From contig NZ_LT707006.1 of NCBI RefSeq assembly GCF_900155865.1, positions 1,199,626-1,263,625 of the forward strand: 64,000 bases of DNA, written 5' to 3'. The stretch comes from Bacteroides bouchesdurhonensis. GTDB lineage: Bacteria; Bacteroidota; Bacteroidia; Bacteroidales; Bacteroidaceae. Both the position numbers and the translations under genes were made by a program. Position 1 is the stretch's first letter. Every line of letters begins with the position of its first letter. Below are positions 1 to 64,000 of the stretch, in pieces. A model generated the notes under the pieces. It was not told the origin of the DNA. It ran no database searches and worked only from the letters and a program-made list of their open reading frames with translations.

Positions 1-1
1 A

Positions 2-1567
2 GATAGAAAAGATTGGATTGCGCAGGTAAAGGTACTGAAAGCTTTTTACCATTTCTATCTGACTCGCCTGTATGGTCCTATTTGTATTGTAGACAAGAAC
101 CTGACGCCTTCCGCTTCACCGAGTGAGGTGCGTTTGAAACGTCAGCCTGTGGATGTTTGTTTCAAATATGCGGTCGATTTGATTGATGAGGTATTATATG
201 ATGAGAACGGGAATGAGAAAACAGACCTGAAAGACGATCGCCCCAATGAATTTTTGGGAATGGTAGACCGTACGATCGCTAAGGCGATTAAGGCTGTTAT
301 ATTAGTGACTCAAGCCAGCCCGTTGTTCAATGGGAATGCTGAGTATTATAGTAATTTTAGAAATGTGGATGGTGAGTTGTTTTTCCCGATGGAAAAAGAT
401 AACGAGAAATGGAAGAGGGCGTTGGATGCCATTAAGATTGCTATCGATGCAGCTCATGCACGAAACAAAAAGTTGTATAGATATGATGCTCAAGGTGGAG
501 CAAATATAGAATTTTTTGATAAAGACATCTGGGGAAAATCGGAGATTATTGAACATTGTTATAATAATCGTTATTCCATTGTCGATCCTTGGAATGATGA
601 ATTAATATGGGGGTACTCAAATGTTGGTGGCTTCGACCAAGGAACTTTCCAACATGCTTCTCAATGCCGTCGAATGGATAATCAAGGAATGTCGGAATAT
701 AGTTGGCAATGGCTGTGTGCCACTTATCGGATGGGTGAGCTGTATTATACAAAAAATGGAGTACCCATCAATGAAGATCAGACCTTTGATTATGACAACC
801 GTTTGGATATAGTCACTATTCCGGATGATACTTATCATTTAGGTTATATGCAGGCTAATGAGAAAACTGTTAAGTTATACTTGAACCGCGAACCACGTTT
901 CTACAGTTGGATTGCCGTTGATAATTGCTATTGGCGTAATCATCAAAACAAATTGGAAATGCATATGAAGTACGATGAATACCCCGGTGGACGTTACGGT
1001 ACGAAACAGGATGACTTTTATTGGTCGGGTATTGCTATCAAGAAACTGGTGCATCCGGAATCGTTGAATGAGTATGCTGTTCGTATGGTTCGCTATCCGA
1101 ATCCGATTATCCGTCTGGCGGATCTTTACTTGCTGTATGCAGAAGCTTCTAACGAGTATTACGGACCGGGTGAAGACGCTTATCATTATTTGAACGAAGT
1201 GCGGAAAAGAGCCGGACTACCCAAAGTAGAAACTGTTTGGAGCGATGCGTCTATTGTGAAGAATATAAACAAACACCAGACACAAGAAGGATTGCGAGAA
1301 ATCATACAGACAGAAAGGTTGATTGAACTTTCGTTTGAAGGACACCGTTATTTTGACCTTTGCCGTTGGAAACGTGCTAATGAGTTCTTTGTATCGTCGG
1401 TGAAAGGATGGAACGCACGTACCGGTCGTACCTATGAAGACTTTTATCAGGTGACTGAATTGCAAGCGCGTGTATGGGAGACTCCTAAGAATTATTTGTT
1501 CCCGATTCCGCTGGATGATATTAATAAAAATCCTAATCTGGTGCAGAATCCGGGATGGGGAAAGTAA
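2..1567 (+). CDS. SusD/RagB family outer-membrane glycan-binding lipoprotein (5' end outside window)
   Basis: The reading frame is open from base 2 with no start codon, so the gene begins left of the window; about 521 residues are visible. The GTG at 128 is internal. The visible start KAFYHFYLTRLYGPI matches the SusD helical region that usually reads RAYYYFxLxRLYG, and the end LFPIPLDDINKNPNL followed by VQNPGWGK is the classic SusD C-terminus. Known role of the family: the lid lipoprotein that binds glycan over a SusC TonB-dependent porin at the cell surface. A susC gene is expected just upstream, off the window. The following lipoprotein genes lie 25 bp apart and are probably co-transcribed. 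Which glycan is bound cannot be read from this sequence. Confidence 0.93.
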   Translation, partial: DRKDWIAQVKVLKAFYHFYLTRLYGPICIVDKNLTPSASPSEVRLKRQPVDVCFKYAVDLIDEVLYDENGNEKTDLKDDRPNEFLGMVDRTIAKAIKAVILVTQASPLFNGNAEYYSNFRNVDGELFFPMEKDNEKWKRALDAIKIAIDAAHARNKKLYRYDAQGGANIEFFDKDIWGKSEIIEHCYNNRYSIVDPWNDELIWGYSNVGGFDQGTFQHASQCRRMDNQGMSEYSWQWLCATYRMGELYYTKNGVPINEDQTFDYDNRLDIVTIPDDTYHLGYMQANEKTVKLYLNREPRFYSWIAVDNCYWRNHQNKLEMHMKYDEYPGGRYGTKQDDFYWSGIAIKKLVHPESLNEYAVRMVRYPNPIIRLADLYLLYAEASNEYYGPGEDAYHYLNEVRKRAGLPKVETVWSDASIVKNINKHQTQEGLREIIQTERLIELSFEGHRYFDLCRWKRANEFFVSSVKGWNARTGRTYEDFYQVTELQARVWETPKNYLFPIPLDDINKNPNLVQNPGWGK

Positions 1568-1592
1568 GTATTCACAAAATATAAATAGGAAC

Positions 1593-2870
1593 ATGAAAAA
1601 GATATATTATGGCTTAATGTTGCTTTTAAGCGGAATGTTTATGATCACTGCAAGTTGTTCGGACGATGACGAAGGTAGTAGTGACAAGGCAGCACCGGGA
1701 CAAATCTCTAATGTACGTTTTGTTCCCAATTACGGTGGAGGATATTTCTTGTATGATATCCCGGATGATCCGGACTTCTTATATGTGCGTGCCGATTATA
1801 CGGTAGATTCCGGTGAGAAAGTATCGAAGACGAGCAGTACATACACTGATACTTTGTTTATTGAAGGATTCGGGCAGGTGAAAGAATATGAAGTCAAACT
1901 TTATTCCGTAGACCGTAACGGTAACGTATCTGTACCGGTAGTTGAAACGATTACTCCGATGGAGGCCAATACGAATATGGTAGCTTCCACATTGAAGATA
2001 CGTCCGGGTTTTTCTGCATTGATTGCCGAATGGACCAATGAATTAAAGCAAACGGTAGACGTATATGTACGTCTCAGTGATGGGGAAGCTGTTGCTGAGA
2101 AAGTGCTCTCATCCAATTCAAAAGACGGCTTCTTCTTGGTAGAAAACTTGCAGAATAAGGATTATACGGTTTCTACCTATGTGAAAGATCAGTACGGAAA
2201 TGTTTCCGGGGTACAGGATTGTGGAACCCTGAAACCGTTGGCTGATGCTCCTTTGAGTAAATCAAGTTGGACTTTTCTTGCTAACCAAAAGTTGTATGGA
2301 AATCGCTGGAATTATGATATTGATCCGAACCCGGATAACCAGCAACCTTATGATGAGTATTTAGAGGCCTTTACAAAAGACAGTTTGCGAAATGCGCCAC
2401 CGGCTGCTTATGAAGGACGTATCGAGAAGTTCTGGGATGATGTAACTTATAAGATGAGTCCGGAAAATTATAACATCTTTAATACCGGGGAATGGGGATA
2501 TCCATATTCTTATTTCATTGATTTGGGACGAACAGTCAGAGGAAGTCGTGTGCGTTACTGGCAACGCTTATCCGATAAATATGGTAATGAGAATGTACAA
2601 ACATTCCAATTGTATATCAGTGATGACAAAGATCCGACGGACGGAATAACAGACTGGGAGTTTGTAGGAACATATAAAATCATTAAACCGGCGGATTCTT
2701 ATGAAGCAGATCAGGAGGCAATGGCCGGACATGAGTTTATCTTATACCCGAAAGAAACCAAATACACTAAACCATTCCGTTATTTGAGATTTAAAGCTAT
2801 CAAAGGATTTTCGGAAAGAATGGTGTCTGTAGGTTCTGAAATCACGTTATATGGGTTGGAAGGTGAATGA
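1593..2870 (+). CDS. Surface lipoprotein with DUF4959/DUF5000-type domains, SusD-associated
   Basis: 425 residues from the ATG at 1593, 25 bp after the susD stop; the frame stays open upstream but only inside susD, so the later Met, followed by a lipoprotein signal, is the start. The signal peptide ends in the lipobox ITASC (Cys22), followed by SDDDEG, the acidic type of signal that sends Bacteroides lipoproteins to the cell surface. The rest looks like tandem beta-sandwich (fibronectin-like) domains, then a C-terminal F5/8-discoidin-like domain (WQRLSDKYGNENVQTFQLYIS) as in DUF5000. Proteins of this kind follow susCD in many PULs and are taken to be accessory surface glycan-binding proteins. 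The binding role here is inferred from position. Confidence 0.8.
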   Translation: MKKIYYGLMLLLSGMFMITASCSDDDEGSSDKAAPGQISNVRFVPNYGGGYFLYDIPDDPDFLYVRADYTVDSGEKVSKTSSTYTDTLFIEGFGQVKEYEVKLYSVDRNGNVSVPVVETITPMEANTNMVASTLKIRPGFSALIAEWTNELKQTVDVYVRLSDGEAVAEKVLSSNSKDGFFLVENLQNKDYTVSTYVKDQYGNVSGVQDCGTLKPLADAPLSKSSWTFLANQKLYGNRWNYDIDPNPDNQQPYDEYLEAFTKDSLRNAPPAAYEGRIEKFWDDVTYKMSPENYNIFNTGEWGYPYSYFIDLGRTVRGSRVRYWQRLSDKYGNENVQTFQLYISDDKDPTDGITDWEFVGTYKIIKPADSYEADQEAMAGHEFILYPKETKYTKPFRYLRFKAIKGFSERMVSVGSEITLYGLEGE

Positions 2871-2895
2871 TTAATCTAAATAAAAACGGATAATT

Positions 2896-3624
2896 ATGAA
2901 ACGTAAATATATTTATATAGTAGGAAGTTTGTTGTTATTTGCCGGTCTGATCGGTTGTGAGGACATGGATGATAATTATAAACAGTATTTGCAGGAATAT
3001 AACTATTCCGGTAAGGTTGAGGCTTTGCGGAGTTACATTGGGTTTGAACGTATAGCGTTAGCTTGGGATGTCCCAAAAGATCAAAAGTCAAAACAAATCC
3101 TGGTTGAGTACGGAGCAGATAAACAGCAGAAATTATTTGACCACATGGTGGATTCTGTTGTGATTGACGGGTTGGATGCTGCTACGGGATATGATTTTGC
3201 CGTATATACTTTGGATAATGCCGGTAATCGTTCTGTACCTGCTACTATTACAGCTTTACCTATTTCTCGGACGGTGGTGGATAATTTGGTTCCACCTACT
3301 TGTTCTTATGTCGAAGTAGATGGGGTACCAAACGTATATTGGGCAGGACTTTCGGCGGTCAGTATGGCATTCTGTAAGTATAGTTATATTGATTATAAAA
3401 TAATGTCGGAAGATGAAAGTGAAGTTGTAACCAAGGGATGTCTGAAAAATACAGACGTAACGAGTTTGAATCGTGTGGGTGAATTGAAACTGCCTGCTCC
3501 GCAGTTGAGCAAAGGATCGACTTATTATGTTGATTTTACAGCCTATGTATATCCTATTTCAAGCGATATTGTTACCATGGATTCGGTTCCGGTCAATAAA
3601 AGGACCAGAATTATAGTAGAATAA
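2896..3624 (+). CDS. DUF4998-type lipoprotein, putative surface glycan-binding protein
   Basis: 242 residues, 25 bp downstream of the preceding lipoprotein gene and in the same run as susD. The signal ends in LIGC (Cys21) followed by EDMDD, again an acidic surface-export signal. It then shows two fibronectin-like beta repeats: GFERIALAWDVPKDQ and VDSVVIDGLDAATGYDFAVY are typical strand patterns with the LxxxTxYxFxVyt signature. This matches DUF4998 proteins found beside SusCD pairs. No catalytic motif was seen. It is the last gene of the susCD block; the next gene follows a 538-bp gap. Confidence 0.75.
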   Translation: MKRKYIYIVGSLLLFAGLIGCEDMDDNYKQYLQEYNYSGKVEALRSYIGFERIALAWDVPKDQKSKQILVEYGADKQQKLFDHMVDSVVIDGLDAATGYDFAVYTLDNAGNRSVPATITALPISRTVVDNLVPPTCSYVEVDGVPNVYWAGLSAVSMAFCKYSYIDYKIMSEDESEVVTKGCLKNTDVTSLNRVGELKLPAPQLSKGSTYYVDFTAYVYPISSDIVTMDSVPVNKRTRIIVE

Positions 3625-3716
3625 TACTGTTTTCAAGGCGGAGCTGACTACAGATTCGGATAGGTTATCTCAGTCCATTCAGATATACCATAAGGACTTT
3701 GGGTCAGCCCGTAGTA

Positions 3717-3849
3717 TGAAGCACTTTGTTTTATATAGAGAAATGCCTTGTTCTAAGGCATGAAACACTCTGTTTCACTATATAGAACACTTTGTTTCAA
3801 TAGGGTGAAACACTTCGTTCTCCTATATGAAACACTTCGTTCTGGCGGT
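3717..3849. repeat. Six degenerate 22-bp tandem repeats
   Basis: Six units of 22-23 bp run head to tail, starting near 3717, 3739, 3761, 3784, 3806 and 3828. The last two share their first 16 bases (TGAAACACTTCGTTCT) and differ at the end; earlier units keep the core CACTyTGTTt. A seventh partial copy (TGAAAC) begins at 3850. Stops occur in the frames examined, so this is probably non-coding. It lies in the 538-bp gap between the surface-protein genes and the first GH172 gene. Function unknown. Confidence 0.75.
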
Positions 3850-3923
3850 TGAAACTATTTAATTATACGGTTGAATTTAGTTTCTTTACTGTGTAGACGC
3901 TTCCGGGAAGCATAAAGTAAACT

Positions 3924-4024
3924 GGTGATAGGTGATAGATGGGGTGATAGGTTATAAACTAACCTATCACCTTCTGAAACTACTATGAATAGGCGGATAC
4001 AGAAGGTTGGTGATAGGTTGATAG
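3924..4024. repeat. GGTGATAG repeats forming two mutually exclusive hairpins
   Basis: GGTGATAG occurs at 3924, 3931, 3943 and 4009. An inverted copy TAACCTATCACC (3960-3971) pairs perfectly over 12 bp with 3943-3954 across a 5-base loop, and its last 11 bases also pair with 4009-4019, helped by TTCTG/CAGAA (3972-3976 / 4000-4004). The two pairings exclude each other. The element lies 140-240 bp upstream of the GH172 start. The rest of the gap (3625-3716, 3850-3923) shows nothing recognisable. Confidence 0.7.
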
Positions 4025-4118
4025 AGGAAATGATGTTTTTATCTGGGTAGGAGTATGAAATCTACAATAAGTACCGATTATAAATTAATTGTAATGATGT
4101 ACTTGTGGAAAAATAATG

Positions 4119-4126
4119 TACTTTTG
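4119..4126 (+). promoter_or_regulatory. Possible Bacteroides -7 promoter element
   Basis: TACTTTTG fits the Bacteroides -7 consensus TAnnTTTG and lies 36 bp before the GH172 start at 4163. No convincing -33 TTTG box was seen at the usual 19-21 bp spacing, so this is a weak call. If real, the GH172-kinase-GH172 genes are transcribed separately from susCD. Confidence 0.35.
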
Positions 4127-4162
4127 TGATACTCATCTCCGGATATTTAATAAACTAAAGTT

Positions 4163-5785
4163 ATGAATAGAATTAAAGGAATATGTTTAGCGGCTTTACT
4201 GATTATTATAGGAGGTCGTTCTATAGCGTCCGATAAAGTGACAATAAGCACTTTGTTGGATGAAATGATTTCATTCGAAAAGGCAGCGGAGTTTCCGGAT
4301 CCTTATTATACGTGTAAAATGATTAGTAGTTATGATCGTCGAACAGTATCACCTGATAAAGACTGGTGGTATGCCAATGACGATGGTTTCGGCTGCATGA
4401 GACTGGACACGATTCAAGGTCGCGTAGAAAAAGTCATGTTCGATTATGAAGGACCGGGAGTCGTTACACGTATCTGGCTGACTACAAATGTAAAAAATGG
4501 TACCCTTCGTTTTTATTTTGATGGCGAAGAAAATCCACGACTGGTAATTCCCGCTTACGATATGACACGTGCTCCTTTCAGGGTAGGTGATGCACTTTCT
4601 TTAATTCATACCAATTACACCCCCGAAGGTGCAGGAGGAAATACATTTATGTTTCCGCTTCCTTATCAGAAAAGCTGTCGGATTACTTTCGAAGAGCCCA
4701 ATAAAGATAGAAATACCTGGTCACCGCGATATCATGAGATAGAATACCGCACTTATGCCCCGGGAACAGAAGTCGAAACGTTTCATCCCGGACAGGTACA
4801 TTCCCACATCATGCAGGAAAAGATACAAGATGTAAACAAGGCACTTTGGAACCCTTCGACTTTTAAAGGCGGCGAACGTCGTGAGTTTGCTATGGATATT
4901 GCCCCTAATCAAAAAAGCTCATTGGAACTTCCTGCCGGAAGTCATGCGGTCCGTTCATTGATTATTGATGTACATTGCCGGAAAGGAGACTATGCGAAGA
5001 TGATGCGACAGTTAATTCTCAAAATATCTTTTGATGGAAAAGAAACAGTCTGGGCACCGTTAGGAGATTTCTCAGGAGCAGGATTGGGAGCTCCGAAGGT
5101 AGATAGCTGGTATATGGATGCAGACGGTCGTGGACATATCACATCACGCTGGGTAATGCCTTATAAAGAAAATGCTAAAATAGAAGTGGAGAACTTATTT
5201 GAATTCCCCGTCTGGATGAATGTCAGAGCACATGTGTCAGACTGGAAGTGGAACAAGAACACGCTTTATTTTCATACGACTTGGAAGCAGGAGAGAGGGA
5301 TTGAATTATCAAACCGATATGATGACCATAAGGGGGATCATATGTGGAACTATATCACAATCAATGGTAGAGGAGTCTTTAAAGGCGATTTGCTTTCATT
5401 GTTTAACTATGCTCCCGATTGGTACGGTGAAGGAGATGAGAAAATATGGGTGGATAATGATGTCTTCCCTTCCCATCATGGGACGGGTACGGAAGATCAT
5501 TACAACTGTTCTTGGGCACCGGTAGTTCCTTTCCACACTCCATATGGAGGTGCACCGCGGGCAGACAATCCTTCTTCACATGGTTTTAATGCTTTTGTAC
5601 GTACCCGAAATCTGGATGGCATTCCATTTCAGAAATTATACCGGTTTGATATTGAAATGTTGAGTTGGAATCCGGGTAAAGTAGATTATGCAGTGACAAA
5701 CTATTGGTATGGAGATTTGGATACCAAGATAAATGAAAGTTCGGGTAAAGAAGAAGTAGTAAATCCTTTACCTTATCTCATGTAG
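4163..5785 (+). CDS. GH172 (DUF2961) glycoside hydrolase
   Basis: 540 residues with an N-terminal signal peptide (about residues 1-22, no lipobox), so probably periplasmic. It carries the DUF2961 hallmarks: DYEGPGVVTRIWLTT near residue 90, then EGDEKIWVDNDVFPS, GTGTEDHYN and TPYGGAPRADNPS near residues 420-475. DUF2961 is CAZy family GH172; known members are difructose dianhydride synthase/hydrolases and exo-D-arabinofuranosidases, acting on furanosides. A second GH172 lies two genes downstream. The acidic residues of GDEKIWVD and GTED are the likely active-site region; the exact pair is inferred from the family. Substrate cannot be decided from sequence. Confidence 0.9.
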   Translation: MNRIKGICLAALLIIIGGRSIASDKVTISTLLDEMISFEKAAEFPDPYYTCKMISSYDRRTVSPDKDWWYANDDGFGCMRLDTIQGRVEKVMFDYEGPGVVTRIWLTTNVKNGTLRFYFDGEENPRLVIPAYDMTRAPFRVGDALSLIHTNYTPEGAGGNTFMFPLPYQKSCRITFEEPNKDRNTWSPRYHEIEYRTYAPGTEVETFHPGQVHSHIMQEKIQDVNKALWNPSTFKGGERREFAMDIAPNQKSSLELPAGSHAVRSLIIDVHCRKGDYAKMMRQLILKISFDGKETVWAPLGDFSGAGLGAPKVDSWYMDADGRGHITSRWVMPYKENAKIEVENLFEFPVWMNVRAHVSDWKWNKNTLYFHTTWKQERGIELSNRYDDHKGDHMWNYITINGRGVFKGDLLSLFNYAPDWYGEGDEKIWVDNDVFPSHHGTGTEDHYNCSWAPVVPFHTPYGGAPRADNPSSHGFNAFVRTRNLDGIPFQKLYRFDIEMLSWNPGKVDYAVTNYWYGDLDTKINESSGKEEVVNPLPYLM

Positions 5786-5805
5786 TTGAAACTAAACTGA
5801 TAAAT

Positions 5806-7122
5806 ATGTATTGTGTAGGAATTGATATAGGTACGAGTTCTATTTGTGGTGTCGCTTATAATCTATCGACAGAAGACTGCATCACGATTGTAAAGGATAA
5901 TAATACAAGTATTATATCTGGCAATCAATGGGAGAAAACACAGGATGCGGATGCTATCTTTCATATTGTAGAGGAAATCCTTTTGGAATTCAGACAGCAA
6001 TGTACTGATATAAAAGGAATCGGATTCTCCGGACAGATGCATGGCATGTTGTACGTGGATAAATGCGGTGAAGCTGTCAGTCCGTTATATACGTGGCAGG
6101 ATGGCAGGGGAAATCTGATTTATAAAGAAGGGCAAAGCTATGCAAGTTTTCTGAATCAGGAAACAGGATATCCGATGGCTACGGGCTATGGATTGGTCAC
6201 TCACTTTTATAATGAACAAAACAATCTGGTTCCTTCGTCTGCCAATAAGCTGTGTACCATTATGGATTATGTGGCCATGAAGCTATGCCGTCGAAATGAA
6301 CCGCTTATCGATTATTCCAATGCTGCCGGATTAGGACTTTTCGATAAAAGACGTTTGTTGTTCGATGTATCGGCTTGCGACGCAATACATTTAGACAGAA
6401 CCTTATTGCCGGAAGTTATACCCTCCGGTTCATTGGTGGGGTATTGTGAAAATATTCCTGTATACGTTGCGATTGGTGATAACCAAGCTGCATTTTTAGG
6501 ATCAGTGAAAGACATTGAGCATTCCATACATATAACGGTAGGTACTAGCAGTCAAATATCTGTTTACACAGATCGGTATATGGAAGTGGAAGGGCTGGAT
6601 ATCCGTCCATTGCCCGGAGGAGGATATATTCTGGTTGGTGCTCCTTTAAGTGGTGGTGTCTCATTTGCTATGCTAAAGGATTTCTTCGCTGATACGGTGA
6701 AGCTTTTTACAGGAATAGAGAAAAGCAGTCATGAACTGTATGAACGTATGATTTCTATTCCCTATCAAACGAATACCAATGACGGTATCGAAGTAGAAAC
6801 TTTATTTAGCGGAACACGAGTGGAACCGGACAAAAGAGGGAAAATAGACCATATATCTCTTTCTAATTTTACTCCTGAGAATTTGATACGGGGATTTGTC
6901 AAAGGAATCAGTCAGAGCTTATATGATTACTTCCGGCTAATTCCTGATTCAGTCAGACAGAATAAAACAATATTAGTTGGATCGGGGAATGGCATAAAAA
7001 AGAATCCGTTAATACGTCAAGCACTTGAAGAACGCTTTGGTTATTCCTTGTATTTATCCAATGTACAGGAAGAAGCCGCTTTGGGAGCATGTGTTTGCAA
7101 TATGGTATCAGACAAGAAATAA
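5806..7122 (+). CDS. FGGY-family carbohydrate kinase, sedoheptulokinase-like
   Basis: 438 residues, cytoplasmic, starting 20 bp after the first GH172. FGGY kinase motifs: GIDIGTSSICGV at the N-terminus (ATP phosphate loop), GFSGQMHGMLYVD near residue 78, IGDNQAAFLGS near 223 (catalytic Asp), ITVGTSSQISV, and GSGNGIKKNPLIRQALEERFG near 390. The SGQMHG form is found in xylulokinase and sedoheptulokinase-type members. It phosphorylates a sugar, most likely a ketose, released by the neighbouring hydrolases. Its place between two GH172 genes is unusual: fructose is normally handled by PfkB or ROK kinases, so a pentulose or heptulose should be considered. The precise substrate is an inference only. 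Confidence 0.85.
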   Translation: MYCVGIDIGTSSICGVAYNLSTEDCITIVKDNNTSIISGNQWEKTQDADAIFHIVEEILLEFRQQCTDIKGIGFSGQMHGMLYVDKCGEAVSPLYTWQDGRGNLIYKEGQSYASFLNQETGYPMATGYGLVTHFYNEQNNLVPSSANKLCTIMDYVAMKLCRRNEPLIDYSNAAGLGLFDKRRLLFDVSACDAIHLDRTLLPEVIPSGSLVGYCENIPVYVAIGDNQAAFLGSVKDIEHSIHITVGTSSQISVYTDRYMEVEGLDIRPLPGGGYILVGAPLSGGVSFAMLKDFFADTVKLFTGIEKSSHELYERMISIPYQTNTNDGIEVETLFSGTRVEPDKRGKIDHISLSNFTPENLIRGFVKGISQSLYDYFRLIPDSVRQNKTILVGSGNGIKKNPLIRQALEERFGYSLYLSNVQEEAALGACVCNMVSDKK

Positions 7123-7133
7123 TCAGTCAGAGT

Positions 7134-8771
7134 ATGAGTGTAGTGGTAATAAGAAATTTGTATGTAAAAGCAGTATGCTTCTTATGGATAGCATTAGGCT
7201 CATGCTTAATGGCATTAAGTTCATGCAGTTCGGGAAATGATAAAACTAATTGCATAGCTTTAGAGAATTTGCTGGATGAAATGGTATCTGTAGAGGCGGA
7301 CGTTGCTTTTCCGGAACCGGCTTTTACTACCAAGCATGTCTCTAGCTATGATAGGCGTTCTGTACTTCCGGGCACTTCTTCGTGGCATGCAAATCGGGAT
7401 AACACTGGTTTTGTTCGTTATGAGGTCAATAACGGTCGGGTAGAAAAGGTATTGTTTGACGAAGAAGGTCCGGGAGTCATTACCCGTATGATAACAACGG
7501 GTGGTGCTAACGGAGCGAATTTGCGTATCTACTTTGACGGAGCGAAAGAAGCTGCTATTTTAATTCCCGCTTATGACATCGCTAAATTTCCATTGGCAAT
7601 TCCTGAAGGATTACTCTATCGTCACGAACATTATGATACGACACAAGGCAGCAGTTTTTATTATCCGCTTCCTTATGCGAAAAGCTGCAAGATTACGGTA
7701 GACAATGTAGATCGTGATTATTTCTTCCATGCTTCGTGCCGTACCTATCCAAAGAATACGGAAGTCAGGACTTTTACTTTGGAAGAAGCGAATGAGTTGC
7801 AGGCGGAAGCACAACAAGTGAGCAATCAGTTGATGCACCCTCGTACTTATGGAGATAATCCGGTCAGCCGGAAGGAGTCTATGGCTGCCGGAGCATCCAT
7901 CCTTATGGAATTACCTAAAGGAGGAAAAGCTATCCGTAGTCTACTATTCCAAGTTTCAGAATTTGATTCCATTCATTATGCTTCATTGATGAGGGGACTG
8001 ATTGTGAATATCTCTTTTGATGGCAAAAGAACGGTTCGTGTACCATTAAGCGATCTTGTTGGTGCCGGTATGGGTGCTCCTGCTGTGGACAGTTATTATT
8101 TGGAAGCAGACGGCAAAGGTAAAGTGCTTTTGCGATTTGCGATGCCCTATCAGGAACAAGCAAGAATTGAAGTCAATAATATTTCCGGCTATCCGGTTAC
8201 TTTGGAAGTAAAAGCATGTCTTTCCGATTGGAAATGGGAAAATAATACACTCTATTTCCATGCTGACTGGCGACAGGAAAACGGCTTGCCTACGAATTGC
8301 GGAATAGACTATAATATGGGAACGTTGAAAGGAAAAGGTGTTTTTAAAGGCGATATGTTGTCTCTTTATAATCATTCCCCACGCTGGTATGGCGAAGGTG
8401 ACGAGCATATTTGGATAGATAACGACACTTTCCCTTCTCATTTCGGATGTGGTACAGAAGATTATTATAACACGACCTTCGCACCTATTCACGTCTATTT
8501 TAATCCGTTTGGAGGAGCTCCGAGAGAAGATGATGAGGCATCCCGGGGATATAATACTTTTGTCCGTACCCGTAATTTGGATAATGTACCGTTTAATGAA
8601 CATTTGAAGTTTGAATTTGAACTGATCAGTTGGGATGGGGGGAAGGTAGATTATGCTTCAACTCTGTTTTGGTATGGTGATTTGGACACGCACATGACAA
8701 ATCCATCGGATGATCAGGCTGCATTATATGATTTTCCGCCTGCTATTTTTACGGATACAGAACACAAATGA
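7134..8771 (+). CDS. GH172 (DUF2961) glycoside hydrolase, lipoprotein
   Basis: 545 residues from the ATG at 7134, 11 bp after the kinase stop; a longer frame from 7089 would overlap the kinase and precede the signal peptide. The signal ends in the lipobox LSSC (Cys31), so unlike the first GH172 this one is membrane anchored. It shares the family motifs EEGPGVITRM, EGDEHIWIDNDTFPSHFG, GTEDYYNTTFAP and NPFGGAPREDDE. Clear paralogue of the enzyme at 4163-5785; the different cell location suggests the two act at successive steps or on different linkages. Shares an apparent operon with the kinase and the GH32-like gene. Confidence 0.9.
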   Translation: MSVVVIRNLYVKAVCFLWIALGSCLMALSSCSSGNDKTNCIALENLLDEMVSVEADVAFPEPAFTTKHVSSYDRRSVLPGTSSWHANRDNTGFVRYEVNNGRVEKVLFDEEGPGVITRMITTGGANGANLRIYFDGAKEAAILIPAYDIAKFPLAIPEGLLYRHEHYDTTQGSSFYYPLPYAKSCKITVDNVDRDYFFHASCRTYPKNTEVRTFTLEEANELQAEAQQVSNQLMHPRTYGDNPVSRKESMAAGASILMELPKGGKAIRSLLFQVSEFDSIHYASLMRGLIVNISFDGKRTVRVPLSDLVGAGMGAPAVDSYYLEADGKGKVLLRFAMPYQEQARIEVNNISGYPVTLEVKACLSDWKWENNTLYFHADWRQENGLPTNCGIDYNMGTLKGKGVFKGDMLSLYNHSPRWYGEGDEHIWIDNDTFPSHFGCGTEDYYNTTFAPIHVYFNPFGGAPREDDEASRGYNTFVRTRNLDNVPFNEHLKFEFELISWDGGKVDYASTLFWYGDLDTHMTNPSDDQAALYDFPPAIFTDTEHK

Positions 8772-8901
8772 TACTATTAGAATAATAGGAGAAATATGAA
8801 AGCTACTCTTAAAGCTATGTAAACTGTATCAATTGGCTGATAAGCGTATGGAACTAACATTTGGATAATTGATTTATTTATATAGAAACACAATTGAAAG
8901 T

Positions 8902-10965
8902 ATGAAGAAATATGTATGGATAATTGGTCTTTGTACCCTAATGACGGGAGGAATGATTTCTTGCGAACAAACCGGTAGTGAACAGGAAGGAGCACGAATA
9001 CATTTACTGAATAATAATTGGAATTTAAATGTGCCTGCCGTAGCGCAAGCGCAATTGAACGGAGATTCGGTTGAAGGCACGCTACCTGTTCTTTCAGATA
9101 TAGAGAAAGGTTTTACGATTAAATGTAAGGTAAACTTGTGCACACCGACTTTTGACCGTCATCTCATAGAAATACCTGGAGTACTGGATGTTTGCCTTAA
9201 ACAATATAATCCTTTCGACCGTAATAAGCAGAATTATCCGGCATATAAAATGCAGGATGGTACTGTTCCGGTTTTGGAAGCCGGGCTGGAATTAAAGTCT
9301 CCGGTGGATGGACATATGGAACGAATGACAGTAGGTATTCCGTTGGCTATGTTGGAACAACCGTGGGGAGAACATGAAGTTGTTTTAAACTTTTCCGGTG
9401 TTCGTTGGACTATGTATGTAGATGGGCAATTGTTGGATAATGATTTCCCTTTAGGGTATCCTCTGGTGGAGAAAATGGAACGTTGGAAGATAGACACAAC
9501 ATTTGTTTCACAAGCTGAGTTGTTTTATCCGGCTATACAACCCGAACGCATGGGCGGAGCAGAAGCGGGATTACAGCCCCAAGTACAATTCTGGACACCT
9601 ACCGGACATAATGCGTGGGTAGGGGATGTTGTCAGTCTGTATCATGACGGAACTTATCATCTTTTCTATTTATATGACCGTCGCGGACATCAAAGCAAGT
9701 TCGGACGGGGCGGACATTATTTCGAACATCTTTCAACGAAGGATTTCCGGCATTGGACAGAGCATGAGGCAGCTGTGCCTATTGAAGAACAATGGGAAAC
9801 ATTTGGCACAGGTACTCCTTTTGTTTTCAATAACCAGCTTTGTATTAGCTATGGCTATCATACCACTCGTATCTATCCTCGTGAAGAAACTACACTCCCC
9901 GAACTGTATAAGTACTTGGAGGATAATGGACATACAGGTAACTTTGACCGCCATCAGATGTCGGGCGTTGCAGCGGGATCCTCTTATTCGGTAAGTGATG
10001 ATGGCATTCATTTCCGTAAGACAGGTGTCTTGTTTCACCCTTGTGAAAATCCAAGTATCTATGTCGATCCGAAAGGGAATTTGAAGATGTTGGCCAATTA
10101 TGGTGCTCGTGGTACGTGGGCTTCTGATTCTGTGAGTGGTGGCTGGCGTTGTTTGGACGAGAACTTCCCTTTAGGAGGTGACTGTACTTTCTTCTTCCAT
10201 TGGGGAGATTATGATTATATTATCGGAGGTTTCACCCGTCTATGGTCTAAGCAAACTGCGCAACCGGATTCTGCTTATCAGGATATGGTAGCAATAGGTA
10301 CGGATTTTTATAACGGTTCGTGTGTACCGACTATTACGGAAATATTCGACAACCGTTTTGTGATGGCAGGATGGATGTGGATGAAAGCTTGGGGCGGACC
10401 ATTAGTCATTCATGAATTGGTACAATTGCCTGAAGGACGTATCGGTACGAAATGGATGGATGAATTGCTACCTGCAACCTCAACGGAAGTTACAACGATT
10501 CCGGAGAATTCGACGAAGATAGAGACTTTACCTTCTCATTCTTTCTTATTAACTTTTGATGTCACTCCGATTACTTCTGGCGGAAAGTTGTCAGTCTGTT
10601 TGTTGCCCTCTATTGATAAAGGTATGCAGGATGCCTGTGAATGGAAACTGGATGGTGCTGAAAAGCGAGCACAATACTCTTTTGCCGGTGATTGGACTAC
10701 TCGTGAACGTTCTTTACGTGAAGGTGGTGCTCCACAGCAAGGACGTAATTATGCCATTGAGAATTTGATTGATACGGACCAACCTTTTAGGGTACGTATG
10801 GTAGTCAAAGCCTCTGATAAGTTTGACGGTTCTCTTGTGGATACGGAGATTGCCGGAAAACGTACAATGGTTTCTTATCGTGAAAAATTGACTCCGGAAC
10901 GTCTGCAATTCCGTACAGAAAATATGAATATCACGAATATACGTATTACTCCTTTGGCGGATTAA
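8902..10965 (+). CDS. GH32/GH43-like five-bladed beta-propeller glycosidase, lipoprotein
   Basis: 687 residues from the ATG at 8902 (the frame is open from 8869, but the signal peptide starts here); lipobox MISC, Cys21. The N-terminal third (residues 25-200) looks like a LamG-type beta-sandwich. From about residue 225 the pattern follows GH32: GHNAWVGDVVSLYHDGTYHL where family members have the WMNDPNG block, then GHYFEHLSTKDFRHWTEH and FGTGTPFVFNNQ. The other two GH32 acidic blocks are altered: RDP appears as CENPSIY and EC as GDCTFFF. It may be active with a shifted triad or belong to a sister family. Its place beside two GH172 genes supports a furanoside substrate. Confidence 0.75.
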   Translation: MKKYVWIIGLCTLMTGGMISCEQTGSEQEGARIHLLNNNWNLNVPAVAQAQLNGDSVEGTLPVLSDIEKGFTIKCKVNLCTPTFDRHLIEIPGVLDVCLKQYNPFDRNKQNYPAYKMQDGTVPVLEAGLELKSPVDGHMERMTVGIPLAMLEQPWGEHEVVLNFSGVRWTMYVDGQLLDNDFPLGYPLVEKMERWKIDTTFVSQAELFYPAIQPERMGGAEAGLQPQVQFWTPTGHNAWVGDVVSLYHDGTYHLFYLYDRRGHQSKFGRGGHYFEHLSTKDFRHWTEHEAAVPIEEQWETFGTGTPFVFNNQLCISYGYHTTRIYPREETTLPELYKYLEDNGHTGNFDRHQMSGVAAGSSYSVSDDGIHFRKTGVLFHPCENPSIYVDPKGNLKMLANYGARGTWASDSVSGGWRCLDENFPLGGDCTFFFHWGDYDYIIGGFTRLWSKQTAQPDSAYQDMVAIGTDFYNGSCVPTITEIFDNRFVMAGWMWMKAWGGPLVIHELVQLPEGRIGTKWMDELLPATSTEVTTIPENSTKIETLPSHSFLLTFDVTPITSGGKLSVCLLPSIDKGMQDACEWKLDGAEKRAQYSFAGDWTTRERSLREGGAPQQGRNYAIENLIDTDQPFRVRMVVKASDKFDGSLVDTEIAGKRTMVSYREKLTPERLQFRTENMNITNIRITPLAD

Positions 10966-10985
10966 GAGGTTCTACTGAAAATACG

Positions 10986-11035
10986 AATCGGATAAGATCA
11001 GGGCGGGAAACCTGAACTTATCCGATTATTTATTT
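10986..11035 (+). terminator. Rho-independent terminator after the hydrolase operon
   Basis: AATCGGATAAG (10986-10996) pairs with CTTATCCGATT (11017-11027); an inner CAGG/CCTG extends the stem, and a T-rich tract follows. It sits 20 bp after the stop of the GH32-like gene. Confidence 0.8.
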
Positions 11036-11067
11036 GTTTGGGTTGAATTAAATCTGATAAGTAATGC

Positions 11068-11075
11068 TATCTTTG
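11068..11075 (+). promoter_or_regulatory. Bacteroides-type promoter for the RyR-domain gene
   Basis: TATCTTTG matches the -7 consensus TAnnTTTG; a TTG lies 22 bp upstream (11043-11045) as a possible -33 box. It is 49 bp before the start at 11125 and just after a terminator. Confidence 0.55.
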
Positions 11076-11124
11076 TGAGTTGGCATTACGTATCTGACAA
11101 AATAATCTATAAATAACAGTAAAT

Positions 11125-11427
11125 ATGAAAGATAATAGACAAACTTATATTCCTTCTCCGATGGACCTCTCATCAGTAGAATTACCCGAATCTCTTATTG
11201 AGTTGTCGGAAATGATTGCAAAGAATGTACATGAGGTATGGTCTAAATCCCGAATGGATGAAGGATGGACTTATGGCCCGGAACGTGATGATGTACATAA
11301 AAAACATCCTTGTCTCGTTCCTTATGAAGAATTGCCGGAAGGGGAGAAAGAATATGACCGGAATACTGCTTTAAATACAATAAAGTTGGTAAAGCATTTG
11401 GGGTATAAAATAGAGAAGGAGAAATAA
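11125..11427 (+). CDS. RyR-domain protein
   Basis: 100 residues. The motif VHEVWSKSRMDEGWTYGPERDDV, here cited by its key residues W, R, GW and YG (about residues 38-55), followed by KKHPCLVPYEELPEGEKEYDR, is the RyR repeat first seen in ryanodine receptors. Small stand-alone RyR proteins are common in Bacteroides and have been structurally studied, but their role in bacteria is not settled; ligand or nucleotide binding has been suggested. It stands alone between a terminator and the convergent pyrH gene. Confidence 0.88.
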   Translation: MKDNRQTYIPSPMDLSSVELPESLIELSEMIAKNVHEVWSKSRMDEGWTYGPERDDVHKKHPCLVPYEELPEGEKEYDRNTALNTIKLVKHLGYKIEKEK

Positions 11428-11431
11428 AAAG

Positions 11432-11533
11432 ACCACGAATAACATGAAGTTTCATTGATTAAATAAGAATGCGAATCCATAGTTGAAGATCGCTTACTTT
11501 ATTGTTTATGTGAAAAAGCATGTTATTCGTGGT
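11432..11533. repeat. 102-bp cruciform with 15-bp perfect arms
   Basis: ACCACGAATAACATG (11432-11446) is repeated inverted at 11519-11533. Inside, TTTCA/TGAAA and GCGA/TCGC continue the pairing, so most of the segment could fold into one long imperfect hairpin. It fills the gap between the convergent RyR gene and pyrH. It may act as a two-way terminator or be a small non-autonomous mobile element. Confidence 0.6.
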
Positions 11534-11552
11534 AATATACCAATGGAGAGGA

Positions 11553-12263
11553 TTAGTTGTGAACGACAGTTCCTATTTCTTCGCCACTGATTACTTTCTT
11601 TAAGTTGCCAACAGTATCCATATCGAATACTACAATCGGCAGATTATTTTCTTTGCACATACAGGTAGCGGTCAGGTCCATTACTTTCAGGCCACGTTTT
11701 AATACTTCGTCATATGTAATATCGTGGAACTTGGTAGCAGTCGGATCCTTTTCTGGGTCGGCAGTATAGATACCGTCTACTCGGGTGCCTTTCAACATAA
11801 CATCTGCTTCGATTTCGATACCTCTTAAAGAAGAGCCGGTATCTGTAGTGAAGAAAGGATTACCTGTTCCGCCGGACATGATAACGATTTCACCATTTTC
11901 CATGCATTCGATAGCTTTCCATTTGCTGTAGAATTCACCGATAGGTTCCATACGAACGGCTGTCAGTACGCGGGCTTTCACTCCGGCTGCTACTAGCGCG
12001 GAACTTAATGCAAGACTGTTGATAACGGTAGCCAACATTCCCATCTGATCACCTTTCACACGATCGAAACCTTTGTTGGCTCCGCTCAAACCGCGGAAAA
12101 TATTACCTCCGCCAATCACAATACCTATTTGTACTCCCTGTTCGTGAATATCCTTAATCTGAGCAGCATATTCAGCCAGTCTTTTTTCGTCAATGCCGTA
12201 TTGCTTTTCGCCCATCAGACTTTCCCCGCTCAGTTTTAGCAGGATTCTTTTATACTTTGCCAT
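11553..12263 (-). CDS. pyrH: Uridylate kinase (UMP kinase)
   Basis: 236 residues, the usual PyrH length. It converts UMP to UDP with ATP in pyrimidine synthesis and is hexameric in the cytoplasm. Amino-acid kinase fold motifs: YKRILLKLSGESLMG at the N-terminus, GIVIGGGNIFRG near residue 48, DQMGMLATVINSLAL near 72, and ATCMCKENNLPIVVFDMD near the C-terminus. Single-copy essential core gene; convergent with the RyR gene and followed upstream by a separate MATE gene on the same strand 120 bp away. Confidence 0.97.
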   Translation of the reverse strand: MAKYKRILLKLSGESLMGEKQYGIDEKRLAEYAAQIKDIHEQGVQIGIVIGGGNIFRGLSGANKGFDRVKGDQMGMLATVINSLALSSALVAAGVKARVLTAVRMEPIGEFYSKWKAIECMENGEIVIMSGGTGNPFFTTDTGSSLRGIEIEADVMLKGTRVDGIYTADPEKDPTATKFHDITYDEVLKRGLKVMDLTATCMCKENNLPIVVFDMDTVGNLKKVISGEEIGTVVHN

Positions 12264-12383
12264 ATCGATTTACTTTTAATTTCGGACAAAGATAGAGATA
12301 AAAACTGAAAGAGAAAGTCGTCCTGTCCCTATTTTTGATGCAGATAGATTTAGAAATGTACGAAGCAGATAGATGGGATCTCA

Positions 12384-13697
12384 TTAGAGAAATATGACCT
12401 TTCTTCCCAAGTAGGTTTGTACAATTCCACGCATGAAGAGATAAATAAGGAAAGCTAGCCATAGTGCATGATTACCAAGAAGATGATGAAATATATAGTA
12501 AACTCCAAAAAAGCAAGCAGATGCAATGAACATAGAAATAAGCATTTGGCGAGTGGCGGTAGCACCAATAAAGATTCCATCCCATAAGAAAGCGGAAAAA
12601 CCAGCGAGAGGAATGGCAAGCACCCAATAAAAATAAGAGTTTGCTTCCTTAATTACTGAAGATTCATTGGTTAATATGCCCAAAAATGCTTTTCCACCTA
12701 CTAGATAAAGTAATGTAAATGCTAGTGAAAGGCCGAATCCCCAAAGGAAAAGCTTGCGTACAATCCGGTGAAGAGCGATTTGGTTCCCGGCACCTATATA
12801 TCGCCCGGCTAAAGCTTCTCCGGCATAGGCAAAACCATCCATGATGTAAGAGAATAAAGTAAATAATTGCATGAGTAGGGTGTTTACAGCCAATACAATT
12901 TCCCCTTGTGCTGCTCCGGCAGAAGTGAAATACATGGTTACAACTACCAGACAAAGTGTTCGGAAAAAAATGTCTCTATTAACTTGGAAGAAACGATTCA
13001 TTGCTTTCTTTTGCAGAATTTCTTTCCAAGTAATGTGCTGTTTATAAGGCTTATAGTAGCGTAAGTATAATAAGATTGCCATTAAAAAGCCTGCATACTG
13101 TGCTATTAAAGTTCCGGTGGCTACGCCTGCTACTTTCATATCTAGCAAGTAAACCAAACATAGACTTACAATGATATTCACAATGTTTTGAGTGATGGCA
13201 ATGTACATCGGAAAACGGGAGTTCTGCATGCCGATGAACCAACCGGCAAAACCATATAAACCCAACATAGCAGGAGCTCCCCAGATACAAATGTAAAAGT
13301 AGAGGGTAGCCAGTTCTTTCACTTCATCAGTGGTATGTATGAGCATAAAGGCTATCTTGCAAATAGGGTATTGGAGCAAAAGTAAACAGAAAGCTAAAAA
13401 TAATCCGATCCCTACAGATCGGATTAATAATCGTGTTACCTCGTTTGAGTCCTGCTTACCGAAAGCCTGAGAAGTCATTCCACTGGTTCCCATACGCAGA
13501 AAACCGAAAATCCAATATATGATATTGAAAAGCATACCACCCACTGCTATGGCACCAATGTAGGACGGTGCTCCCAAATGACCGACAATAGTAACGTCAA
13601 TAAGCCCCAATAACGGTACGGTAATATTGGAGATGATGGACGGAATAGCTATCTGGAGAATACGTTTATTCGCGGTATTTTGCTTTATCTTAATCAC
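12384..13697 (-). CDS. MATE family efflux transporter
   Basis: 437 residues with about 12 hydrophobic segments arranged as two six-helix bundles, the MATE (NorM/DinF) plan. The N-terminus ILQIAIPSIISNITVPLLGLIDVTIVGHLG is the conserved first helix pair, with the family P-x-I and DvxivG pattern. MATE proteins export cationic drugs or metabolites in exchange for Na+ or H+. The substrate is unknown. The gene stands alone between pyrH and the GDPD gene. Confidence 0.9.
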   Translation of the reverse strand: MIKIKQNTANKRILQIAIPSIISNITVPLLGLIDVTIVGHLGAPSYIGAIAVGGMLFNIIYWIFGFLRMGTSGMTSQAFGKQDSNEVTRLLIRSVGIGLFLAFCLLLLQYPICKIAFMLIHTTDEVKELATLYFYICIWGAPAMLGLYGFAGWFIGMQNSRFPMYIAITQNIVNIIVSLCLVYLLDMKVAGVATGTLIAQYAGFLMAILLYLRYYKPYKQHITWKEILQKKAMNRFFQVNRDIFFRTLCLVVVTMYFTSAGAAQGEIVLAVNTLLMQLFTLFSYIMDGFAYAGEALAGRYIGAGNQIALHRIVRKLFLWGFGLSLAFTLLYLVGGKAFLGILTNESSVIKEANSYFYWVLAIPLAGFSAFLWDGIFIGATATRQMLISMFIASACFFGVYYIFHHLLGNHALWLAFLIYLFMRGIVQTYLGRKVIFL

Positions 13698-13766
13698 TTT
13701 TATCTGGTTCTTTGTTAAAACAACAGCAAAAGTACTCTTTTGTTAGCTATTCTTAAAGCAATCTCT

Positions 13767-14528
13767 TTATTTAGCCAATAATTTTTGTAATTGTTCCGGC
13801 TGATTGGTGGTGATATAGTCTACACCTAAACCAATGAAATATTTCATATCATCTTCTTTATCTACAGTCCATACATTTACTTCCAGACCGAGTTTATGCG
13901 ATTCTTTTACCCATTCAGGATGTTGCTTTATGGCTCCCATTGAATAATCGATACCTGCAAAGCCTAATCTTTTAATCTTTTTCGGTTCCATATCTCCCTC
14001 TAAGTAATAAATCTTAGTGTCGGGAAGTAATTTTTTGAAAGTCAGACAAGCATTAATAGAGAAAGCGATAATGTCCGTTCGGTCCAGTACCTTATATTTC
14101 TTTAAAGCTTTTACGATTTTAGCTGCGGCTTCATCTTCTCTTTTGATGTCTGTTAATGATTTCATTTCCAGTACGAGACGAGTTTTTGTGTTGGCTGCTG
14201 CATGTTTTAAGTATTCATCTAATGTCGGTAACTGTTCTCCATTATCCAGATATACTTTGCGTATTTCAGCAAATGGGGTCGTTTCCATGTTTACGCCTTT
14301 GAAGCTTTTGTCGTGATTGACTACCAGTTTACCATCTGTAGTCATCCATACATCAAATTCAGAACCAAATGCACCGATAGCATCAGCTTTTGTGATGGAG
14401 GCTATAGAATTCTGAGCAGACCCCGGAGTAGTCCAATAGCCTCGGTGGGCTACCACTTTGACTTGTGCACATACCATTGTACACATTGCAAGTGTAAATA
14501 CTGTAAAAAAAGCAAATCTTTTCATCAT
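13767..14528 (-). CDS. Secreted glycerophosphodiester phosphodiesterase
   Basis: 253 residues from the ATG at 14528; a longer frame to 14618 would run into the transporter gene and precede the signal peptide (MMKRFAFFTVFTLAMCTMVCAQ). GDPD motifs: VVAHRGYW near residue 24, EFDVWMTTDGKLVVNHD near 58-75, and VNVWTVDKEDDM near 215. The enzyme cleaves glycerophosphodiesters from phospholipid head groups to glycerol-3-phosphate and an alcohol. It starts 28 bp after the stop of the GlpT-type gene, so the pair probably forms an operon that makes G3P in the periplasm and imports it. Confidence 0.92.
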   Translation of the reverse strand: MMKRFAFFTVFTLAMCTMVCAQVKVVAHRGYWTTPGSAQNSIASITKADAIGAFGSEFDVWMTTDGKLVVNHDKSFKGVNMETTPFAEIRKVYLDNGEQLPTLDEYLKHAAANTKTRLVLEMKSLTDIKREDEAAAKIVKALKKYKVLDRTDIIAFSINACLTFKKLLPDTKIYYLEGDMEPKKIKRLGFAGIDYSMGAIKQHPEWVKESHKLGLEVNVWTVDKEDDMKYFIGLGVDYITTNQPEQLQKLLAK

Positions 14529-14556
14529 ATTATTTGATATTAAAAATAAAACTATT

Positions 14557-15843
14557 CTATTTCTTTTCGTCCTCTTCATAGCCATTCGCTTTAGCTTTCC
14601 AAGCGAGCATAAAGACAACTGCTCCCATGGAACCGAAAATAATTAAAGCACCGATGGCATAGTTCCAACCCATTGTTTGAGCTAGTAGTCCCAGCCCCCA
14701 ACCGGAGATTAATGTACTTGCGTAACCAAACAGTCCAGTGAATCCTGCTGCACTTGCAGCAGCTTCTTGTGTTGCGATATTGGCTGCGGCAATTCCTACT
14801 AAAGCTTGCGGCCCGTAAATAAAGAAACCTGCACAACCTAGAATTAAAGCTGCCATCCACATGGGCGGATGATTTAATCCCCAAAATAGAGTGATAAATA
14901 CGGTAGACATAATCATACAGATAACACATACGCGTGGTCCGCGTCCACCAAAGAAACGATCGGTTGCCCAACCGGCTACCAACATTCCGATAATACCGGA
15001 TATCTCAAAACCTGCTACCATCCAACTGGCGTGTTCAATGGAAATACCTTTCCATTCTCCCAATAAGGTCGGTCCCCAGTCGAGTACGGCGTAACGAACA
15101 GTATATACAAAGAAGTTGGCAAAAGCTAATATCCAGATATAAGGATTGCAAAATACTCGTTTACGAATGATTTGCTTGAACTCTTTCGAGTCTTCATCCT
15201 TCTTTTCTTTTTTGGTAATGTTTAGTTCGGGGAGTCCTACTGAACTAGGAGTATCCCGTAGGGCGAACCATAAAAAAACTGCACCTAACAAAGCAACTAT
15301 AGAAGGAAAGAAAAAGCACCAACGCCATCCCAGATTAACTACATAACCGCAGATGATAACAACCAAACCAGCTCCAATGGAATGGGATGTGTTCCAGATA
15401 GACATTTTGGTGGCCAGTTGTTTAGGGGGAATCCAATGCGTTAGCAATCGTACACAAGGAGGAAATCCCATGCCTTGGAACCATCCGTTTAGTACCCACA
15501 TAATACCTAATATTAATACTGTGGAAGAAAAACCGAAAAGAATGTTACAGAATGCACAGAGAACCAAACCTGTAACCATAAAATAGCGGGAGTTTACTCG
15601 GTCGCCCAAGATACCGTTTGCAAAGCGAGATACGCCATAGAGCAATCCATGTAAGGTTAGAAATAAACCTAGGTCTGTTTTAGTGATACCTAGTTCGAGT
15701 TGCATGGCTGGCATGGCGATACTCAAGTTCTTACGAACAAAATAAAACATTGCATATCCTATCATTGTAGCTACAATCGTCCGAGTCTGCCAATATTGGA
15801 ATTTTTTAGCAACGTCTTGAGGCGTAGTTGTAAGTTGTCTCAT
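14557..15843 (-). CDS. GlpT-type organophosphate:phosphate antiporter (first copy)
   Basis: 428 residues, 12 predicted membrane segments, of the OPA branch of the major facilitator superfamily (GlpT, UhpT, PgtP). Signature: YFVRKNLSIAMPAMQ near residue 34 and LNGWFQGMGFPPCVRLLTHW near 120. Members swap external organophosphate for internal phosphate. Coupling to the GDPD gene makes sn-glycerol-3-phosphate the most likely substrate. A paralogue of about 447 residues lies beyond glpABC at 22173. C-terminus EEDEKK is cytoplasmic. Confidence 0.88.
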   Translation of the reverse strand: MRQLTTTPQDVAKKFQYWQTRTIVATMIGYAMFYFVRKNLSIAMPAMQLELGITKTDLGLFLTLHGLLYGVSRFANGILGDRVNSRYFMVTGLVLCAFCNILFGFSSTVLILGIMWVLNGWFQGMGFPPCVRLLTHWIPPKQLATKMSIWNTSHSIGAGLVVIICGYVVNLGWRWCFFFPSIVALLGAVFLWFALRDTPSSVGLPELNITKKEKKDEDSKEFKQIIRKRVFCNPYIWILAFANFFVYTVRYAVLDWGPTLLGEWKGISIEHASWMVAGFEISGIIGMLVAGWATDRFFGGRGPRVCVICMIMSTVFITLFWGLNHPPMWMAALILGCAGFFIYGPQALVGIAAANIATQEAAASAAGFTGLFGYASTLISGWGLGLLAQTMGWNYAIGALIIFGSMGAVVFMLAWKAKANGYEEDEKK

Positions 15844-15909
15844 TTTCCTGTTTTATTTTAAAGGTGTATTTTCATCATAGTAATAAGCGGTTTTCTAGTC
15901 TGACAGATT

Positions 15910-15958
15910 AAACCGTTTTGAAGTATGAGTGTTTCGAATACTTTCGATTAAACGGTTT
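15910..15958. promoter_or_regulatory. Palindromic operator candidate upstream of the GlpT/GDPD operon
   Basis: AAACCGTTT (15910-15918) and its reverse complement AAACGGTTT (15950-15958) flank AAGTAT/ATACTT (15921-15926 / 15938-15943). The element lies just downstream of the predicted start of transcription and could be a repressor site or an RNA hairpin. The rest of 15844-16134 shows nothing else recognisable. Confidence 0.5.
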
Positions 15959-15976
15959 GATTTGTTTTCTGTGTCG

Positions 15977-16006
15977 CAAATATATGGAAAAAGAAATGTT
16001 TGCCAA
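15977..16006 (-). promoter_or_regulatory. Bacteroides promoter for the GlpT/GDPD operon
   Basis: On the minus strand TATATTTG (15977-15984) fits the -7 consensus exactly, with TTGG (16003-16006) 18 bp upstream as the -33 box. Transcription would start near 15970, giving a leader of about 125 nt that contains the palindrome at 15910-15958. Confidence 0.6.
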
Positions 16007-16134
16007 TGGAAAAAGATGATTATTTTCTTATAAAATGGATTTGTATGTGGGCTTTAAATATAAAAAGAAAGTAAAAGCTTCGATTCTGTTACTTTTCGAT
16101 TACAAGAGTAAATTGAGGGTTTAATGAATAAAAT

Positions 16135-16169
16135 AGCCTGAGTTTACCTCTTATCAGTAAACTCAGGCT
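16135..16169 (-). terminator. Terminator of the glycerol-1-phosphate dehydrogenase gene
   Basis: A perfect 13-bp stem (AGCCTGAGTTTAC, 16135-16147, with 16157-16169) and a 9-base loop; on the minus strand it is followed by ATTTTATT. It lies 43 bp past the stop at 16212. Confidence 0.85.
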
Positions 16170-16211
16170 GGCGTTTTCAATGTCTATACCTTATTATAAT
16201 TATGTGTGAAA

Positions 16212-17654
16212 TCAAATTTCCCAGATCTTTCCCTTGCCGAATAAACCATTCAGCCAGGTATTCATATATCCGGTGCGAAGTGCCAGGTCGAGTACGGTGA
16301 AACGACGGTTCATATATTGAGTACATAAAAATGTCTGTCGTAAATGGGTTCTTGAAATACCGACTTCTTCAGGATTGGTGGGTAGGCCTATTTGTTTCAT
16401 CTTTGCTTTCATTTCTCTGTAAGGAATGAGTTGTTGTGACAAACGTTCACGAATCTCCGGCCAGTATTCTTTTAATTGTTGAAGCTGTATGCCAAGTTGC
16501 TCACGAGAGATGTATTTTGCCTTTGCTTCCTGAATGCAAACATTTAAACCTATCTCGGAAATGGCTTCTTTGGCTTGGCGTTCATATTCTTCTGCATCCG
16601 GCCAGTTGGCACAACATTTCTGTATATCCAAATCTTCAAGCGAGGCGTTTACTACCCATTCATAAAATGCTGTAATGGCAAGAATACCAATGCTGAGGAG
16701 GTCCCCATGGCTGACTGCTTTTGTCTTTTTGATCCGGCGTTCCAATTCCCAAAAATTGCTAAGCAAATGTTCGGCACCTGAAGCGGGACGGTTAGTTTTT
16801 ACTAGTTGCATAGCAAATCCGCCCAGCATAAGACCTTCCATTAATTTAGCAATCGTGGTGTGTTCATCCTGAACAGAAGCCTTTTCGGTCAGTAGTAAAG
16901 CTTCATGGAAACCACTTTGGGTGATTTTCCATGCTTTTTCATCTATTGGCTCTACTCCCAGCCAGTCCGCAATAATCCAATCGGCACCTGCGGTCATTTT
17001 TGCAAGTAAGTCGGCATAGCCTGAAGTAGTCATCTTTGTCGGTGACTGCAAAATGACGTCTGTGTCTACTAGAACGGCTTGCGGGGCGACACATGGAAAT
17101 AATTGTTTGATATCGTTTGCACGAATAGAAGCTCCGTAAGCTGTGTATCCGTCCATCGATGCAGCAGTAGCTACACACATATATCTTTTTCCTACCAGGT
17201 GGGAGGCAAGTTTTGTCAGGTCATTAATTGTGCCGGAACCGACCGCGATAGGTATTGCTTCACATTTCTTAAAGCATTCCACTAATTCGGTCACACAACT
17301 ATATTCTGCATGTAAGGTTGAGGATTCGAAAATGAATGGAGATTCTTGTTCGATGTTCGCTTTGTGAAGAGCTTCCTCTACTCGTTTGCCGGCAGCAGCG
17401 TATGTATTTGTATCGGCTACAATAATTGCCTTTCTTCGTGGGAATTGTTTGGTGAACAAGTCTGCGACTTCTTCTAGTATTCCATCTCCCAGACGGAGTG
17501 CTCTGGTGTCACTGGTAGCTTCCAAGGCTTGTTCTATTCTTAACATGCCTCGTCTATATGGTTTCGGTTTATAGTCCGGATCTTCTTTTATGATGGAGTA
17601 AATCCGTTGGATGATTTCAGGGTTAAATTCAATTGAGATTTCAATATTCTCCAT
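16212..17654 (-). CDS. egsA: sn-Glycerol-1-phosphate dehydrogenase family protein
   Basis: 480 residues of the iron-dependent alcohol dehydrogenase group (EgsA/AraM). Motifs: KAIIVADTNTY near residue 75, VGSGTINDLTKLASH near 138 (NAD phosphate binding), ATAASMDGYTA near 163, GYADLLAK near 212, AEHLLSNFWE near 292 and SHGDLLSIG near 313, with the His metal ligands. Members reduce dihydroxyacetone phosphate to sn-glycerol-1-phosphate, best known from archaeal lipids and Bacillus AraM. It is longer than Bacillus AraM (about 394) because of a C-terminal helical extension. It is divergent from glpABC, so it probably connects with G3P metabolism. The stereochemistry of the product is inferred. Confidence 0.87.
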   Translation of the reverse strand: MENIEISIEFNPEIIQRIYSIIKEDPDYKPKPYRRGMLRIEQALEATSDTRALRLGDGILEEVADLFTKQFPRRKAIIVADTNTYAAAGKRVEEALHKANIEQESPFIFESSTLHAEYSCVTELVECFKKCEAIPIAVGSGTINDLTKLASHLVGKRYMCVATAASMDGYTAYGASIRANDIKQLFPCVAPQAVLVDTDVILQSPTKMTTSGYADLLAKMTAGADWIIADWLGVEPIDEKAWKITQSGFHEALLLTEKASVQDEHTTIAKLMEGLMLGGFAMQLVKTNRPASGAEHLLSNFWELERRIKKTKAVSHGDLLSIGILAITAFYEWVVNASLEDLDIQKCCANWPDAEEYERQAKEAISEIGLNVCIQEAKAKYISREQLGIQLQQLKEYWPEIRERLSQQLIPYREMKAKMKQIGLPTNPEEVGISRTHLRQTFLCTQYMNRRFTVLDLALRTGYMNTWLNGLFGKGKIWEI

Positions 17655-17893
17655 AATTCCTTTATATAATCAGGTTAAACATTTCATTTGACTAACTAAA
17701 TTTCGTTTTCTACTTTCATTCATTCGCTTATTAGTTCTTATGAAGGCTACAAATATACATAGAAAGATAATTAGTTTGATAAAAATAACTATTCTTTTTT
17801 CGTAAAAGAAAGTTTTTTTGTTCTTTCCTGAGAAATCAGGTTTGCTTTGAGGATGAAAAGAATGCGGATAATAGCAAAAAGAAAATATAAATG

Positions 17894-17925
17894 TTTCGTA
17901 ATATCGAAAATAATATCTATTTTTG
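17894..17925 (+). promoter_or_regulatory. glpABC promoter with GlpR-like operator
   Basis: TATTTTTG (17918-17925) fits the Bacteroides -7 box. TTTCG TAATAT CGAAA (17894-17909) is an inverted repeat resembling GlpR (DeoR-family) sites of the ATGTTCG...CGAACAT type, and its left arm occupies the -33 position. Repression by a GlpR-like protein would be expected there. No glpR gene is in the window. The remainder of the 17655-17997 gap is AT-rich with no gene. Confidence 0.5.
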
Positions 17926-17997
17926 CATAAAAGCGAAATGATAGATGCGTAAATCGAAATAGTTAAAGGCTGTTTCATGCTTAAAAAATAAATATTG

Positions 17998-19620
17998 ATG
18001 GAAAATAGAGCGAATAAAGAGCAATTTGATGTAATTGTCATTGGGGGAGGTGCGACAGGAGCCGGCACAGCTCGCGATTGTGCGATGCGTGGATTGCGTG
18101 TGTTGCTGCTGGAACGCTTTGATTACACGAATGGTGCAACTAGTCGTAACCATGGACTGCTGCATAGTGGTGCCCGGTATGCGGTTAACGATCAGGAGTC
18201 GGCTGCTGAATGTATTAAAGAAAATATGATCTTGCGCCGTATAGCAAGTCACTGTGTAGAAGGAACTTCCGGTTTATTTATTTCTTTACCGGAAGATGAT
18301 ATAAATTATCAGACAACATTCATAAATAGCTGCCGGAAAGCGGGAATTGAAGCGGAAGCGATTGACCCGAAGGAAGCACTTCTTCTGGAGCCTTCGGCAA
18401 ATCCTAGTTTGATTGGGGCGGTAAGAGTCCCGGATGGTTCCGTTGATCCGTTCCGATTGACTATTGCCAATATATTGGATGCACGTATGCATGGGGCAAC
18501 GACTCTAACTTATCATGAAGTGATTGAGTTCATCAAAGAGCAGGATCGTGTAGTCGGCGTTTGTGCGCTTGATCATAAAACGAAAGAAAAGAAAAACTTC
18601 TATGCACCTGTCACTGTGAATGCCGGGGGGATTTGGGGACATCATATTGCAGAGTTGGCAGGAGTCAGAGTAAATATGTTCCCAGCTAAGGGAGCTTTGT
18701 TGATTTTCGGTCATCGTGTGAATAATGTTGTGTTGAATCGTTGCCGTAAACCTGCCGATGCGGATATTCTGGTGCCGGGAGATACCATTTGTGTAATTGG
18801 TACTACCTCCAGTCATATTCCATATGATGAGATTGACCATATGCATGTTACTCCGGATGAAGTGAAAATCCTTTTGGAAGAAGGAGAGAAGCTGGCACCT
18901 TCATTGGCTACGACCCGTATTCTTCGTGCGTATGCCGGAGTTCGTCCTTTGGTGGCTGCCGATGATGATCCTTCCGGTAGAAGTATTAGCCGGGGTATTG
19001 TCTTGTTGGATCACGAAAAACGCGATGGACTTGATGGATTCGTAACCATTACGGGCGGAAAGCTGATGACTTACCGGTTGATGGCGGAATGGGCAACCGA
19101 TCTGGTTTGTAAGAAACTAAGTATAGATAAAGTTTGTCGGACGGCTGACGTTGAGTTACCTGGATCAAGAGGGGCGGTAGATGTAAAGGATAAGAAAGAA
19201 GCTGTCACTATCTCAATGGTGAGAAAGGCGGAAGAAGGACGTCATGGTGAACTTGCCAGTAGAATAGCCAATAATAATAAATTTGATGACAGTCTTGTGT
19301 GTGAGTGCGAAAGTGTAACGGTCGGTGAAGTAGATTATGCTTTTAATGAGTTGGATGCTGATACGTTGGTTGCACTTCGCCGTCGTACTCGTTTAGGGAT
19401 GGGGACCTGCCAGGGAGAACTTTGTGCTTGTCGGGCTGCCGGATTATTAGGGAAGGCACATCAGTGTTCCGGTCGGGCAAAAGCGGACTTAGTTACTTTT
19501 CTGAATGAGCGTTGGAAAGGTATGTATCCCATTGCCTGGGGCGAATGTCTGCGTGAAAGTCAGTTTTCGGCATGGGTGTATGATAATGTATGTGATTTAG
19601 GCTCGACTGACAAAAAATGA
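17998..19620 (+). CDS. glpA: Anaerobic glycerol-3-phosphate dehydrogenase subunit A
   Basis: 540 residues from the ATG at 17998 (a TTG three bases earlier is not needed). It oxidises sn-glycerol-3-phosphate to dihydroxyacetone phosphate using FAD and passes electrons through GlpB/GlpC to the quinone pool. Visible: VIVIGGGATGAGTARD (FAD-binding, residues 13-28), GATSRNHGLLHSGARYA near 43, ITGGKLMTYRLMAEWATD near 350, and a C-terminal BFD-like [2Fe-2S] domain with Cys pairs CECES and CQGELCACR. First gene of a tight glpABC operon (next gene 9 bp on). Confidence 0.95.
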   Translation: MENRANKEQFDVIVIGGGATGAGTARDCAMRGLRVLLLERFDYTNGATSRNHGLLHSGARYAVNDQESAAECIKENMILRRIASHCVEGTSGLFISLPEDDINYQTTFINSCRKAGIEAEAIDPKEALLLEPSANPSLIGAVRVPDGSVDPFRLTIANILDARMHGATTLTYHEVIEFIKEQDRVVGVCALDHKTKEKKNFYAPVTVNAGGIWGHHIAELAGVRVNMFPAKGALLIFGHRVNNVVLNRCRKPADADILVPGDTICVIGTTSSHIPYDEIDHMHVTPDEVKILLEEGEKLAPSLATTRILRAYAGVRPLVAADDDPSGRSISRGIVLLDHEKRDGLDGFVTITGGKLMTYRLMAEWATDLVCKKLSIDKVCRTADVELPGSRGAVDVKDKKEAVTISMVRKAEEGRHGELASRIANNNKFDDSLVCECESVTVGEVDYAFNELDADTLVALRRRTRLGMGTCQGELCACRAAGLLGKAHQCSGRAKADLVTFLNERWKGMYPIAWGECLRESQFSAWVYDNVCDLGSTDKK

Positions 19621-19629
19621 TAAAGACTT

Positions 19630-20874
19630 ATGAAATTTGATACAATCATAATAGGAGGAGGGCTTGCCGGATTGGTCTGTGGTATCCGTTTGCAAGAGAA
19701 AGGACAAAACTGCGTTATTATATCTACCGGCCAAAGTGCATTGCATTTTTCTTCCGGATCTTTGGACTTATTGGGTAAGTTGCCCGATGGTTCCGAAGTT
19801 GTTCATCCGTTGGAGGCGATTGGACGATTGGAAGAGTTTCATCCTTATCGAAAGATTGGAGTTGAGAAAGTAAAGCAATATGTAGAAGATACCAATCAGT
19901 TCATGGAACGTTGTGGAGTTTTAGTACAAGGTAATTCGGATAGAAATCATTATCGACTAACTCCGATGGGAATGTTAAAGCAAACTTGGCTTACATTTGA
20001 AGATTTTACTACGTTTGAGAATCGTGATAAGTTTCCTTGGTCGCGTGTAGCCGTTATTAATTTTGAAGGATTTCTGGACTTTTATACACAGTTTATTGCA
20101 GATTCATTTGAGGCGCGTGGGGCTATGTGTACAGTTTCTTCTATCAGTTTGCCTCCCGTAGAGAAATTGCGATCTAATCCTACAGAAATGCGTTCGGCTA
20201 ATATAGCGCGTGTATTTGATTCGTATGAATCAATTAATCAGTTGGTTGCGGCACTTCATCCGATGTGCGACGAAGTAGATATGTTAGTGCTTCCTGCCGT
20301 TTTTGGTTTGTCATCTCCCATACCGATGCAATATTTGAAGCACCGATTGGCGAAACCACTTTGTCTGGTAGCCACTATGCCCCCTTCTGTGCCGGGAATA
20401 CGTACCCAGCAGCAATTAACTCGCCGCTTTATTGAATTGGGAGGAACTTTTATGATGGGAGATACCGTAGAACGTGGGAGTATAGTAGACGGACAGATAA
20501 AAGGAATAGTTACGACGAATCATGGTGATATTGAATTGTCGGCAGATAATTATGTACTGGCTTCCGGAAGTTTCTTTAGCCGGGGGATTATTGCCCGTCC
20601 CGACTCTGTATATGAACCGGTGTTTAATGTAGACGTTTACTTTGATGAAGATCGTGCAAATTGGTATCAAACCGATGTTTTTGCTTCTCAACCATACATG
20701 AACTTCGGAGTAAAAACAGATGTGGATTTTCATCCGATGATACAAGGTAAGAAAATAGGTAATTTATATGCTATCGGCTCCATTTTGTCTGGATTCAATC
20801 CGATGCAAGAAGGTTGTGGGGCGGGTGTTTCCATTCTGTCTGCCATGAATGTAGCCGATCAAATAGTTAAATAA
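19630..20874 (+). CDS. glpB: Anaerobic glycerol-3-phosphate dehydrogenase subunit B
   Basis: 414 residues, 9 bp after glpA. The N-terminus MKFDTIIIGGGLAGLVCGIRL is an FAD/NAD dinucleotide-binding loop, and the C-terminus has NLYAIGSILSGFNPMQEGCG, the second FAD contact region. GlpB links the catalytic GlpA to GlpC; it is a flavoprotein-like subunit. Order glpA-glpB-glpC is as in enteric bacteria, which makes the call secure despite low general similarity of GlpB proteins. Confidence 0.93.
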   Translation: MKFDTIIIGGGLAGLVCGIRLQEKGQNCVIISTGQSALHFSSGSLDLLGKLPDGSEVVHPLEAIGRLEEFHPYRKIGVEKVKQYVEDTNQFMERCGVLVQGNSDRNHYRLTPMGMLKQTWLTFEDFTTFENRDKFPWSRVAVINFEGFLDFYTQFIADSFEARGAMCTVSSISLPPVEKLRSNPTEMRSANIARVFDSYESINQLVAALHPMCDEVDMLVLPAVFGLSSPIPMQYLKHRLAKPLCLVATMPPSVPGIRTQQQLTRRFIELGGTFMMGDTVERGSIVDGQIKGIVTTNHGDIELSADNYVLASGSFFSRGIIARPDSVYEPVFNVDVYFDEDRANWYQTDVFASQPYMNFGVKTDVDFHPMIQGKKIGNLYAIGSILSGFNPMQEGCGAGVSILSAMNVADQIVK

Positions 20875-20881
20875 GAGTATC

Positions 20882-22132
20882 ATGAACTCACAGCAATATA
20901 ATATAAGTAACAATAACTTTGAGCAATGCATCAAATGTACGATCTGTACGGTGTATTGCCCTGTAGTACCTATCAATCATGATTTTCCCGGTCCCAAACA
21001 GGCAGGACCGGACGGAGAACGTTTCCGGTTGAAAACGCCCGATTTTTTTGATCCGACTCTTAAATATTGTCTGAATTGTAAACGCTGCGAAGTCTCTTGT
21101 CCGTCTGGAGTACGGATAGGCGATATTATTCAAGCGGCACGTATTAAATATAGTCGTTCGAAACCGAAACTGCGCGATATTATGTTGGCTAACACTGATA
21201 TAGTAGGAACGATGTCTACTAAGTTGGCTCCGGTAGTGAATGCAACGCTAAAGTTGAGTCCGGTAAAAAAGGTAATGGATACTGTGCTTCAGATAGATCA
21301 TCGGCGTACGTTTCCCAAATATGCTTCACAAACCTTTGAAAATTGGTATCATCAACAGGCGGAAGCAAAACAGGATTCTTATCAGCGTCATGTGAGTTAC
21401 TTTCATGGTTGTTACGTGAATTATAATTTTCCACAGTTAGGAAAAGATTTAGTGAAAGTAATGAATGCAATCGGTTATGGAGTACATTTATTAGAATACG
21501 AAAAGTGTTGTGGGGTAGCGTTGATTTCTAATGGACTTATTTCGCAAGCTAAGAAGCAAGCATTGCATAATATAAAGGCAATTCGTCAGTCGGTGATTGA
21601 GAATAATCGTCCTGTGTTGGCCACTTCCTCTACTTGTGTGTTTACTTTGCGTGATGAGTATCCCCATTTATTGGATATTGATAATGCGGATGTTCGCCAG
21701 AGTACGGAGCTTGCTACTCGTTTTATATTCCGGCTGGTAGAATCGGGAGAGGTAAAACTAGCTTTCAAGAAAGATTATCACAACAGGATTGCTTATCATA
21801 CTCCCTGCCATATGGAGAAGTTAGGATGGTCTATTTATTCCACTTCCTTGTTGCGAATGATTCCGGGGATGGACTTTGTAATGCTTAACTCACAATGTTG
21901 TGGCATTGCGGGAACCTATGGATTTAAAAAAGAGAATTACGAAACTTCACAAGGAATCGGTAATTCCCTTTTTCGCCAGATTCAGGAGTCACATGTCAGT
22001 TACGTTGCCACCGATTGCGAAACTTGCAAATGGCAAATTGAAATGTCTACTCCAACACGTGTCATGAATCCGATCTCCATTTTAGCTGATGCGTTGGATC
22101 TGGAAGCGACCATTGCGCTGAATCGGCATTAA
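20882..22132 (+). CDS. glpC: Anaerobic glycerol-3-phosphate dehydrogenase subunit C
   Basis: 416 residues, 7 bp after glpB. It is the iron-sulfur and membrane-docking subunit. Two 4Fe-4S motifs near the N-terminus: CIKCTICTVYCP (from residue 18) and CLNCKRCEVSCP (from about 64). Two CCG domains follow, with FHGCYVNY, YEKCCGVAL, HTPCHMEKLG and SQCCGIAGTYGFK. Such proteins pass electrons from GlpA/B to menaquinone. In the same operon as glpA, glpB and probably the transporter 40 bp downstream. Confidence 0.95.
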   Translation: MNSQQYNISNNNFEQCIKCTICTVYCPVVPINHDFPGPKQAGPDGERFRLKTPDFFDPTLKYCLNCKRCEVSCPSGVRIGDIIQAARIKYSRSKPKLRDIMLANTDIVGTMSTKLAPVVNATLKLSPVKKVMDTVLQIDHRRTFPKYASQTFENWYHQQAEAKQDSYQRHVSYFHGCYVNYNFPQLGKDLVKVMNAIGYGVHLLEYEKCCGVALISNGLISQAKKQALHNIKAIRQSVIENNRPVLATSSTCVFTLRDEYPHLLDIDNADVRQSTELATRFIFRLVESGEVKLAFKKDYHNRIAYHTPCHMEKLGWSIYSTSLLRMIPGMDFVMLNSQCCGIAGTYGFKKENYETSQGIGNSLFRQIQESHVSYVATDCETCKWQIEMSTPTRVMNPISILADALDLEATIALNRH

Positions 22133-22172
22133 AATATAAAAACGAAAAACACATTACGAAAAACGATATACT

Positions 22173-23516
22173 ATGTCACACTTTCTAACTCCCCCTGCTT
22201 TTAAGGCTGAAGTGCCGGCAGGAAAAATTGATAAACAGTATAAAAGACTTCGTTTACAAGTCTTTATAGGAATCTTTGTGGGCTATGCCGGATATTATCT
22301 GGTACGTAAGAACTTCACAATGGCTATGCCGGAATTGGAGCAGATGGGGTATGATCATGCCGCTCTTGGTTTTGCCATTTCTGCCAATGCCATAGCTTAT
22401 GCTTTGTCTAAGTTTTTAATGGGTAGTGTTTCTGACCGTAGTGATGCCCGGAAGTTTCTTCCATTGGGTTTGTTGCTTGCAGCCGGAGTAACCTTTATTT
22501 TGGGAACTCAATGGGGGACATCATCCATTATTATGATGTTTATTCTTCAGTTCCTGATTGGTTGGTTTCAAGGGATGGGGTGGCCTCCTTGTGGGAGGGT
22601 GATGACTCATTGGTTTTCAATTAAAGAACGGGGAACTAAGATGTCTATTTGGAATTGTGCACATAATGTAGGAGGAGCGTTGGTAGGACCAATGGCGGCT
22701 TATGGACTGATTTGGTCGGGAAGCTGGCGTTTCGGAACTTTCTGTTTTCCGGCTTTTGTAGCTCTATTTATTGCTGTACTTGCTTATCTGTTGATTCGGG
22801 ATACTCCTCAATCCTGCGGATTGCCTTCCATTGAGAAATATCGAAATGATTATCCGAAAAATTATAGTGCTAAGAGTGAGGAGGTACTGACTACGAAAGA
22901 AATCTTTTTCAAATATGTCTTGAATAACCGTACTCTTTGGTTTATAGCGATTGCTAATGCTTTCATTTATATGGTGCGTTATGGTTGTCTGGATTGGGCT
23001 CCTACATATTTGCAAAATGTGAAGGGGTATAATTTAAAGGATATTGGGTGGGCTTATTTTGCTTATGAGTTTGCTGCTATTCCGGGAACAATTATTTGCG
23101 GTTGGCTGAGTGATCAGATTTTTAAAGGACGCCGTGCCATTACGATTATGATTTATATGGTGCTGACTGCCATATTTATTGCTATCTATTGGTTTAATCC
23201 TTCGGGACATGCCATGATTGACGTTATTTGCCTGATTATGATTGGTTTCTTAATCTATGGTCCTGTCATGTTGATCGGCGTTCAGGCTTTGGATCTTGCT
23301 CCTAAAAATGCAGCGGGAACTTCAGCTGGTCTGACCGGATTCTTCGGATATTTCTTCGGTACTGCTTTGCTGGCTAATATTTGTGTTGGTTTTGTAGTTG
23401 ATCAATTTGGATGGAATTGGTATTTCATCATGATGTTGATAGCTTGTGCGCTGGCATTTCTGTTTGTGACATTTACATATAAGGAAGAGCAATATTTGGT
23501 GAAGGGAAATAAATAA
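22173..23516 (+). CDS. glpT: Glycerol-3-phosphate transporter, GlpT-type (second copy)
   Basis: 447 residues, 12 membrane segments, OPA family. YYLVRKNFTMAMPELEQ (about residue 38) and IGWFQGMGWPPCGRVMTHWF (about 128) are the GlpT/UhpT signatures. It follows glpC by 40 bp and is the natural G3P importer for GlpABC. It differs from the copy at 14557 throughout, so the two are old paralogues, perhaps with different affinity or substrate. A terminator follows at 23540. Confidence 0.93.
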   Translation: MSHFLTPPAFKAEVPAGKIDKQYKRLRLQVFIGIFVGYAGYYLVRKNFTMAMPELEQMGYDHAALGFAISANAIAYALSKFLMGSVSDRSDARKFLPLGLLLAAGVTFILGTQWGTSSIIMMFILQFLIGWFQGMGWPPCGRVMTHWFSIKERGTKMSIWNCAHNVGGALVGPMAAYGLIWSGSWRFGTFCFPAFVALFIAVLAYLLIRDTPQSCGLPSIEKYRNDYPKNYSAKSEEVLTTKEIFFKYVLNNRTLWFIAIANAFIYMVRYGCLDWAPTYLQNVKGYNLKDIGWAYFAYEFAAIPGTIICGWLSDQIFKGRRAITIMIYMVLTAIFIAIYWFNPSGHAMIDVICLIMIGFLIYGPVMLIGVQALDLAPKNAAGTSAGLTGFFGYFFGTALLANICVGFVVDQFGWNWYFIMMLIACALAFLFVTFTYKEEQYLVKGNK

Positions 23517-23539
23517 TAATAAGCGTGTTGTTTGCATAT

Positions 23540-23596
23540 GTCCGGCATAGCATGTATATGAATCTATACAGATCTTTGTCGGACTTGCTTTTTTAT
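23540..23596 (+). terminator. Terminator of the glpABC-glpT operon
   Basis: GTCCGGCA (23540-23547) pairs with TGTCGGAC (23577-23584), one G-U pair; an inner stem TGTATA/TATACA (23553-23558 / 23565-23570) lies inside, and TTGCTTTTTT follows. Confidence 0.7.
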
Positions 23597-23618
23597 CAGG
23601 TTTGCTTTACTTCATTGG

Positions 23619-23765
23619 TTGTCTAAGGTAGCCGCTGCTATCGAAACGGATCAGCAGGTGCAGGATACTAGCGTTTCCGCTAAGCTATTGGGCTGGATAT
23701 CAGCTGTTCAGGAATGTACTATTGGACGAATGTGGATAAAACAATGTCTCTTCAATATCTCATTG
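23619..23765 (+). pseudogene. 5' fragment of a TPR gene, decayed paralogue of the gene at 27457
   Basis: Bases 23619-23765 align nearly without gaps to 27534-27680, inside the intact TPR gene. Translated, LSKVAAAIETDQQVQ matches LSKVSAAIEADQQGQ, and in the next frame MYYWTNVDKTMS matches MYYWTTVEKNSP, so one frameshift separates the two parts. The start and the rest of the gene are missing. It marks the left edge of a block of broken genes that ends at the intact paralogue. Confidence 0.8.
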
Positions 23766-23842
23766 TCTACATAATAAAACTTTCGTTTAATTGTGGATGA
23801 TATTCGATATGTGTTATTATTTCCTAAAAAAAAGTATTAATC

Positions 23843-23872
23843 TTGTCTAGCTGTATTTTTTTCTTATATTTG
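23843..23872 (+). promoter_or_regulatory. Bacteroides promoter for the NVEALA/propeller genes
   Basis: TTG (23843-23845), 19 bp, TATATTTG (23865-23872): a full match to the Bacteroides -33/-7 consensus. It lies 47 bp before the NVEALA start. Confidence 0.7.
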
Positions 23873-23919
23873 TAATATTTTGTTGAGGTAATATTTATTT
23901 AAATCTAAAATTAAAAGAT

Positions 23920-24144
23920 ATGAAATTAAAATCACTTATTATTTGGGGTTCGGTTGTTTTGTTGTCATTATAAGTATTTATAAAATCGAATAATGTAAAT
24001 CAATCAAATTATTGTTTGTTTTTAAGTAGTATAGAGGCTCTAGCAGGGGATGAAGCTGGTTGCTCTTGTACGGTTTCGTCGGAATGCTTTAATCTAATTG
24101 GGCAAGAGACTGGAGAAGTAAGTTGTACGGGGGAAAAATGTTAG
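23920..24144 (+). pseudogene. NVEALA-family small peptide gene with an in-frame stop
   Basis: An ATG at 23920 opens MKLKSLIIWGSVVLLSL, a signal-like helix, then TAA at 23971-23973. The same frame goes on with SSIEALAGDEAGCSCT (the IEALA variant of the NVEALA motif) and a Cys-rich end EVSCTGEKC, closing at TAG 24142-24144. NVEALA proteins are small exported peptides of Bacteroides, typically encoded just before 6-bladed beta-propeller lipoproteins, as here. The stop lies inside the export signal, so the product should be lost unless the codon is read through or is a sequence error. Confidence 0.8.
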
Positions 24145-24225
24145 CAGAGGAAATGTAGGCCTTTGGGGTAGTGAGCCATGGGTTGAATGTGATGGAAATA
24201 AAACAACTTGTTAAAATGAAATATT

Positions 24226-25206
24226 ATGAAACCACGTTATTTATTTATAGGCTTTCTATGTATTATGCTTTTTTTTTCTTGTATAACTAATACTCGTAAA
24301 GAAATAGCTTCTTATGATTTGTTTGTTGATAAATCAATTGCTGAATATCCGGACACATCTTTCTTCTCAGAAATACGGTGTATGCAGTATTATAATAATT
24401 GTATTTATACAATGGATGTTAGTAGAAGGGATATTGCAGTACTTGACACTGGTTTTAATGAAATACGTGTAATAGGGAGGGGAGGGAACGGACCAGGAGA
24501 ATTAACAGCACCTATAAGTTTTTACATATGTGCAGACTCTGTATACGTGGTTGATGGTGGAACGGGTAGAATTAGTACGTTTCTTAATGAATCATATATA
24601 GGTAGTACTCCGATTGATAGAGCATTAGATAAACGCTTTTTTTATCGGGAGGGTGAATTCTTTGTACCTCAAAAATCGCCTCGTGGACTATTTCTGACTA
24701 AATTCAAAGACCGTTCAGATTCATGCTCCTACTATGGAGATTTAGAGAAAGTAGGTAACGAAATGCGAACAGTGACAATGAATGGTCGTGATCTCCTATT
24801 TGCAAAGGATTGTTTCATTTCGGTTCCAGATGCACTTCCTTTTATAGAGAAATATGATATTAAAACAAAAAAATTAATTCAAAAATATGATTTGTCAGGA
24901 ATTGAGGTCTTTAAAAATAATATTGATTTTATACTCAAAAAGGATATTCGAAGTGATAAATCTTATTATGTCTTAACAAGAGATTCTTATGGAATTGATG
25001 GTCATGTTTTTTTGCTATGCAGTAATTATGGCGATGACTATAAAGCAAGAACTATCGTTCGTGTTTCATTATATCCAGAGATGAAAGTGATTGCAACATA
25101 TACATTACCTGCAGATTATTATAATTCTATATGTGTGTCTAAAACTCATATTTATGCGTTTAATGCACTGGAGGCTAAAATTGAATCGTTCCGTTATGAA
25201 TTTTAA
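24226..25206 (+). CDS. 6-bladed beta-propeller lipoprotein (BF3164/TolB-like)
   Basis: 326 residues. Signal peptide with lipobox FFSC (Cys19). The body has repeated four-strand blades typical of TolB/NHL-like propellers: CIYTMDVSRRDIAVLD, IRVIGRGGNGPGELTAP (a hallmark of this Bacteroides group), SVYVVDGGTGRIS, and HIYAFNALEAKIESFRYEF at the end. These lipoproteins are usually found next to NVEALA genes in multi-copy sets; the function is not known, though a sensing or peptide-binding role has been supposed. It appears intact although its neighbours on both sides are broken. Confidence 0.82.
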   Translation: MKPRYLFIGFLCIMLFFSCITNTRKEIASYDLFVDKSIAEYPDTSFFSEIRCMQYYNNCIYTMDVSRRDIAVLDTGFNEIRVIGRGGNGPGELTAPISFYICADSVYVVDGGTGRISTFLNESYIGSTPIDRALDKRFFYREGEFFVPQKSPRGLFLTKFKDRSDSCSYYGDLEKVGNEMRTVTMNGRDLLFAKDCFISVPDALPFIEKYDIKTKKLIQKYDLSGIEVFKNNIDFILKKDIRSDKSYYVLTRDSYGIDGHVFLLCSNYGDDYKARTIVRVSLYPEMKVIATYTLPADYYNSICVSKTHIYAFNALEAKIESFRYEF

Positions 25207-25368
25207 ATATAGTTCTTCTTTTTATTTTGATGATTTATTCGGTAGAGTCGTAAATGCTATGGGTTCTGTTTTGGATGTCAAAGACAAAAAACGTCTTGAT
25301 ATTTAATTGTTTTGATTAACTTTCCAAGTATGTTGAAGAAGTGATTCCGAAGTAATTGTTGCGATAGT

Positions 25369-25497
25369 TCAAGTGATTTTAAAGTTTAGTGGCTGTGTAT
25401 TGGCATAAAAAATAAAATGAAGAAAATGTTTAGGTTTATGTTCTTTGGTATCTGAAAGATTTTCTATAACTTGCCAGTGTTTATCAGTTTGGTCTAT
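25369..25497 (-). pseudogene. Scrap of an IS5-family transposase N-terminus
   Basis: On the minus strand the segment reads DQTDKHWQVIENLSDTKEHK and then PKHFLHFIFYANTQ, which resembles the start of IS5-family transposases (LTDxQWxxIExLx...KRKHSLRxIxNAIFY). Only about 40 codons are recognisable; the catalytic DDE region and terminal repeats are not seen. It lies in the 25207-25609 gap between the propeller and DUF4838 genes; nothing else was recognised there. Confidence 0.5.
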
Positions 25498-25609
25498 ACA
25501 TAATACTCTGCTATTTTTACATACGATTGGATTGTTATATTTAAAAGGAAGAAAGATGTCAATCGTCCACTGATAAATTTCTTTGTTAAACCATAATAGT
25601 TTCTTTATA

Positions 25610-27373
25610 ATGAAAGACAAGAATAGTACGCAATTAATAATCAGGAAATCATTTACTGTTATTATATTATGCAGTATTTTGATTTGTACAACGAGCACAA
25701 TGGCAAGTAATGTGCTGTTCAAAAATGGGAAATCAAAATATCAGATAGCTATCTCTGCTGAAGCTTCTTCATCCGAACAAACTGCTGCTAAAGAGTTACA
25801 AGCATACATTAAGCAGATAGGTGGAGCAGAACTTCCTATTACTAACTCGCTAAATTCTAATGGCCCAAAGATATTTGTAGGTTATAATGATAGAGTCAGC
25901 CAACTTGTTGGAAAACAAGATATCACACCTGATTATGAGGGCTTTACTTACTGTAACAAGGGGAAGCATCTGATCATATACGGAGGTAGTAAGCGTGGCA
26001 CCATGTATGGAGTATTTAGTTTTCTGGAAGATCAGTTTGGAGTGCGATGGTACACACCAAATTGCACTAAAGTGCCCAAACTAAAGAAATGGAATTTTGT
26101 TACTTTACATCATAGCGAGAAGCCTGCTATTCAATATCGCTATTCTAATTATTATGTGACTGAAAATGTGCCACAATGGAGTGCACATAATAAAGAAAAT
26201 ATGAAATGGGGACCAGTAGATAATTTATATGGAAGTATAGAAGCATACTGGAACGCACATACCATGGGACAGCTAGTTACAGCTAAAGAATTCTTCAAAG
26301 AACATCCGGAATATTTCGCACTAAGAAATGGTAAACGTATTGATAATGGACAGTTGTGCTTATCGAATCCTAATGTGTTAGACATCTGCAAGAGACGGTT
26401 ATTTGAAAAAATGAAATCGCTGCCTGGCTACAGAATATTTAGTCTTTCACAAAACGATAATCAGGCTTTCTGCGAATGTCCTAATTGTAAGGCTATCGAA
26501 GAGCGATATGGTGGTCATTCAGGGCTTATTATATGGTTTGTAAATCAAGTGGCCGATGAAGCCCAATTGTTGTTCCCACAGAAATATATTGGTACTTTTG
26601 CTTATCAGTATACTCGTAAACCGCCTGTAGGTATTTGTCCAAAAGACAACGTAGTAGTACGCTTATGCAGTATAGAGTGTTGCTTTGCTCATCCGATTAC
26701 AGCAGAATGTCCGCAAAATAAAGCTTTTGTAGACGATATGAAGGCTTGGAGCAAAATAGCTCCTCATCTGTTTATTTGGGATTATATTGTCGATTATGCC
26801 CAATACATGGCTCCATGGCCGAACTTTTAGGTGCTGGGACCTAATATTCAAGCATTTCGTGAACACAATGTCATTGGTGTCTTCGAGGAAGCACAATATC
26901 AATCCGGTGGAGCCGAGTTTGATGAGATGAAGGCATGGGTGGCAAACAAACTTTTATGGAATCCACAGCAGGATGTTAATATATTGGTAAAAGATTTCAT
27001 AGATGGTTACTACGGTAACGCAGCACCCAAAATTATGGAATATTACCTGCTTTGTCAGTCGTTGGTTAATCCGCAGACTCACTTTGGTATCTATATCAAA
27101 GAGAATGATCCGATATATTCTGATGAGTTTATTAAGAAAGGTTTTTCGATTATCAATGGTGCCAAACAAGATGCAGAAAACGATACGATAAAAGAGCGTG
27201 TAGAGCGAGTGAGTATGCAACTGTTATACTTGCAAAGTGTACGTAATAAAAAGAAAGCTATGGAAGATGGTACTTGGGCTGAATTTGTAAGATTGGCCCG
27301 ACGCTATAATGCCAGACCTAGTGAAGGGCAAACTCTGGATAGCTTTATCTCAAGCTTTGAAGCTAATAATTAA
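25610..27373 (+). pseudogene. DUF4838 protein gene interrupted by an amber codon
   Basis: The frame starts at ATG 25610 with a signal peptide (about residues 1-32) and runs to TAG at 26828-26830, then continues in the same frame to 27373. The junction reads YAQYMAPWPNF-stop-VLGPNIQAFREHNVIGVFEE, uninterrupted family sequence on both sides, so only one codon is damaged. Whole length about 587 residues. DUF4838 proteins have an alpha-glucuronidase/hexosaminidase-like N-terminal domain (KGTMYGVFSFLEDQFGVRWY) and are thought to be glycosidases, but activity is not established. A truncated 406-residue product would lack the C-terminal domain. Confidence 0.85.
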
Positions 27374-27456
27374 AATAAAATGCTTATTCCCCGAACAATA
27401 TTTGTTTTTTATTGTATCTTTGTAATGTTGCAAACTAAATGACAATATAACAGATT

Positions 27457-28140
27457 ATGAGAACCTTAACTATCTTTTTTTTCTCTTTATTGACAATGCC
27501 GTTGATGCTGAATGCTCAAACGGTAGAAGATATGTTGTCTAAGGTATCGGCAGCTATCGAAGCAGATCAGCAGGGGCAGGCAGTTAGTTATTTTCGTCAA
27601 GCTATCAGATTGGGAATCAACCAATGCGAAATGTATTACTGGACAACTGTGGAAAAGAATAGTCCCATTTGTCCTAAGTTGGCGAATGAAATGGCGACAG
27701 CTTTTAAAAAGAACCGCAATTACGATAAAGCATATTTGTTTTATAAGGAATTGTTGCAGAAGAGTCCTGATAATGTCGATTATCTCGAGGCTTGTGCTGA
27801 GATGCAGGTTTGCCGGGGACAAGAAAAAGATGCTTTGCGTATTTATGAGCAATTACTGAAGATTGATTCTGATAATCTGGCTGCAAATATCTTTCTGGGT
27901 AATTATTACTTTTTGATGGGAGAACAGGAAAAGAAGAAAATGGAAAATGAATATAATAAGATTTCTTCTCCTACGAAGATGCAGTATGCGCGTTATCGGG
28001 ATAGATTGTTTCGGCTGTTCTCCACTGAATATGAGAAGGCGAGAGCCTCTTTGAAAAAAGTAGTTCAGAAATTTCCTTCTACAGAAGCTAAAAAGACATT
28101 GGATAAGATACTATCTATAGAAAAAGAGGTGAATCGTTGA
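27457..28140 (+). CDS. Secreted TPR-repeat protein
   Basis: 227 residues. N-terminal signal peptide ending near LNAQ (residues 1-20). From about 25 to 175 it shows tetratricopeptide helices: YFRQAIRLGINQCEMYYWTT, YDKAYLFYKELLQKSPDNVDYLEA and ALRIYEQLLKIDSDNLAANIF, each with the A/G-x3-Y pattern. The C-terminal part is Lys-rich. TPR proteins bind partner proteins; no partner is evident here. A -7-like TATCTTTG is at 27415-27422. A broken relative lies at 23619. Confidence 0.8.
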   Translation: MRTLTIFFFSLLTMPLMLNAQTVEDMLSKVSAAIEADQQGQAVSYFRQAIRLGINQCEMYYWTTVEKNSPICPKLANEMATAFKKNRNYDKAYLFYKELLQKSPDNVDYLEACAEMQVCRGQEKDALRIYEQLLKIDSDNLAANIFLGNYYFLMGEQEKKKMENEYNKISSPTKMQYARYRDRLFRLFSTEYEKARASLKKVVQKFPSTEAKKTLDKILSIEKEVNR

Positions 28141-28156
28141 TACGGTTCACCTTTTT
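28121..28156. terminator. Two-way terminator between convergent genes
   Basis: GAGGTGAA(T)CGT (28126-28137) pairs with ACG(G)TTCACCT (28142-28152), with A- and T-runs on both sides. The stop codon of the TPR gene lies in the loop. It also serves the minus-strand metalloprotease gene ending at 28164. Confidence 0.75.
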
Positions 28157-28163
28157 CTGTTAT

Positions 28164-29444
28164 TTATTTCACAATACGTATTGGTAAATCAAGCGGTCCA
28201 TCGCTTACAGCACGTGCACTTGTAGATTGTCCTATCTTGGGACCTGGTATTAATGGGCTATACATCAATACATGGCGGACACGCGAGAATTGGTCAGAAG
28301 TAAATTGATTCAAATAACTATATGAATAATCCATTATATTGCGCGAAGTGAATTTCTCTTCCGTATTGCAATTAACCCGCAAGGCGAGTATCGAGAAAGA
28401 GGAACCGTAATTCTCTCTTGCGTAATCATCATATTCAAACTTATTATAAGGAGGGGTATCTTCACAATAATCACTATCAATGCAAGCATTTACTGTCTCA
28501 CCGTTTCTTTCATTGAATACATGATGTAATCCTAAATAATGTCCAAGTTCGTGCGCAACAGTCGCATTAATATTTCCATCCATGGTATGATCGTTGATAT
28601 AAATACTGTTGATGGATACACAATACGGAAATTTCAAATTACTTTTTTTAAGAAAAGAGTTGTCTGTCTCGACAAGTCCTTTCAAAAAATTCTTTCCTTT
28701 AGTGGAAAACGGTAGGTTGGATATGCCTAAAATAATAGTATTGGATTTAGTCCGTTTGAAATTGTAAACCATTACATTTATATAAAGGTTAGGTTCCCAT
28801 AGATAATTTACATATCCTTTAGTTTCGTCTTCCATAAATTTTTCACAGTCTATGGGATAACTTTCCGGCCATTTAATATATTCCACGCCTGGAGTAGTCA
28901 TTTCATTCCCTTCGGGATCAATTGTTGCAAGTGTAAAAGTCAGATTCATATCTATACTTTTATTAGCATCTTTATAAAGTTTATTGACCTCTGTCAGTAT
29001 CTCGGAAAGAATGTTTGAATTGACATATTGCAAGGCATCTGCCTTGTCTTCATAAAAGACATGAAAGATAACCGGAAGCTTGTAGTGATACTCTTTTGCT
29101 GTACTGTTTAAAGCTTTTTGATTTATTTGAATCTTTTTACTAGCTTTACTACTCATAATTGTTACTGTAGCATCTCTGGAGCTACCGTCCAGATTGGCGA
29201 CAACTGATAGAACTAGTTCTCCGTCGTTATCTCCTTTTTCCTGAAAAGGGATACACCATTGCTGATCGCTACTTACTTTCCAAGCGGAATTACTTTCAAT
29301 ATTTATTCTTAATGTCTCACCGTTTCCATCCACATTTTTAAAAGTAGATTCGGAAAGTTTCAATGAACTGGAATCTGTATCAGAATCGGTACAATTAATA
29401 AATAAAAGTAATAGTGGTAAGAAGAAAATTAATTTTGTTTTCAT
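28164..29444 (-). CDS. Pappalysin-type (M43) zinc metalloprotease lipoprotein with BACON domain
   Basis: 426 residues. Lipobox FINC (Cys18) followed by TDSDTD, a surface-export signal. Residues 30-110 form a BACON-like beta domain (NIESNSAWKVSSDQQWC ... VTIMSSKASKKIQINQ). The protease domain contains HELGHYLGLHH (about residues 294-304), the HExxHxxGxxH zinc site of metzincins, then a Cys-rich loop (ACIDSDYCEDTPP) and NIMDYSYSYLNQFTSDQ with the Met-turn, as in M43B pappalysins. Likely secreted or surface protease. Transcribed alone; no inhibitor gene adjoins. Confidence 0.9.
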   Translation of the reverse strand: MKTKLIFFLPLLLLFINCTDSDTDSSSLKLSESTFKNVDGNGETLRINIESNSAWKVSSDQQWCIPFQEKGDNDGELVLSVVANLDGSSRDATVTIMSSKASKKIQINQKALNSTAKEYHYKLPVIFHVFYEDKADALQYVNSNILSEILTEVNKLYKDANKSIDMNLTFTLATIDPEGNEMTTPGVEYIKWPESYPIDCEKFMEDETKGYVNYLWEPNLYINVMVYNFKRTKSNTIILGISNLPFSTKGKNFLKGLVETDNSFLKKSNLKFPYCVSINSIYINDHTMDGNINATVAHELGHYLGLHHVFNERNGETVNACIDSDYCEDTPPYNKFEYDDYARENYGSSFSILALRVNCNTEEKFTSRNIMDYSYSYLNQFTSDQFSRVRHVLMYSPLIPGPKIGQSTSARAVSDGPLDLPIRIVK

Positions 29445-29504
29445 AAATCAGAGCTTTGTTAATATAACATTTTCCTCAAAGATAATGTTTTGTTTTATAA
29501 CTAG

Positions 29505-30266
29505 TTATCTTTCTAAGATATATTCTACTTCTTTAAACATATAATCTCGCTTTTTCAGTCCTTCATCTTCTAGTATTAATCTTCCTTCCGGTTCTACCTG
29601 AACAATACGTGCAAGAAATATTCCATTAGCATCTTTATACAGATGTAAACCGTTTTTTCTGAAAAGAGACTCTTTATAATGGTTGGCAATCAATTCAACC
29701 TGATTTTGTTGAAGTAGAGTATAATAATCTTGGATACGGATCATAATGTTTTTTAGTATTGTAAATATGTCGTATTCTTTCTGAGTGATCTGTAGTAATG
29801 ATACAGGATTGGGAGCCTGACTGAAAAATGTTTCCTGATTAATGTTGATACCGATTCCTGCAATGCTTTGATTAATCAGTTTTCCCATCAAATCATTTTC
29901 AATCAGCATACCGCATATTTTTTTCTCTTTCCAATAAATATCATTCGGCCATTTGATAGAGATATCCGTAGTATAAATATCCAATTCATCCTTAATTGCC
30001 AAAGATATAATTTGAGAAATTAGAAACTGCCGACGTGCTTCCAGAAACTTCGGGAAAAGGACAAAACTGAATAGAAGATTCTTACCGATCTGTGATTCCC
30101 AGGAATTGCCACGCTGCCCTCTTCCGGCTGTTTGAAAGTCGGTAATGACTGTAGTCAGTTCTTCTACTGGCTGTTGGATGCAAAGGGCTTGCAGATAGCT
30201 GTTTGTAGAACTAGTTTCGTTCAAATGAACGAAGCGGAAAGGAAATTTATCAGAGGAGAGCATCAT
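29505..30266 (-). CDS. birA: Biotin-[acetyl-CoA carboxylase] ligase
   Basis: 253 residues from the ATG at 30266; the frame is open to 30323, but that would overlap the preceding YjbR gene by 74 bp. The enzyme attaches biotin to carboxylase carrier proteins via biotinyl-AMP. Motifs: GRGQRGNSWES near residue 53, IKWPNDIYWKEKKICGML near 105, and AGIGININQETF near 145. It lacks the N-terminal DNA-binding domain of E. coli BirA, so it is a ligase only. The start overlaps the previous gene by 17 bp, which suggests coupled translation. Confidence 0.92.
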   Translation of the reverse strand: MMLSSDKFPFRFVHLNETSSTNSYLQALCIQQPVEELTTVITDFQTAGRGQRGNSWESQIGKNLLFSFVLFPKFLEARRQFLISQIISLAIKDELDIYTTDISIKWPNDIYWKEKKICGMLIENDLMGKLINQSIAGIGININQETFFSQAPNPVSLLQITQKEYDIFTILKNIMIRIQDYYTLLQQNQVELIANHYKESLFRKNGLHLYKDANGIFLARIVQVEPEGRLILEDEGLKKRDYMFKEVEYILER

Positions 30267-30606
30267 ATTCGGCACGTAGCTTTTTAGTAAACTTCTTGAT
30301 AACTTCTTCGTAGGAATGATCAACCAATTCTTTCATTAATTTATCATCCACATCACTGTTAAAACGGACACTATTCCAGTATTTCTTATTAAAATGATAG
30401 GCTCCTTCAATCCCGGAATAACGCTCACGTAGTTCGATAGCTCGCTCCGGATTACATTTTAATGAAATTGTTTTTGCTTCTTCCAAATCAATAAGAGCAA
30501 ACATTTTATTCATCACCTTCATGACGAGTGATACATCATCAAAAGGAAAAGACTCAGTTACTCCTTTTTTACTTAAGCAATATTCTCTAATTATTTCTAC
30601 ATTCAT
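30250..30606 (-). CDS. MmcQ/YjbR family protein
   Basis: 118 residues, the family's usual length. Pattern MNVEIIREYCLSKKGVTESFPF, cited here by its key residues: FPFD near 20, SLKCNPERAIELRERY near 48, and GAYHFNKKYWNSVRF near 67 with W-N-S-V as the hallmark. YjbR has a double-wing CyaY-like fold and has been annotated DNA-binding; its true role is unclear. Same operon as birA and yraN (12 bp after the yraN stop). Confidence 0.9.
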   Translation of the reverse strand: MNVEIIREYCLSKKGVTESFPFDDVSLVMKVMNKMFALIDLEEAKTISLKCNPERAIELRERYSGIEGAYHFNKKYWNSVRFNSDVDDKLMKELVDHSYEEVIKKFTKKLRAEYDALL

Positions 30607-30618
30607 ACATATACTTTA

Positions 30619-30984
30619 TTAAAACAGAGGAGGATAAAATGCCTCCTTTATATGTTCTATCTTAAAATCTATTTTGTTACCTACTACCGTAATGATATCG
30701 AAACGTACGGAAGCATCAATCTGAAATAATTTTATATAAGTATCGGCAGCGCGTACAGTTCGTTTTATTTTGGGTAGATCAACAGCATCTTCCGGCATGG
30801 TAAATTGTGTGTTGCTACGAGTCTTGACTTCTACGATCACTAACTCATTCTCTTTTGCGGCAACAATATCAAGTTCGAGATGTCCTTTTCTCCAATTCCG
30901 ATGCCGGATGACGTAACCGTTATCCTCAAGATAAGCAACTGCGGCATTTTCACCAGCCTTCCCTAATTCATTATGTTCAGCCAT
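30619..30984 (-). CDS. YraN family (UPF0102) nuclease-like protein
   Basis: 121 residues from MAEHNELGKAGE at 30984, preferred over a Met four codons earlier because the family begins that way. Motifs GENAAVAYLEDNGYVI, HRNWRKGHLELDIVA and VIVEVKTRSN give the E...D...ExK active-site pattern of Holliday-junction-resolvase-like endonucleases. Function in the cell is unproven. First gene of the yraN-yjbR-birA operon. Confidence 0.92.
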   Translation of the reverse strand: MAEHNELGKAGENAAVAYLEDNGYVIRHRNWRKGHLELDIVAAKENELVIVEVKTRSNTQFTMPEDAVDLPKIKRTVRAADTYIKLFQIDASVRFDIITVVGNKIDFKIEHIKEAFYPPLF

Positions 30985-31051
30985 CTTTTTTCGCAAATTT
31001 ACTGCTTTTATTCTTTGTTTTTACAGAAGTAAAAGTAAATTTGCAGGTGAT

Positions 31052-31285
31052 ATGAGAAAAAGAAGTAAAAAGTGCTTGAAGATGCACGTCGAGAGTGTTA
31101 AACGGGAGCGACGTATGAGCATTTTGTTAAGCGAAGATGAACAGCAGATTGTTGATCGTTATCTGGAGAAATATAAGATAACGAACAAATCGCGCTGGCT
31201 TCGCGAAACGATTCTCATGTTTATTCATAAAAATATGGAAGAAGATTATCCTACACTTTTCGGAGAACACGATATGAGACGTTGA
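31052..31285 (+). CDS. Small basic protein, possible ribbon-helix-helix
   Basis: 77 residues; not confidently recognised. The N-terminus is very basic (MRKRSKKCLKMHVESVKRER), followed by RRMSILLSEDEQQIVDRYL and ITNKSRWLRETILMFI, a strand-helix-helix pattern reminiscent of RHH or relaxosome accessory proteins. It ends 4 bp before tadA and is probably co-transcribed with it. The position beside a tRNA-editing gene says little about its role. Confidence 0.7.
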   Translation: MRKRSKKCLKMHVESVKRERRMSILLSEDEQQIVDRYLEKYKITNKSRWLRETILMFIHKNMEEDYPTLFGEHDMRR

Positions 31286-31289
31286 TATT

Positions 31290-31727
31290 ATGCTGGACGA
31301 TACCTATTTCATGAAACAAGCTTTGGTAGAGGCACGTAAAGCCGGTGAACGGGGAGAAGTTCCTATTGGTGCTGTAGTGGTTTGCAAAGGGCGAATTATT
31401 GCACGTGCACATAATCTTACGGAAACTTTGAATGATGTAACTGCTCATGCTGAAATGCAGGCGATTACAGCTGCTGCGAATGTATTGGGAGGCAAATATC
31501 TGAATGAATGTACCTTGTATGTTACTGTAGAGCCTTGTGTGATGTGTGCTGGAGCTATTGCCTGGGCACAGACTGCTAAACTTGTTTTCGGTGCTGAAGA
31601 TGAAAAACGGGGTTATCAGAAATACGCTGCTCAAGCGTTGCACCCCAAAACGGTTGTCGTGAAGGGGGTATTGGCGGATGAATGTGCAGGATTAATGAAA
31701 GACTTCTTTTTATCTAAACGAAAATGA
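31290..31727 (+). CDS. tadA: tRNA-specific adenosine deaminase
   Basis: 145 residues. It converts adenosine to inosine at the wobble base of tRNA-Arg(ACG). Zinc deaminase motifs: DVTAHAEMQAI (His and catalytic Glu, near residue 52) and EPCVMCAGAI (two Cys ligands, near 82). N-terminal YFMKQALVEARKAGERGEVPIGAVVV is typical for TadA. Follows the small basic gene by 4 bp; ends in a strong two-way terminator with the convergent DUF4834 gene. Confidence 0.95.
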   Translation: MLDDTYFMKQALVEARKAGERGEVPIGAVVVCKGRIIARAHNLTETLNDVTAHAEMQAITAAANVLGGKYLNECTLYVTVEPCVMCAGAIAWAQTAKLVFGAEDEKRGYQKYAAQALHPKTVVVKGVLADECAGLMKDFFLSKRK

Positions 31728-31741
31728 AAGAAATAATATAG

Positions 31742-31793
31742 TCGAAGAAATAAAAGAGGATAAGTAACTATTTATCCTCTTTTATTTCTTCGA
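31742..31793. terminator. 22-bp perfect hairpin, two-way terminator overlapping a coding end
   Basis: The arms 31742-31763 and 31772-31793 are perfect inverted repeats with an 8-base loop. The right arm is also the coding sequence for the last residues (FEEIKED) of the DUF4834 protein on the minus strand. The hairpin separates tadA (+) from DUF4834 (-). Confidence 0.85.
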
Positions 31794-32073
31794 AATCCAC
31801 ATATTCTCCTTCATCTTTCGAGAATATTTTCTTATGTTTACGAGACCTGTTATTTTCTGAGACGACTTCTTCTGTATTATCAGATGAATTATTTGTGGTA
31901 GAATTATAACTGGAACGTTGTTGCTGACTACTATTGCTATATCCGGTTTGTCTTGGTCGAGAAGAAGAGCTTCGTCCAAATCCGAAAATAGCTCTTAAAA
32001 TGGCTCCAACAATTGAGAGACCGAATAAGATAATAACACCTAAAAATATAAAGAAGAATAAAATTATATACAT
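31768..32073 (-). CDS. DUF4834 family membrane protein
   Basis: 101 residues. One N-terminal hydrophobic helix (IILFFFIFLGVIILFGLSIVGAIL, residues 3-27), then FGFGRSS, a long Ser/Asn/Gln-rich low-complexity stretch, and a charged end KIFSKDEGEYVDFEEIKEDK. This layout is that of DUF4834, a small family of Bacteroidetes of unknown function. It follows pssA on the same strand (66 bp) and probably belongs to the psd-pssA transcript. Confidence 0.85.
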   Translation of the reverse strand: MYIILFFFIFLGVIILFGLSIVGAILRAIFGFGRSSSSRPRQTGYSNSSQQQRSSYNSTTNNSSDNTEEVVSENNRSRKHKKIFSKDEGEYVDFEEIKEDK

Positions 32074-32138
32074 TGGGCTATGATTTTAATATTGTACTTG
32101 CAAAAACTAATAGTACAACAAACGTGCCAAGAGATTGT

Positions 32139-32846
32139 TTATTTACTTTCTCTTGTAAAAAGTGAAAGAAGAATGTACCAGACGATGATTGCAGCAAAAC
32201 CACTTATACCTAGGAAAATGAGGAATGGAATACATACAATCAGGAAAATGAAACTTATTTTATTGCTGCTCCATGATAGATTTTTGAATTTCAAAGAGAA
32301 CATCGGAATTTCTGACACAAGTAACCATGAAAACAGACAAACCAGAATCAGCAGATAGACAGGATGGCAGTTATCTGAAACTAACCAATCATGTGTTCCT
32401 ACGACCAGAGAACCCCAGAACAAAGCATTTGCTGGGACAGGCAGGCCAACAAAAGAACTGGTTTGACGTGTGTCGTTATTGAATTTAGCTAAACGCAATG
32501 CTGAAAAAACAGAAATCAGGAAAGCGGTATACGGCAGATAAGCTGCTATAAAACTGATATTTGCCGGATAGTACATCTCTTTAAATAAAGAGAAAACAAT
32601 CATTGAAGGAGCCACACCGAAACTAATGTCGTCGGCCAAAGAATCCAAGTCTTTTCCAATTACAGAATGAGCATTTAAAGTACGCGCCAGCAAACCGTCA
32701 AAAAAATCAAAAATAGCACTTAAAATGATGAAAAACAATGCCATCTCATATTGGGCTTCGAAAGCCATGATACAAGCGATACAGCCGGAGAAAAGGTTTA
32801 GGCAGGTTACTGTATTAGGTATGTTGTTCTTAATAACATTTGTCAT
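32139..32846 (-). CDS. pssA: CDP-diacylglycerol-serine O-phosphatidyltransferase
   Basis: 235 residues from the ATG at 32846, 10 bp after the psd stop; an ATG at 32873 (244 residues) would overlap psd by 17 bp and is the alternative. It makes phosphatidylserine from CDP-diacylglycerol and serine in the inner membrane. The CDP-alcohol phosphotransferase signature DGLLAR followed by SVIGKDLDSLADDISFG (D-G-x2-A-R-x8-G-x3-D-x3-D) lies near residues 50-72; at least six membrane segments follow. Next to psd, giving a full phosphatidylethanolamine pathway. Confidence 0.93.
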   Translation of the reverse strand: MTNVIKNNIPNTVTCLNLFSGCIACIMAFEAQYEMALFFIILSAIFDFFDGLLARTLNAHSVIGKDLDSLADDISFGVAPSMIVFSLFKEMYYPANISFIAAYLPYTAFLISVFSALRLAKFNNDTRQTSSFVGLPVPANALFWGSLVVGTHDWLVSDNCHPVYLLILVCLFSWLLVSEIPMFSLKFKNLSWSSNKISFIFLIVCIPFLIFLGISGFAAIIVWYILLSLFTRESK

Positions 32847-32856
32847 TGTGACCGGA

Positions 32857-33543
32857 TTATTTAAGTTTGGCAATAACCGTTTGGTTACCCGTTGTTAATT
32901 GCCCCATACTGACACAGACTTTTGTGCCGATAGGGAGATATACATCTACACGTGAGCCGAATTTGATAAATCCCATGTGTTCGTCAATGTAGCATTCTTC
33001 ACCTACTTCCGCATAGGTAACGATACGACGTGCTACAGCTCCTGCAATTTGGCGGGTCAGCACTTCCACTCCTTCAGGGGTTTCGATGACAACTGTAGAG
33101 CGTTCATTCTCAGTGCTGGCTTTTGGTAACCAAGCTTTCATAAAGTTACCGTTGTGATGTGCTACCTTTTTGATGGTGCCATCTACGGGATACCAGTTTG
33201 CATGTACATTTACGATACTCATAAAAATGGAGATCATCAATCGACGATCATGAAAATATTCGTTTTCCTCTACTTCCTCAATAACTACTATTTTGCCGTC
33301 GGCAGGGGCAACTACAATATTTTCCGTATCCTGCCCGAAAAGACGGATGGGGCAACGGAAGAAATTAACCATCAGCAGGTAAACTGCAATACTGGCTACT
33401 GTCATTACGTAAAAAGGTATCTTGCAATCAATTCCCCAGTAAAGAGCCGCATTGATTAATAGCAATAGCAAGAAGCTGGCCCATAATATATGTGTTCCTT
33501 CGCGGTGAATACGTATCTTTTTTAATTTCTTTAGTCGGCCCAT
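32857..33543 (-). CDS. psd: Phosphatidylserine decarboxylase, short type
   Basis: 228 residues. Converts phosphatidylserine to phosphatidylethanolamine. Two N-terminal membrane segments ([20 protein letters not shown] and the following helix), then [30 protein letters not shown], here cited by [16 protein letters not shown] is the conserved His region. The self-cleavage site is the Gly-Ser of [14 protein letters not shown] near residue 197, which forms the pyruvoyl group on Ser. Operon with pssA. Confidence 0.94.
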
Positions 33544-33568
33544 GAATACTGTTTAATGATATTGTGTG

Positions 33569-33600
33569 CAAAAATATACTTAATTTAAAAAATCAGCAAG
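33569..33600 (-). promoter_or_regulatory. Bacteroides promoter for psd-pssA-DUF4834
   Basis: On the minus strand CTTG (33597-33600), 20 bp, TATTTTTG (33569-33576): good match to the Bacteroides consensus, 25 bp before the psd start. A divergent TATTTTTG at 33644-33651 probably serves dnaE. Confidence 0.65.
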
Positions 33601-33704
33601 TAAATGAGCATAGAAATGCAAGTGTTGATAACTTTTTGAGGATTATTTTTGTTTATAACGAGGGAGGTAGTAATTTTATGCCTTCAATTTAACGACTTAT
33701 CATT

Positions 33705-36700
33705 ATGCAGGATTTCGTTCATTTACACGTCCATACGCAATATTCTCTTTTGGATGGTCAAGCTAGCGTAGCTCGCCTAGTTGATAAAGCCATGCAAAAT
33801 GGAATGAAAGGTATTGCCGTGACTGATCATGGAAATATGTTCGGTATTAAGGAATTTACGAACTACGTCAATAAGAAAAATAGTGGTCCGAAAGGGGAAA
33901 TCAAGGACCTGAAAAAGAAAATTACAGGAATTGAAGCAGGTACGGTAGAGTGCGAGGACAAAGAGGCGGAGATTGCTGTTTGTAAAGCTAAAATAGTAGA
34001 GGCGGAGAATAAGATTTTCAAACCGATAATCGGCTGTGAGATGTATGTAGCACGCCGTACAATGGAACTGAAAGAGGGTAAATCTGATCAAAGTGGTTAT
34101 CACTTGATTGTGTTGGCCAAGAATGAGAAAGGCTATCATAACCTTATTAAATTAGTATCGCACGCGTGGACACGTGGATACTATATGCGTCCACGTACCG
34201 ACCGTAGTGAATTGGAAAAATATCACGAAGGGTTGATTGTATGCTCGGCTTGTCTGGGTGGAGAGATACCCAAACGGATTACTAATGATCAGTTTGCTGA
34301 AGCAGAAGAAGCAATCCAATGGTATAAGAATCTGTTTGGCGATGATTTTTATCTGGAGATGCAGCGCCATCAGGCAACGGTTCCTCGTGCTAATCACGAA
34401 TGTTACCCCTTACAGGTAAAAGTAAACAAGTATTTGCAGGAATATGCCCAAAAGTTCAACATTAAGTTGATATGTACTAATGACGTACATTTCGTAGATG
34501 AAGAAAATGCTGAAGCACATGACCGATTGATCTGTTTGAGTACAGGTAAGGATTTGGATGATCCGTCCCGTATGTTATATACCAAACAGGAGTGGATGAA
34601 AACCCGTGAGGAAATGAATGAACTTTTTGCGGATGTACCCGAAGCCTTAAGTAATACGCTGGAGATTTTGGACAAAGTAGAGATGTATTCTATTGACCAT
34701 GCTCCTATTATGCCTACTTTTGCCATTCCCGAAGATTTTGGAACGGAAGAGGAATATCGGAAGAGATTTACGGAAAAAGATCTTTTTGATGAATTTACTC
34801 AGGATGAACATGGGAATGTAGTCTTGAGCGAGGAGGATGCGGTAGCAAAAATCAAGCGTCTAGGAGGATATGATAAATTGTATCGTATTAAATTGGAAGG
34901 CGATTATCTGGCCAAGTTGGCTTTTGACGGAGCCAAAAAAATATATGGTGAACCTCTATCGGATGAAGTCAAAGAGCGTATGAACTTTGAGTTGTATATT
35001 ATGAAGACGATGGGTTTCCCGGGGTACTTTTTGATTGTGCAGGACTTTATCAATGCTGCCCGTAAGGAATTGGGGGTATCGGTAGGACCAGGACGTGGTT
35101 CGGCTGCCGGTTCGGCTGTTGCATACTGTCTGGGGATTACAAAAATTGACCCTATCCAGTATGATTTGCTGTTTGAGCGTTTTTTGAATCCGGACCGTAT
35201 CTCATTGCCTGATATTGATGTCGATTTCGATGATGATGGTCGTGGTGAGGTGCTTCGTTGGGTGACTAATAAGTATGGTCAGGAGAAAGTAGCTCATATT
35301 ATTACTTATGGTACGATGGCAACCAAGCTGGCAATCAAAGATGTTGCTCGTGTACAGAAGTTGCCTCTTTCCGAATCAGATCGTTTGGCAAAGCTCGTCC
35401 CGGATAAAATTCCCGATAAGAAACTGAATCTACGGAATGCTATTGAATATGTTCCGGAATTACAGGCTGCTGAAGCGTCTTCTGATCCTTTGGTACGGGA
35501 TACGATTAAGTATGCTAAAATGCTCGAAGGAAACGTGCGTGGTACAGGTGTACATGCCTGTGGTACAATTATTTGTCGTGATGATATCACCGACTGGGTA
35601 CCTGTGAGTACAGCGGACGATAAGGAAACGGGAGAGAAGATGCTGGTTACTCAATATGAAGGTTCAGTCATTGAGGATACGGGATTGATTAAGATGGACT
35701 TTCTCGGATTGAAGACTCTCTCTATTATAAAGGAGGCAGTCGAAAACATCCGTTTGAGTCGTAACTTGGAGATTGATGTTGACCAGATAGATATTACAGA
35801 TCCTGCTACTTACAAGCTATATAGTGACGGACGTACCATTGGTACTTTCCAGTTTGAATCTGCCGGTATGCAGAAATACCTACGTGAGTTACAGCCTTCT
35901 ACTTTTGAGGACTTGATTGCCATGAATGCTCTCTATCGTCCCGGACCGATGGATTATATTCCTGATTTTATTGACCGTAAACATGGTCGTAAGCCGATAG
36001 AATATGATATTCCGGTGATGGAGAAGTACTTGAAAGATACGTATGGTATTACTGTTTATCAAGAACAGGTGATGCTTTTGTCACGTCTGTTGGCTGACTT
36101 CACTCGTGGTGAATCGGATGCACTTCGTAAAGCGATGGGTAAGAAGCTGCGTGATAAACTGGATCACATGAAACCAAAGTTTATCGAAGGTGGTCGAAAG
36201 AACGGTCACGATCCGAAAGTACTTGAGAAAATCTGGACTGACTGGGAAAAATTTGCTTCTTACGCTTTCAATAAATCACATGCTACTTGTTATTCTTGGG
36301 TTGCTTATCAGACTGCTTATCTGAAGGCAAACTTCCCACCGGAATATATGGCGGCTGTGATGAGCCGAAGTTTGTCGAATATTACCGATATCACTAAGTT
36401 GATGGATGAATGTAAGGCAATGGGGATTCAGACACTGGGACCGGATGTGAATGAGAGTAACCTTAAGTTTACGGTAAACCATGATGGTAATATCCGTTTC
36501 GGATTGGGAGCAGTGAAAGGAGTGGGTGAAGCGGCTGTGCACAGTATAATGGAGGAACGCGAGAAGAACGGACCTTTTACAGGTATCTTTGATTTTGTGC
36601 AACGTGTCAATCTGAATGCTTGTAATAAGAAAAATATGGAATGCCTGGCACTTGCCGGAGGTTTTGACAGTTTCCCGGAGTTAAAACGTGAACAGTATTT

Positions 36701-37511
36701 TGCTGTTAATTCAAAGGGGGAAGTGTTCTTGGAAACATTAATGCGCTATGGTAACCGATATCAGGCGGATAAATCAGCAGCTGTCAATTCTCTTTTTGGT
36801 GGTGAAAATGTGATTGATGTGGCTACTCCTGAAATCCCTCAAGATGTGGAGCGTTGGAGTGATCTTGACCGCTTGAATCGTGAACGTGATTTGGTTGGTA
36901 TCTATCTTTCGGCTCATCCGTTGGATGAATTTTCTATTGTTCTGGAACATGTTTGCAATACACGCATGGCCGACTTAGATGATAAAGCAGTTTTAGCAGG
37001 ACGTGAGATAACAATGGGAGGTATTGTAACCAGTGTGCGAAGAGGGGTTAGCAAGAATGGCAATCCGTATGGTATTGCCAAGATTGAAGATTATTCCGGA
37101 TCTGCCGAGTTGCCATTTTGGGGAAATGATTGGGTGACTTATCAGGGATATCTAAATGAAGGAACATTCCTGTATATCAAAGCTCGTTGCCAGCCTAAGC
37201 AATGGCGACAGGATGAATTAGAGATAAAAATAACCTCTATGGAACTGTTGCCGGACGTAAAAGAAGAGTTGATACAGAAAATTACTATATTAATTCCTTT
37301 ATCAATACTCAACTCGGGATTAGTAACAGAATTGGCTACATTAACAAAGGAACATCCCGGTAAAACGGAACTTTATTTTAAAGTGACGGATGATTCTGAT
37401 GCCAATCGTATGTCGGTTGATTTAATCTCTCGTCCTATAAAACTTTCGGTCGGTAGAGATTTAATAACTTATTTAAAAGAGCGTCCTGAACTAGCTTTCC
37501 ATATAAATTGA
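33705..37511 (+). CDS. dnaE: DNA polymerase III subunit alpha
   Basis: 1268 residues; replicative polymerase. PHP domain at the N-terminus (FVHLHVHTQYSLLDG, VTDHGNMFG); residues about 60-110 hold a Lys/Glu-rich insertion between PHP strands. The polymerase active site includes GPGRGSAAGSAVAYCLG near 463 and SLPDIDVDFDDDGRGEVLRW near 503 with the catalytic Asp residues. YRPGPMDYIPDFIDRKHG and FNKSHATCYSWVAYQTAYLK are further hallmarks. C-terminal OB fold near ITMGGIVTSVRRGVSKNGNP. Followed 62 bp on by trxA. Confidence 0.97.
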   Translation: MQDFVHLHVHTQYSLLDGQASVARLVDKAMQNGMKGIAVTDHGNMFGIKEFTNYVNKKNSGPKGEIKDLKKKITGIEAGTVECEDKEAEIAVCKAKIVEAENKIFKPIIGCEMYVARRTMELKEGKSDQSGYHLIVLAKNEKGYHNLIKLVSHAWTRGYYMRPRTDRSELEKYHEGLIVCSACLGGEIPKRITNDQFAEAEEAIQWYKNLFGDDFYLEMQRHQATVPRANHECYPLQVKVNKYLQEYAQKFNIKLICTNDVHFVDEENAEAHDRLICLSTGKDLDDPSRMLYTKQEWMKTREEMNELFADVPEALSNTLEILDKVEMYSIDHAPIMPTFAIPEDFGTEEEYRKRFTEKDLFDEFTQDEHGNVVLSEEDAVAKIKRLGGYDKLYRIKLEGDYLAKLAFDGAKKIYGEPLSDEVKERMNFELYIMKTMGFPGYFLIVQDFINAARKELGVSVGPGRGSAAGSAVAYCLGITKIDPIQYDLLFERFLNPDRISLPDIDVDFDDDGRGEVLRWVTNKYGQEKVAHIITYGTMATKLAIKDVARVQKLPLSESDRLAKLVPDKIPDKKLNLRNAIEYVPELQAAEASSDPLVRDTIKYAKMLEGNVRGTGVHACGTIICRDDITDWVPVSTADDKETGEKMLVTQYEGSVIEDTGLIKMDFLGLKTLSIIKEAVENIRLSRNLEIDVDQIDITDPATYKLYSDGRTIGTFQFESAGMQKYLRELQPSTFEDLIAMNALYRPGPMDYIPDFIDRKHGRKPIEYDIPVMEKYLKDTYGITVYQEQVMLLSRLLADFTRGESDALRKAMGKKLRDKLDHMKPKFIEGGRKNGHDPKVLEKIWTDWEKFASYAFNKSHATCYSWVAYQTAYLKANFPPEYMAAVMSRSLSNITDITKLMDECKAMGIQTLGPDVNESNLKFTVNHDGNIRFGLGAVKGVGEAAVHSIMEEREKNGPFTGIFDFVQRVNLNACNKKNMECLALAGGFDSFPELKREQYFAVNSKGEVFLETLMRYGNRYQADKSAAVNSLFGGENVIDVATPEIPQDVERWSDLDRLNRERDLVGIYLSAHPLDEFSIVLEHVCNTRMADLDDKAVLAGREITMGGIVTSVRRGVSKNGNPYGIAKIEDYSGSAELPFWGNDWVTYQGYLNEGTFLYIKARCQPKQWRQDELEIKITSMELLPDVKEELIQKITILIPLSILNSGLVTELATLTKEHPGKTELYFKVTDDSDANRMSVDLISRPIKLSVGRDLITYLKERPELAFHIN

Positions 37512-37573
37512 TTATATTTGTAGCGGAAATCAATTAGAAATCATTTATAATAAACACTTAATATTTAAACAAA

Positions 37574-37888
37574 ATGGCTTTAGAAATTACAGATAGCAAC
37601 TATAAAGAGCTTATTGCAGAAGGTAAGCCGGTTGTAGTAGATTTTTGGGCTCCTTGGTGTGGCCCTTGTAAAATGGTAGCTCCTATCATAGAGGAATTGG
37701 CAACCGAATTTGAAGGGCAGGTACTCATCGGCAAATGTGATGTAGATGAAAATAGTGATGTGGCTGCTGAATACGGTATCCGTAACATCCCAACTGTTCT
37801 GTTTTTTAGGAATGGTGAAGTTGTTGATAAGCAGGTAGGTGCTGTCGGCAAACCGGTATTTGTGGAGAAAGTGAAGAAACTTCTGTAA
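37574..37888 (+). CDS. trxA: Thioredoxin
   Basis: 104 residues, full length. FWAPWCGPCKMVAPI carries the CGPC active site (Cys31/Cys34) and RNIPTVLFFRNGE the cis-Pro. Cytoplasmic, no signal peptide. A -7-like TATATTTG at 37513-37520, right after the dnaE stop, may drive it. Confidence 0.96.
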   Translation: MALEITDSNYKELIAEGKPVVVDFWAPWCGPCKMVAPIIEELATEFEGQVLIGKCDVDENSDVAAEYGIRNIPTVLFFRNGEVVDKQVGAVGKPVFVEKVKKLL

Positions 37889-37937
37889 AGGAAGTTTTCA
37901 TTATACTTATAAATGTATCACTTAACACTTAAAAATC

Positions 37938-38273
37938 ATGGGAGTGGAAGACGAATTTTTATTTGAGGATGTTGATGACGAAAAGACCATCGAATACATC
38001 AGAAATTATCTGCCTCAAGAACTGAAAGAGAAGTTCTCGGACGATGAGCTTTACTATTTTCTCGATTTAATTGACGAATACTATTCAGAAAGTGGTATCC
38101 TTGATGCTCAACCTGATGCAGACGGCTACGTTGAGATAGACTTGGATGCTATCGTTGAGTATATCGTGAAAGAAGCCAAAAAGGACGAAATGGGTGAGTT
38201 TGATCCTGAAGAAATTCTTTTTGTGGTTCAGGGGGAAATGGAGTATACTGACTCTCTGGAGGAGGAAGACTAA
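37938..38273 (+). CDS. Conserved acidic protein of unknown function
   Basis: 111 residues; strongly acidic (MGVEDEFLFEDVDDEKTIEYI at the start and SLEEED at the end). Predicted mainly helical (LPQELKEKFSDDELYYFLDLIDEYY). No signal peptide or known motif. It lies 49 bp after trxA and ends before a strong terminator, so it is likely co-transcribed with trxA. The function is not recognised. Confidence 0.8.
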   Translation: MGVEDEFLFEDVDDEKTIEYIRNYLPQELKEKFSDDELYYFLDLIDEYYSESGILDAQPDADGYVEIDLDAIVEYIVKEAKKDEMGEFDPEEILFVVQGEMEYTDSLEEED

Positions 38274-38299
38274 AAAGTCTATTCCGTGTAGATAAAGAT

Positions 38300-38340
38300 A
38301 AAATGGAAGGTGTGCCTGTCGGCATGCCTTCCATTTTATA
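38300..38340 (+). terminator. Strong terminator after the trxA operon
   Basis: AAAATGGAAGG (38300-38310) pairs perfectly with CCTTCCATTTT (38327-38337); the inner GTGCC/GGCAT part extends the stem with wobble pairs. Confidence 0.9.
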
Positions 38341-38611
38341 TGAAAGTTTTTATTTTGTTCTCAATGAAATCAATGGCTGAATTTCATATATTGAATTAGT
38401 GAAATATAGAATGAACAGCTCTATGTGCAAGAGATGGATGCACTACGCAGGAATGAGCAGTATATTGGTTCGACAAGGAAGAGGACGCTTTGCTGGGAGA
38501 AGTTAAACGTGAATTTCTTGTAGATAGTGTTTCCTTAACTGCGTAACAAATTCTCACAAAAAGGAATGATAGAAGCTCGACTCTTTGCAAAGGTTACTTC
38601 ATCAGGAAAAT

Positions 38612-38878
38612 TTAAAAATTATATCCAATATTACTAAAATTCTTATTTAAGTCCTTAAATCTGATTATTTTTTTATCATAAGTATGCTCTACCGCCTGGT
38701 TAGTGCCGTCCTTAAACTCTAATCCACTGCCGAGTACCAAATAAATGACAAAATCAGCACCTTGAGTATAACCATTTTTCTTTAAATACAATAAGTTCTT
38801 ACAAGTAAGATCTTTCCAGATGTGGACGTACTTTTTCCATTTTATATCTGCTTGATTTACTACAAATGTTCCGAAAAA
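38612..38878 (-). pseudogene. C-terminal remnant of an unrecognised protein gene
   Basis: An 88-codon minus-strand frame, closed by a stop upstream (38879-38881) and with no Met, ends at 38612. It reads TFVVNQADIKWKKYVHIWKD, then YLKKNGYTQGADFVIYLVLG and ends RFKDLNKNFSNIGYNF. Composition is protein-like, so it is probably the tail of a lost gene. I cannot assign a family. The flanks 38341-38611 and 38879-39137 contain no intact gene; short protein-like stretches near 38410-38545 (for example DKEEDALLGEVKREFLVDS) are also frameshifted. Confidence 0.5.
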
Positions 38879-39137
38879 CTATCAAACTTTGCTATACAAA
38901 TTCATCCATGCTTATAAATCTTTATATCAAGTTTCTGTACGTCATAGTAGATATTCGCTGTAGTCTTCCCTCAAATTCTGTTTCACAATAGGTACACTCA
39001 TTCTAGGCTAGACATTTCTTGTGAAATCTACCCATTAGAAAACATTTGTGATGAGTGAAAAAACTACCCTAACATAGAGTGATAAAAGTCATATGCTAGG
39101 GTAATAAGTTATTGTTTTTCTATTTTGCTTACATAAT

Positions 39138-39395
39138 CTATATTAGATTATATAAAGAAGCAAATGTAACTCCAATTATAATTAATATTATTTCTAAAAT
39201 CCAAATAGTCCTAAGCCTTAACTGTGATACTATGGAACGATCAATTAGGAAAAACATATACATTATAAATACAAATCCAATAATAAATAATAATCTAAAT
39301 GGTATCCATCCTGGTCTATAGCATAAATGTAAAGCATATCCTATTATTGATATTGGAAAAAATAATAATATAGGGGTTAATTTTACCTTCTTCAT
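39138..39395 (-). CDS. Small membrane protein, possible immunity protein
   Basis: 85 residues with three hydrophobic segments (PILLFFPISIIGYALHL, LLFIIGFVFIMYMFFLI, TIWILEIILIIIGVTFASL). Family not recognised. The start codon lies 4 bp after the stop of the toxin-like remnant upstream on the same strand, the usual layout of a polymorphic-toxin C-terminus followed by its immunity gene. The frame is intact although the toxin part is broken. AT-rich compared with core genes nearby. Confidence 0.65.
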   Translation of the reverse strand: MKKVKLTPILLFFPISIIGYALHLCYRPGWIPFRLLFIIGFVFIMYMFFLIDRSIVSQLRLRTIWILEIILIIIGVTFASLYNLI

Positions 39396-39399
39396 AATA

Positions 39400-39804
39400 T
39401 TATTTATAAATTAATTTCCCTTTTGGATTATATTTAATAATTGATTTAAATGCGGTACTAGGGATCATAGACCTCTGTGTTGATTCAGGTACTGTAAATC
39501 GAAGAGAGGTATTGACTTTAGGAATATTAAACTTTGAATTTTTCTGATAATGCGTTTTAACACCCCCCTTTCTCTAAAGCCCTTTGTGCTACTACAGAAC
39601 AATTGTTCAAAAGCAAATCATATGGTTCATTCGTACTTATTTCCACAAATGTACTTCTGATTATTTCATCCTGTTCTTCAGATGTAGGGATTATATATCC
39701 TTCTGTAAAGCCATAACTGTTTATAGAAGTGTCACTACCATTACCTTCAGTATTATATTGGCTATTTAAAAAATTCTTACACTTTGTGCTGGCGAATAAA
39801 TCTT
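39400..39804 (-). pseudogene. Frameshifted C-terminal toxin-like domain (papain-like Cys motif)
   Basis: The minus-strand frame from about 39804 reads NTEGNGSDTSINSYGFTEGY, IIPTSEEQDEIIRSTFVEIS and EPYDLLLNNCSVVAQRALEK, then hits a stop just after a run of six C (39563-39568). Shifting by one base at that run restores the frame: GGVKTHYQKNSKFNIPKV through to KYNPKGKLIYK and the stop at 39400. NNCSxxxQRALE resembles the Cys region of papain-like (NlpC/LRAT-type) domains at the ends of polymorphic toxins. The N-terminal carrier part is missing; the open frame stops at the junction with a GC-rich block. Confidence 0.6.
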
Positions 39805-40265
39805 ACAGGGACGGGAACGGGGGAGGGCGGCACTGTTGCCGATAAAGTTTCCATTGGTTCGGATGGACATTATTAAGCAAGGCATTTGCGGCAGTACGCG
39901 GATACGCCGGAATGGGCAGTGCTCCAGCTTGCCCTTTGACGGCAGGAGGCAAGGCTGGCGTTTCCTTTTTGAAGAAGGGGTGCCCGGTTGTCCTATGGAT
40001 GGTTAATTTGTTCATGATGTTATTATTATTAGGGTGTTTATTGTTTATAATATCTGCTTTATTTCCGGCTGTCGCCACATGGTCTTGCGCATAAGCCCGG
40101 CAGGAACGGTGCAGGCGGCCGGAATATGGAAGCCGTATAATAAGTATTACTAACGGGACCGTAAAAAATCCGGTGGGAGCGGGATTTTTAACAGGATTTA
40201 TTTCCGGGGCTGCCGGGCAACTCCAAGATGACGGCGGATTATGGGTCAGGTTTCATAGGGGTTCC
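39803..40265. other. GC-rich block of unknown origin, no gene assigned
   Basis: This segment is clearly richer in G+C than both flanks and begins where the toxin-like frame ends. Short open frames exist on both strands (for example 39912-40094 +, 39803-40078 -), but none has a credible start or known motif. NPVGAGFLTGFISGAAG on the plus strand (about 40170-40220) resembles the glycine-zipper segments found in Rhs-type proteins, which is only suggestive. Confidence 0.4.
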
Positions 40266-40721
40266 TCCTTTCTTAATGGCTAAAATGGTTAGCATGTTAG
40301 TATATATGACTCGTATGCCGGTTTGCGGATCACAGATCTATTTATTATGGATACTAACCGTATACGCTATCACAATGCAAATATACTAACTATATTATAA
40401 ATACCAAATATAATATTAGTATTTTATACTATTTAACTAATAACTATTAGCTAAATAATAGCATACGTAAGCATAATACGCCAATAAATCTAAAGAGGTT
40501 ATTGCCATAACAGGATGATTGCTAACAGAAAACTAACAATAGCGGATTGTCCGAAGCATGGGAATAAGATATTAAAGCCCGGACAAGATATTGGATGGCT
40601 GGGGAGGGGATATCTTACTATGAAGCAGCAATTAACTACGGCTACTAAGCATGATAAAACGGTTATTTTATTGTCATTTGTCACTTTTAAGTGTTATACA
40701 TCTGATAATCAACGGTAAATT
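40266..40721. other. AT-rich intergenic DNA without recognised genes
   Basis: Very AT-rich from 40370 to 40470. A 67-codon frame at 40515-40718 has no recognised motif and is not called. Further gene-free sequence at 40790-41095 also shows nothing I can assign. Confidence 0.5.
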
Positions 40722-40782
40722 GGTGACAATAGAGTGGTGACAATAGGGTGACAATAGACATTTGCAGCATTTCTATTGTCAC
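40722..40782. repeat. Three GGTGACAATAG repeats with an inverted copy
   Basis: GGTGACAATAG occurs at 40722-40732, 40736-40746 and 40747-40757; CTATTGTCAC at 40773-40782 pairs with the third copy across a 15-base loop. Same design as the GGTGATAG cluster at 3924-4024. Confidence 0.75.
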
Positions 40783-41095
40783 TTTCATTTTGCTGTTTAG
40801 CAACAGGACACACTGGCTGTCATGTGTTTAAGATGCTATTATAAGAATAGGGGGATTAGGGCATTTTACAGCCATTCCATGCGTTTTGGGGGAAAACCAT
40901 AGCCGTGCTGTCTTTGCATTGCTTGTTTTGGGGGGAGCGGACAGACGTTTTGCCTCACCATTACTCTCACTCAGGAAAAGCGGAAAGGGCTGCGGAAAGA
41001 ACACGGGAGAATAGGGCAGAAGAGAACCTTGAAGAAATACATGGAAACAGATTAAGGCTAAGATAATATGAATTTAGTTCATGCCGCTATTTCAT

Positions 41096-41161
41096 TAATG
41101 GATAGTCTGGTGTCCATTAATAGAAAACTTGCTCTCTACTAATAGAAAACTTGTTCTCCAT
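41096..41161. repeat. Three 22-bp tandem repeats
   Basis: Units at 41096-41117, 41118-41139 and 41140-41161. The last two share TAATAGAAAACTTG followed by yTCTC; the first is more diverged (TAATGGATAGTCTG). Exactly the same period as the array at 3717-3849, though the unit sequence differs. Confidence 0.75.
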
Positions 41162-41191
41162 TAAGTAATAACTTTCTTTTCCTTTATACAA

Positions 41192-41283
41192 AACTATAAC
41201 CGCAAGCTCCGGTTATATAACTGAAGCTTTTGGTTATATAATCAAAAGCTCCGGTTTCATAATCAGAACTTGCGGTTATAGTT
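41192..41283. repeat. 92-bp element with 15-bp inverted ends and internal 20-22-bp repeats
   Basis: AACTATAACCGCAAG (41192-41206) is matched inverted at 41269-41283. Between them, units beginning GCTCCGGTTATATAA, GCTTTTGGTTATATAA and GCTCCGGTTTCATAA repeat every 20-22 bp. The stretch 41284-41758 up to the RDD gene shows nothing recognised. Confidence 0.7.
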
Positions 41284-41758
41284 CTTTGCCTGCAAAAACA
41301 CATTTTAACGCTTGAAAGAACAGGTTTCCTTCCGGTTGGAAGGGATTTATGCAGTACAAATTTAGAAAAAAATATCGGTTTAGAAGCGGTTTTCATAATA
41401 CTTTCCTACACTTCTAGTTTATTTGAAACGTTATACTCTCATCTTTGACACTTCACTTTTACAAAATAGATACCTAATTACGCTATAATGGTGTTTTGGG
41501 TACTTTTTTCATATCTCACTATGTAGCTAAATATAAATAGTATATTTATTTGATATAAGAAAGGACTTTAATAGATGCTATTTAAGAGAGTTACAAATTT
41601 CTTCGAAGACAGAAAGTGTCAAACTTCCGCGAAGAATCTGTTCTTACAGGTTGTTTCCAATGATGTAAAGATACTAATTTAAAAGCAAATCACAACGCTG
41701 AAACGAGCGGTCCGGAAGGTATTTTAAAGGATAGGAATAGTTTGTTGCTTTTGTATAC

Positions 41759-42484
41759 TTAAATCTCTTCTAGCGCATAATATTGATAATCTCTAAGAAC
41801 AGTTTGTAAGAAACGTTCTCCATTGGAATCTAAAGGGGTGACAGACAAAAGCTCTTGTACTTTCTTTGCCAACATCGTGATACGGCGTTCACGATCTTTT
41901 TTGTTTGATTCCAATGTGCGAGTAATTACATTGACCTGTTCCAATGATAAGTCAGCAGATTGCGGATAAACAGGATGATAATCTTTTGTCAGATAATCAA
42001 ACTCATCCAGGCTGACATGTATTTTCCGGTAGTTTTTCTCCTTAATTATCATAGTTCCTGCAGCAAGATCTCCTAAACGTTGATTGTTCTTGGTCAATAT
42101 GACAGATAAGACTCCTAAACCTCCGGTCAAAGGAACATCGATGGGAAACAACAACCAACGAAGTAAATAGGAACTAATACCGGGAGTAGAACCATCTATT
42201 TTTACGACGCGGATATTCATTAACTTTTTTCCGAAACTCTGTCCTTGATTGAATGTTTCACAAAGAAAAGAGTAAAAAAGTACTGGAAGGATAATGAGGA
42301 ACGTATATATAACAGTGTTGAAATCTCGTGGAGTATAAAAATTGAGTAAAAGAGTAATGGTAGACATCAAATAGATTACAATCAAAATATAATCGATGAG
42401 AAATGCTATGAAACGTTCACCTATACTGGCGGGCGTCTGGCTAATACGAACGAATTGTCCGGTGATAATTGTAGATTCTGCCAT
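41759..42484 (-). CDS. RDD family membrane protein
   Basis: 241 residues. RDD domain at residues 15-150: ASIGERFIAFLIDYILIVIYL (R and D of the first helix), FNQGQSFGKKLMNIRVVKIDG, then SSYLLRWLLFPIDVP and NNQRLGDLAAGTMII. The C-terminal 90 residues are soluble and helical. RDD proteins are of uncertain function; some are Na+/H+ antiporters. Divergent from the SpoIIM gene; this pairing is conserved, so it likely belongs to the cluster 42585-48712. TATATTTG at 42514-42521 (minus) is a likely -7 box. Confidence 0.9.
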   Translation of the reverse strand: MAESTIITGQFVRISQTPASIGERFIAFLIDYILIVIYLMSTITLLLNFYTPRDFNTVIYTFLIILPVLFYSFLCETFNQGQSFGKKLMNIRVVKIDGSTPGISSYLLRWLLFPIDVPLTGGLGVLSVILTKNNQRLGDLAAGTMIIKEKNYRKIHVSLDEFDYLTKDYHPVYPQSADLSLEQVNVITRTLESNKKDRERRITMLAKKVQELLSVTPLDSNGERFLQTVLRDYQYYALEEI

Positions 42485-42533
42485 TTTTGATTAAACATTT
42501 TATGATTCCGTTGCAAATATATTAAAATTCTCT

Positions 42534-42541
42534 TACTTTTG
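42534..42541 (+). promoter_or_regulatory. Likely -7 promoter element of the SpoIIM-MoxR-DUF58 operon
   Basis: TACTTTTG matches TAnnTTTG and lies 44 bp before the ATG at 42585. A -33 box is not obvious. Confidence 0.4.
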
Positions 42542-42584
42542 CTTTCGGTTTCGGACAAATCTTATCCGAACACTCGTGAAAGGC

Positions 42585-43547
42585 ATGAAGGAAGTAACGT
42601 TTATCCGTCAGAATATTGATAAATGGAAAGATACCGAGAAGGTAGTGGAACAGGCTAAACGTTTGTCCCCTGATCAACTTGCCGATGTTTATTCGGATCT
42701 GACTGCTGATCTGGCATTTGCTCAAACCCATTTTCCTAACTCCCGTATTACAATCTATCTGAATAATCTTGCTTCTTCGTTGCATAACGAGATCTATCGG
42801 AATAAGCGTGAGAAATGGACGCGGATTATCACTTTTTGGACTCGTGAGGTTCCACAAACAATGTATGATGCTCGTCGTGAATTATTGATCTCCTTTTGTG
42901 TTTTCATGGTAAGTGTATTCATTGGTGTGTTGTCATCTGTGAATGATTCGGATTTCGTTAGATTGATTTTAGGAGATCGGTACGTAGATATGACTTTGAA
43001 CAATATAGCGAATGGAGAGCCGATGGCTGTATATGACGGCTCTTCCGAAATTCCTATGTTTCTAGGTATTACATTAAATAACATAATGGTATCTTTTCAT
43101 TGTTTTGCAATGGGATTATTAACTAGTTTCGGTACAGGATATATCCTTTTGAGGAACGGGATTATGGTAGGTGCTTTTCAAGCATTCTTTTATCAGCATG
43201 ATTTGCTTTGGGAATCTTCTCTGGCAATCTTTTTGCATGGCACGCTTGAGCTATGGGCGATTATTGTAGCCGGTGCTGCAGGAATAGCTTTAGGTAATGG
43301 CTGGCTATTTCCAGGAACATATTCCAGATTAGAATCATTCCGTCGGGGAGCAAAAAGAGGATTGAAGATTATAGTGGGTACGATACCTGTATTCATTTTA
43401 GCGGGATTTATAGAGGGGTTTGTCACCCGTCATACAGATATTCCTGACTTTTTACGGCTTGGATTGATCTTATCATCGTTGGCTTTTATTATTTTCTACT
43501 ATATTTATTTACCTAATAGGAAAAAAAATGGAATTACAGAAACCTAA
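42585..43547 (+). CDS. SpoIIM-like (stage II sporulation protein M family) membrane protein
   Basis: 320 residues from the ATG at 42585 (a GTG three codons earlier is possible). N-terminal soluble helical part (FIRQNIDKWKDTEKVVEQAKRL cited by its W and K residues), then five to six membrane helices. FTREVPQTMYDARRELLISFCVF-type segment, NNIMVSFHCFAMGLLTSFGTG and HGTLELWAIIVAGAAGIALG carry the SpoIIM family pattern (HGxxEL.. ..G). In non-sporulating bacteria these occur beside MoxR/DUF58 genes; function unknown. The next gene overlaps it by 20 bp. Confidence 0.88.
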   Translation: MKEVTFIRQNIDKWKDTEKVVEQAKRLSPDQLADVYSDLTADLAFAQTHFPNSRITIYLNNLASSLHNEIYRNKREKWTRIITFWTREVPQTMYDARRELLISFCVFMVSVFIGVLSSVNDSDFVRLILGDRYVDMTLNNIANGEPMAVYDGSSEIPMFLGITLNNIMVSFHCFAMGLLTSFGTGYILLRNGIMVGAFQAFFYQHDLLWESSLAIFLHGTLELWAIIVAGAAGIALGNGWLFPGTYSRLESFRRGAKRGLKIIVGTIPVFILAGFIEGFVTRHTDIPDFLRLGLILSSLAFIIFYYIYLPNRKKNGITET

Positions 43548-44463
43548 AATTGCACTGTATGTTAAACGTCCTTTTGGCGAGAAGTTGAACGCAGCTTTTG
43601 ATTTTATAAAAGAAAATTGGAAACCGCTGTTGAAGTTAACTACTTATTTGATTTTACCGTTGTGTCTTATACAGGCATTAAGTTTAAACGGGCTTATGGG
43701 CGGGGCTATGACAATGACTACTCTTGCCAATAGTGCTGTGGCAAATTCTGATTTAGGAATGCTGGCCGGGTTTATGACATACTATGCGTTGTATATGTTG
43801 CTGTATTTGATCGGGACAGCTATGCTATCTTCGCTAGTGTATACATTAATACGTACTTATAATGAGCGTGAAGGAGGGTTGCAAGGTGTTACGTTAAGAG
43901 AATTAAAGCCTTTGTTGCTCCGTAATATTGGTCGCATGTTGCTGTTAATGGTTGTAAGTACTGTATTAGTTGCGTTAGCGATGATTCCGATAGGTGTCTT
44001 AATGTATTTGTCGATGTATACATTGGCCCTTACTATTCCACTTTTGATTGCTTTTTCTGTACCACTCGCGTTATTTGCTCCTATTTATCTATTTGAAGAT
44101 ATTACAATAATGGCAGCATTGGGAAAAACTTTTCGATTAGGGTTTGCAACATGGGGAGGCATATTTTTAATTTCTATTATAATGGGAATTATTGGTAGTG
44201 TGTTACAAGGAGTGACGATGGTTCCTTGGTACGTGGCTACGGTAGTAAAGTACTTTTTTGCAATGAGTGATACAGGAAGTACGGCAACTGTATCAGTGGG
44301 ATACAGTTTTTTGCTTTATTTGTTGGGCATTATTCAGGCATTCGGTGCATATCTTTCAATGATATTTGCTTTGATCGGGTTGGCTTATCAATATGGTCAT
44401 GCATCGGAAGTTGTAGATAGTGTGACTGTGGAAAATGATATTGATAATTTTGATAAACTTTAA
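43528..44463 (+). CDS. Membrane protein of the MoxR/DUF58 cluster
   Basis: 311 residues with about six membrane segments (LTTYLILPLCLIQALSLNGL, LAGFMTYYALYMLLYLIGTAM, MLLLMVVSTVLVALAMIPIG and others). Not recognised beyond being the hydrophobic partner commonly found between SpoIIM-like and DUF4129 genes. Overlaps the SpoIIM gene by 20 bp, which points to translational coupling. No catalytic motif seen. Confidence 0.75.
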   Translation: MELQKPKIALYVKRPFGEKLNAAFDFIKENWKPLLKLTTYLILPLCLIQALSLNGLMGGAMTMTTLANSAVANSDLGMLAGFMTYYALYMLLYLIGTAMLSSLVYTLIRTYNEREGGLQGVTLRELKPLLLRNIGRMLLLMVVSTVLVALAMIPIGVLMYLSMYTLALTIPLLIAFSVPLALFAPIYLFEDITIMAALGKTFRLGFATWGGIFLISIIMGIIGSVLQGVTMVPWYVATVVKYFFAMSDTGSTATVSVGYSFLLYLLGIIQAFGAYLSMIFALIGLAYQYGHASEVVDSVTVENDIDNFDKL

Positions 44464-44481
44464 AACCGGAATTTGAACTGG

Positions 44482-45096
44482 ATGATAACTTCTTCTATAG
44501 ATACGTTGGTTTGTGATACGGCACAGATTGCTGTCTGGCAATCTGATCCTGCCTATGACTATAATCGTGAGTTGATTACTCCGGAGATTAATTTCTTTGA
44601 ATGGATTAACCAGCGGTTTGGGGAATTATTACGTAAGATATTTGGTGGCCGCTTTTCGGAGCAATATTCAGAGTTGATTTTAATATGTATTGCTATTGTT
44701 ATTTTGCTTCTGATTATCTGGTTTGTTTACCGGAAACGCCCCGGATTTTTTATGCGTTCGCCTAAAAGTGCTTTACCATATACTATAGAAGAGGATACAA
44801 TTTATGGAGTTGATTTCCCGGAAGGAATTGCTGACGCACTTGCGCGTAGTGATTATCGGGAAGCTATACGTTTGCTTTATTTACAGACATTAAAGTACTT
44901 GAGTGATGCCAAACGTATTGATTGGCAACCGTATAAAACAGCTACTCAATATAATAGCGAAGTACGAATGCCTGCCTTTCGTGAACTGACAAATCATTTT
45001 CTGCGGGTTCGTTATGGAAATTTTGAAGCAACGGAGCAACTTTTCCGTATAATGCAAACCTTGCAAGAGGAGATCCGGAAAGGGGGTGCTTCGTGA
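44482..45096 (+). CDS. DUF4129-type membrane protein
   Basis: 204 residues from the ATG at 44482, 18 bp after the previous stop. One central membrane helix (LILICIAIVILLLIIWFVY, about residues 70-90), then a soluble domain with IADALARSDYREAIRLLYLQTLKYLSD, cited by its AxRLLYLxxL motif, and FRELTNHFLRVRYGNFEATEQLF, the DUF4129 hallmark seen at the C-terminal end of transglutaminase-like proteins. Function unknown. Its TGA overlaps the GTG of the next gene. Confidence 0.82.
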   Translation: MITSSIDTLVCDTAQIAVWQSDPAYDYNRELITPEINFFEWINQRFGELLRKIFGGRFSEQYSELILICIAIVILLLIIWFVYRKRPGFFMRSPKSALPYTIEEDTIYGVDFPEGIADALARSDYREAIRLLYLQTLKYLSDAKRIDWQPYKTATQYNSEVRMPAFRELTNHFLRVRYGNFEATEQLFRIMQTLQEEIRKGGAS

Positions 45097-46367
45097 AAGG
45101 AAGTCGTTGGTTTATTTTGGGTATTACGGCTTTTCTGCTGCTGATGTTTGCAGTGGAATATCGTATGCCAAAGAAATTCGTGTGGACTCCAACTTTTAGT
45201 CATTATGATAAACAACCTTTCGGATGCGCATTGTTCGATAGTATATTGTCATCTTCTTTACCTCTTGGCTATTCTCTCTCGTCCAAAACATTTTATCAAT
45301 TGGAACAGGAAGACACATTACATAATCGGGCTATATTGATAGTGGATAAGTCTCTGAGGTTTAGTGAATTGGATGTAGAGTCTTTGTTGGAAATGGCTGA
45401 ACGGGGGAATAAGATTATGTTGATAAGTACTTCCTTTGGTAAGGAATTGGAAGATACTTTGAAGTTTACTTGCTCCTATTCTTATTTTAGTCCGTTGATG
45501 ATGAAAAAGTATGCGTCTTCATTAGCAAAAAAGGATAGTATTTATTGGGTAGGGGATACTACTGTTTATTCCCGACAAGTATTTTGTTTTTATCCAATTC
45601 TATGTAGCTCTTATTTTCGTGATTATTATTCATTGCCTTTTCAAAGGTTGGCGGAGAAAGATCTTGTAGGAGGCATGGATGACGTTGTGATTGATGAAGA
45701 TACAGCAAAGGTATATGGAAATTATCATCCTTCAATGGCATTTGTCCGTCCATGGGGGAAAGGGGAAATCATTTTAGTGTCTACGCCTTTGCTTTTTACG
45801 AATTATGGTGTGTTGGATGGAGACAACGCAACTTATCTTTTCCGGTTATTGTCAAGAATGAAAAACTTGCCTGTCGTGCGTACAGCGGCATATCAGCAAG
45901 GAATAGAACAATTGCAGGAAACGCCTCTCAGGTATTTCCTCTCTCAGCGTCCTTTACGTTGGGCCATATACCTAACTATGATTGCAATATTGCTTTTCAT
46001 GATATTTACTGCAAAAAGGAGGCAAAGAGCGATACCTGTGATTCCTGAACCGGAGAATAGATCGCTGGAATTTACTAAATTGATAGGTACACTTTATTAT
46101 CAAAAGAATGATCATGCCAACTTGGTACATAAGAAGTTTACTTATTTTGCAGAAGAGTTAAGAAGAGAAGTACAGGTAGATATTGAAGAAGTGACCGATG
46201 ATGAGTACTCGTTTCTTAAGATTGCTCAAAAAACAGGTATGGATGTGGAAGTAATAGGGAAATTTATTCGTGAAATCAGACCGGTGATTTATGGAGGACG
46301 TACTTTGTCGGCGGAAGAGATGAAACGATTTATTGATAAAATGAATGAAATAATGAATCATATCTAA
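45093..46367 (+). CDS. DUF4350-type membrane protein
   Basis: 424 residues starting with GTG inside the GTGA overlap with the DUF4129 gene. N-terminal membrane helix (WFILGITAFLLLMFAVEY), a periplasmic GATase-like domain with RAILIVDKSLRFSELDVESL, GKGEIILVSTPLLFTNYGV and later NATYLFRLLSR, then a second helix near residue 300 (AIYLTMIAILLFMIFTAKRR) and a cytoplasmic helical tail. This is the DUF4350 layout. Such proteins recur with MoxR and DUF58; role unknown. Confidence 0.85.
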   Translation: MKGSRWFILGITAFLLLMFAVEYRMPKKFVWTPTFSHYDKQPFGCALFDSILSSSLPLGYSLSSKTFYQLEQEDTLHNRAILIVDKSLRFSELDVESLLEMAERGNKIMLISTSFGKELEDTLKFTCSYSYFSPLMMKKYASSLAKKDSIYWVGDTTVYSRQVFCFYPILCSSYFRDYYSLPFQRLAEKDLVGGMDDVVIDEDTAKVYGNYHPSMAFVRPWGKGEIILVSTPLLFTNYGVLDGDNATYLFRLLSRMKNLPVVRTAAYQQGIEQLQETPLRYFLSQRPLRWAIYLTMIAILLFMIFTAKRRQRAIPVIPEPENRSLEFTKLIGTLYYQKNDHANLVHKKFTYFAEELRREVQVDIEEVTDDEYSFLKIAQKTGMDVEVIGKFIREIRPVIYGGRTLSAEEMKRFIDKMNEIMNHI

Positions 46368-46378
46368 AGAAAAAATAT

Positions 46379-47353
46379 ATGGAAGAGAATACAGAACAAC
46401 GGATAGATTTAACGCTTTTTTCCGAGAAGATACAAGAACTGAAGGATAGGATTGCTTCCGTTATTGTTGGACAAGAACAAACGGTTGATTTGGTGCTGAC
46501 TGCTATCCTTGCCAATGGTCATATCTTGATAGAGGGAGTGCCGGGAGTTGCTAAGACTTTGTTGGCCCGATTGACTGCCCGCTTGGTAGATGCAGACTTT
46601 AGTCGTATTCAGTTCACTCCGGATTTGATGCCGAGTGATGTATTGGGTACTACAGTATTCAACATGAAAAACAATGATTTTGATTTTCATAGAGGACCTA
46701 TTTTCGCTGATATTGTATTGGTGGACGAGATTAACCGTGCACCTGCCAAGACACAAGCTGCTCTGTTTGAAGTCATGGAAGAACGTCAGATAACCATTGA
46801 CGGGATGACGTATCGGATGGGCGACCTTTATACCATTCTTGCTACTCAGAATCCTGTAGAACAGGAAGGTACCTATAAGCTTCCTGAGGCACAGCTCGAT
46901 CGATTTTTAATGAAAATAACGATGAGTTATCCGTCCTTGGACGAGGAAGTGAATATCTTGGAACGTCATCATACAAATACTTCATTGGTAAAATTGGATA
47001 ATGTGGTACCAGCAATCACTCGTGAGGAGTTATTATCGCTCCGGGCATTGATGGGGCAGGTTTTTGTAGATCGTACATTGATCCAATACATTGCGATGAT
47101 TGTACAACAGACCCGTACCAGTAAGGCGGTATATTTGGGAGCTTCTCCACGTGCTTCAGTTGCCATGTTGCAGTCTTCTAAAGCATATGCTTTGCTACAA
47201 GGCCGTGATTTTGTGACACCGGAAGATATTAAGTTTGTAGCTCCTTTTGTGCTTCAACACCGTTTGATTTTGACTGCGGAAGCTGAGATGGAGGGATATT
47301 CTCCTGTTAAGGTTACTCAACGATTGATTGATAGGGTGGAAGTGCCGAAATAA
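46379..47353 (+). CDS. MoxR family AAA+ ATPase
   Basis: 324 residues, 11 bp after the previous gene. Walker A GVPGVAKTLLAR (near residue 55), Walker B IVLVDEINRAPAKTQAALFEVMEE (cited by DEINRA), sensor ATQNPVEQEGTY near 160, and PEAQLDRFLMKI. MoxR ATPases act as chaperones for the maturation of VWA/DUF58 partners or membrane complexes; the partner DUF58 gene follows directly. Confidence 0.95.
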   Translation: MEENTEQRIDLTLFSEKIQELKDRIASVIVGQEQTVDLVLTAILANGHILIEGVPGVAKTLLARLTARLVDADFSRIQFTPDLMPSDVLGTTVFNMKNNDFDFHRGPIFADIVLVDEINRAPAKTQAALFEVMEERQITIDGMTYRMGDLYTILATQNPVEQEGTYKLPEAQLDRFLMKITMSYPSLDEEVNILERHHTNTSLVKLDNVVPAITREELLSLRALMGQVFVDRTLIQYIAMIVQQTRTSKAVYLGASPRASVAMLQSSKAYALLQGRDFVTPEDIKFVAPFVLQHRLILTAEAEMEGYSPVKVTQRLIDRVEVPK

Positions 47354-47401
47354 TATTCTCTTAGCTGTTAAATCAATTTGTATAATTTATAATTTAAGGA
47401 T

Positions 47402-48712
47402 TTGTACCTCACTCGCCGTTTTTATATTGCCCTTGTTCTGGTTATCCTATTATTGGGTAGCGGATATGTATTTGCTCCATTGTTTATAATAGGGCAAATA
47501 GCTCTTGTTATCTTATTTCTGATGGCGTTGATAGACGGATTTCTACTTTATAGTATTCATGGGATCAGAGCATATCGTCGATGTGCCGACCGTTTTTCAA
47601 ACGGAGATAACAATGAAGTGAATATCCGTGTAGAAAGTAGTTATCCACGCTCGGTATCTCTGGATATTATTGATGAGATTCCTTTTATCTTTCAGAAACG
47701 TGATATTGATTTTAAGATAAAGTTGCAAGCGAATGAAGGAAGAACAATTACTTATTCACTGCGACCAACGAGACGGGGTGTTTACGGCTTTGGACATATC
47801 AGAGTCTTTGTAACCTTGCAGATCGGTTTGCTTTCACGACGTTACACTTGTGGTGAACCTCTGGAAATCAAGGTATATCCTTCTTATCTGATGTTGCACC
47901 AGTATGAGTTGCTGGCTATTAATGATAATCTTACTGAGCTGGGAATTAAACGTATACGTCGGATAGGACATCATACAGAGTTTGAGCAGATAAAAGATTA
48001 TGTAAAAGGAGATGATTATCGGACAATCAACTGGAAAGCCAGTGCCCGCCGACATCAATTAATGGTGAATGTTTATCAGGATGAACGTTCTCAACAGATT
48101 TTTAATGTGATTGATAAGGGGAGGATCATGCAACAGGCTTTTCGTGGAATGACATTGCTTGATTATGCGATGAATGCTTCTTTAGTGCTATCTTATGTGG
48201 CTTTACAAAAAGAAGATAAAGCAGGTTTGGTAACCTTTGACGAACATTTTGATTCGTTTGTTCCGGCTTCTAAACAGCCCGGACACATGCAGACTCTCCT
48301 TGAAAGTTTGTATAGTCAGCATACGACTTTTGGTGAAACAGACTTTTCTGCTCTTTGTGTTCACATGAATAAGCATGTTGGTAAACGAAGCCTTCTGATT
48401 TTATATACGAATTTTACTAATATCAGTAGTATGAATCGGCAACTAACTTATTTGAAACAGTTGAATCGCCAGCATCGTTTATTAGTCGTCTTTTTTGAAG
48501 ATGCGGATTTGAAAGCCTATATTGCTGCTCCTGCACAAAATGCTGAAGAATACTACCGGCATGTAATTGCCGAGAAATTTGCTTTTGAAAAGAGACTGAT
48601 TGTTTCTACTTTGAAACAGCATGGAATTTATTCCTTGCTGACTACTCCTGAGAATCTGTCTATTGACGTAATCAATAAATATCTGGAGATAAAGTCAAGA
48701 CAATTATTGTAG
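47402..48712 (+). CDS. DUF58 domain protein (MoxR partner)
   Basis: 436 residues; start TTG at 47402, with AAGGA right before it; no ATG lies upstream in frame, and the next Met would remove the membrane helices. Two helices at residues 7-45, a beta-rich domain, then the DUF58 core EFEQIKDYVKGDDYRTINWKA-type motif near 200-222 (YVxGDxxRxINWKASAR) and a VWA-like domain to the end. Proteins of this type are bound by MoxR ATPases. Last gene of the cluster. Confidence 0.9.
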   Translation: MYLTRRFYIALVLVILLLGSGYVFAPLFIIGQIALVILFLMALIDGFLLYSIHGIRAYRRCADRFSNGDNNEVNIRVESSYPRSVSLDIIDEIPFIFQKRDIDFKIKLQANEGRTITYSLRPTRRGVYGFGHIRVFVTLQIGLLSRRYTCGEPLEIKVYPSYLMLHQYELLAINDNLTELGIKRIRRIGHHTEFEQIKDYVKGDDYRTINWKASARRHQLMVNVYQDERSQQIFNVIDKGRIMQQAFRGMTLLDYAMNASLVLSYVALQKEDKAGLVTFDEHFDSFVPASKQPGHMQTLLESLYSQHTTFGETDFSALCVHMNKHVGKRSLLILYTNFTNISSMNRQLTYLKQLNRQHRLLVVFFEDADLKAYIAAPAQNAEEYYRHVIAEKFAFEKRLIVSTLKQHGIYSLLTTPENLSIDVINKYLEIKSRQLL

Positions 48713-48733
48713 TTTTACCAGTTGGAACTAAAT

Positions 48734-48961
48734 TTATAATCCAAGTGCTTTCTGTGTCTCGATAAAGAAGAAAGTAGCCATACCGATAAGCACAATTCCT
48801 AATACTCCATAGAAAAGTCGTGCCCGATTGTGCCCCACATTCCGGACGATAGATTGTGCATTGCGGGTAGTGAAAAACCAGTTCCAGTTAAACAATGCCG
48901 CCAGCAGGGAAGTTATTCCTGCCAGCGCAAAGATTCCTTGTACGATATATTGTCCAGTCAT
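48734..48961 (-). CDS. Small membrane protein of the immunity-17 (Imm17) type
   Basis: 75 residues with two membrane helices ([19 protein letters not shown] and [21 protein letters not shown]) joined by a conserved [24 protein letters not shown] loop, cited by its W-FFT and VRNVGR-like residues. It matches the small proteins annotated Imm17. No toxin gene is near; it overlaps the start of the tsaE stop by 4 bp (ATGA), so it is co-transcribed with tsaE. Confidence 0.7.
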
Positions 48962-49371
48962 AACTTAATAGTTCTGCTTCCGTCTTCCAATTCCTCTATA
49001 GTTACTTTTACAGCGTCTCCCGGTAATAGCTCTTCTACCAGTTCTGGCCATTCAATGAAACAAAGAGCACCGCTATAGAAATAGTCCTCATAGCCCATAT
49101 CATAAACTTCACTCAGTTTTTTGATACGGTAAAAGTCGAAATGATAAATCAATTCTCCCGTTTCATCCGAACGGTATTCATTAACAATAGCAAAAGTTGG
49201 AGAACTAATTACATCCGAAACGCCTAGTTCTTCGCAAAGTGCTTTGACAAATGTAGTTTTACCTGCGCCCATTTTTCCATATAAGGCAAAGACTGTGTTG
49301 TCTCCCATGGCAGCAATAAATTCGCGAGCTGCTTCATGGATGTTTTCTAACGATTGAATTTTGATTTCCAT
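48958..49371 (-). CDS. tsaE: tRNA threonylcarbamoyladenosine biosynthesis ATPase
   Basis: 137 residues. Walker [17 protein letters not shown] near residue 29, [11 protein letters not shown] near 57, and the C-terminal [19 protein letters not shown] with the WPE motif of TsaE. Works with TsaB/TsaC/TsaD to make t6A on ANN-decoding tRNAs. Four-base overlap with the following Imm17-like gene. Confidence 0.95.
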
Positions 49372-49390
49372 ATGCTAACTTTTTATCTAA

Positions 49391-50194
49391 CTATTTTTTG
49401 ATAAGGCTCTTCCCGGTTTTGCAAATTGCATAAATCAGAATAGAGAAGAATATAATGGAAGCCCCCGAAGGTACTTTCCAATGATAAGAGATGAACAATC
49501 CTCCCAAACATCCCAGAAAACCGATGACAATAGATAGCCAGATGATTTTCTTGAAATTATATGTAAACAGATTGGCAGTCATTTGCGGGATTGTGAGTAA
49601 TGAGATAGCTAAAACAATGCCTACCATACGTAAGCAAGCGACAATCGTTAATGCGATGAACATCATTAGCAGATACTCAAATATTTCTACGGGGATCTTT
49701 TGAGAACGGGCAAACTCCCGGTCGAAAGCGATATATACGATAGGGCGGATATACAAATAGAAGAATCCGGTCATTATTAGGGCTAATATCCCCAACATCC
49801 ATAAATCTACCTGATTGATGGTTAGAATGTTCCCGAAAAGATAAGCGGAAAGGTCGGGTGCAAAACCCGGAGACAGAAAACTGAACATGATGCCTAGAGC
49901 CATTCCTAAAGTCCAGAATACAGCGATGGCAGAATCTTCCCGCATGTCTTTCCGTTTACTGAGCCATTCTACTCCAAAAGCAGATAGTACGGAAAAGATG
50001 GCAGCTGTAAGTATTGGCGAAATCCCAGTAAACAATCCTAATCCTATCCCTCCGAAAGAGGCATGGGTTATTCCGCCACTGATAAACACCAGTCGGCGGG
50101 TAACGATATATGTACCGATAATTCCACAGGCAATGCTTGCCAGCAAGCTTCCTAATAGGGCATGTTGAAAGAATGTATATTGTAGTAAATCCAC
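49391..50194 (-). CDS. Metal ABC transporter permease (ZnuB/MntB type)
   Basis: 267 residues, eight or so membrane helices. The N-terminus ALLGSLLASIACGIIGTYIVTRRLVFISGG and THASFGGIGLG, with the ABC-3 family signature (SGGITHASFGGIGLGLF), and LLMMFIALTIVACLRMVGIVL are typical of zinc/manganese permeases. The ATPase and binding-protein genes are not adjacent, so they must be elsewhere. Metal specificity unknown. Confidence 0.9.
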   Translation of the reverse strand: MDLLQYTFFQHALLGSLLASIACGIIGTYIVTRRLVFISGGITHASFGGIGLGLFTGISPILTAAIFSVLSAFGVEWLSKRKDMREDSAIAVFWTLGMALGIMFSFLSPGFAPDLSAYLFGNILTINQVDLWMLGILALIMTGFFYLYIRPIVYIAFDREFARSQKIPVEIFEYLLMMFIALTIVACLRMVGIVLAISLLTIPQMTANLFTYNFKKIIWLSIVIGFLGCLGGLFISYHWKVPSGASIIFFSILIYAICKTGKSLIKK

Positions 50195-50209
50195 TTTTTA
50201 AATTTTGAA

Positions 50210-50635
50210 TTATGAGTGTGATGTCCTGCGTTCTCCGATGATCAAGAATACTTCATCTTTAAGATCGTCCGGCAGTTCAACTCCTCGAAGTTGCAGACTG
50301 CGTATCCATCCTGCGACATCTACATCCTGCATGGTATACAATACATCTCGAAATTGATTGGTCTCTTCATCGGTATAGGTGTCTCCGGTCCGTCCGATAA
50401 ACTGATCCAACTCTTCGTCATCGTAATATTCTATTTTTTTGCTGACGGCAGCCAAAAGACTTTCTTTCTCGCATATCTCATGTTGTCCGCAGCATTCTAC
50501 ATCCACTTCCTTCACTTCAGGCATTCGATCCAATTCGCCTTTGGCAATTTTCTGTTCCAGTCTTTTGTTGCGGATTATTCCGGCAATCAGTGCGATAATG
50601 CCCAGCAACACTAGACCCGTTATGAGTATCCACAT
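50210..50635 (-). CDS. Conserved membrane-anchored protein
   Basis: 141 residues: one N-terminal helix (ILITGLVLLGIIALIAGII) followed by a soluble part with CCGQHEICEKES (possible Cys cluster, about residues 48-58) and an acidic helical tail. Conserved-looking but family not recognised. It begins upstream of the metal permease (15 bp gap), so the two are probably co-transcribed; the Cys/His group might bind metal, an inference from context. Confidence 0.75.
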   Translation of the reverse strand: MWILITGLVLLGIIALIAGIIRNKRLEQKIAKGELDRMPEVKEVDVECCGQHEICEKESLLAAVSKKIEYYDDEELDQFIGRTGDTYTDEETNQFRDVLYTMQDVDVAGWIRSLQLRGVELPDDLKDEVFLIIGERRTSHS

Positions 50636-50745
50636 AATTATAATCAGTCAATTTTCTGCAAAGTTACTTATTAATTTGTATTCTATCATGTATGGTATCT
50701 ATTTCTTTTCTTACTTTTGTACCTTACTAACTAAATTATTATACG

Positions 50746-51843
50746 ATGAAACGACTTCATTTGTTCGATATAGTAGGTATATGTTTATTCTTTCTTTGCA
50801 TTTCTTGTGCAGAAGACAGAAGTGTGTTTGGTGATGACTTTGTAACTCCGAAGATGACAAATGAGAATACAATCCAGTTTACGGTAGAGATAGCCAGTGA
50901 TTGGAGGCAAATTGATTTGTCTGCCAATGGAGGGAGAATGGTGATCGATTGGGGAGATGGGCGTTTACAAAAGATTGAAGATCCCAGTCAAACGATTATT
51001 AGTTATAAATATGGAAATTGCCGGAGTTATCGTGTTAGAATTTGGGCCGAAGAATTGGATTATTGTGCGATAGGGACCGAATTATTGAATGTGAGTGACT
51101 TGCATTTGGGAATTCTGCCTCGGATGACTAATTTGAATATAAATAGTTTAAAATCTACTACAGAATTGGATTTGAGTACTTCTTGTCCTAATGTGGAAGA
51201 TCTTAGTATTGGCAATATGCCTGATCTGGAACGGTTGGATATCGTTCAGTGTGATAACTTGAAAACATTACAGATTTATTCGAATCCTAAATTGACATCA
51301 TTGGAAATAGGTAGTAAGCCTTATCTGGAGAAATTATACTGTTCTTATAATAACCTGACTTCTCTTTCTATGAAAGGTCTGCCTCTCTTAAAGGAAGTCG
51401 ATTGCAGTTGTAATCCGAATCTTTCGACATTAAAATTTGATGATGGGATGGCAATAGGTTCCTTGTTTATCAATTATTGTAATTTTGATAAGATTGATTT
51501 TCTGGATAAATTGCCAACGATGACCGAGTTTGGTTGTAGTTACAATAAACTAACGGAATTACATATGCCAGGAGCTTTTTCAATTGCTTATTTACGTTGT
51601 GATAATAATCAATTGACGCACTTGTCAATTGAGGATACGTGGATATTAACTCAGTTGGATTGTCATTCCAATTGTCTGGGAGCAGATGCTTTGAATGAGC
51701 TTTTTGAATCATTGGAACAAGTCCGTCCGTCCGATTATATGCGGTATATACTTTCGATTTACGATAACCCAGGAGAAAAGACTTGCCAGAAAGAGATACC
51801 TATACGCAAAGGATGGAAGCTGGAGGGTTATCGTTGGAATTAG
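50746..51843 (+). CDS. Leucine-rich-repeat lipoprotein
   Basis: 365 residues. Lipobox CISC (Cys22) followed by AEDRS. Residues 35-120 look like a beta-sandwich (MVIDWGDGRLQKIED, the WGDG pattern of PKD-like domains in Bacteroides lipoproteins). Residues 120-330 hold LRR-like units of about 20 residues: LKTLQIYSNPKLTSLEIGS, LEKLYCSYNNLTSLSMKG, MTEFGCSYNKLTELHMPG, LRCDNNQLTHLSIED. Such repeats bind proteins at the surface. TACTTTTG at 50712-50719 is a likely -7 box. Confidence 0.85.
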   Translation: MKRLHLFDIVGICLFFLCISCAEDRSVFGDDFVTPKMTNENTIQFTVEIASDWRQIDLSANGGRMVIDWGDGRLQKIEDPSQTIISYKYGNCRSYRVRIWAEELDYCAIGTELLNVSDLHLGILPRMTNLNINSLKSTTELDLSTSCPNVEDLSIGNMPDLERLDIVQCDNLKTLQIYSNPKLTSLEIGSKPYLEKLYCSYNNLTSLSMKGLPLLKEVDCSCNPNLSTLKFDDGMAIGSLFINYCNFDKIDFLDKLPTMTEFGCSYNKLTELHMPGAFSIAYLRCDNNQLTHLSIEDTWILTQLDCHSNCLGADALNELFESLEQVRPSDYMRYILSIYDNPGEKTCQKEIPIRKGWKLEGYRWN

Positions 51844-51870
51844 CTATTAAATTAAAATCTATATAATACT

Positions 51871-52869
51871 ATGAGGAAACATATTTTGTTAGTAGGATTA
51901 TTATTTGCCAGCTGGAGTCTTTATGCTCAGACTCCACTAGAAAAAGGGTTGAGAAGTATTAATTGTTCTTCTGCTAAAGCTACTATTGGCTTTTTGGCTG
52001 CAGATGAGTTGGAAGGGCGTGAGGCAGGATTTCATGGGGCACGTGTATCTTCTGAATACATCGTTTCTTTATTACAGTGGATGGGAATACAACCTTTGAA
52101 TGAAAGTTATTTTCAGCCTTTCGAAGCTTACCGTAAAGAACGCCAGAAGCAAGGGAGACTTGAGGTGCATCCTGATTCTATTGCAAAGTTGAAACTTGGA
52201 GTCCATCAAAAACTTTCTATGAGAAATGTTCTGGGAATGATTCCCGGTAAAAATGCCAATGAATATGTTATTGTAGGTGCGCACTTTGATCATTTAGGGG
52301 TTGATCCGGCTCTCGATGGGGATCAGATATATAACGGTGCGGATGATAATGCTTCCGGTGTATCTGCTGTATTACAGATAGCCCGCGCTTTTGTTACGAG
52401 TGGGCAGCAACCGGAACGGAATGTCATCTTTGCTTTTTGGGATGGAGAAGAGAAAGGTTTGCTCGGTTCTAAATATTTTGTACAGAATTGCCCTTTTATT
52501 TCTCAGATTAAAGGATATTTGAACTTCGATATGATCGGACGTAATAATAAGCCCGAACAACCTCAACAGGTTGTTTATTTCTATACCGCAGCTCATCCTG
52601 TTTTTGGTGATTGGCTGAAAGAGGACATTAAAAAGTATGGGTTGAAACTTCAACCTGATTATCGTGCGTGGGATAATCCTGTGGGAGGTAGCGATAACGG
52701 TACATTTGCCAAAGTCGGTATTCCTATTATTTGGTATCATACAGATGGGCATCCTGACTATCACCAACCATCGGACCATGCCGACCGGTTGAATTGGGAT
52801 AAAATTGTAGAAATAACTAAAGCCTCTTTCTTGAATATGTGGAAGATGGCGAATGAGAAAAGCTATTAG
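51871..52869 (+). CDS. M28 family zinc aminopeptidase, secreted
   Basis: 332 residues with a signal peptide ending near LYAQ (residues 1-19). Metal ligands: VGAHFDHLG near residue 136, GADDNASGVSAVLQIAR near 156, FWDGEEKGLLGSKYF near 190 (catalytic Glu-Glu), and FDMIGRNN, with the last His in WYHTDGHPDYHQPSDHADRL near 290. Such enzymes remove N-terminal residues from peptides. Follows the LRR gene by 27 bp. Confidence 0.92.
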   Translation: MRKHILLVGLLFASWSLYAQTPLEKGLRSINCSSAKATIGFLAADELEGREAGFHGARVSSEYIVSLLQWMGIQPLNESYFQPFEAYRKERQKQGRLEVHPDSIAKLKLGVHQKLSMRNVLGMIPGKNANEYVIVGAHFDHLGVDPALDGDQIYNGADDNASGVSAVLQIARAFVTSGQQPERNVIFAFWDGEEKGLLGSKYFVQNCPFISQIKGYLNFDMIGRNNKPEQPQQVVYFYTAAHPVFGDWLKEDIKKYGLKLQPDYRAWDNPVGGSDNGTFAKVGIPIIWYHTDGHPDYHQPSDHADRLNWDKIVEITKASFLNMWKMANEKSY

Positions 52870-52873
52870 TTAA

Positions 52874-53590
52874 TTACATTCTGCAATAAAGAGCCGAAGG
52901 TATCAATCTGAACAGCCATGCTACATATTTCCATCTTTTGGAGACGAAAGCTACCTTTTTCTTATGAGAGATGGCTTTCGTTATTTGTTTTACAGCTTTA
53001 TCTACTGGTGTGACCCAAAATAGCCCTTCTCCTTTTGCCATAGCTGTGTTTACAAATCCGGGACGAATATCCGTAGTATAAATAGGGTACGGAGATTTGG
53101 TCGCTTTTTGTCGAAGTCCTTCCATGTAGTTGATTTGATAGGCTTTGGAAGCATTGTAAGCGGGAGCGATGCCACTTCCTCGAGTACCTCCTACGGAAGA
53201 AATGGCGACTAAATGACCGCTCTTTTGGGTTTCGAAATAGCGGAAGCCCCAATTGGCTATATGGGTAAATCCGATTACATTGGTTAATAGAGTCGGTTCT
53301 TCCAGCTGATAAGATAGTTCCGGGTTTAACTCTCCCGTTCCTGCACAGATAATCAGAATATCCATTCCTCCCATTTTCTGTACAAGTGATTCTAATCTTG
53401 AGAGGGTGGTTTGGGTGTTGGTAATATCACATACCTGATAAAATACTTGATCTTGATTTTGATTGAAGAGTTCTTTAAGTAAGTTTTCTCTGCGTCCGGT
53501 AATGCCGACCAGACAATTTTCTCGCAGATATTGTTCTGCTAATCCGCGACCAATGCCCGAAGTGGCACCTATAATCATTATTCTTTTCAT
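52874..53590 (-). CDS. Short-chain dehydrogenase/reductase
   Basis: 238 residues, classical SDR. Cofactor loop MIIGATSGIGRGLAE (TGxxxGxG variant), NNAG replaced by LIICAGTGELNP, catalytic Ser in AISSVGGTRGSG and YNASKAYQINYMEGL with the YxxxK pair near residues 150-154. Substrate unknown. Convergent with the M28 gene (4 bp apart). The Crp/Fnr gene lies 152 bp upstream. Confidence 0.9.
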   Translation of the reverse strand: MKRIMIIGATSGIGRGLAEQYLRENCLVGITGRRENLLKELFNQNQDQVFYQVCDITNTQTTLSRLESLVQKMGGMDILIICAGTGELNPELSYQLEEPTLLTNVIGFTHIANWGFRYFETQKSGHLVAISSVGGTRGSGIAPAYNASKAYQINYMEGLRQKATKSPYPIYTTDIRPGFVNTAMAKGEGLFWVTPVDKAVKQITKAISHKKKVAFVSKRWKYVAWLFRLIPSALYCRM

Positions 53591-53742
53591 AAGTGAATGT
53601 CAGTATGGTTTTGCCTGCAAAAGTAGAGGAGGATAATGAGAATATTCTTGATTTCAATCAAGAATTGAAAGAAATTTGTAGTTTAACTATTTAGACAGGA
53701 AATTGATACTTATAATGGTAGTTGTATGGGTGCAAGTGTATG

Positions 53743-54315
53743 CTATTGTTTGCGAACGACTCTTTTTCGTATTCGGCTAAGTGTTTCGGGACGGATCAGG
53801 AGATAGGAAGCAAGTTCTTTTAAAGTGATAAGTTTTAGCAAGCCGGGGCAGCGGTTTAAGATTTCCAGGTAACGTTCTTCCGGCGTCAGGCTATACATTG
53901 AAATCATTCGGTCGTAGACTTCCCATAATAAGGTTTCGGCAATGTGGCGTCCTAAACGTTGATGTTCTACGTTGGCTTCATAAAACTCATTAACTTGTTG
54001 ATGAGTGAGTTCATATACAGTACAATCACATAAAGCTTGTATGTCTACGTTTGATCTATCTTGCAGTTGAACGGCAGGATAGTTGCCGACAAAAGACTCT
54101 TCAAAGGTATAGCCTACAATATTCACTTCTCCCAAACTATTGATACAACAGTATCTGAAAGAGCCGGAGGTTACAAATCCTAAAGTTTTGCAGATTTCTC
54201 CTTGTCGGACGAAGTATTCCCCTTTTTTATAACTAACAGATTTCCCCTGTTGGATTGTAAAGTCTATAACAGGGGAGAAATTGATATGTGAAGTGTATTT
54301 ATTAAAATCTTTCAC
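53743..54315 (-). CDS. Crp/Fnr family transcriptional regulator
   Basis: 190 residues. N-terminal cyclic-nucleotide-binding fold (GKSVSYKKGEYFVRQGEICKT cited by its KxGExFVRQGE core) and a C-terminal helix-turn-helix LKELASYLLIRPETLSRIRK near residue 165. It lacks the Cys residues of the FNR iron-sulfur type. Lies 10 bp from the aroA stop, so possibly co-transcribed. Target genes cannot be read from the sequence. Confidence 0.9.
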   Translation of the reverse strand: MKDFNKYTSHINFSPVIDFTIQQGKSVSYKKGEYFVRQGEICKTLGFVTSGSFRYCCINSLGEVNIVGYTFEESFVGNYPAVQLQDRSNVDIQALCDCTVYELTHQQVNEFYEANVEHQRLGRHIAETLLWEVYDRMISMYSLTPEERYLEILNRCPGLLKLITLKELASYLLIRPETLSRIRKRVVRKQ

Positions 54316-54325
54316 AATATAATAG

Positions 54326-55558
54326 TTACTTTACGTTTATTATTTGAAACCCAGCTTGCCTTAAATCTTCCCAATAATTAGGATATGATTTAGACACTAC
54401 TTCTGGTTCTACGATTTGAAGATTCGGATAGAGAATGGCTGCCGGGGCAAATGCCATTGCCATCCGATGGTCCTCGTATGTTTGGATCATTGGTGTTTGT
54501 TCAGGAGTACAACGTTCACCATTCCACATTAATACACTATCATTTTCTTCTTCGATAAGGTATCCTAGTTTTTTCAACTCATTTCTTAAAGCAGTAATGC
54601 GGTCTGTCTCTTTGATTTTTAGACTCTGTAAGCCAGTAAAACGGAAAGGAATATTCAACAATGCACAAGCTACAACGAATGTTTGTGCCAGATCTGGAAT
54701 ATCAACAAAGTCTTCGTCCAATCTTTTGGGTGCTTTACCAGTCTTTTTCAGCTTTATACCTTTAGCTGTAAATTCGGTGGTGATTCCCAATCGTGAGAAA
54801 ACTTCTGCTCCACGGCTGTCTCCTTGATAGCTCTGGTGAAATAATCCCAATAATTCTATTTCTGCTTTGGAAGATAATGCTGCAATCTGATACCAATAGG
54901 AGGCAGCACTCCAATCGCTTTCTACAGTAAAAGGAATACTCTCGTATGGTTGTGGTGCAACAGAAATACGGTTAGGAGCAGTCCATGCGGCTTTTGCTCC
55001 AAAATCATTCATTAATTGTAATGTAAGGTTGATATAGGGGCGTGAGATGATCTCTCCGCTTAATTGTAATGTTAGTCCGTTTTTGAGTACAGGTCCTATC
55101 ATTAATAAAGCGGAAATGTATTGGGAACTTACATTTCCTTTCAACGTGATTTCATTCTTTTTTAGTTCTGTCCCTATAATATGTAATGGAGGAAAACCTT
55201 CATTTCCTGTATATTCGATATCAGCTCCCAGTTCACGAAGAGCATTCACCAATATTTGTATGGGACGTTGCTGCATACGAGCAGTTCCTGTGATAGTACG
55301 TTCTCCTGAAGTAACACTTAGATAAGCGGTCAGGAAGCGCATGGCAGTTCCGGCAGCCAAGATATCGATCGTTTCCTTGTCTTCAGTCAAAGCCTTTATC
55401 ATAACTTGGGTATCATCACAGTCGGACAGGTTCTCAGGAGAATAAATACCTTTACCCAACGCATTGATGATGAGTGCGCGGTTGCTGATACTTTTGGAGG
55501 CTGGCAACTGGATTGTTGCTTTTACCATTGGCGGAGAGGTGAGTTTATAGCGTACCAT
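54326..55558 (-). CDS. aroA: 3-Phosphoshikimate 1-carboxyvinyltransferase (EPSP synthase)
   Basis: 410 residues from the ATG at 55558; the frame is open to 55636 but would then overlap the neighbouring gene. It makes EPSP from shikimate-3-phosphate and PEP. Motifs: LPASKSISNRALIINALG near residue 15, LAAGTAMRFLTAYL near 70, SSQYISALLMIGPVL near 147 and KIKETDRITALRNELKKLG near 315. A short Bacteroidetes-type AroA. Confidence 0.95.
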   Translation of the reverse strand: MVRYKLTSPPMVKATIQLPASKSISNRALIINALGKGIYSPENLSDCDDTQVMIKALTEDKETIDILAAGTAMRFLTAYLSVTSGERTITGTARMQQRPIQILVNALRELGADIEYTGNEGFPPLHIIGTELKKNEITLKGNVSSQYISALLMIGPVLKNGLTLQLSGEIISRPYINLTLQLMNDFGAKAAWTAPNRISVAPQPYESIPFTVESDWSAASYWYQIAALSSKAEIELLGLFHQSYQGDSRGAEVFSRLGITTEFTAKGIKLKKTGKAPKRLDEDFVDIPDLAQTFVVACALLNIPFRFTGLQSLKIKETDRITALRNELKKLGYLIEEENDSVLMWNGERCTPEQTPMIQTYEDHRMAMAFAPAAILYPNLQIVEPEVVSKSYPNYWEDLRQAGFQIINVK

Positions 55559-55598
55559 TCTAAGTATATTCTTTGTTATAGAGGGCAAAAGTAGAGAT

Positions 55599-56189
55599 TT
55601 ATTCGGAGACTTCCAACTGCTTACGACTCTTATCAAGTGAGTTGAAATAATATCTGTATCGGTGTTTCTGCTGATATCTTATTAGCCAGGGAATAATAAA
55701 AAGAAGTCCGACAAAGAGTATTAAAAGGAGTGACATACTTTTTAATTCATCTAAACTGCTAAAATACATGCAGATTAATCTGATGGCCATTCCATAAAAA
55801 TATATCAGATAGATCATAAAATCAAAATTGATCTTCCGTTTTAATTGTCTTTTAAGTATCCTATCAGAATCTGTGATTGAATATAAATCGGCTGATTTTG
55901 TATATAGTTGATAGTGTCTGATACTCGAAAGTAACAAATATAATAGAAAGGTGCTTGGTATCCATAGGCGAATAGAGAATCTTTCCATAATGATCGTATC
56001 TAAAGTACTGGTTGCCACTGAAATTATCAGGAAGATAGTAAATAGACAGATTAGAATTTTCTGACGATGTAATGTGTGAGAAATTACATTGCAGTGTTTT
56101 CTGCGTATAACCTCCTTTATATTAACCGGTTTCTCTTCGGTGTTAATATGTATTTCTTTCCAGAATTCTTTTAAATTATTTTCTTCCAT
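55599..56189 (-). CDS. Membrane protein, possible anti-sigma partner
   Basis: 196 residues with four membrane segments (ILICLFTIFLIISVATSTL, FSIRLWIPSTFLLYLLLSS, FMIYLIYFYGMAIRLICMYF, LLLILFVGLLFIIPWLIRY). N-terminal 35 residues soluble. Not recognised as a family. Overlaps the sigma-factor gene by 14 bp, and such pairs in Bacteroides are often sigma/anti-sigma couples; this is inference. Confidence 0.7.
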   Translation of the reverse strand: MEENNLKEFWKEIHINTEEKPVNIKEVIRRKHCNVISHTLHRQKILICLFTIFLIISVATSTLDTIIMERFSIRLWIPSTFLLYLLLSSIRHYQLYTKSADLYSITDSDRILKRQLKRKINFDFMIYLIYFYGMAIRLICMYFSSLDELKSMSLLLILFVGLLFIIPWLIRYQQKHRYRYYFNSLDKSRKQLEVSE

Positions 56190-56448
56190 CTTTTATCCGT
56201 TTTATGAGTTGCTTCTTGATTCTATTAATTTTCACTCCAACATTGGTTTCGGAAATATCTATTAAGATTGATATTTCTTTGTATTCGTAGCCTTCAAGAT
56301 AGAGAATGATAGTTGCTTTTTCTATATTGTCTAATTGATTAATTGCTTGGTATAATTGCTCTTTTCTGTCTGTCATGGAGTTATCTTCTGAATGTATATC
56401 ATGTATGAGATATTCTCTTGCTGATAGTTCGATGAATTCTTCTTCCAC
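56176..56448 (-). CDS. Short sigma-70 (ECF-type) factor, region 4 only
   Basis: 90 residues starting with GTG at 56448; a stop five codons earlier excludes a longer in-frame start. NQLDNIEKATIILYLEGYEY followed by KEISILIDISETNVGVKINR is an ECF sigma region 4 (LPxxxRxxxxLxxxxgxsxxEIAxxLgis...). Region 2, which binds the -10 element and core polymerase, is missing: an intact ECF factor has about 160 residues. Either a truncated gene or a specialised regulator. Translationally coupled to the membrane protein downstream. Confidence 0.7.
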   Translation of the reverse strand: MEEEFIELSAREYLIHDIHSEDNSMTDRKEQLYQAINQLDNIEKATIILYLEGYEYKEISILIDISETNVGVKINRIKKQLIKRIKDGRK

Positions 56449-56577
56449 TTCTTTTATTTTTTACTTATTATGGAAAGTTAGTCGTATTTGTATAGTTGAT
56501 TATTACAAAAGAAGAAATAAAAATCAAATAAACTTTTATTTTCAAATAGACTCAATGCTTTTATACACTTTGTAAAT

Positions 56578-57132
56578 TTATTTTTCTGGTGATTTATCGA
56601 ATGCTTTGATTAATGACTCTATATTACCTTTAAGTTCCTCATATTTGGCAAGAGGATCATCTGTATATATATATTGGACTATTTGGTTTTTATTTGCAAT
56701 ATATATGCGTGGAACTCCGCTTTTGGCGAATAAACTGTAAACAGTTCGGTCTTCTTGGGCCGAATAAGGTATTGTGTAGCGTTGTTCCTTCCAGAATTTT
56801 CCTACTATTTGTTCTCCTTGTTCACGACTAATTGTGAATATGACAATATCCTTATTGTCTTTGTATTCTATATACAACCTCTCTATAATAGGAAGAATAG
56901 CAATACAGTCTGGGCAAGTTACACTTATGAACACTATGAATGAAATTTTTCCTTCTAACGATTGGCTGGTAATTGTTTCACCAGTATTCAATCGTACAGA
57001 AAATGTGGGTAACTCATCATTCACTTGAATGTTAGCTCCGTTCGGTTCTTCATCGTCGTCTTGTATACATCCGGTTAAGAAGAATACAGATACGGTAAGT
57101 AGCAGTAAATAATTAACTATTTTTATTTTCAT
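56578..57132 (-). CDS. TlpA-like thioredoxin-fold lipoprotein
   Basis: 184 residues. Lipobox FLTGC (Cys22) followed by IQDDDEE. A redoxin domain from residue 40: FSVRLNTGETITSQSLEGKI, cited by its start, then FISVTCPDCIAILPIIERL with the CPDC redox pair and SGVPRIYIANK with the cis-Pro. Periplasmic or surface disulfide reductase or oxidase. It lies upstream of the sigma/membrane pair with 129 bp between. Confidence 0.88.
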   Translation of the reverse strand: MKIKIVNYLLLLTVSVFFLTGCIQDDDEEPNGANIQVNDELPTFSVRLNTGETITSQSLEGKISFIVFISVTCPDCIAILPIIERLYIEYKDNKDIVIFTISREQGEQIVGKFWKEQRYTIPYSAQEDRTVYSLFAKSGVPRIYIANKNQIVQYIYTDDPLAKYEELKGNIESLIKAFDKSPEK

Positions 57133-57261
57133 TGTTATTGTGTATATTACATAACAAAGATATTATAATGGTGTGAATATACGGGATATAGATGGTGATT
57201 ATTTTGTGAGAAATGGTACGAATATCTGTTGGCGGAGTAAATTGAAGTGGGGAATAAAACA

Positions 57262-57304
57262 AAAATCCTCGCCCCATATTTCTATGGGTACGAGGATTTT
57301 TTGT
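57262..57304 (-). terminator. Two-way terminator after the SQR-like gene
   Basis: AAAATCCTCG (57262-57271) pairs with CGAGGATTTT (57291-57300), with inner CCATA/TATGG; T-runs on both sides. Confidence 0.88.
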
Positions 57305-57338
57305 TAGATGTTTTTGTTATTTATGCTTTTCCGGATTT

Positions 57339-58712
57339 CTATGCAAACCCATTCAACATTCCGTAGAAATACATAGGTTTTAAGATGTGAACTTTCAGCC
57401 ACCAAGCTGCTCGTTGTTCTTTGGAAGTGTCGATTAGGTTGAACGGGAAAGAAATCTCCGGTTCTTTCTTGTAGTTGAATTCACATAATAGTACGTGTCC
57501 GTAATCTGTTACGATCGGGCAAGCGGCATATCCGTCGTATTTCTCTTCAGGTTCCTTACCTTCCATTAGTGAGATCAGGTTCTTGGCAGCAATTGGTACC
57601 TGTTTGCGGACGGCAGCTGATGTTTTACTGGTTGGGATTCCGGCAACATCTCCTAAAGAAATGATATTTGGGTAAGTCTTATGGACTAATGTTTCTTTGT
57701 CTACCATGACCCAAGCTTCGGCGGCCAGTTTTCCTTCCGTCCAGCCTAATCCGGCTTCACGTACGAAGTCGGGAGCCGACATGGGCGGCGTAAAATGAAG
57801 GAAGTCATAGTCTTCAATGAATGGCGTATAGACTTTCTGATCGCCTACGGTTTCAATCTTTTCGAAATGTACTTGTTTGGCAACTGTATCTACTCCTTTT
57901 ACACGAACATTCAGATTGATAGGGATGTTGCGTTCCTCGTAAATTTTCAATAGACGTGGAGTGAAGAAAGGAATGTCGTACAATTCTTTAGAGGCTGTGT
58001 AATAATGCATGTCTGCATTATCGCGTGTTCCTTGTTTACGAGTGTAATCATCTGTCAGTAAACATATTTTTTTAGGTGCACCTCCGCATTTGTGCTTTGT
58101 ATAGGTGTCGGTATAGATGGCTTTACCACCTGTCTTGCTGAATTCTTGTAAGGCTTTCCAAGTTTTTTGTGCACCTTCGAAATCATAGATGCTATGAGCA
58201 TTACCTTCTCCTAATGTTGCTTGTGTAATACCTTCAACCTTTTCCCAGTTAGTCTGAAGACCAGGTGTCAGGACTAAGAAGTCATATGCAATTTTACCAT
58301 TGTTTTTAGTTGTAACTTGGTTTTTATTTGGATCAATAGCAGCGACAGAATCTTTTATCCACTTGATGCCACTTGGCATACAGTCTTCTTGTTTCCTCCA
58401 TACTTCGTCGGGTTGGTAGACACCTGATGCGATCAGGGTGAATCCGGGCTGGTAGAAATGACGATCGCTAGGGTCGATTAATGTAATATCCGGTTCGTCC
58501 AACCAATCGTTTAGGCGGGCAGCCATGCTGATACCAGCAGCTCCTCCTCCGATAATGACAATTTTTCCTTTAGCGTTGCTTGAAAATTCTTTCGCCTTGT
58601 ATATGCCAACAGCGGTCACTAAACCTGCTGCTGCCATCAGTTTGAAAAAATGGCGGCGATTGATACCTTTCTTTTCAAATGTTTTTAGTAGATCTTCCAA
58701 TTCGTGGCTCAT
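57339..58712 (-). CDS. Sulfide:quinone oxidoreductase-like FAD protein with Tat-type signal
   Basis: 457 residues. N-terminal NRRHFFKLMAAAGLVTAVGI (residues 18-37) resembles a twin-arginine signal. Then KIVIIGGGAAGISMAARL (FAD loop near 50), a middle region with KHKCGGAPKKICLL, and the C-terminal NIISLGDVAGIPTSKTSAAVRKQ (second FAD contact). The pattern is that of SQR and flavocytochrome-c-sulfide dehydrogenases. Only some of the redox Cys are seen, so the sulfide role is likely but not certain. Stands alone; CAAATATA at 58738-58745 is a minus-strand -7 box. Confidence 0.82.
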   Translation of the reverse strand: MSHELEDLLKTFEKKGINRRHFFKLMAAAGLVTAVGIYKAKEFSSNAKGKIVIIGGGAAGISMAARLNDWLDEPDITLIDPSDRHFYQPGFTLIASGVYQPDEVWRKQEDCMPSGIKWIKDSVAAIDPNKNQVTTKNNGKIAYDFLVLTPGLQTNWEKVEGITQATLGEGNAHSIYDFEGAQKTWKALQEFSKTGGKAIYTDTYTKHKCGGAPKKICLLTDDYTRKQGTRDNADMHYYTASKELYDIPFFTPRLLKIYEERNIPINLNVRVKGVDTVAKQVHFEKIETVGDQKVYTPFIEDYDFLHFTPPMSAPDFVREAGLGWTEGKLAAEAWVMVDKETLVHKTYPNIISLGDVAGIPTSKTSAAVRKQVPIAAKNLISLMEGKEPEEKYDGYAACPIVTDYGHVLLCEFNYKKEPEISFPFNLIDTSKEQRAAWWLKVHILKPMYFYGMLNGFA

Positions 58713-58906
58713 GTTTATGAATGAATAATTTTATCTGCAAATATACAAATAACTAGGGAGAATTAATCATTAAAATGAAAACAGAAGTAGGAAGGAGTAT
58801 TATTTATTATTTCTGTCTCTTTAACTCGCAAAGTAGATTGAAATTCTTGTTAGTATGTTTGTTTGTTAATGTTCTTAAGACTATTAAAAAGAAAACCGGA
58901 AGTATA

Positions 58907-58939
58907 TTTGATTTATATGGGATAGAAATCTTATTTTTG
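58907..58939 (+). promoter_or_regulatory. Consensus Bacteroides promoter for the AlkZ-like gene
   Basis: TTTG (58907-58910), 21 bp, TATTTTTG (58932-58939). This places the start of transcription near 58946, 12 nt before the ATG at 58958, and rules out upstream ATGs in the same frame. Confidence 0.75.
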
Positions 58940-58957
58940 TGGATAAAATCGACTGAT

Positions 58958-60016
58958 ATGAATCTATTAACAATTCGTCTTTTAAATCAACAGTTATTAA
59001 ATCCACAATTTTGCCGACCTAAAGAATTAGTGTCTTGGATGGGAGCGATACAGGCTCAAGATTATACAATGGTAAAATGGGCTGTTGGGATGCGGTTAAA
59101 ATCAGCAACTATACAAACAGTGGAAAAAGCATTGCAAAAAGGAGAGATATTAAGGATTCATGTGATGCGGCCGACTTGGCATTTGGTGGTTGCAGAAGAT
59201 ATTCGGTGGATGTTGAAACTTTCTGCTCAACATATCAAGTCTGCGAATGACTCTTATGCTAAAGGACATAGTTTAGATATTACAGAGGAGGTTTATACAA
59301 AAAGTAATAACCTATTGGAAAAAATCTTATGTGGAAAGAAAAACCTCACTAAACAGGAAATAGCAGAACATTTTGAACGTGCCGGGCTTTTAGCGGATAC
59401 CTATCACATGACTCGTTTCATGGCACGTGCGGAAGTTGAAGGCATTATCTGTAGTGGTGAGTGTCAGGGAAGAAAACATACTTATATGCTTTTGGAGGAA
59501 CGTGTCCCTCCTGTACCGGAAATAACGAGGGATGAGGCTTTAGCCCGTTTGGCAAGAAATTATTTTCGTAGTCACGCTCCTGCCGTTTTGCAGGATTTTA
59601 TCTGGTGGTCCGGATTATCGATTTCTGAAGCAAAACAGGCTGTTTATCTGATAGAGTCTGAAATGATTACTGAACAGTGGAATAGCCAGACTTGGTATAT
59701 TCATAACTCTTGCCGCACTCGTGGTAAAATAGCTGATAGTTTACATTTACTCCCTCCATATGATGAGTACCTTCTAGGATATAAGGATCGGACGGACGTT
59801 CTACCTAAAGAATTCTACCCTAAAGCATTTACAAACAATGGATTATTTTATCCGGTATTACTTCATGAAGGGCATATTATCGGAAATTGGAACAAGTCAG
59901 TGAAGAAGGGGGGGATAAACTTGGAACATTCTTTTTTTCAGGAAAATGTTTGTTTAGAAGAAAGTTTATTAAGTAATGCGAAGGATAGATATAAGCAATA
60001 TCTTTCATTTTTATAG
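58958..60016 (+). CDS. Winged-helix DNA-binding protein, AlkZ-like (HTH_42)
   Basis: 352 residues from the ATG at 58958; the frame stays open back to 58775, but the promoter lies inside that part. N-terminal LLNQQLL, SWMGAIQAQDYTMVKWAVGM (the Q-A-Q-D-Y pattern of AlkZ/YcaQ), HVMRPTWHLVVAEDIRWML, then three winged-helix domains with LTKQEIAEHFERAG and the HTH_42 ending LLPPYDEYLLGYKDRTDVL. Relatives include DNA glycosylases that remove bulky or crosslinked bases; the QxQ catalytic motif appears as QAQ. Possibly a repair glycosylase. Confidence 0.82.
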   Translation: MNLLTIRLLNQQLLNPQFCRPKELVSWMGAIQAQDYTMVKWAVGMRLKSATIQTVEKALQKGEILRIHVMRPTWHLVVAEDIRWMLKLSAQHIKSANDSYAKGHSLDITEEVYTKSNNLLEKILCGKKNLTKQEIAEHFERAGLLADTYHMTRFMARAEVEGIICSGECQGRKHTYMLLEERVPPVPEITRDEALARLARNYFRSHAPAVLQDFIWWSGLSISEAKQAVYLIESEMITEQWNSQTWYIHNSCRTRGKIADSLHLLPPYDEYLLGYKDRTDVLPKEFYPKAFTNNGLFYPVLLHEGHIIGNWNKSVKKGGINLEHSFFQENVCLEESLLSNAKDRYKQYLSFL

Positions 60017-60040
60017 GAGTTATGGATAGTAACTCCTTTT
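60015..60040 (+). terminator. Terminator after the AlkZ-like gene
   Basis: AGGAGTTA (60015-60022) pairs with TAACTCCT (60030-60037), followed by TTT; the arm overlaps the stop codon. Confidence 0.7.
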
Positions 60041-60066
60041 AGATTGCATTAACATGGTTTTATTGC

Positions 60067-61236
60067 TTAGTTTAATTTGCCTGTTTTTATGCCGAAAGCA
60101 CAATAAGTTAAATACAACACGCATACTAACGTAACAAACACACCACCAATAATACCGACTTTCCCGATTGCTATACCAATAATAGGAGTGACTACTCCTC
60201 CACCCGCAATCGCAGTAATCATCAGACCAGAGATTTGATTAGCCTTTTCCGGTCTTGCTTGTAATGCCATTGAATAAATAATAGAGAATACTGAAGAGGC
60301 AAAGAAACCAACAGCACCAATACAAATCAGGTTTGTTATATCATTTTCTACGAATGCTAAGATCAATAAAGAGCAAAGACATGCGATTATGTTTACTCTG
60401 AAATACTTCATTTCGGCAATGCGTGCCAAGAAGAAAACGCCTAATAATGCCCCTATCGTACGAGTCAGGAAATAAACCTGTGGAGCGAATTTTACTTGTT
60501 CTGTTGTCCAGTTAAAACGTTCGGCCATTAGTTTAGAACTAATAAAGTTGGTAGCCACATCCACACCGACTATAAAGAAAATGCCAAGGAACAATAGCAG
60601 TATCTTTTTATCTTTCAACAAGAAAAAAGTATCACTAATAGGCAGTAGTTGTGTTGTGGCAGAATCTTCTCTCTTTATAGGAGTAGCCATTAGCCAAATT
60701 GCTGACAATAAGGTGATGCAACCTAATATCGGGAAACAATAATACCATTTATCATCTCCAAAATAAGCGACGGCAAACAGAACAATTTCCGGTCCGACAA
60801 GAGACGAAACAGCTTTAATCACTTGTCCTGCAGTCAGACTGCTGGTCAATAAATGTTGGTTGGTAATAACATTACTCAACAATGGATTCAGTGAAACTTG
60901 CAGAATTGCATTACCAATTCCTAGAAGAGCATAAGCGATCATGCAAGTTGCACTATTATAGCTGATTAAGGGCAATAACATACCTATTACAGTAATTGTC
61001 ATACTAAGTAATACTGTATTTTTACGTCCCCACTTGTTCATATGATTTCCGATAGGGATTCCTAAGAACAAGAACCAGATAAAAACAAGAGAAGGAACAA
61101 ATCCCGTCATAGCAGGAGACCAGCCGAAAGTACGTTGAACATAGTCGGAAGAAATTCCGACTATGTCACAGAATCCCATTACAAAGAAACCAAAAAGAAT
61201 GGGAAGAGTCGCTAATGTTGAATTTTGTGTTTTCAT
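60067..61236 (-). CDS. MFS sugar transporter (FucP-like)
   Basis: 389 residues, 12 membrane segments. N-terminal ILFGFFVMGFCDIVGISSDYVQ and PSLVFIWFLFLGIPIGNHMNKWGRKNTV, with the D-x3-GR loop typical of sugar MFS. It precedes a GH92 gene by 31 bp on the same strand and probably imports the sugar released (mannose). No sugar specificity can be read directly. Confidence 0.88.
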   Translation of the reverse strand: MKTQNSTLATLPILFGFFVMGFCDIVGISSDYVQRTFGWSPAMTGFVPSLVFIWFLFLGIPIGNHMNKWGRKNTVLLSMTITVIGMLLPLISYNSATCMIAYALLGIGNAILQVSLNPLLSNVITNQHLLTSSLTAGQVIKAVSSLVGPEIVLFAVAYFGDDKWYYCFPILGCITLLSAIWLMATPIKREDSATTQLLPISDTFFLLKDKKILLLFLGIFFIVGVDVATNFISSKLMAERFNWTTEQVKFAPQVYFLTRTIGALLGVFFLARIAEMKYFRVNIIACLCSLLILAFVENDITNLICIGAVGFFASSVFSIIYSMALQARPEKANQISGLMITAIAGGGVVTPIIGIAIGKVGIIGGVFVTLVCVLYLTYCAFGIKTGKLN

Positions 61237-61267
61237 GAATATCTTCTTATTTGTTTTAAGTAACTAT

Positions 61268-63643
61268 TTATTCGGAACAACGCGGAGGATTTTCTACTCC
61301 CCATTGTTCTTTAGGCTGGTTTCCCATGGTTAATTTGAGTATTCCTCCCTGATAGAGTTCGTCCCGATACATCCAGCATTGTTCCAATGGTTTCCCATTC
61401 AAAGTTGCTGATTGTATATAATAAGCATCCGGTGTATTATTAACTGTTTCAATGACAAAAGTTTGTCCCACAGCATTCATTGGGTTAAGTTTAATTTCGA
61501 TCTTATCAAATAAGGGACTGCCCATTTGGAAAGTAGGGCGTTCGCAAGAACCGCCCTGTACGTCAAACAACCCCATTGCAGCCATTACATACCATGCACC
61601 CAATTGTCCCTGGTCTTCATCTTGTCCATAACCGTAACCATGCTCACCGCTAGTACCATAAAACTCATCACAAATTAAGCGAGTCCATTTCTGAGTGAGA
61701 AATGGCTTTCCGGAGAAGTTGAATAGCCAAGATATGTGGAGGCTCGGTTGATTTCCATGATTATAAGGACTTTGCAGACCGGAAAAAGCATTCACCACTT
61801 TTCCTCCTCCGAAGATAGACTTACGAGCTTCTGTAAAAATAGAATCGAGGCGATTATTGAATAATTCTTTGCCTACTTTCTCAATCAAACGACTTGGATT
61901 CTGTGGAACAAAGAAAGTATATTGCATTGCATTCCCTTCTTGAAATCCTCTCCATGATTCCAATGGATTGAAGTTATCGATAAATTCACCCTGAGGAACT
62001 CGTGGACGAATCATCTTTAATGAATCATCAAACAATTTTTCCCAGCCATTTGATAATGACATCAAACGTTTGTAATCTTCCGTATGTCCCAATGCTTTCG
62101 CCCATTGAGCTACTGCATAAGCACTGAAGCTATACTCTAATGTATGTGATGCCGAGAAGCTGGAACCTTCTGAATGCGTACCGTAAAAAATACTATTTTC
62201 ATAAGGTACATAACCTCTCTCTACAAACTGTTTCACATCCGTTTTACCAGCTCCTTCAATACGCCCTTCCCAGCCAAGTTCATTTTTCAGAGCGGCCTGA
62301 TAACCTGTTTCGACATCAAAATTACGGATACCACTATTATATGCACCAGCCAATGCAATGCTTACCATGTTGGTTCCTACTCCTGAAACATATTTACTGG
62401 TAGCAATACCATCTCCCAACCAACCGGCATCTTTATATACTAGCAATTGACTATTAACGAAGTCATTATAGTATTCCGGATAAGCTAACGCCCAGAGAGG
62501 AGTCAGGTTCCAATACGCTCCCCAGACAGCATCCGTATTATAATGATTGTGTTCAGGTTTCCCATTCTTATTTAATGGAACTTGCCCGATGGTACCGTCA
62601 TTTTTAGGATAAGTTCCATTCACATCATTGGCAAGTCCTCTACCTAACAAAGCATGATACAATCCGGTATAGAATTTGATTTTACTATCTTCCGTACCTC
62701 CTGATACCACAATACGGTTCAACGATTCATTCCATTTCTCTGTCGTTGCTTGTACCACTTCGTCAAAGGTAAGTTTTTCAGCTTCTGCTTCCAGATTCAA
62801 TTTCGCATTTTCGATTGATGTATACGACAATCCTACTTTTATAGTAACAACATCATCTTTCTTGGTTTTGTAATTTAAGCACATAATAGCTCCCGGTCCT
62901 TTTATTTCATTGCCGGGCATCAGGGTGCTATCCTGATAGAAGACTTCCACCGATTCCGGAGCTCGATCTAGTTTAGCATAGAAATACATGGCAACAGAAG
63001 CACCAGCCTGGTATTTCTTTACGTATTCCGGTTCTGTAATCACATATCCTTCAACTGTATTCTTATTGACCTGTTTAATATACGCATCGCGTACAGCACC
63101 ACTTTCTCCTTGACGGTTTCCTATATTAAAAAGAATGTGTGCATTTTCAGAATCCGAGAATGTATATCGTTGAAAGCCAACACGAGCCGTAGCCGTAAGT
63201 TCCGCTTTAACTTGGTAATCTTTTAGAAAGACTGCATAATACCCCGGACGTGCGATTTCATCTTTCTTATCAAAACGAGAACGAAAACCATTGTCCGGGT
63301 CTTCCAGTTTTCCCGGATTTGTCTTTACCTCTCCTGTAACCGGCATCAGAGAAATACCGCCAATTTGAAACTCGTGCAGACAAGGGAAACCATCAATTGA
63401 AGTATGTCCGTCTTCATAGCCCACAGCTTCCCATCCCTGATTGTTCCCGTAAGTGCCGTTTGTAGAAGCACCTAACTTTGCTAATCCGAAAGGTTCAGCT
63501 GCGGGGGTATAAAAGAACCAACGACTATGTATGGTTCCGATATTAGGATTTACATACTCTACAAGATTAAGAGTCTTGGGAGAACTACATCCCCAAATAC
63601 CGACTAAAACAAACAGGGAACTTATCCATTTCAACCTCATCAT
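61268..63643 (-). CDS. GH92 family alpha-mannosidase lipoprotein
   Basis: 791 residues. Lipobox IWGC (Cys19). GH92 pattern: VEYVNPNIGTIHSRWFFYTP at the N-terminus, then NIGNRQGESGAV, TYPKNDGTIG, FQEGNAMQYTFFVPQNP, and the calcium/catalytic stretch GYGYGQDEDQGQLGAWYVMAA followed by MGLFDVQGGS near residue 690. GH92 enzymes are calcium-dependent exo-alpha-mannosidases (most often alpha-1,2) that act on N-glycans and yeast mannan. The region between about 320 and 400 contains the typical (alpha/alpha)6-barrel. Probably co-transcribed with the MFS gene. Confidence 0.92.
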   Translation of the reverse strand: MMRLKWISSLFVLVGIWGCSSPKTLNLVEYVNPNIGTIHSRWFFYTPAAEPFGLAKLGASTNGTYGNNQGWEAVGYEDGHTSIDGFPCLHEFQIGGISLMPVTGEVKTNPGKLEDPDNGFRSRFDKKDEIARPGYYAVFLKDYQVKAELTATARVGFQRYTFSDSENAHILFNIGNRQGESGAVRDAYIKQVNKNTVEGYVITEPEYVKKYQAGASVAMYFYAKLDRAPESVEVFYQDSTLMPGNEIKGPGAIMCLNYKTKKDDVVTIKVGLSYTSIENAKLNLEAEAEKLTFDEVVQATTEKWNESLNRIVVSGGTEDSKIKFYTGLYHALLGRGLANDVNGTYPKNDGTIGQVPLNKNGKPEHNHYNTDAVWGAYWNLTPLWALAYPEYYNDFVNSQLLVYKDAGWLGDGIATSKYVSGVGTNMVSIALAGAYNSGIRNFDVETGYQAALKNELGWEGRIEGAGKTDVKQFVERGYVPYENSIFYGTHSEGSSFSASHTLEYSFSAYAVAQWAKALGHTEDYKRLMSLSNGWEKLFDDSLKMIRPRVPQGEFIDNFNPLESWRGFQEGNAMQYTFFVPQNPSRLIEKVGKELFNNRLDSIFTEARKSIFGGGKVVNAFSGLQSPYNHGNQPSLHISWLFNFSGKPFLTQKWTRLICDEFYGTSGEHGYGYGQDEDQGQLGAWYVMAAMGLFDVQGGSCERPTFQMGSPLFDKIEIKLNPMNAVGQTFVIETVNNTPDAYYIQSATLNGKPLEQCWMYRDELYQGGILKLTMGNQPKEQWGVENPPRCSE

Positions 63644-63711
63644 ATTATACTTATTTTTTCTATTAACTACTTCTTATTTTATTATACTACTCTAATATAA
63701 AAACTGAAGAT

Positions 63712-64000
63712 CTATGTTTCCAGTTGGGACAGGGCAAAAGTATAAGCTCCCAAAGCTACAGCTTTATTCGTTCCTAATGAAGAAACTGCGATACCTACTT
63801 TTTTATGGTTGGCATAAATGACTTGTTTCTTAGAAAATGGAATATTCACTATCGTATTTTTCTCTTTCAGGAAGTTCTTCCTACCTTCTTCCTCTGTCAA
63901 ATTGAATACTTCCATTTGTAAGCAGGGAAAAGAGGCTTCGGCAAATGTGTGAATCTGTCTTTGCATTTCTTTCATCATACTTGGAAGAATGTATTTGGCT
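63712..64000 (-). CDS. C-terminal part of a ROK-family-like protein (5' end outside window)
   Basis: 95 residues visible and the frame runs off the right window edge, so the ATG at 63978 is internal. AKYILPSMMKEMQRQIHTFA followed by NHKKVGIAVSSLGTNKAVALGAYTFAL resembles the C-terminal end of ROK sugar kinases/repressors, where an SxLGxxAvalGA segment closes the fold. Placed upstream of a GH92 gene it could be a sugar-responsive regulator or a mannokinase; only a fragment is seen, so this is tentative. Confidence 0.5.
   Translation of the reverse strand, partial: AKYILPSMMKEMQRQIHTFAEASFPCLQMEVFNLTEEEGRKNFLKEKNTIVNIPFSKKQVIYANHKKVGIAVSSLGTNKAVALGAYTFALSQLET

Follow-up and report, generated by a model that had tools for sequence, protein, structure and literature searches.

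The intergenic region and its neighbours

The window, that is the whole stretch of 64,000 nucleotides of the Bacteroides bouchesdurhonensis genome analyzed here, harbours an array of short tandem units in a 538-bp gap between two genes (Table 1). The upstream gene, whose product matches DUF4998, is located downstream of a SusD gene (128-1567), and the genes downstream of the array encode DUF2961 proteins. The initial annotation had placed the array in front of a GH172 operon; DUF2961 proteins are indeed encoded there, and we take DUF2961 to be equivalent to GH172. No open reading frame of at least 60 aa was found to overlap the array.

Table 1 Features of the window
Feature	Position	Strand	Description	Basis
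Upstream flanking gene	2896..3624	+	DUF4998 match; downstream of SusD gene	
22-bp array	3716..3841	.	~6 units, palindrome GAAAC-N5-GTTTC (some degenerate) plus ~7-bp linker	TRF, shuffles
End module	3915..4081 (core 3924-4040)	+	direct GGTGATAGG words and one inverted CCTATCACC	genome copies, alignment, profile match
Downstream flanking gene, past end module	4163..5785	+	DUF2961 protein	
Second end-module-like stretch	40665..40795	+	other word, GTGACAATAG: direct at 40723, 40737 and 40748, inverted at 40773	
Type-B array	41096..41290	.	22-bp units 41113-41164, then 21-bp units 41195-41277	TRF, shuffles

TRF recovered the array with an average period of 22 bp, 5.7 copies, 65% matches and 6% indels. 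Its score of 71 is the highest in the gap and was reached by none of 1000 dinucleotide-preserving shuffles (best shuffle 60), which confirms that the array exists. The period had been called strict, which is too strong a word for units varying from 21 to 23 bp. The final two units had rightly been described as starting alike; they have GAAACACTTCGTTCT in common. The palindromic nature of the unit and its mobile-element context, discussed below, had escaped notice.

A second array with the same period had been indicated at 41096-41161. It is real (its score of 83 lies above those of all 1000 shuffles of 40800-41758, the best of which is 62) and starts with 22-bp units, but continues with units of 21 bp (ATAACCG..CGGTTAT) which pair as a long imperfect palindrome. 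It is referred to here as type B. An end-module-like stretch built on another word is found ~310 bp away and is presumably linked to it. The folding energies of both window arrays are low (z -5.5 and -8.4), as is to be expected because their units are palindromes.

A class of repeats with a constant period

From the genome of B. bouchesdurhonensis, 35 evenly spaced 20-kb stretches were sampled together with the window, which had been picked for its array (764 kb in all). Period-22 arrays were found at many other loci: among the collapsed intergenic TRF rows with a period of at least 15, 17 were at 22 bp, 3 at 21 bp, 1 at 23 bp and at most 2 at any other length. A 9-mer lag spectrum of the same sample showed 89 matches at lag 22 against at most 19 at the other printed lags, and lag 22 was still first (31 against 12) after masking around each GAAAC/GTTTC word. 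Other samples from the genus (genomes, G; loci, L) also showed a lag-22 peak, with 84 matches in G056, 12 in G072 and 45 in a mixed sample of 14 stretches, four of which (L239, L240, L241, L253) had been chosen at known GAAAC arrays. In G059 8 matches were at lag 22 and 10 at lag 24, and the 120 kb of G021 gave none at lag 22. Outgroups of the same class (31 stretches, 620 kb) had a flat spectrum, with 3 of 22 rows at 22 bp and 17 matches at lag 22 against 34 at lag 17, and 100 kb of E. coli showed no 22-bp peak. Units sharing the 22-bp class are unrelated in sequence, for example TGGCACAGCTGTGCCAATAAGA, CACGTACGTGATCCGAAGGGCT and ACCCAGGTAGAACGAAACGAAA. The peak in spite of unrelated units, and its absence from the outgroups, therefore support the earlier suggestion of a repeat class defined by length and spacing and not by sequence. 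Palindromy is not universal in this class; a p value of at most 0.05 was obtained for 11 of the 42 non-GAAAC arrays of 21-23 bp from three Bacteroidales groups. The outgroup genome G081 harbours an unrelated dispersed repeat with core CGTCATTGCGAG and periods of 17-22 (L225, L255, L257, L258).

End modules and their arrays

The end module in the gap (GTGATA module) is a structure of ~130 bp. At its inner end lies an overlapping pair of GGTGATAGG words; next come a third copy, an inverted copy and, close to the outer T-run, a fourth. In the window its inner end points toward the array and its T-run end toward the DUF2961 gene. The stretch 3924-4040 has 13 more copies in the genome, and every one of the 14 faces a 22-bp-type array with its inner side. 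This array is of GAAAC type for 8 modules, one array serving two of them, and for the other 6 it is built like type B as judged by eye, at sites other than the type-B array of the window. Taking as a 22-bp-type array any TRF period of 20-23 or 42-45, or at least two GAAAC units, such an array was found within 500 bp on the inner side of 44 of 48 modules (L337 and L352, nearly the same sequence at two sites in a single genome, each being counted) and on the outer side of 0 of 48 by the same rule. After removal of loci fetched twice (L348, L349, L333 and both L311 modules repeat other loci) the number is 40 of 43. Proximity of arrays to GTGAYA-type modules, which had been suggested as a check, is thus borne out. 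Modules without an inner array include L297/L348 and L354, each of which bounds a BT4734 gene at its 3' end (see below). One further module, L345 (G398:C3:146049), has neither an inner 22-bp array nor a recognised BT4734 gene and is an unexplained exception.

At least three unit families adjoin the GTGATA module, namely GAAAC, type B and CTACCACAGCCGTGACGAGTA (L332, L339), which fits a class defined by spacing. A fourth unit, ATATAGGATATTAATAACCAAT (L361, with a close relative in L355), adjoins the module together with GAAAC units. Among 117 array-selected loci from named genomes the GTGATA module was present at one, and seven arrays of G041 had no flanking repeat in common. An inverted repeat from flank to flank was found at 6 of 70 array loci (L111, L113, L123, L130, L139, L153) and in 0 of 66 mismatched pairs; the words of these repeats differ (ACATACAT, CTATACAT, TTGCCTAC, GTGACGTT) and their build is similar. 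A word-blind detector of end modules fired at 12 of 21 GAAAC arrays of B. bouchesdurhonensis, at 8 of 27 non-GAAAC arrays, at 12 of the 38 arrays taken from other genomes and at 8 of 292 control points. Words belonging to neighbouring arrays account for four of the eight non-GAAAC hits, of which L196 and the window contribute two each; the L171 hit is likewise an array word.

Full-length and short elements

Full-length elements were found at four loci (L362 to L365) and share one order: an end module, ~80-100 bp, a 22-bp array, a promoter region, a gene of ~700 aa and an inverted end module, with 84-100 bp between module and array. In L362, L364 and L365 the inverted modules are 2.5 kb apart and enclose the array and one gene. 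L364 and L365 represent one insertion in two species, as their flanking genes are alike, and the L365 gene is spread over several frames. The larger L363 (4.2 kb) has its array 5' of three genes, an HTH/ImmA-IrrE type gene, a small one and the BT4734 gene; the first two lie beside the BT4734 gene at L363:3131-4710, within the module-bounded element, and are perhaps toxin-antitoxin cargo. Short elements consist of a module, an array and an inverted module (L366, L367 and positions 4257887-4258444 of the B. bouchesdurhonensis genome). In other genomes, too, a short interior without a gene is flanked by terminal inverted repeats, at the six loci with flank-to-flank repeats mentioned above. The window copy is gene-less and has one end module only, and so differs from a two-ended MITE. 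Inverted pairs at L368 and L369 enclose other genes; they may be chance neighbours or carriers of later insertions. No recombinase was found for this element family.

Presence and absence of an element was observed at the queF locus. Gap lengths were worked out for 26 of 60 genomes, those with two easily read flanking matches. In 17 the gap is 14-138 bp where B. bouchesdurhonensis has ~540 bp with an array and a module, and an insert is present in 9, in 8 of which the match spans all or most of the module. Together with the 14 module places in the genome, this gives the dispersed and variable occurrence known of MITEs. The full-length relatives with equal ends and a gene (L362-L365) also fit that pattern, but their gene is of VapE type and not a transposase. 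Copy number differs between related species, as shown by three gaps of 22-23 bp in one array compared between B. bouchesdurhonensis and B. faecichinchillae. The L178 locus was ambiguous as an empty site and was set aside because the whole gap turns over: B. bouchesdurhonensis and G009 have GAAAC arrays there, and G001 has another array with 22-bp steps (CTCACCACCGAGATGAAAGTAG, by eye). In G001 (L314/L331) the L178-locus gap of 771 bp also holds an inverted repeat, CACGGATTACACGGATTAACACGG, next to this array of another unit.

The BT4734/VapE protein and its link to the arrays

The product of the ~700-aa gene matches BT4734-like_N (PF08800), followed by VapE-like and DUF3874 domains. VapE (7pds) was the sole solved relative found by sequence, with the L119 protein as query. 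The N-terminal PF08800 match is what it shares with the BT4734-like family of archaeo-eukaryotic primases (PMC5862659). The DxD of motif I, which that paper gives as hhhDhD/E, is absent from 20 of the 22 aligned proteins studied here (by eye; e.g. VQIEVNHL, VELTVGPL), with or without an upstream array. Primase activity is therefore doubtful, and the element proteins probably carry a primase domain without catalytic function. L389 and L397 keep motif I (VIDIDHL, VLDIDHV); they are of another protein type without upstream arrays, as seen by eye.

A BT4734 gene was found within 600 bp of the array in 3 of 44 cases from other genomes, 1 of 21 from B. bouchesdurhonensis (strict call), 2 of 19 in a module-selected set, in which L349 repeats the B. 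bouchesdurhonensis locus L169, and 0 of 12 from G041/G043. In all six cases (five distinct loci) the array lies 5' of the gene, and an array is also found upstream of the BT4734 gene at L189 on contig 4 of B. bouchesdurhonensis. Starting from 17 BT4734 genes gathered from stretches and protein searches with arrays disregarded, 7 had a 22-bp array upstream (TRF score of at least 50, at most 600 bp away), compared to 22 of 247 control genes (Fisher 8e-4). The 22 control positives include two BT4734 genes, those of L384 and L395 called from a different start, which were kept in the count. The units involved differ: CACGTACGTGATCC (L218, B. bouchesdurhonensis), CACGGCCGTGATAAG (L385) and CACTATAGTGAACGG (L384). 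The other 10 of the 17 genes have no array at this threshold (L292, L386, L388 to L394 and L397), L390 having one at 626-687 bp, and most arrays lie far from such a gene. In the lag spectrum of the upstream regions of 26 loci, of which 9 had been retrieved on account of an array or module, 147 matches fell at lag 22, 95 at lag 44 and at most 21 elsewhere; downstream of the 26 genes 22 matches fell at lag 22 and 59 at lag 44, part of them from an array beside L396. The gene is more widespread than the array, occurring in 69 of 80 genus genomes against 32 of 80 for GAAAC arrays. In G041 0 of 6 listed BT4734 genes were near a listed array, and in G001 one was. Many arrays lack both a gene and an end module in their vicinity; these, for instance the seven of G041 without shared flanks, may be left over from old elements or may have spread otherwise. 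Two loci from a plasmid collection (L382, L383; B. finegoldii) carry ruvC or topoisomerase IV genes and are probably chromosomal contigs.

Conservation within the units

Arm pairs were compared over 600 units, a rough count, as members of one array are related to each other and similarity of the arms had guided their choice. Changes were one-sided in 515 cases and two-sided in 20 (12 complementary), so that paired change is not enriched. The lack of compensatory covariation therefore argues against an RNA hairpin. Positions 6 and 10 were complementary 334 times where 198 were expected, an excess that a hairpin or a longer dyad would give. The pair counts favour recognition of fixed half-sites, with a degree of dyad symmetry at the centre, rather than an RNA stem. 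Variation is lower at arm positions 3 to 5 than at positions 1 and 2.

Proposed function

Taken as a whole, the array is probably an iteron-like cis site of a replicase-bearing family of mobile elements of the Bacteroidales, of which the window holds a gene-less, one-ended copy. The VapE ATPase of the element, or a partner, would bind the half-sites GAAAC and GTTTC. As these recur approximately every 11 bp, the bound protein would occupy one face of the helix, much like an initiator on the iterons of a plasmid. Bound protein and word-repeat ends might then together allow the element to be replicated and moved by its own gene. Each lineage is envisaged to change the sequence of its unit together with the binding protein while keeping the two-turn spacing; joint change of site and protein at a fixed spacing would explain why the period is fixed and the sequence free. 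A bolder and distinctly tentative version is that this is a new type of element working without a recombinase. In it, a BT4734 primase domain with a dead motif I, fused to the VapE ATPase, would recognise the 22-bp iteron array and the word-repeat ends and move or multiply the element. Arrays and proteins would co-diversify with the period as the sole constant, and gene-less copies would seed the genomes of Bacteroidales and of some Treponema.

The proposal gives a home to a large and so far nameless share of the intergenic DNA of gut Bacteroides. It leads one to expect a mobile element whose gene is of replication type and which lacks any recognisable recombinase, and offers a testable case of a site and its binding protein changing jointly under a fixed geometric rule. 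In the literature searched, two papers on BT4734 were found, none on DUF3874 and none joining VapE, Bacteroides and inverted repeats. The arrays were likewise absent from what was searched on Bacteroides intergenic repeats, BrickBuilt, MITEs with a primase, and type I iterons with a primase, helicase or satellite, and nothing on them was seen in the available parts of PMC7366714, PMC5771137 and PMC4060949.

Relation to known systems and alternative explanations

Iteron arrays, as in RepA-type plasmids and with the alpha protein of phage P4, are short tandem sites beside a replication gene. The P4 alpha protein is a primase-helicase with GGTGA-type iterons. The arrays described here are alike in having tandem sites about two helical turns apart and, in a minority of cases, an adjoining replication-type gene; unlike plasmid and satellite iterons, the elements are chromosomal, dispersed and bounded by inverted modules, many of their units are palindromic and binding of an initiator is putative. 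GGTGA words in the present sequences resemble the P4 iterons, and nothing on such a resemblance was found in the literature searched on type I iterons with a primase, helicase or satellite. A phage origin of the arrays was considered and rejected: one viral contig match was obtained with the two-unit pattern and none with the module pattern, and a protein search of viral contigs was empty.

BrickBuilt, a MITE of Porphyromonas gingivalis, is likewise intergenic and dispersed and has a 23-nt tandem minisatellite between end sequences, according to the accessible text of PMC4596501. Its unit AGAYCATARTATCCTCTCRTRTG looks unrelated by eye to the units found here, and its ends are short terminal repeats matching IS5-family ISPg elements, in contrast to the ~130-bp word-repeat modules. 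That text mentions no VapE gene. In the present family the unit varies from one element to another, and a BT4734/VapE gene is present in the full copies. Compared by eye, neither the printed 23-nt consensus nor IS5-type terminal repeats were seen here. BrickBuilt nevertheless illustrates an alternative that we regard as unlikely, but as deserving attention, in which the array is a passive minisatellite, a functionless by-product of slippage or template switching inside a MITE whose ends are moved in trans by an unrelated transposase. The gain and loss of units between related species and the absence of the gene from most copies are in line with it. A passive origin is harder to reconcile with a period held at 22 bp over unrelated units, with the position of arrays upstream of the element's own gene and with the lower variability of arm positions 3 to 5, the latter being a rough measure on units picked by arm similarity.

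It is improbable that the arrays act as RNA, with stem-loops of a transcribed array terminating transcription or shielding mRNA ends, even though their folding energies are low and divergent gaps held 0 of 27 arrays of B. bouchesdurhonensis compared to 10 of 36. This bias made a transcription-end element look strong, but is gone in other genomes, where 11 of 44 arrays are in divergent gaps (gene calls being simple ORF picks), and the candidate was rejected. The arms show no compensatory change over the 600 units, several units, e.g. CACGTACGTG, should fold poorly as RNA, and no Rfam family reached its gathering score in window positions 3500-4300 (best 29.2 bits, 45 needed).

Operators of host transcription factors are more improbable still. 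Hybrid two-component regulators (HTCS) recognise directly repeated motifs spaced 21 bp apart on average, as reported in the available text of PMC3878776, and some two-copy rows may be such sites. The HTCS motif has two sites, however, whereas an array may count six or more units, is associated with end modules and, in some genomes, recurs in dozens of dispersed copies. The REP/RAYT system consists of dispersed intergenic palindromes. Short intergenic palindromes at many sites are a point of likeness, but spread by a RAYT (Y1) transposase can practically be dismissed, as the B. bouchesdurhonensis genome has 0 matches to Y1_Tnp (PF01797), with matches in 5 of 14 control genomes, and its 22-bp arrays are tandem.

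Distribution of the GAAAC family

The two-unit GAAAC pattern with at most three mismatches occurs at 92 places in the B. bouchesdurhonensis genome (reversed control 0). With at most one mismatch it was found in 32 of 80 genus genomes, at up to 56 places each (reversed control 0 to 5). At the family level 6 of 81 genomes had it, and at the phylum level 1 of 198, which is the B. bouchesdurhonensis genome itself. An exact pattern scan of named species genomes gave at least 117 stretches. Among the 80 matches listed, most are from Bacteroides and Prevotella types, with five from Treponema/Spirochaetales and one from Evansella. The five, which lie outside the Bacteroidota in spirochaete bins (L058, L068, L073, L115, L120), may reflect transfer, convergence or contamination of the bins. 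The family-level genome G349 has 60 places with near-alike GAAACTGGGTGTTTC arrays, perhaps the result of a recent burst.
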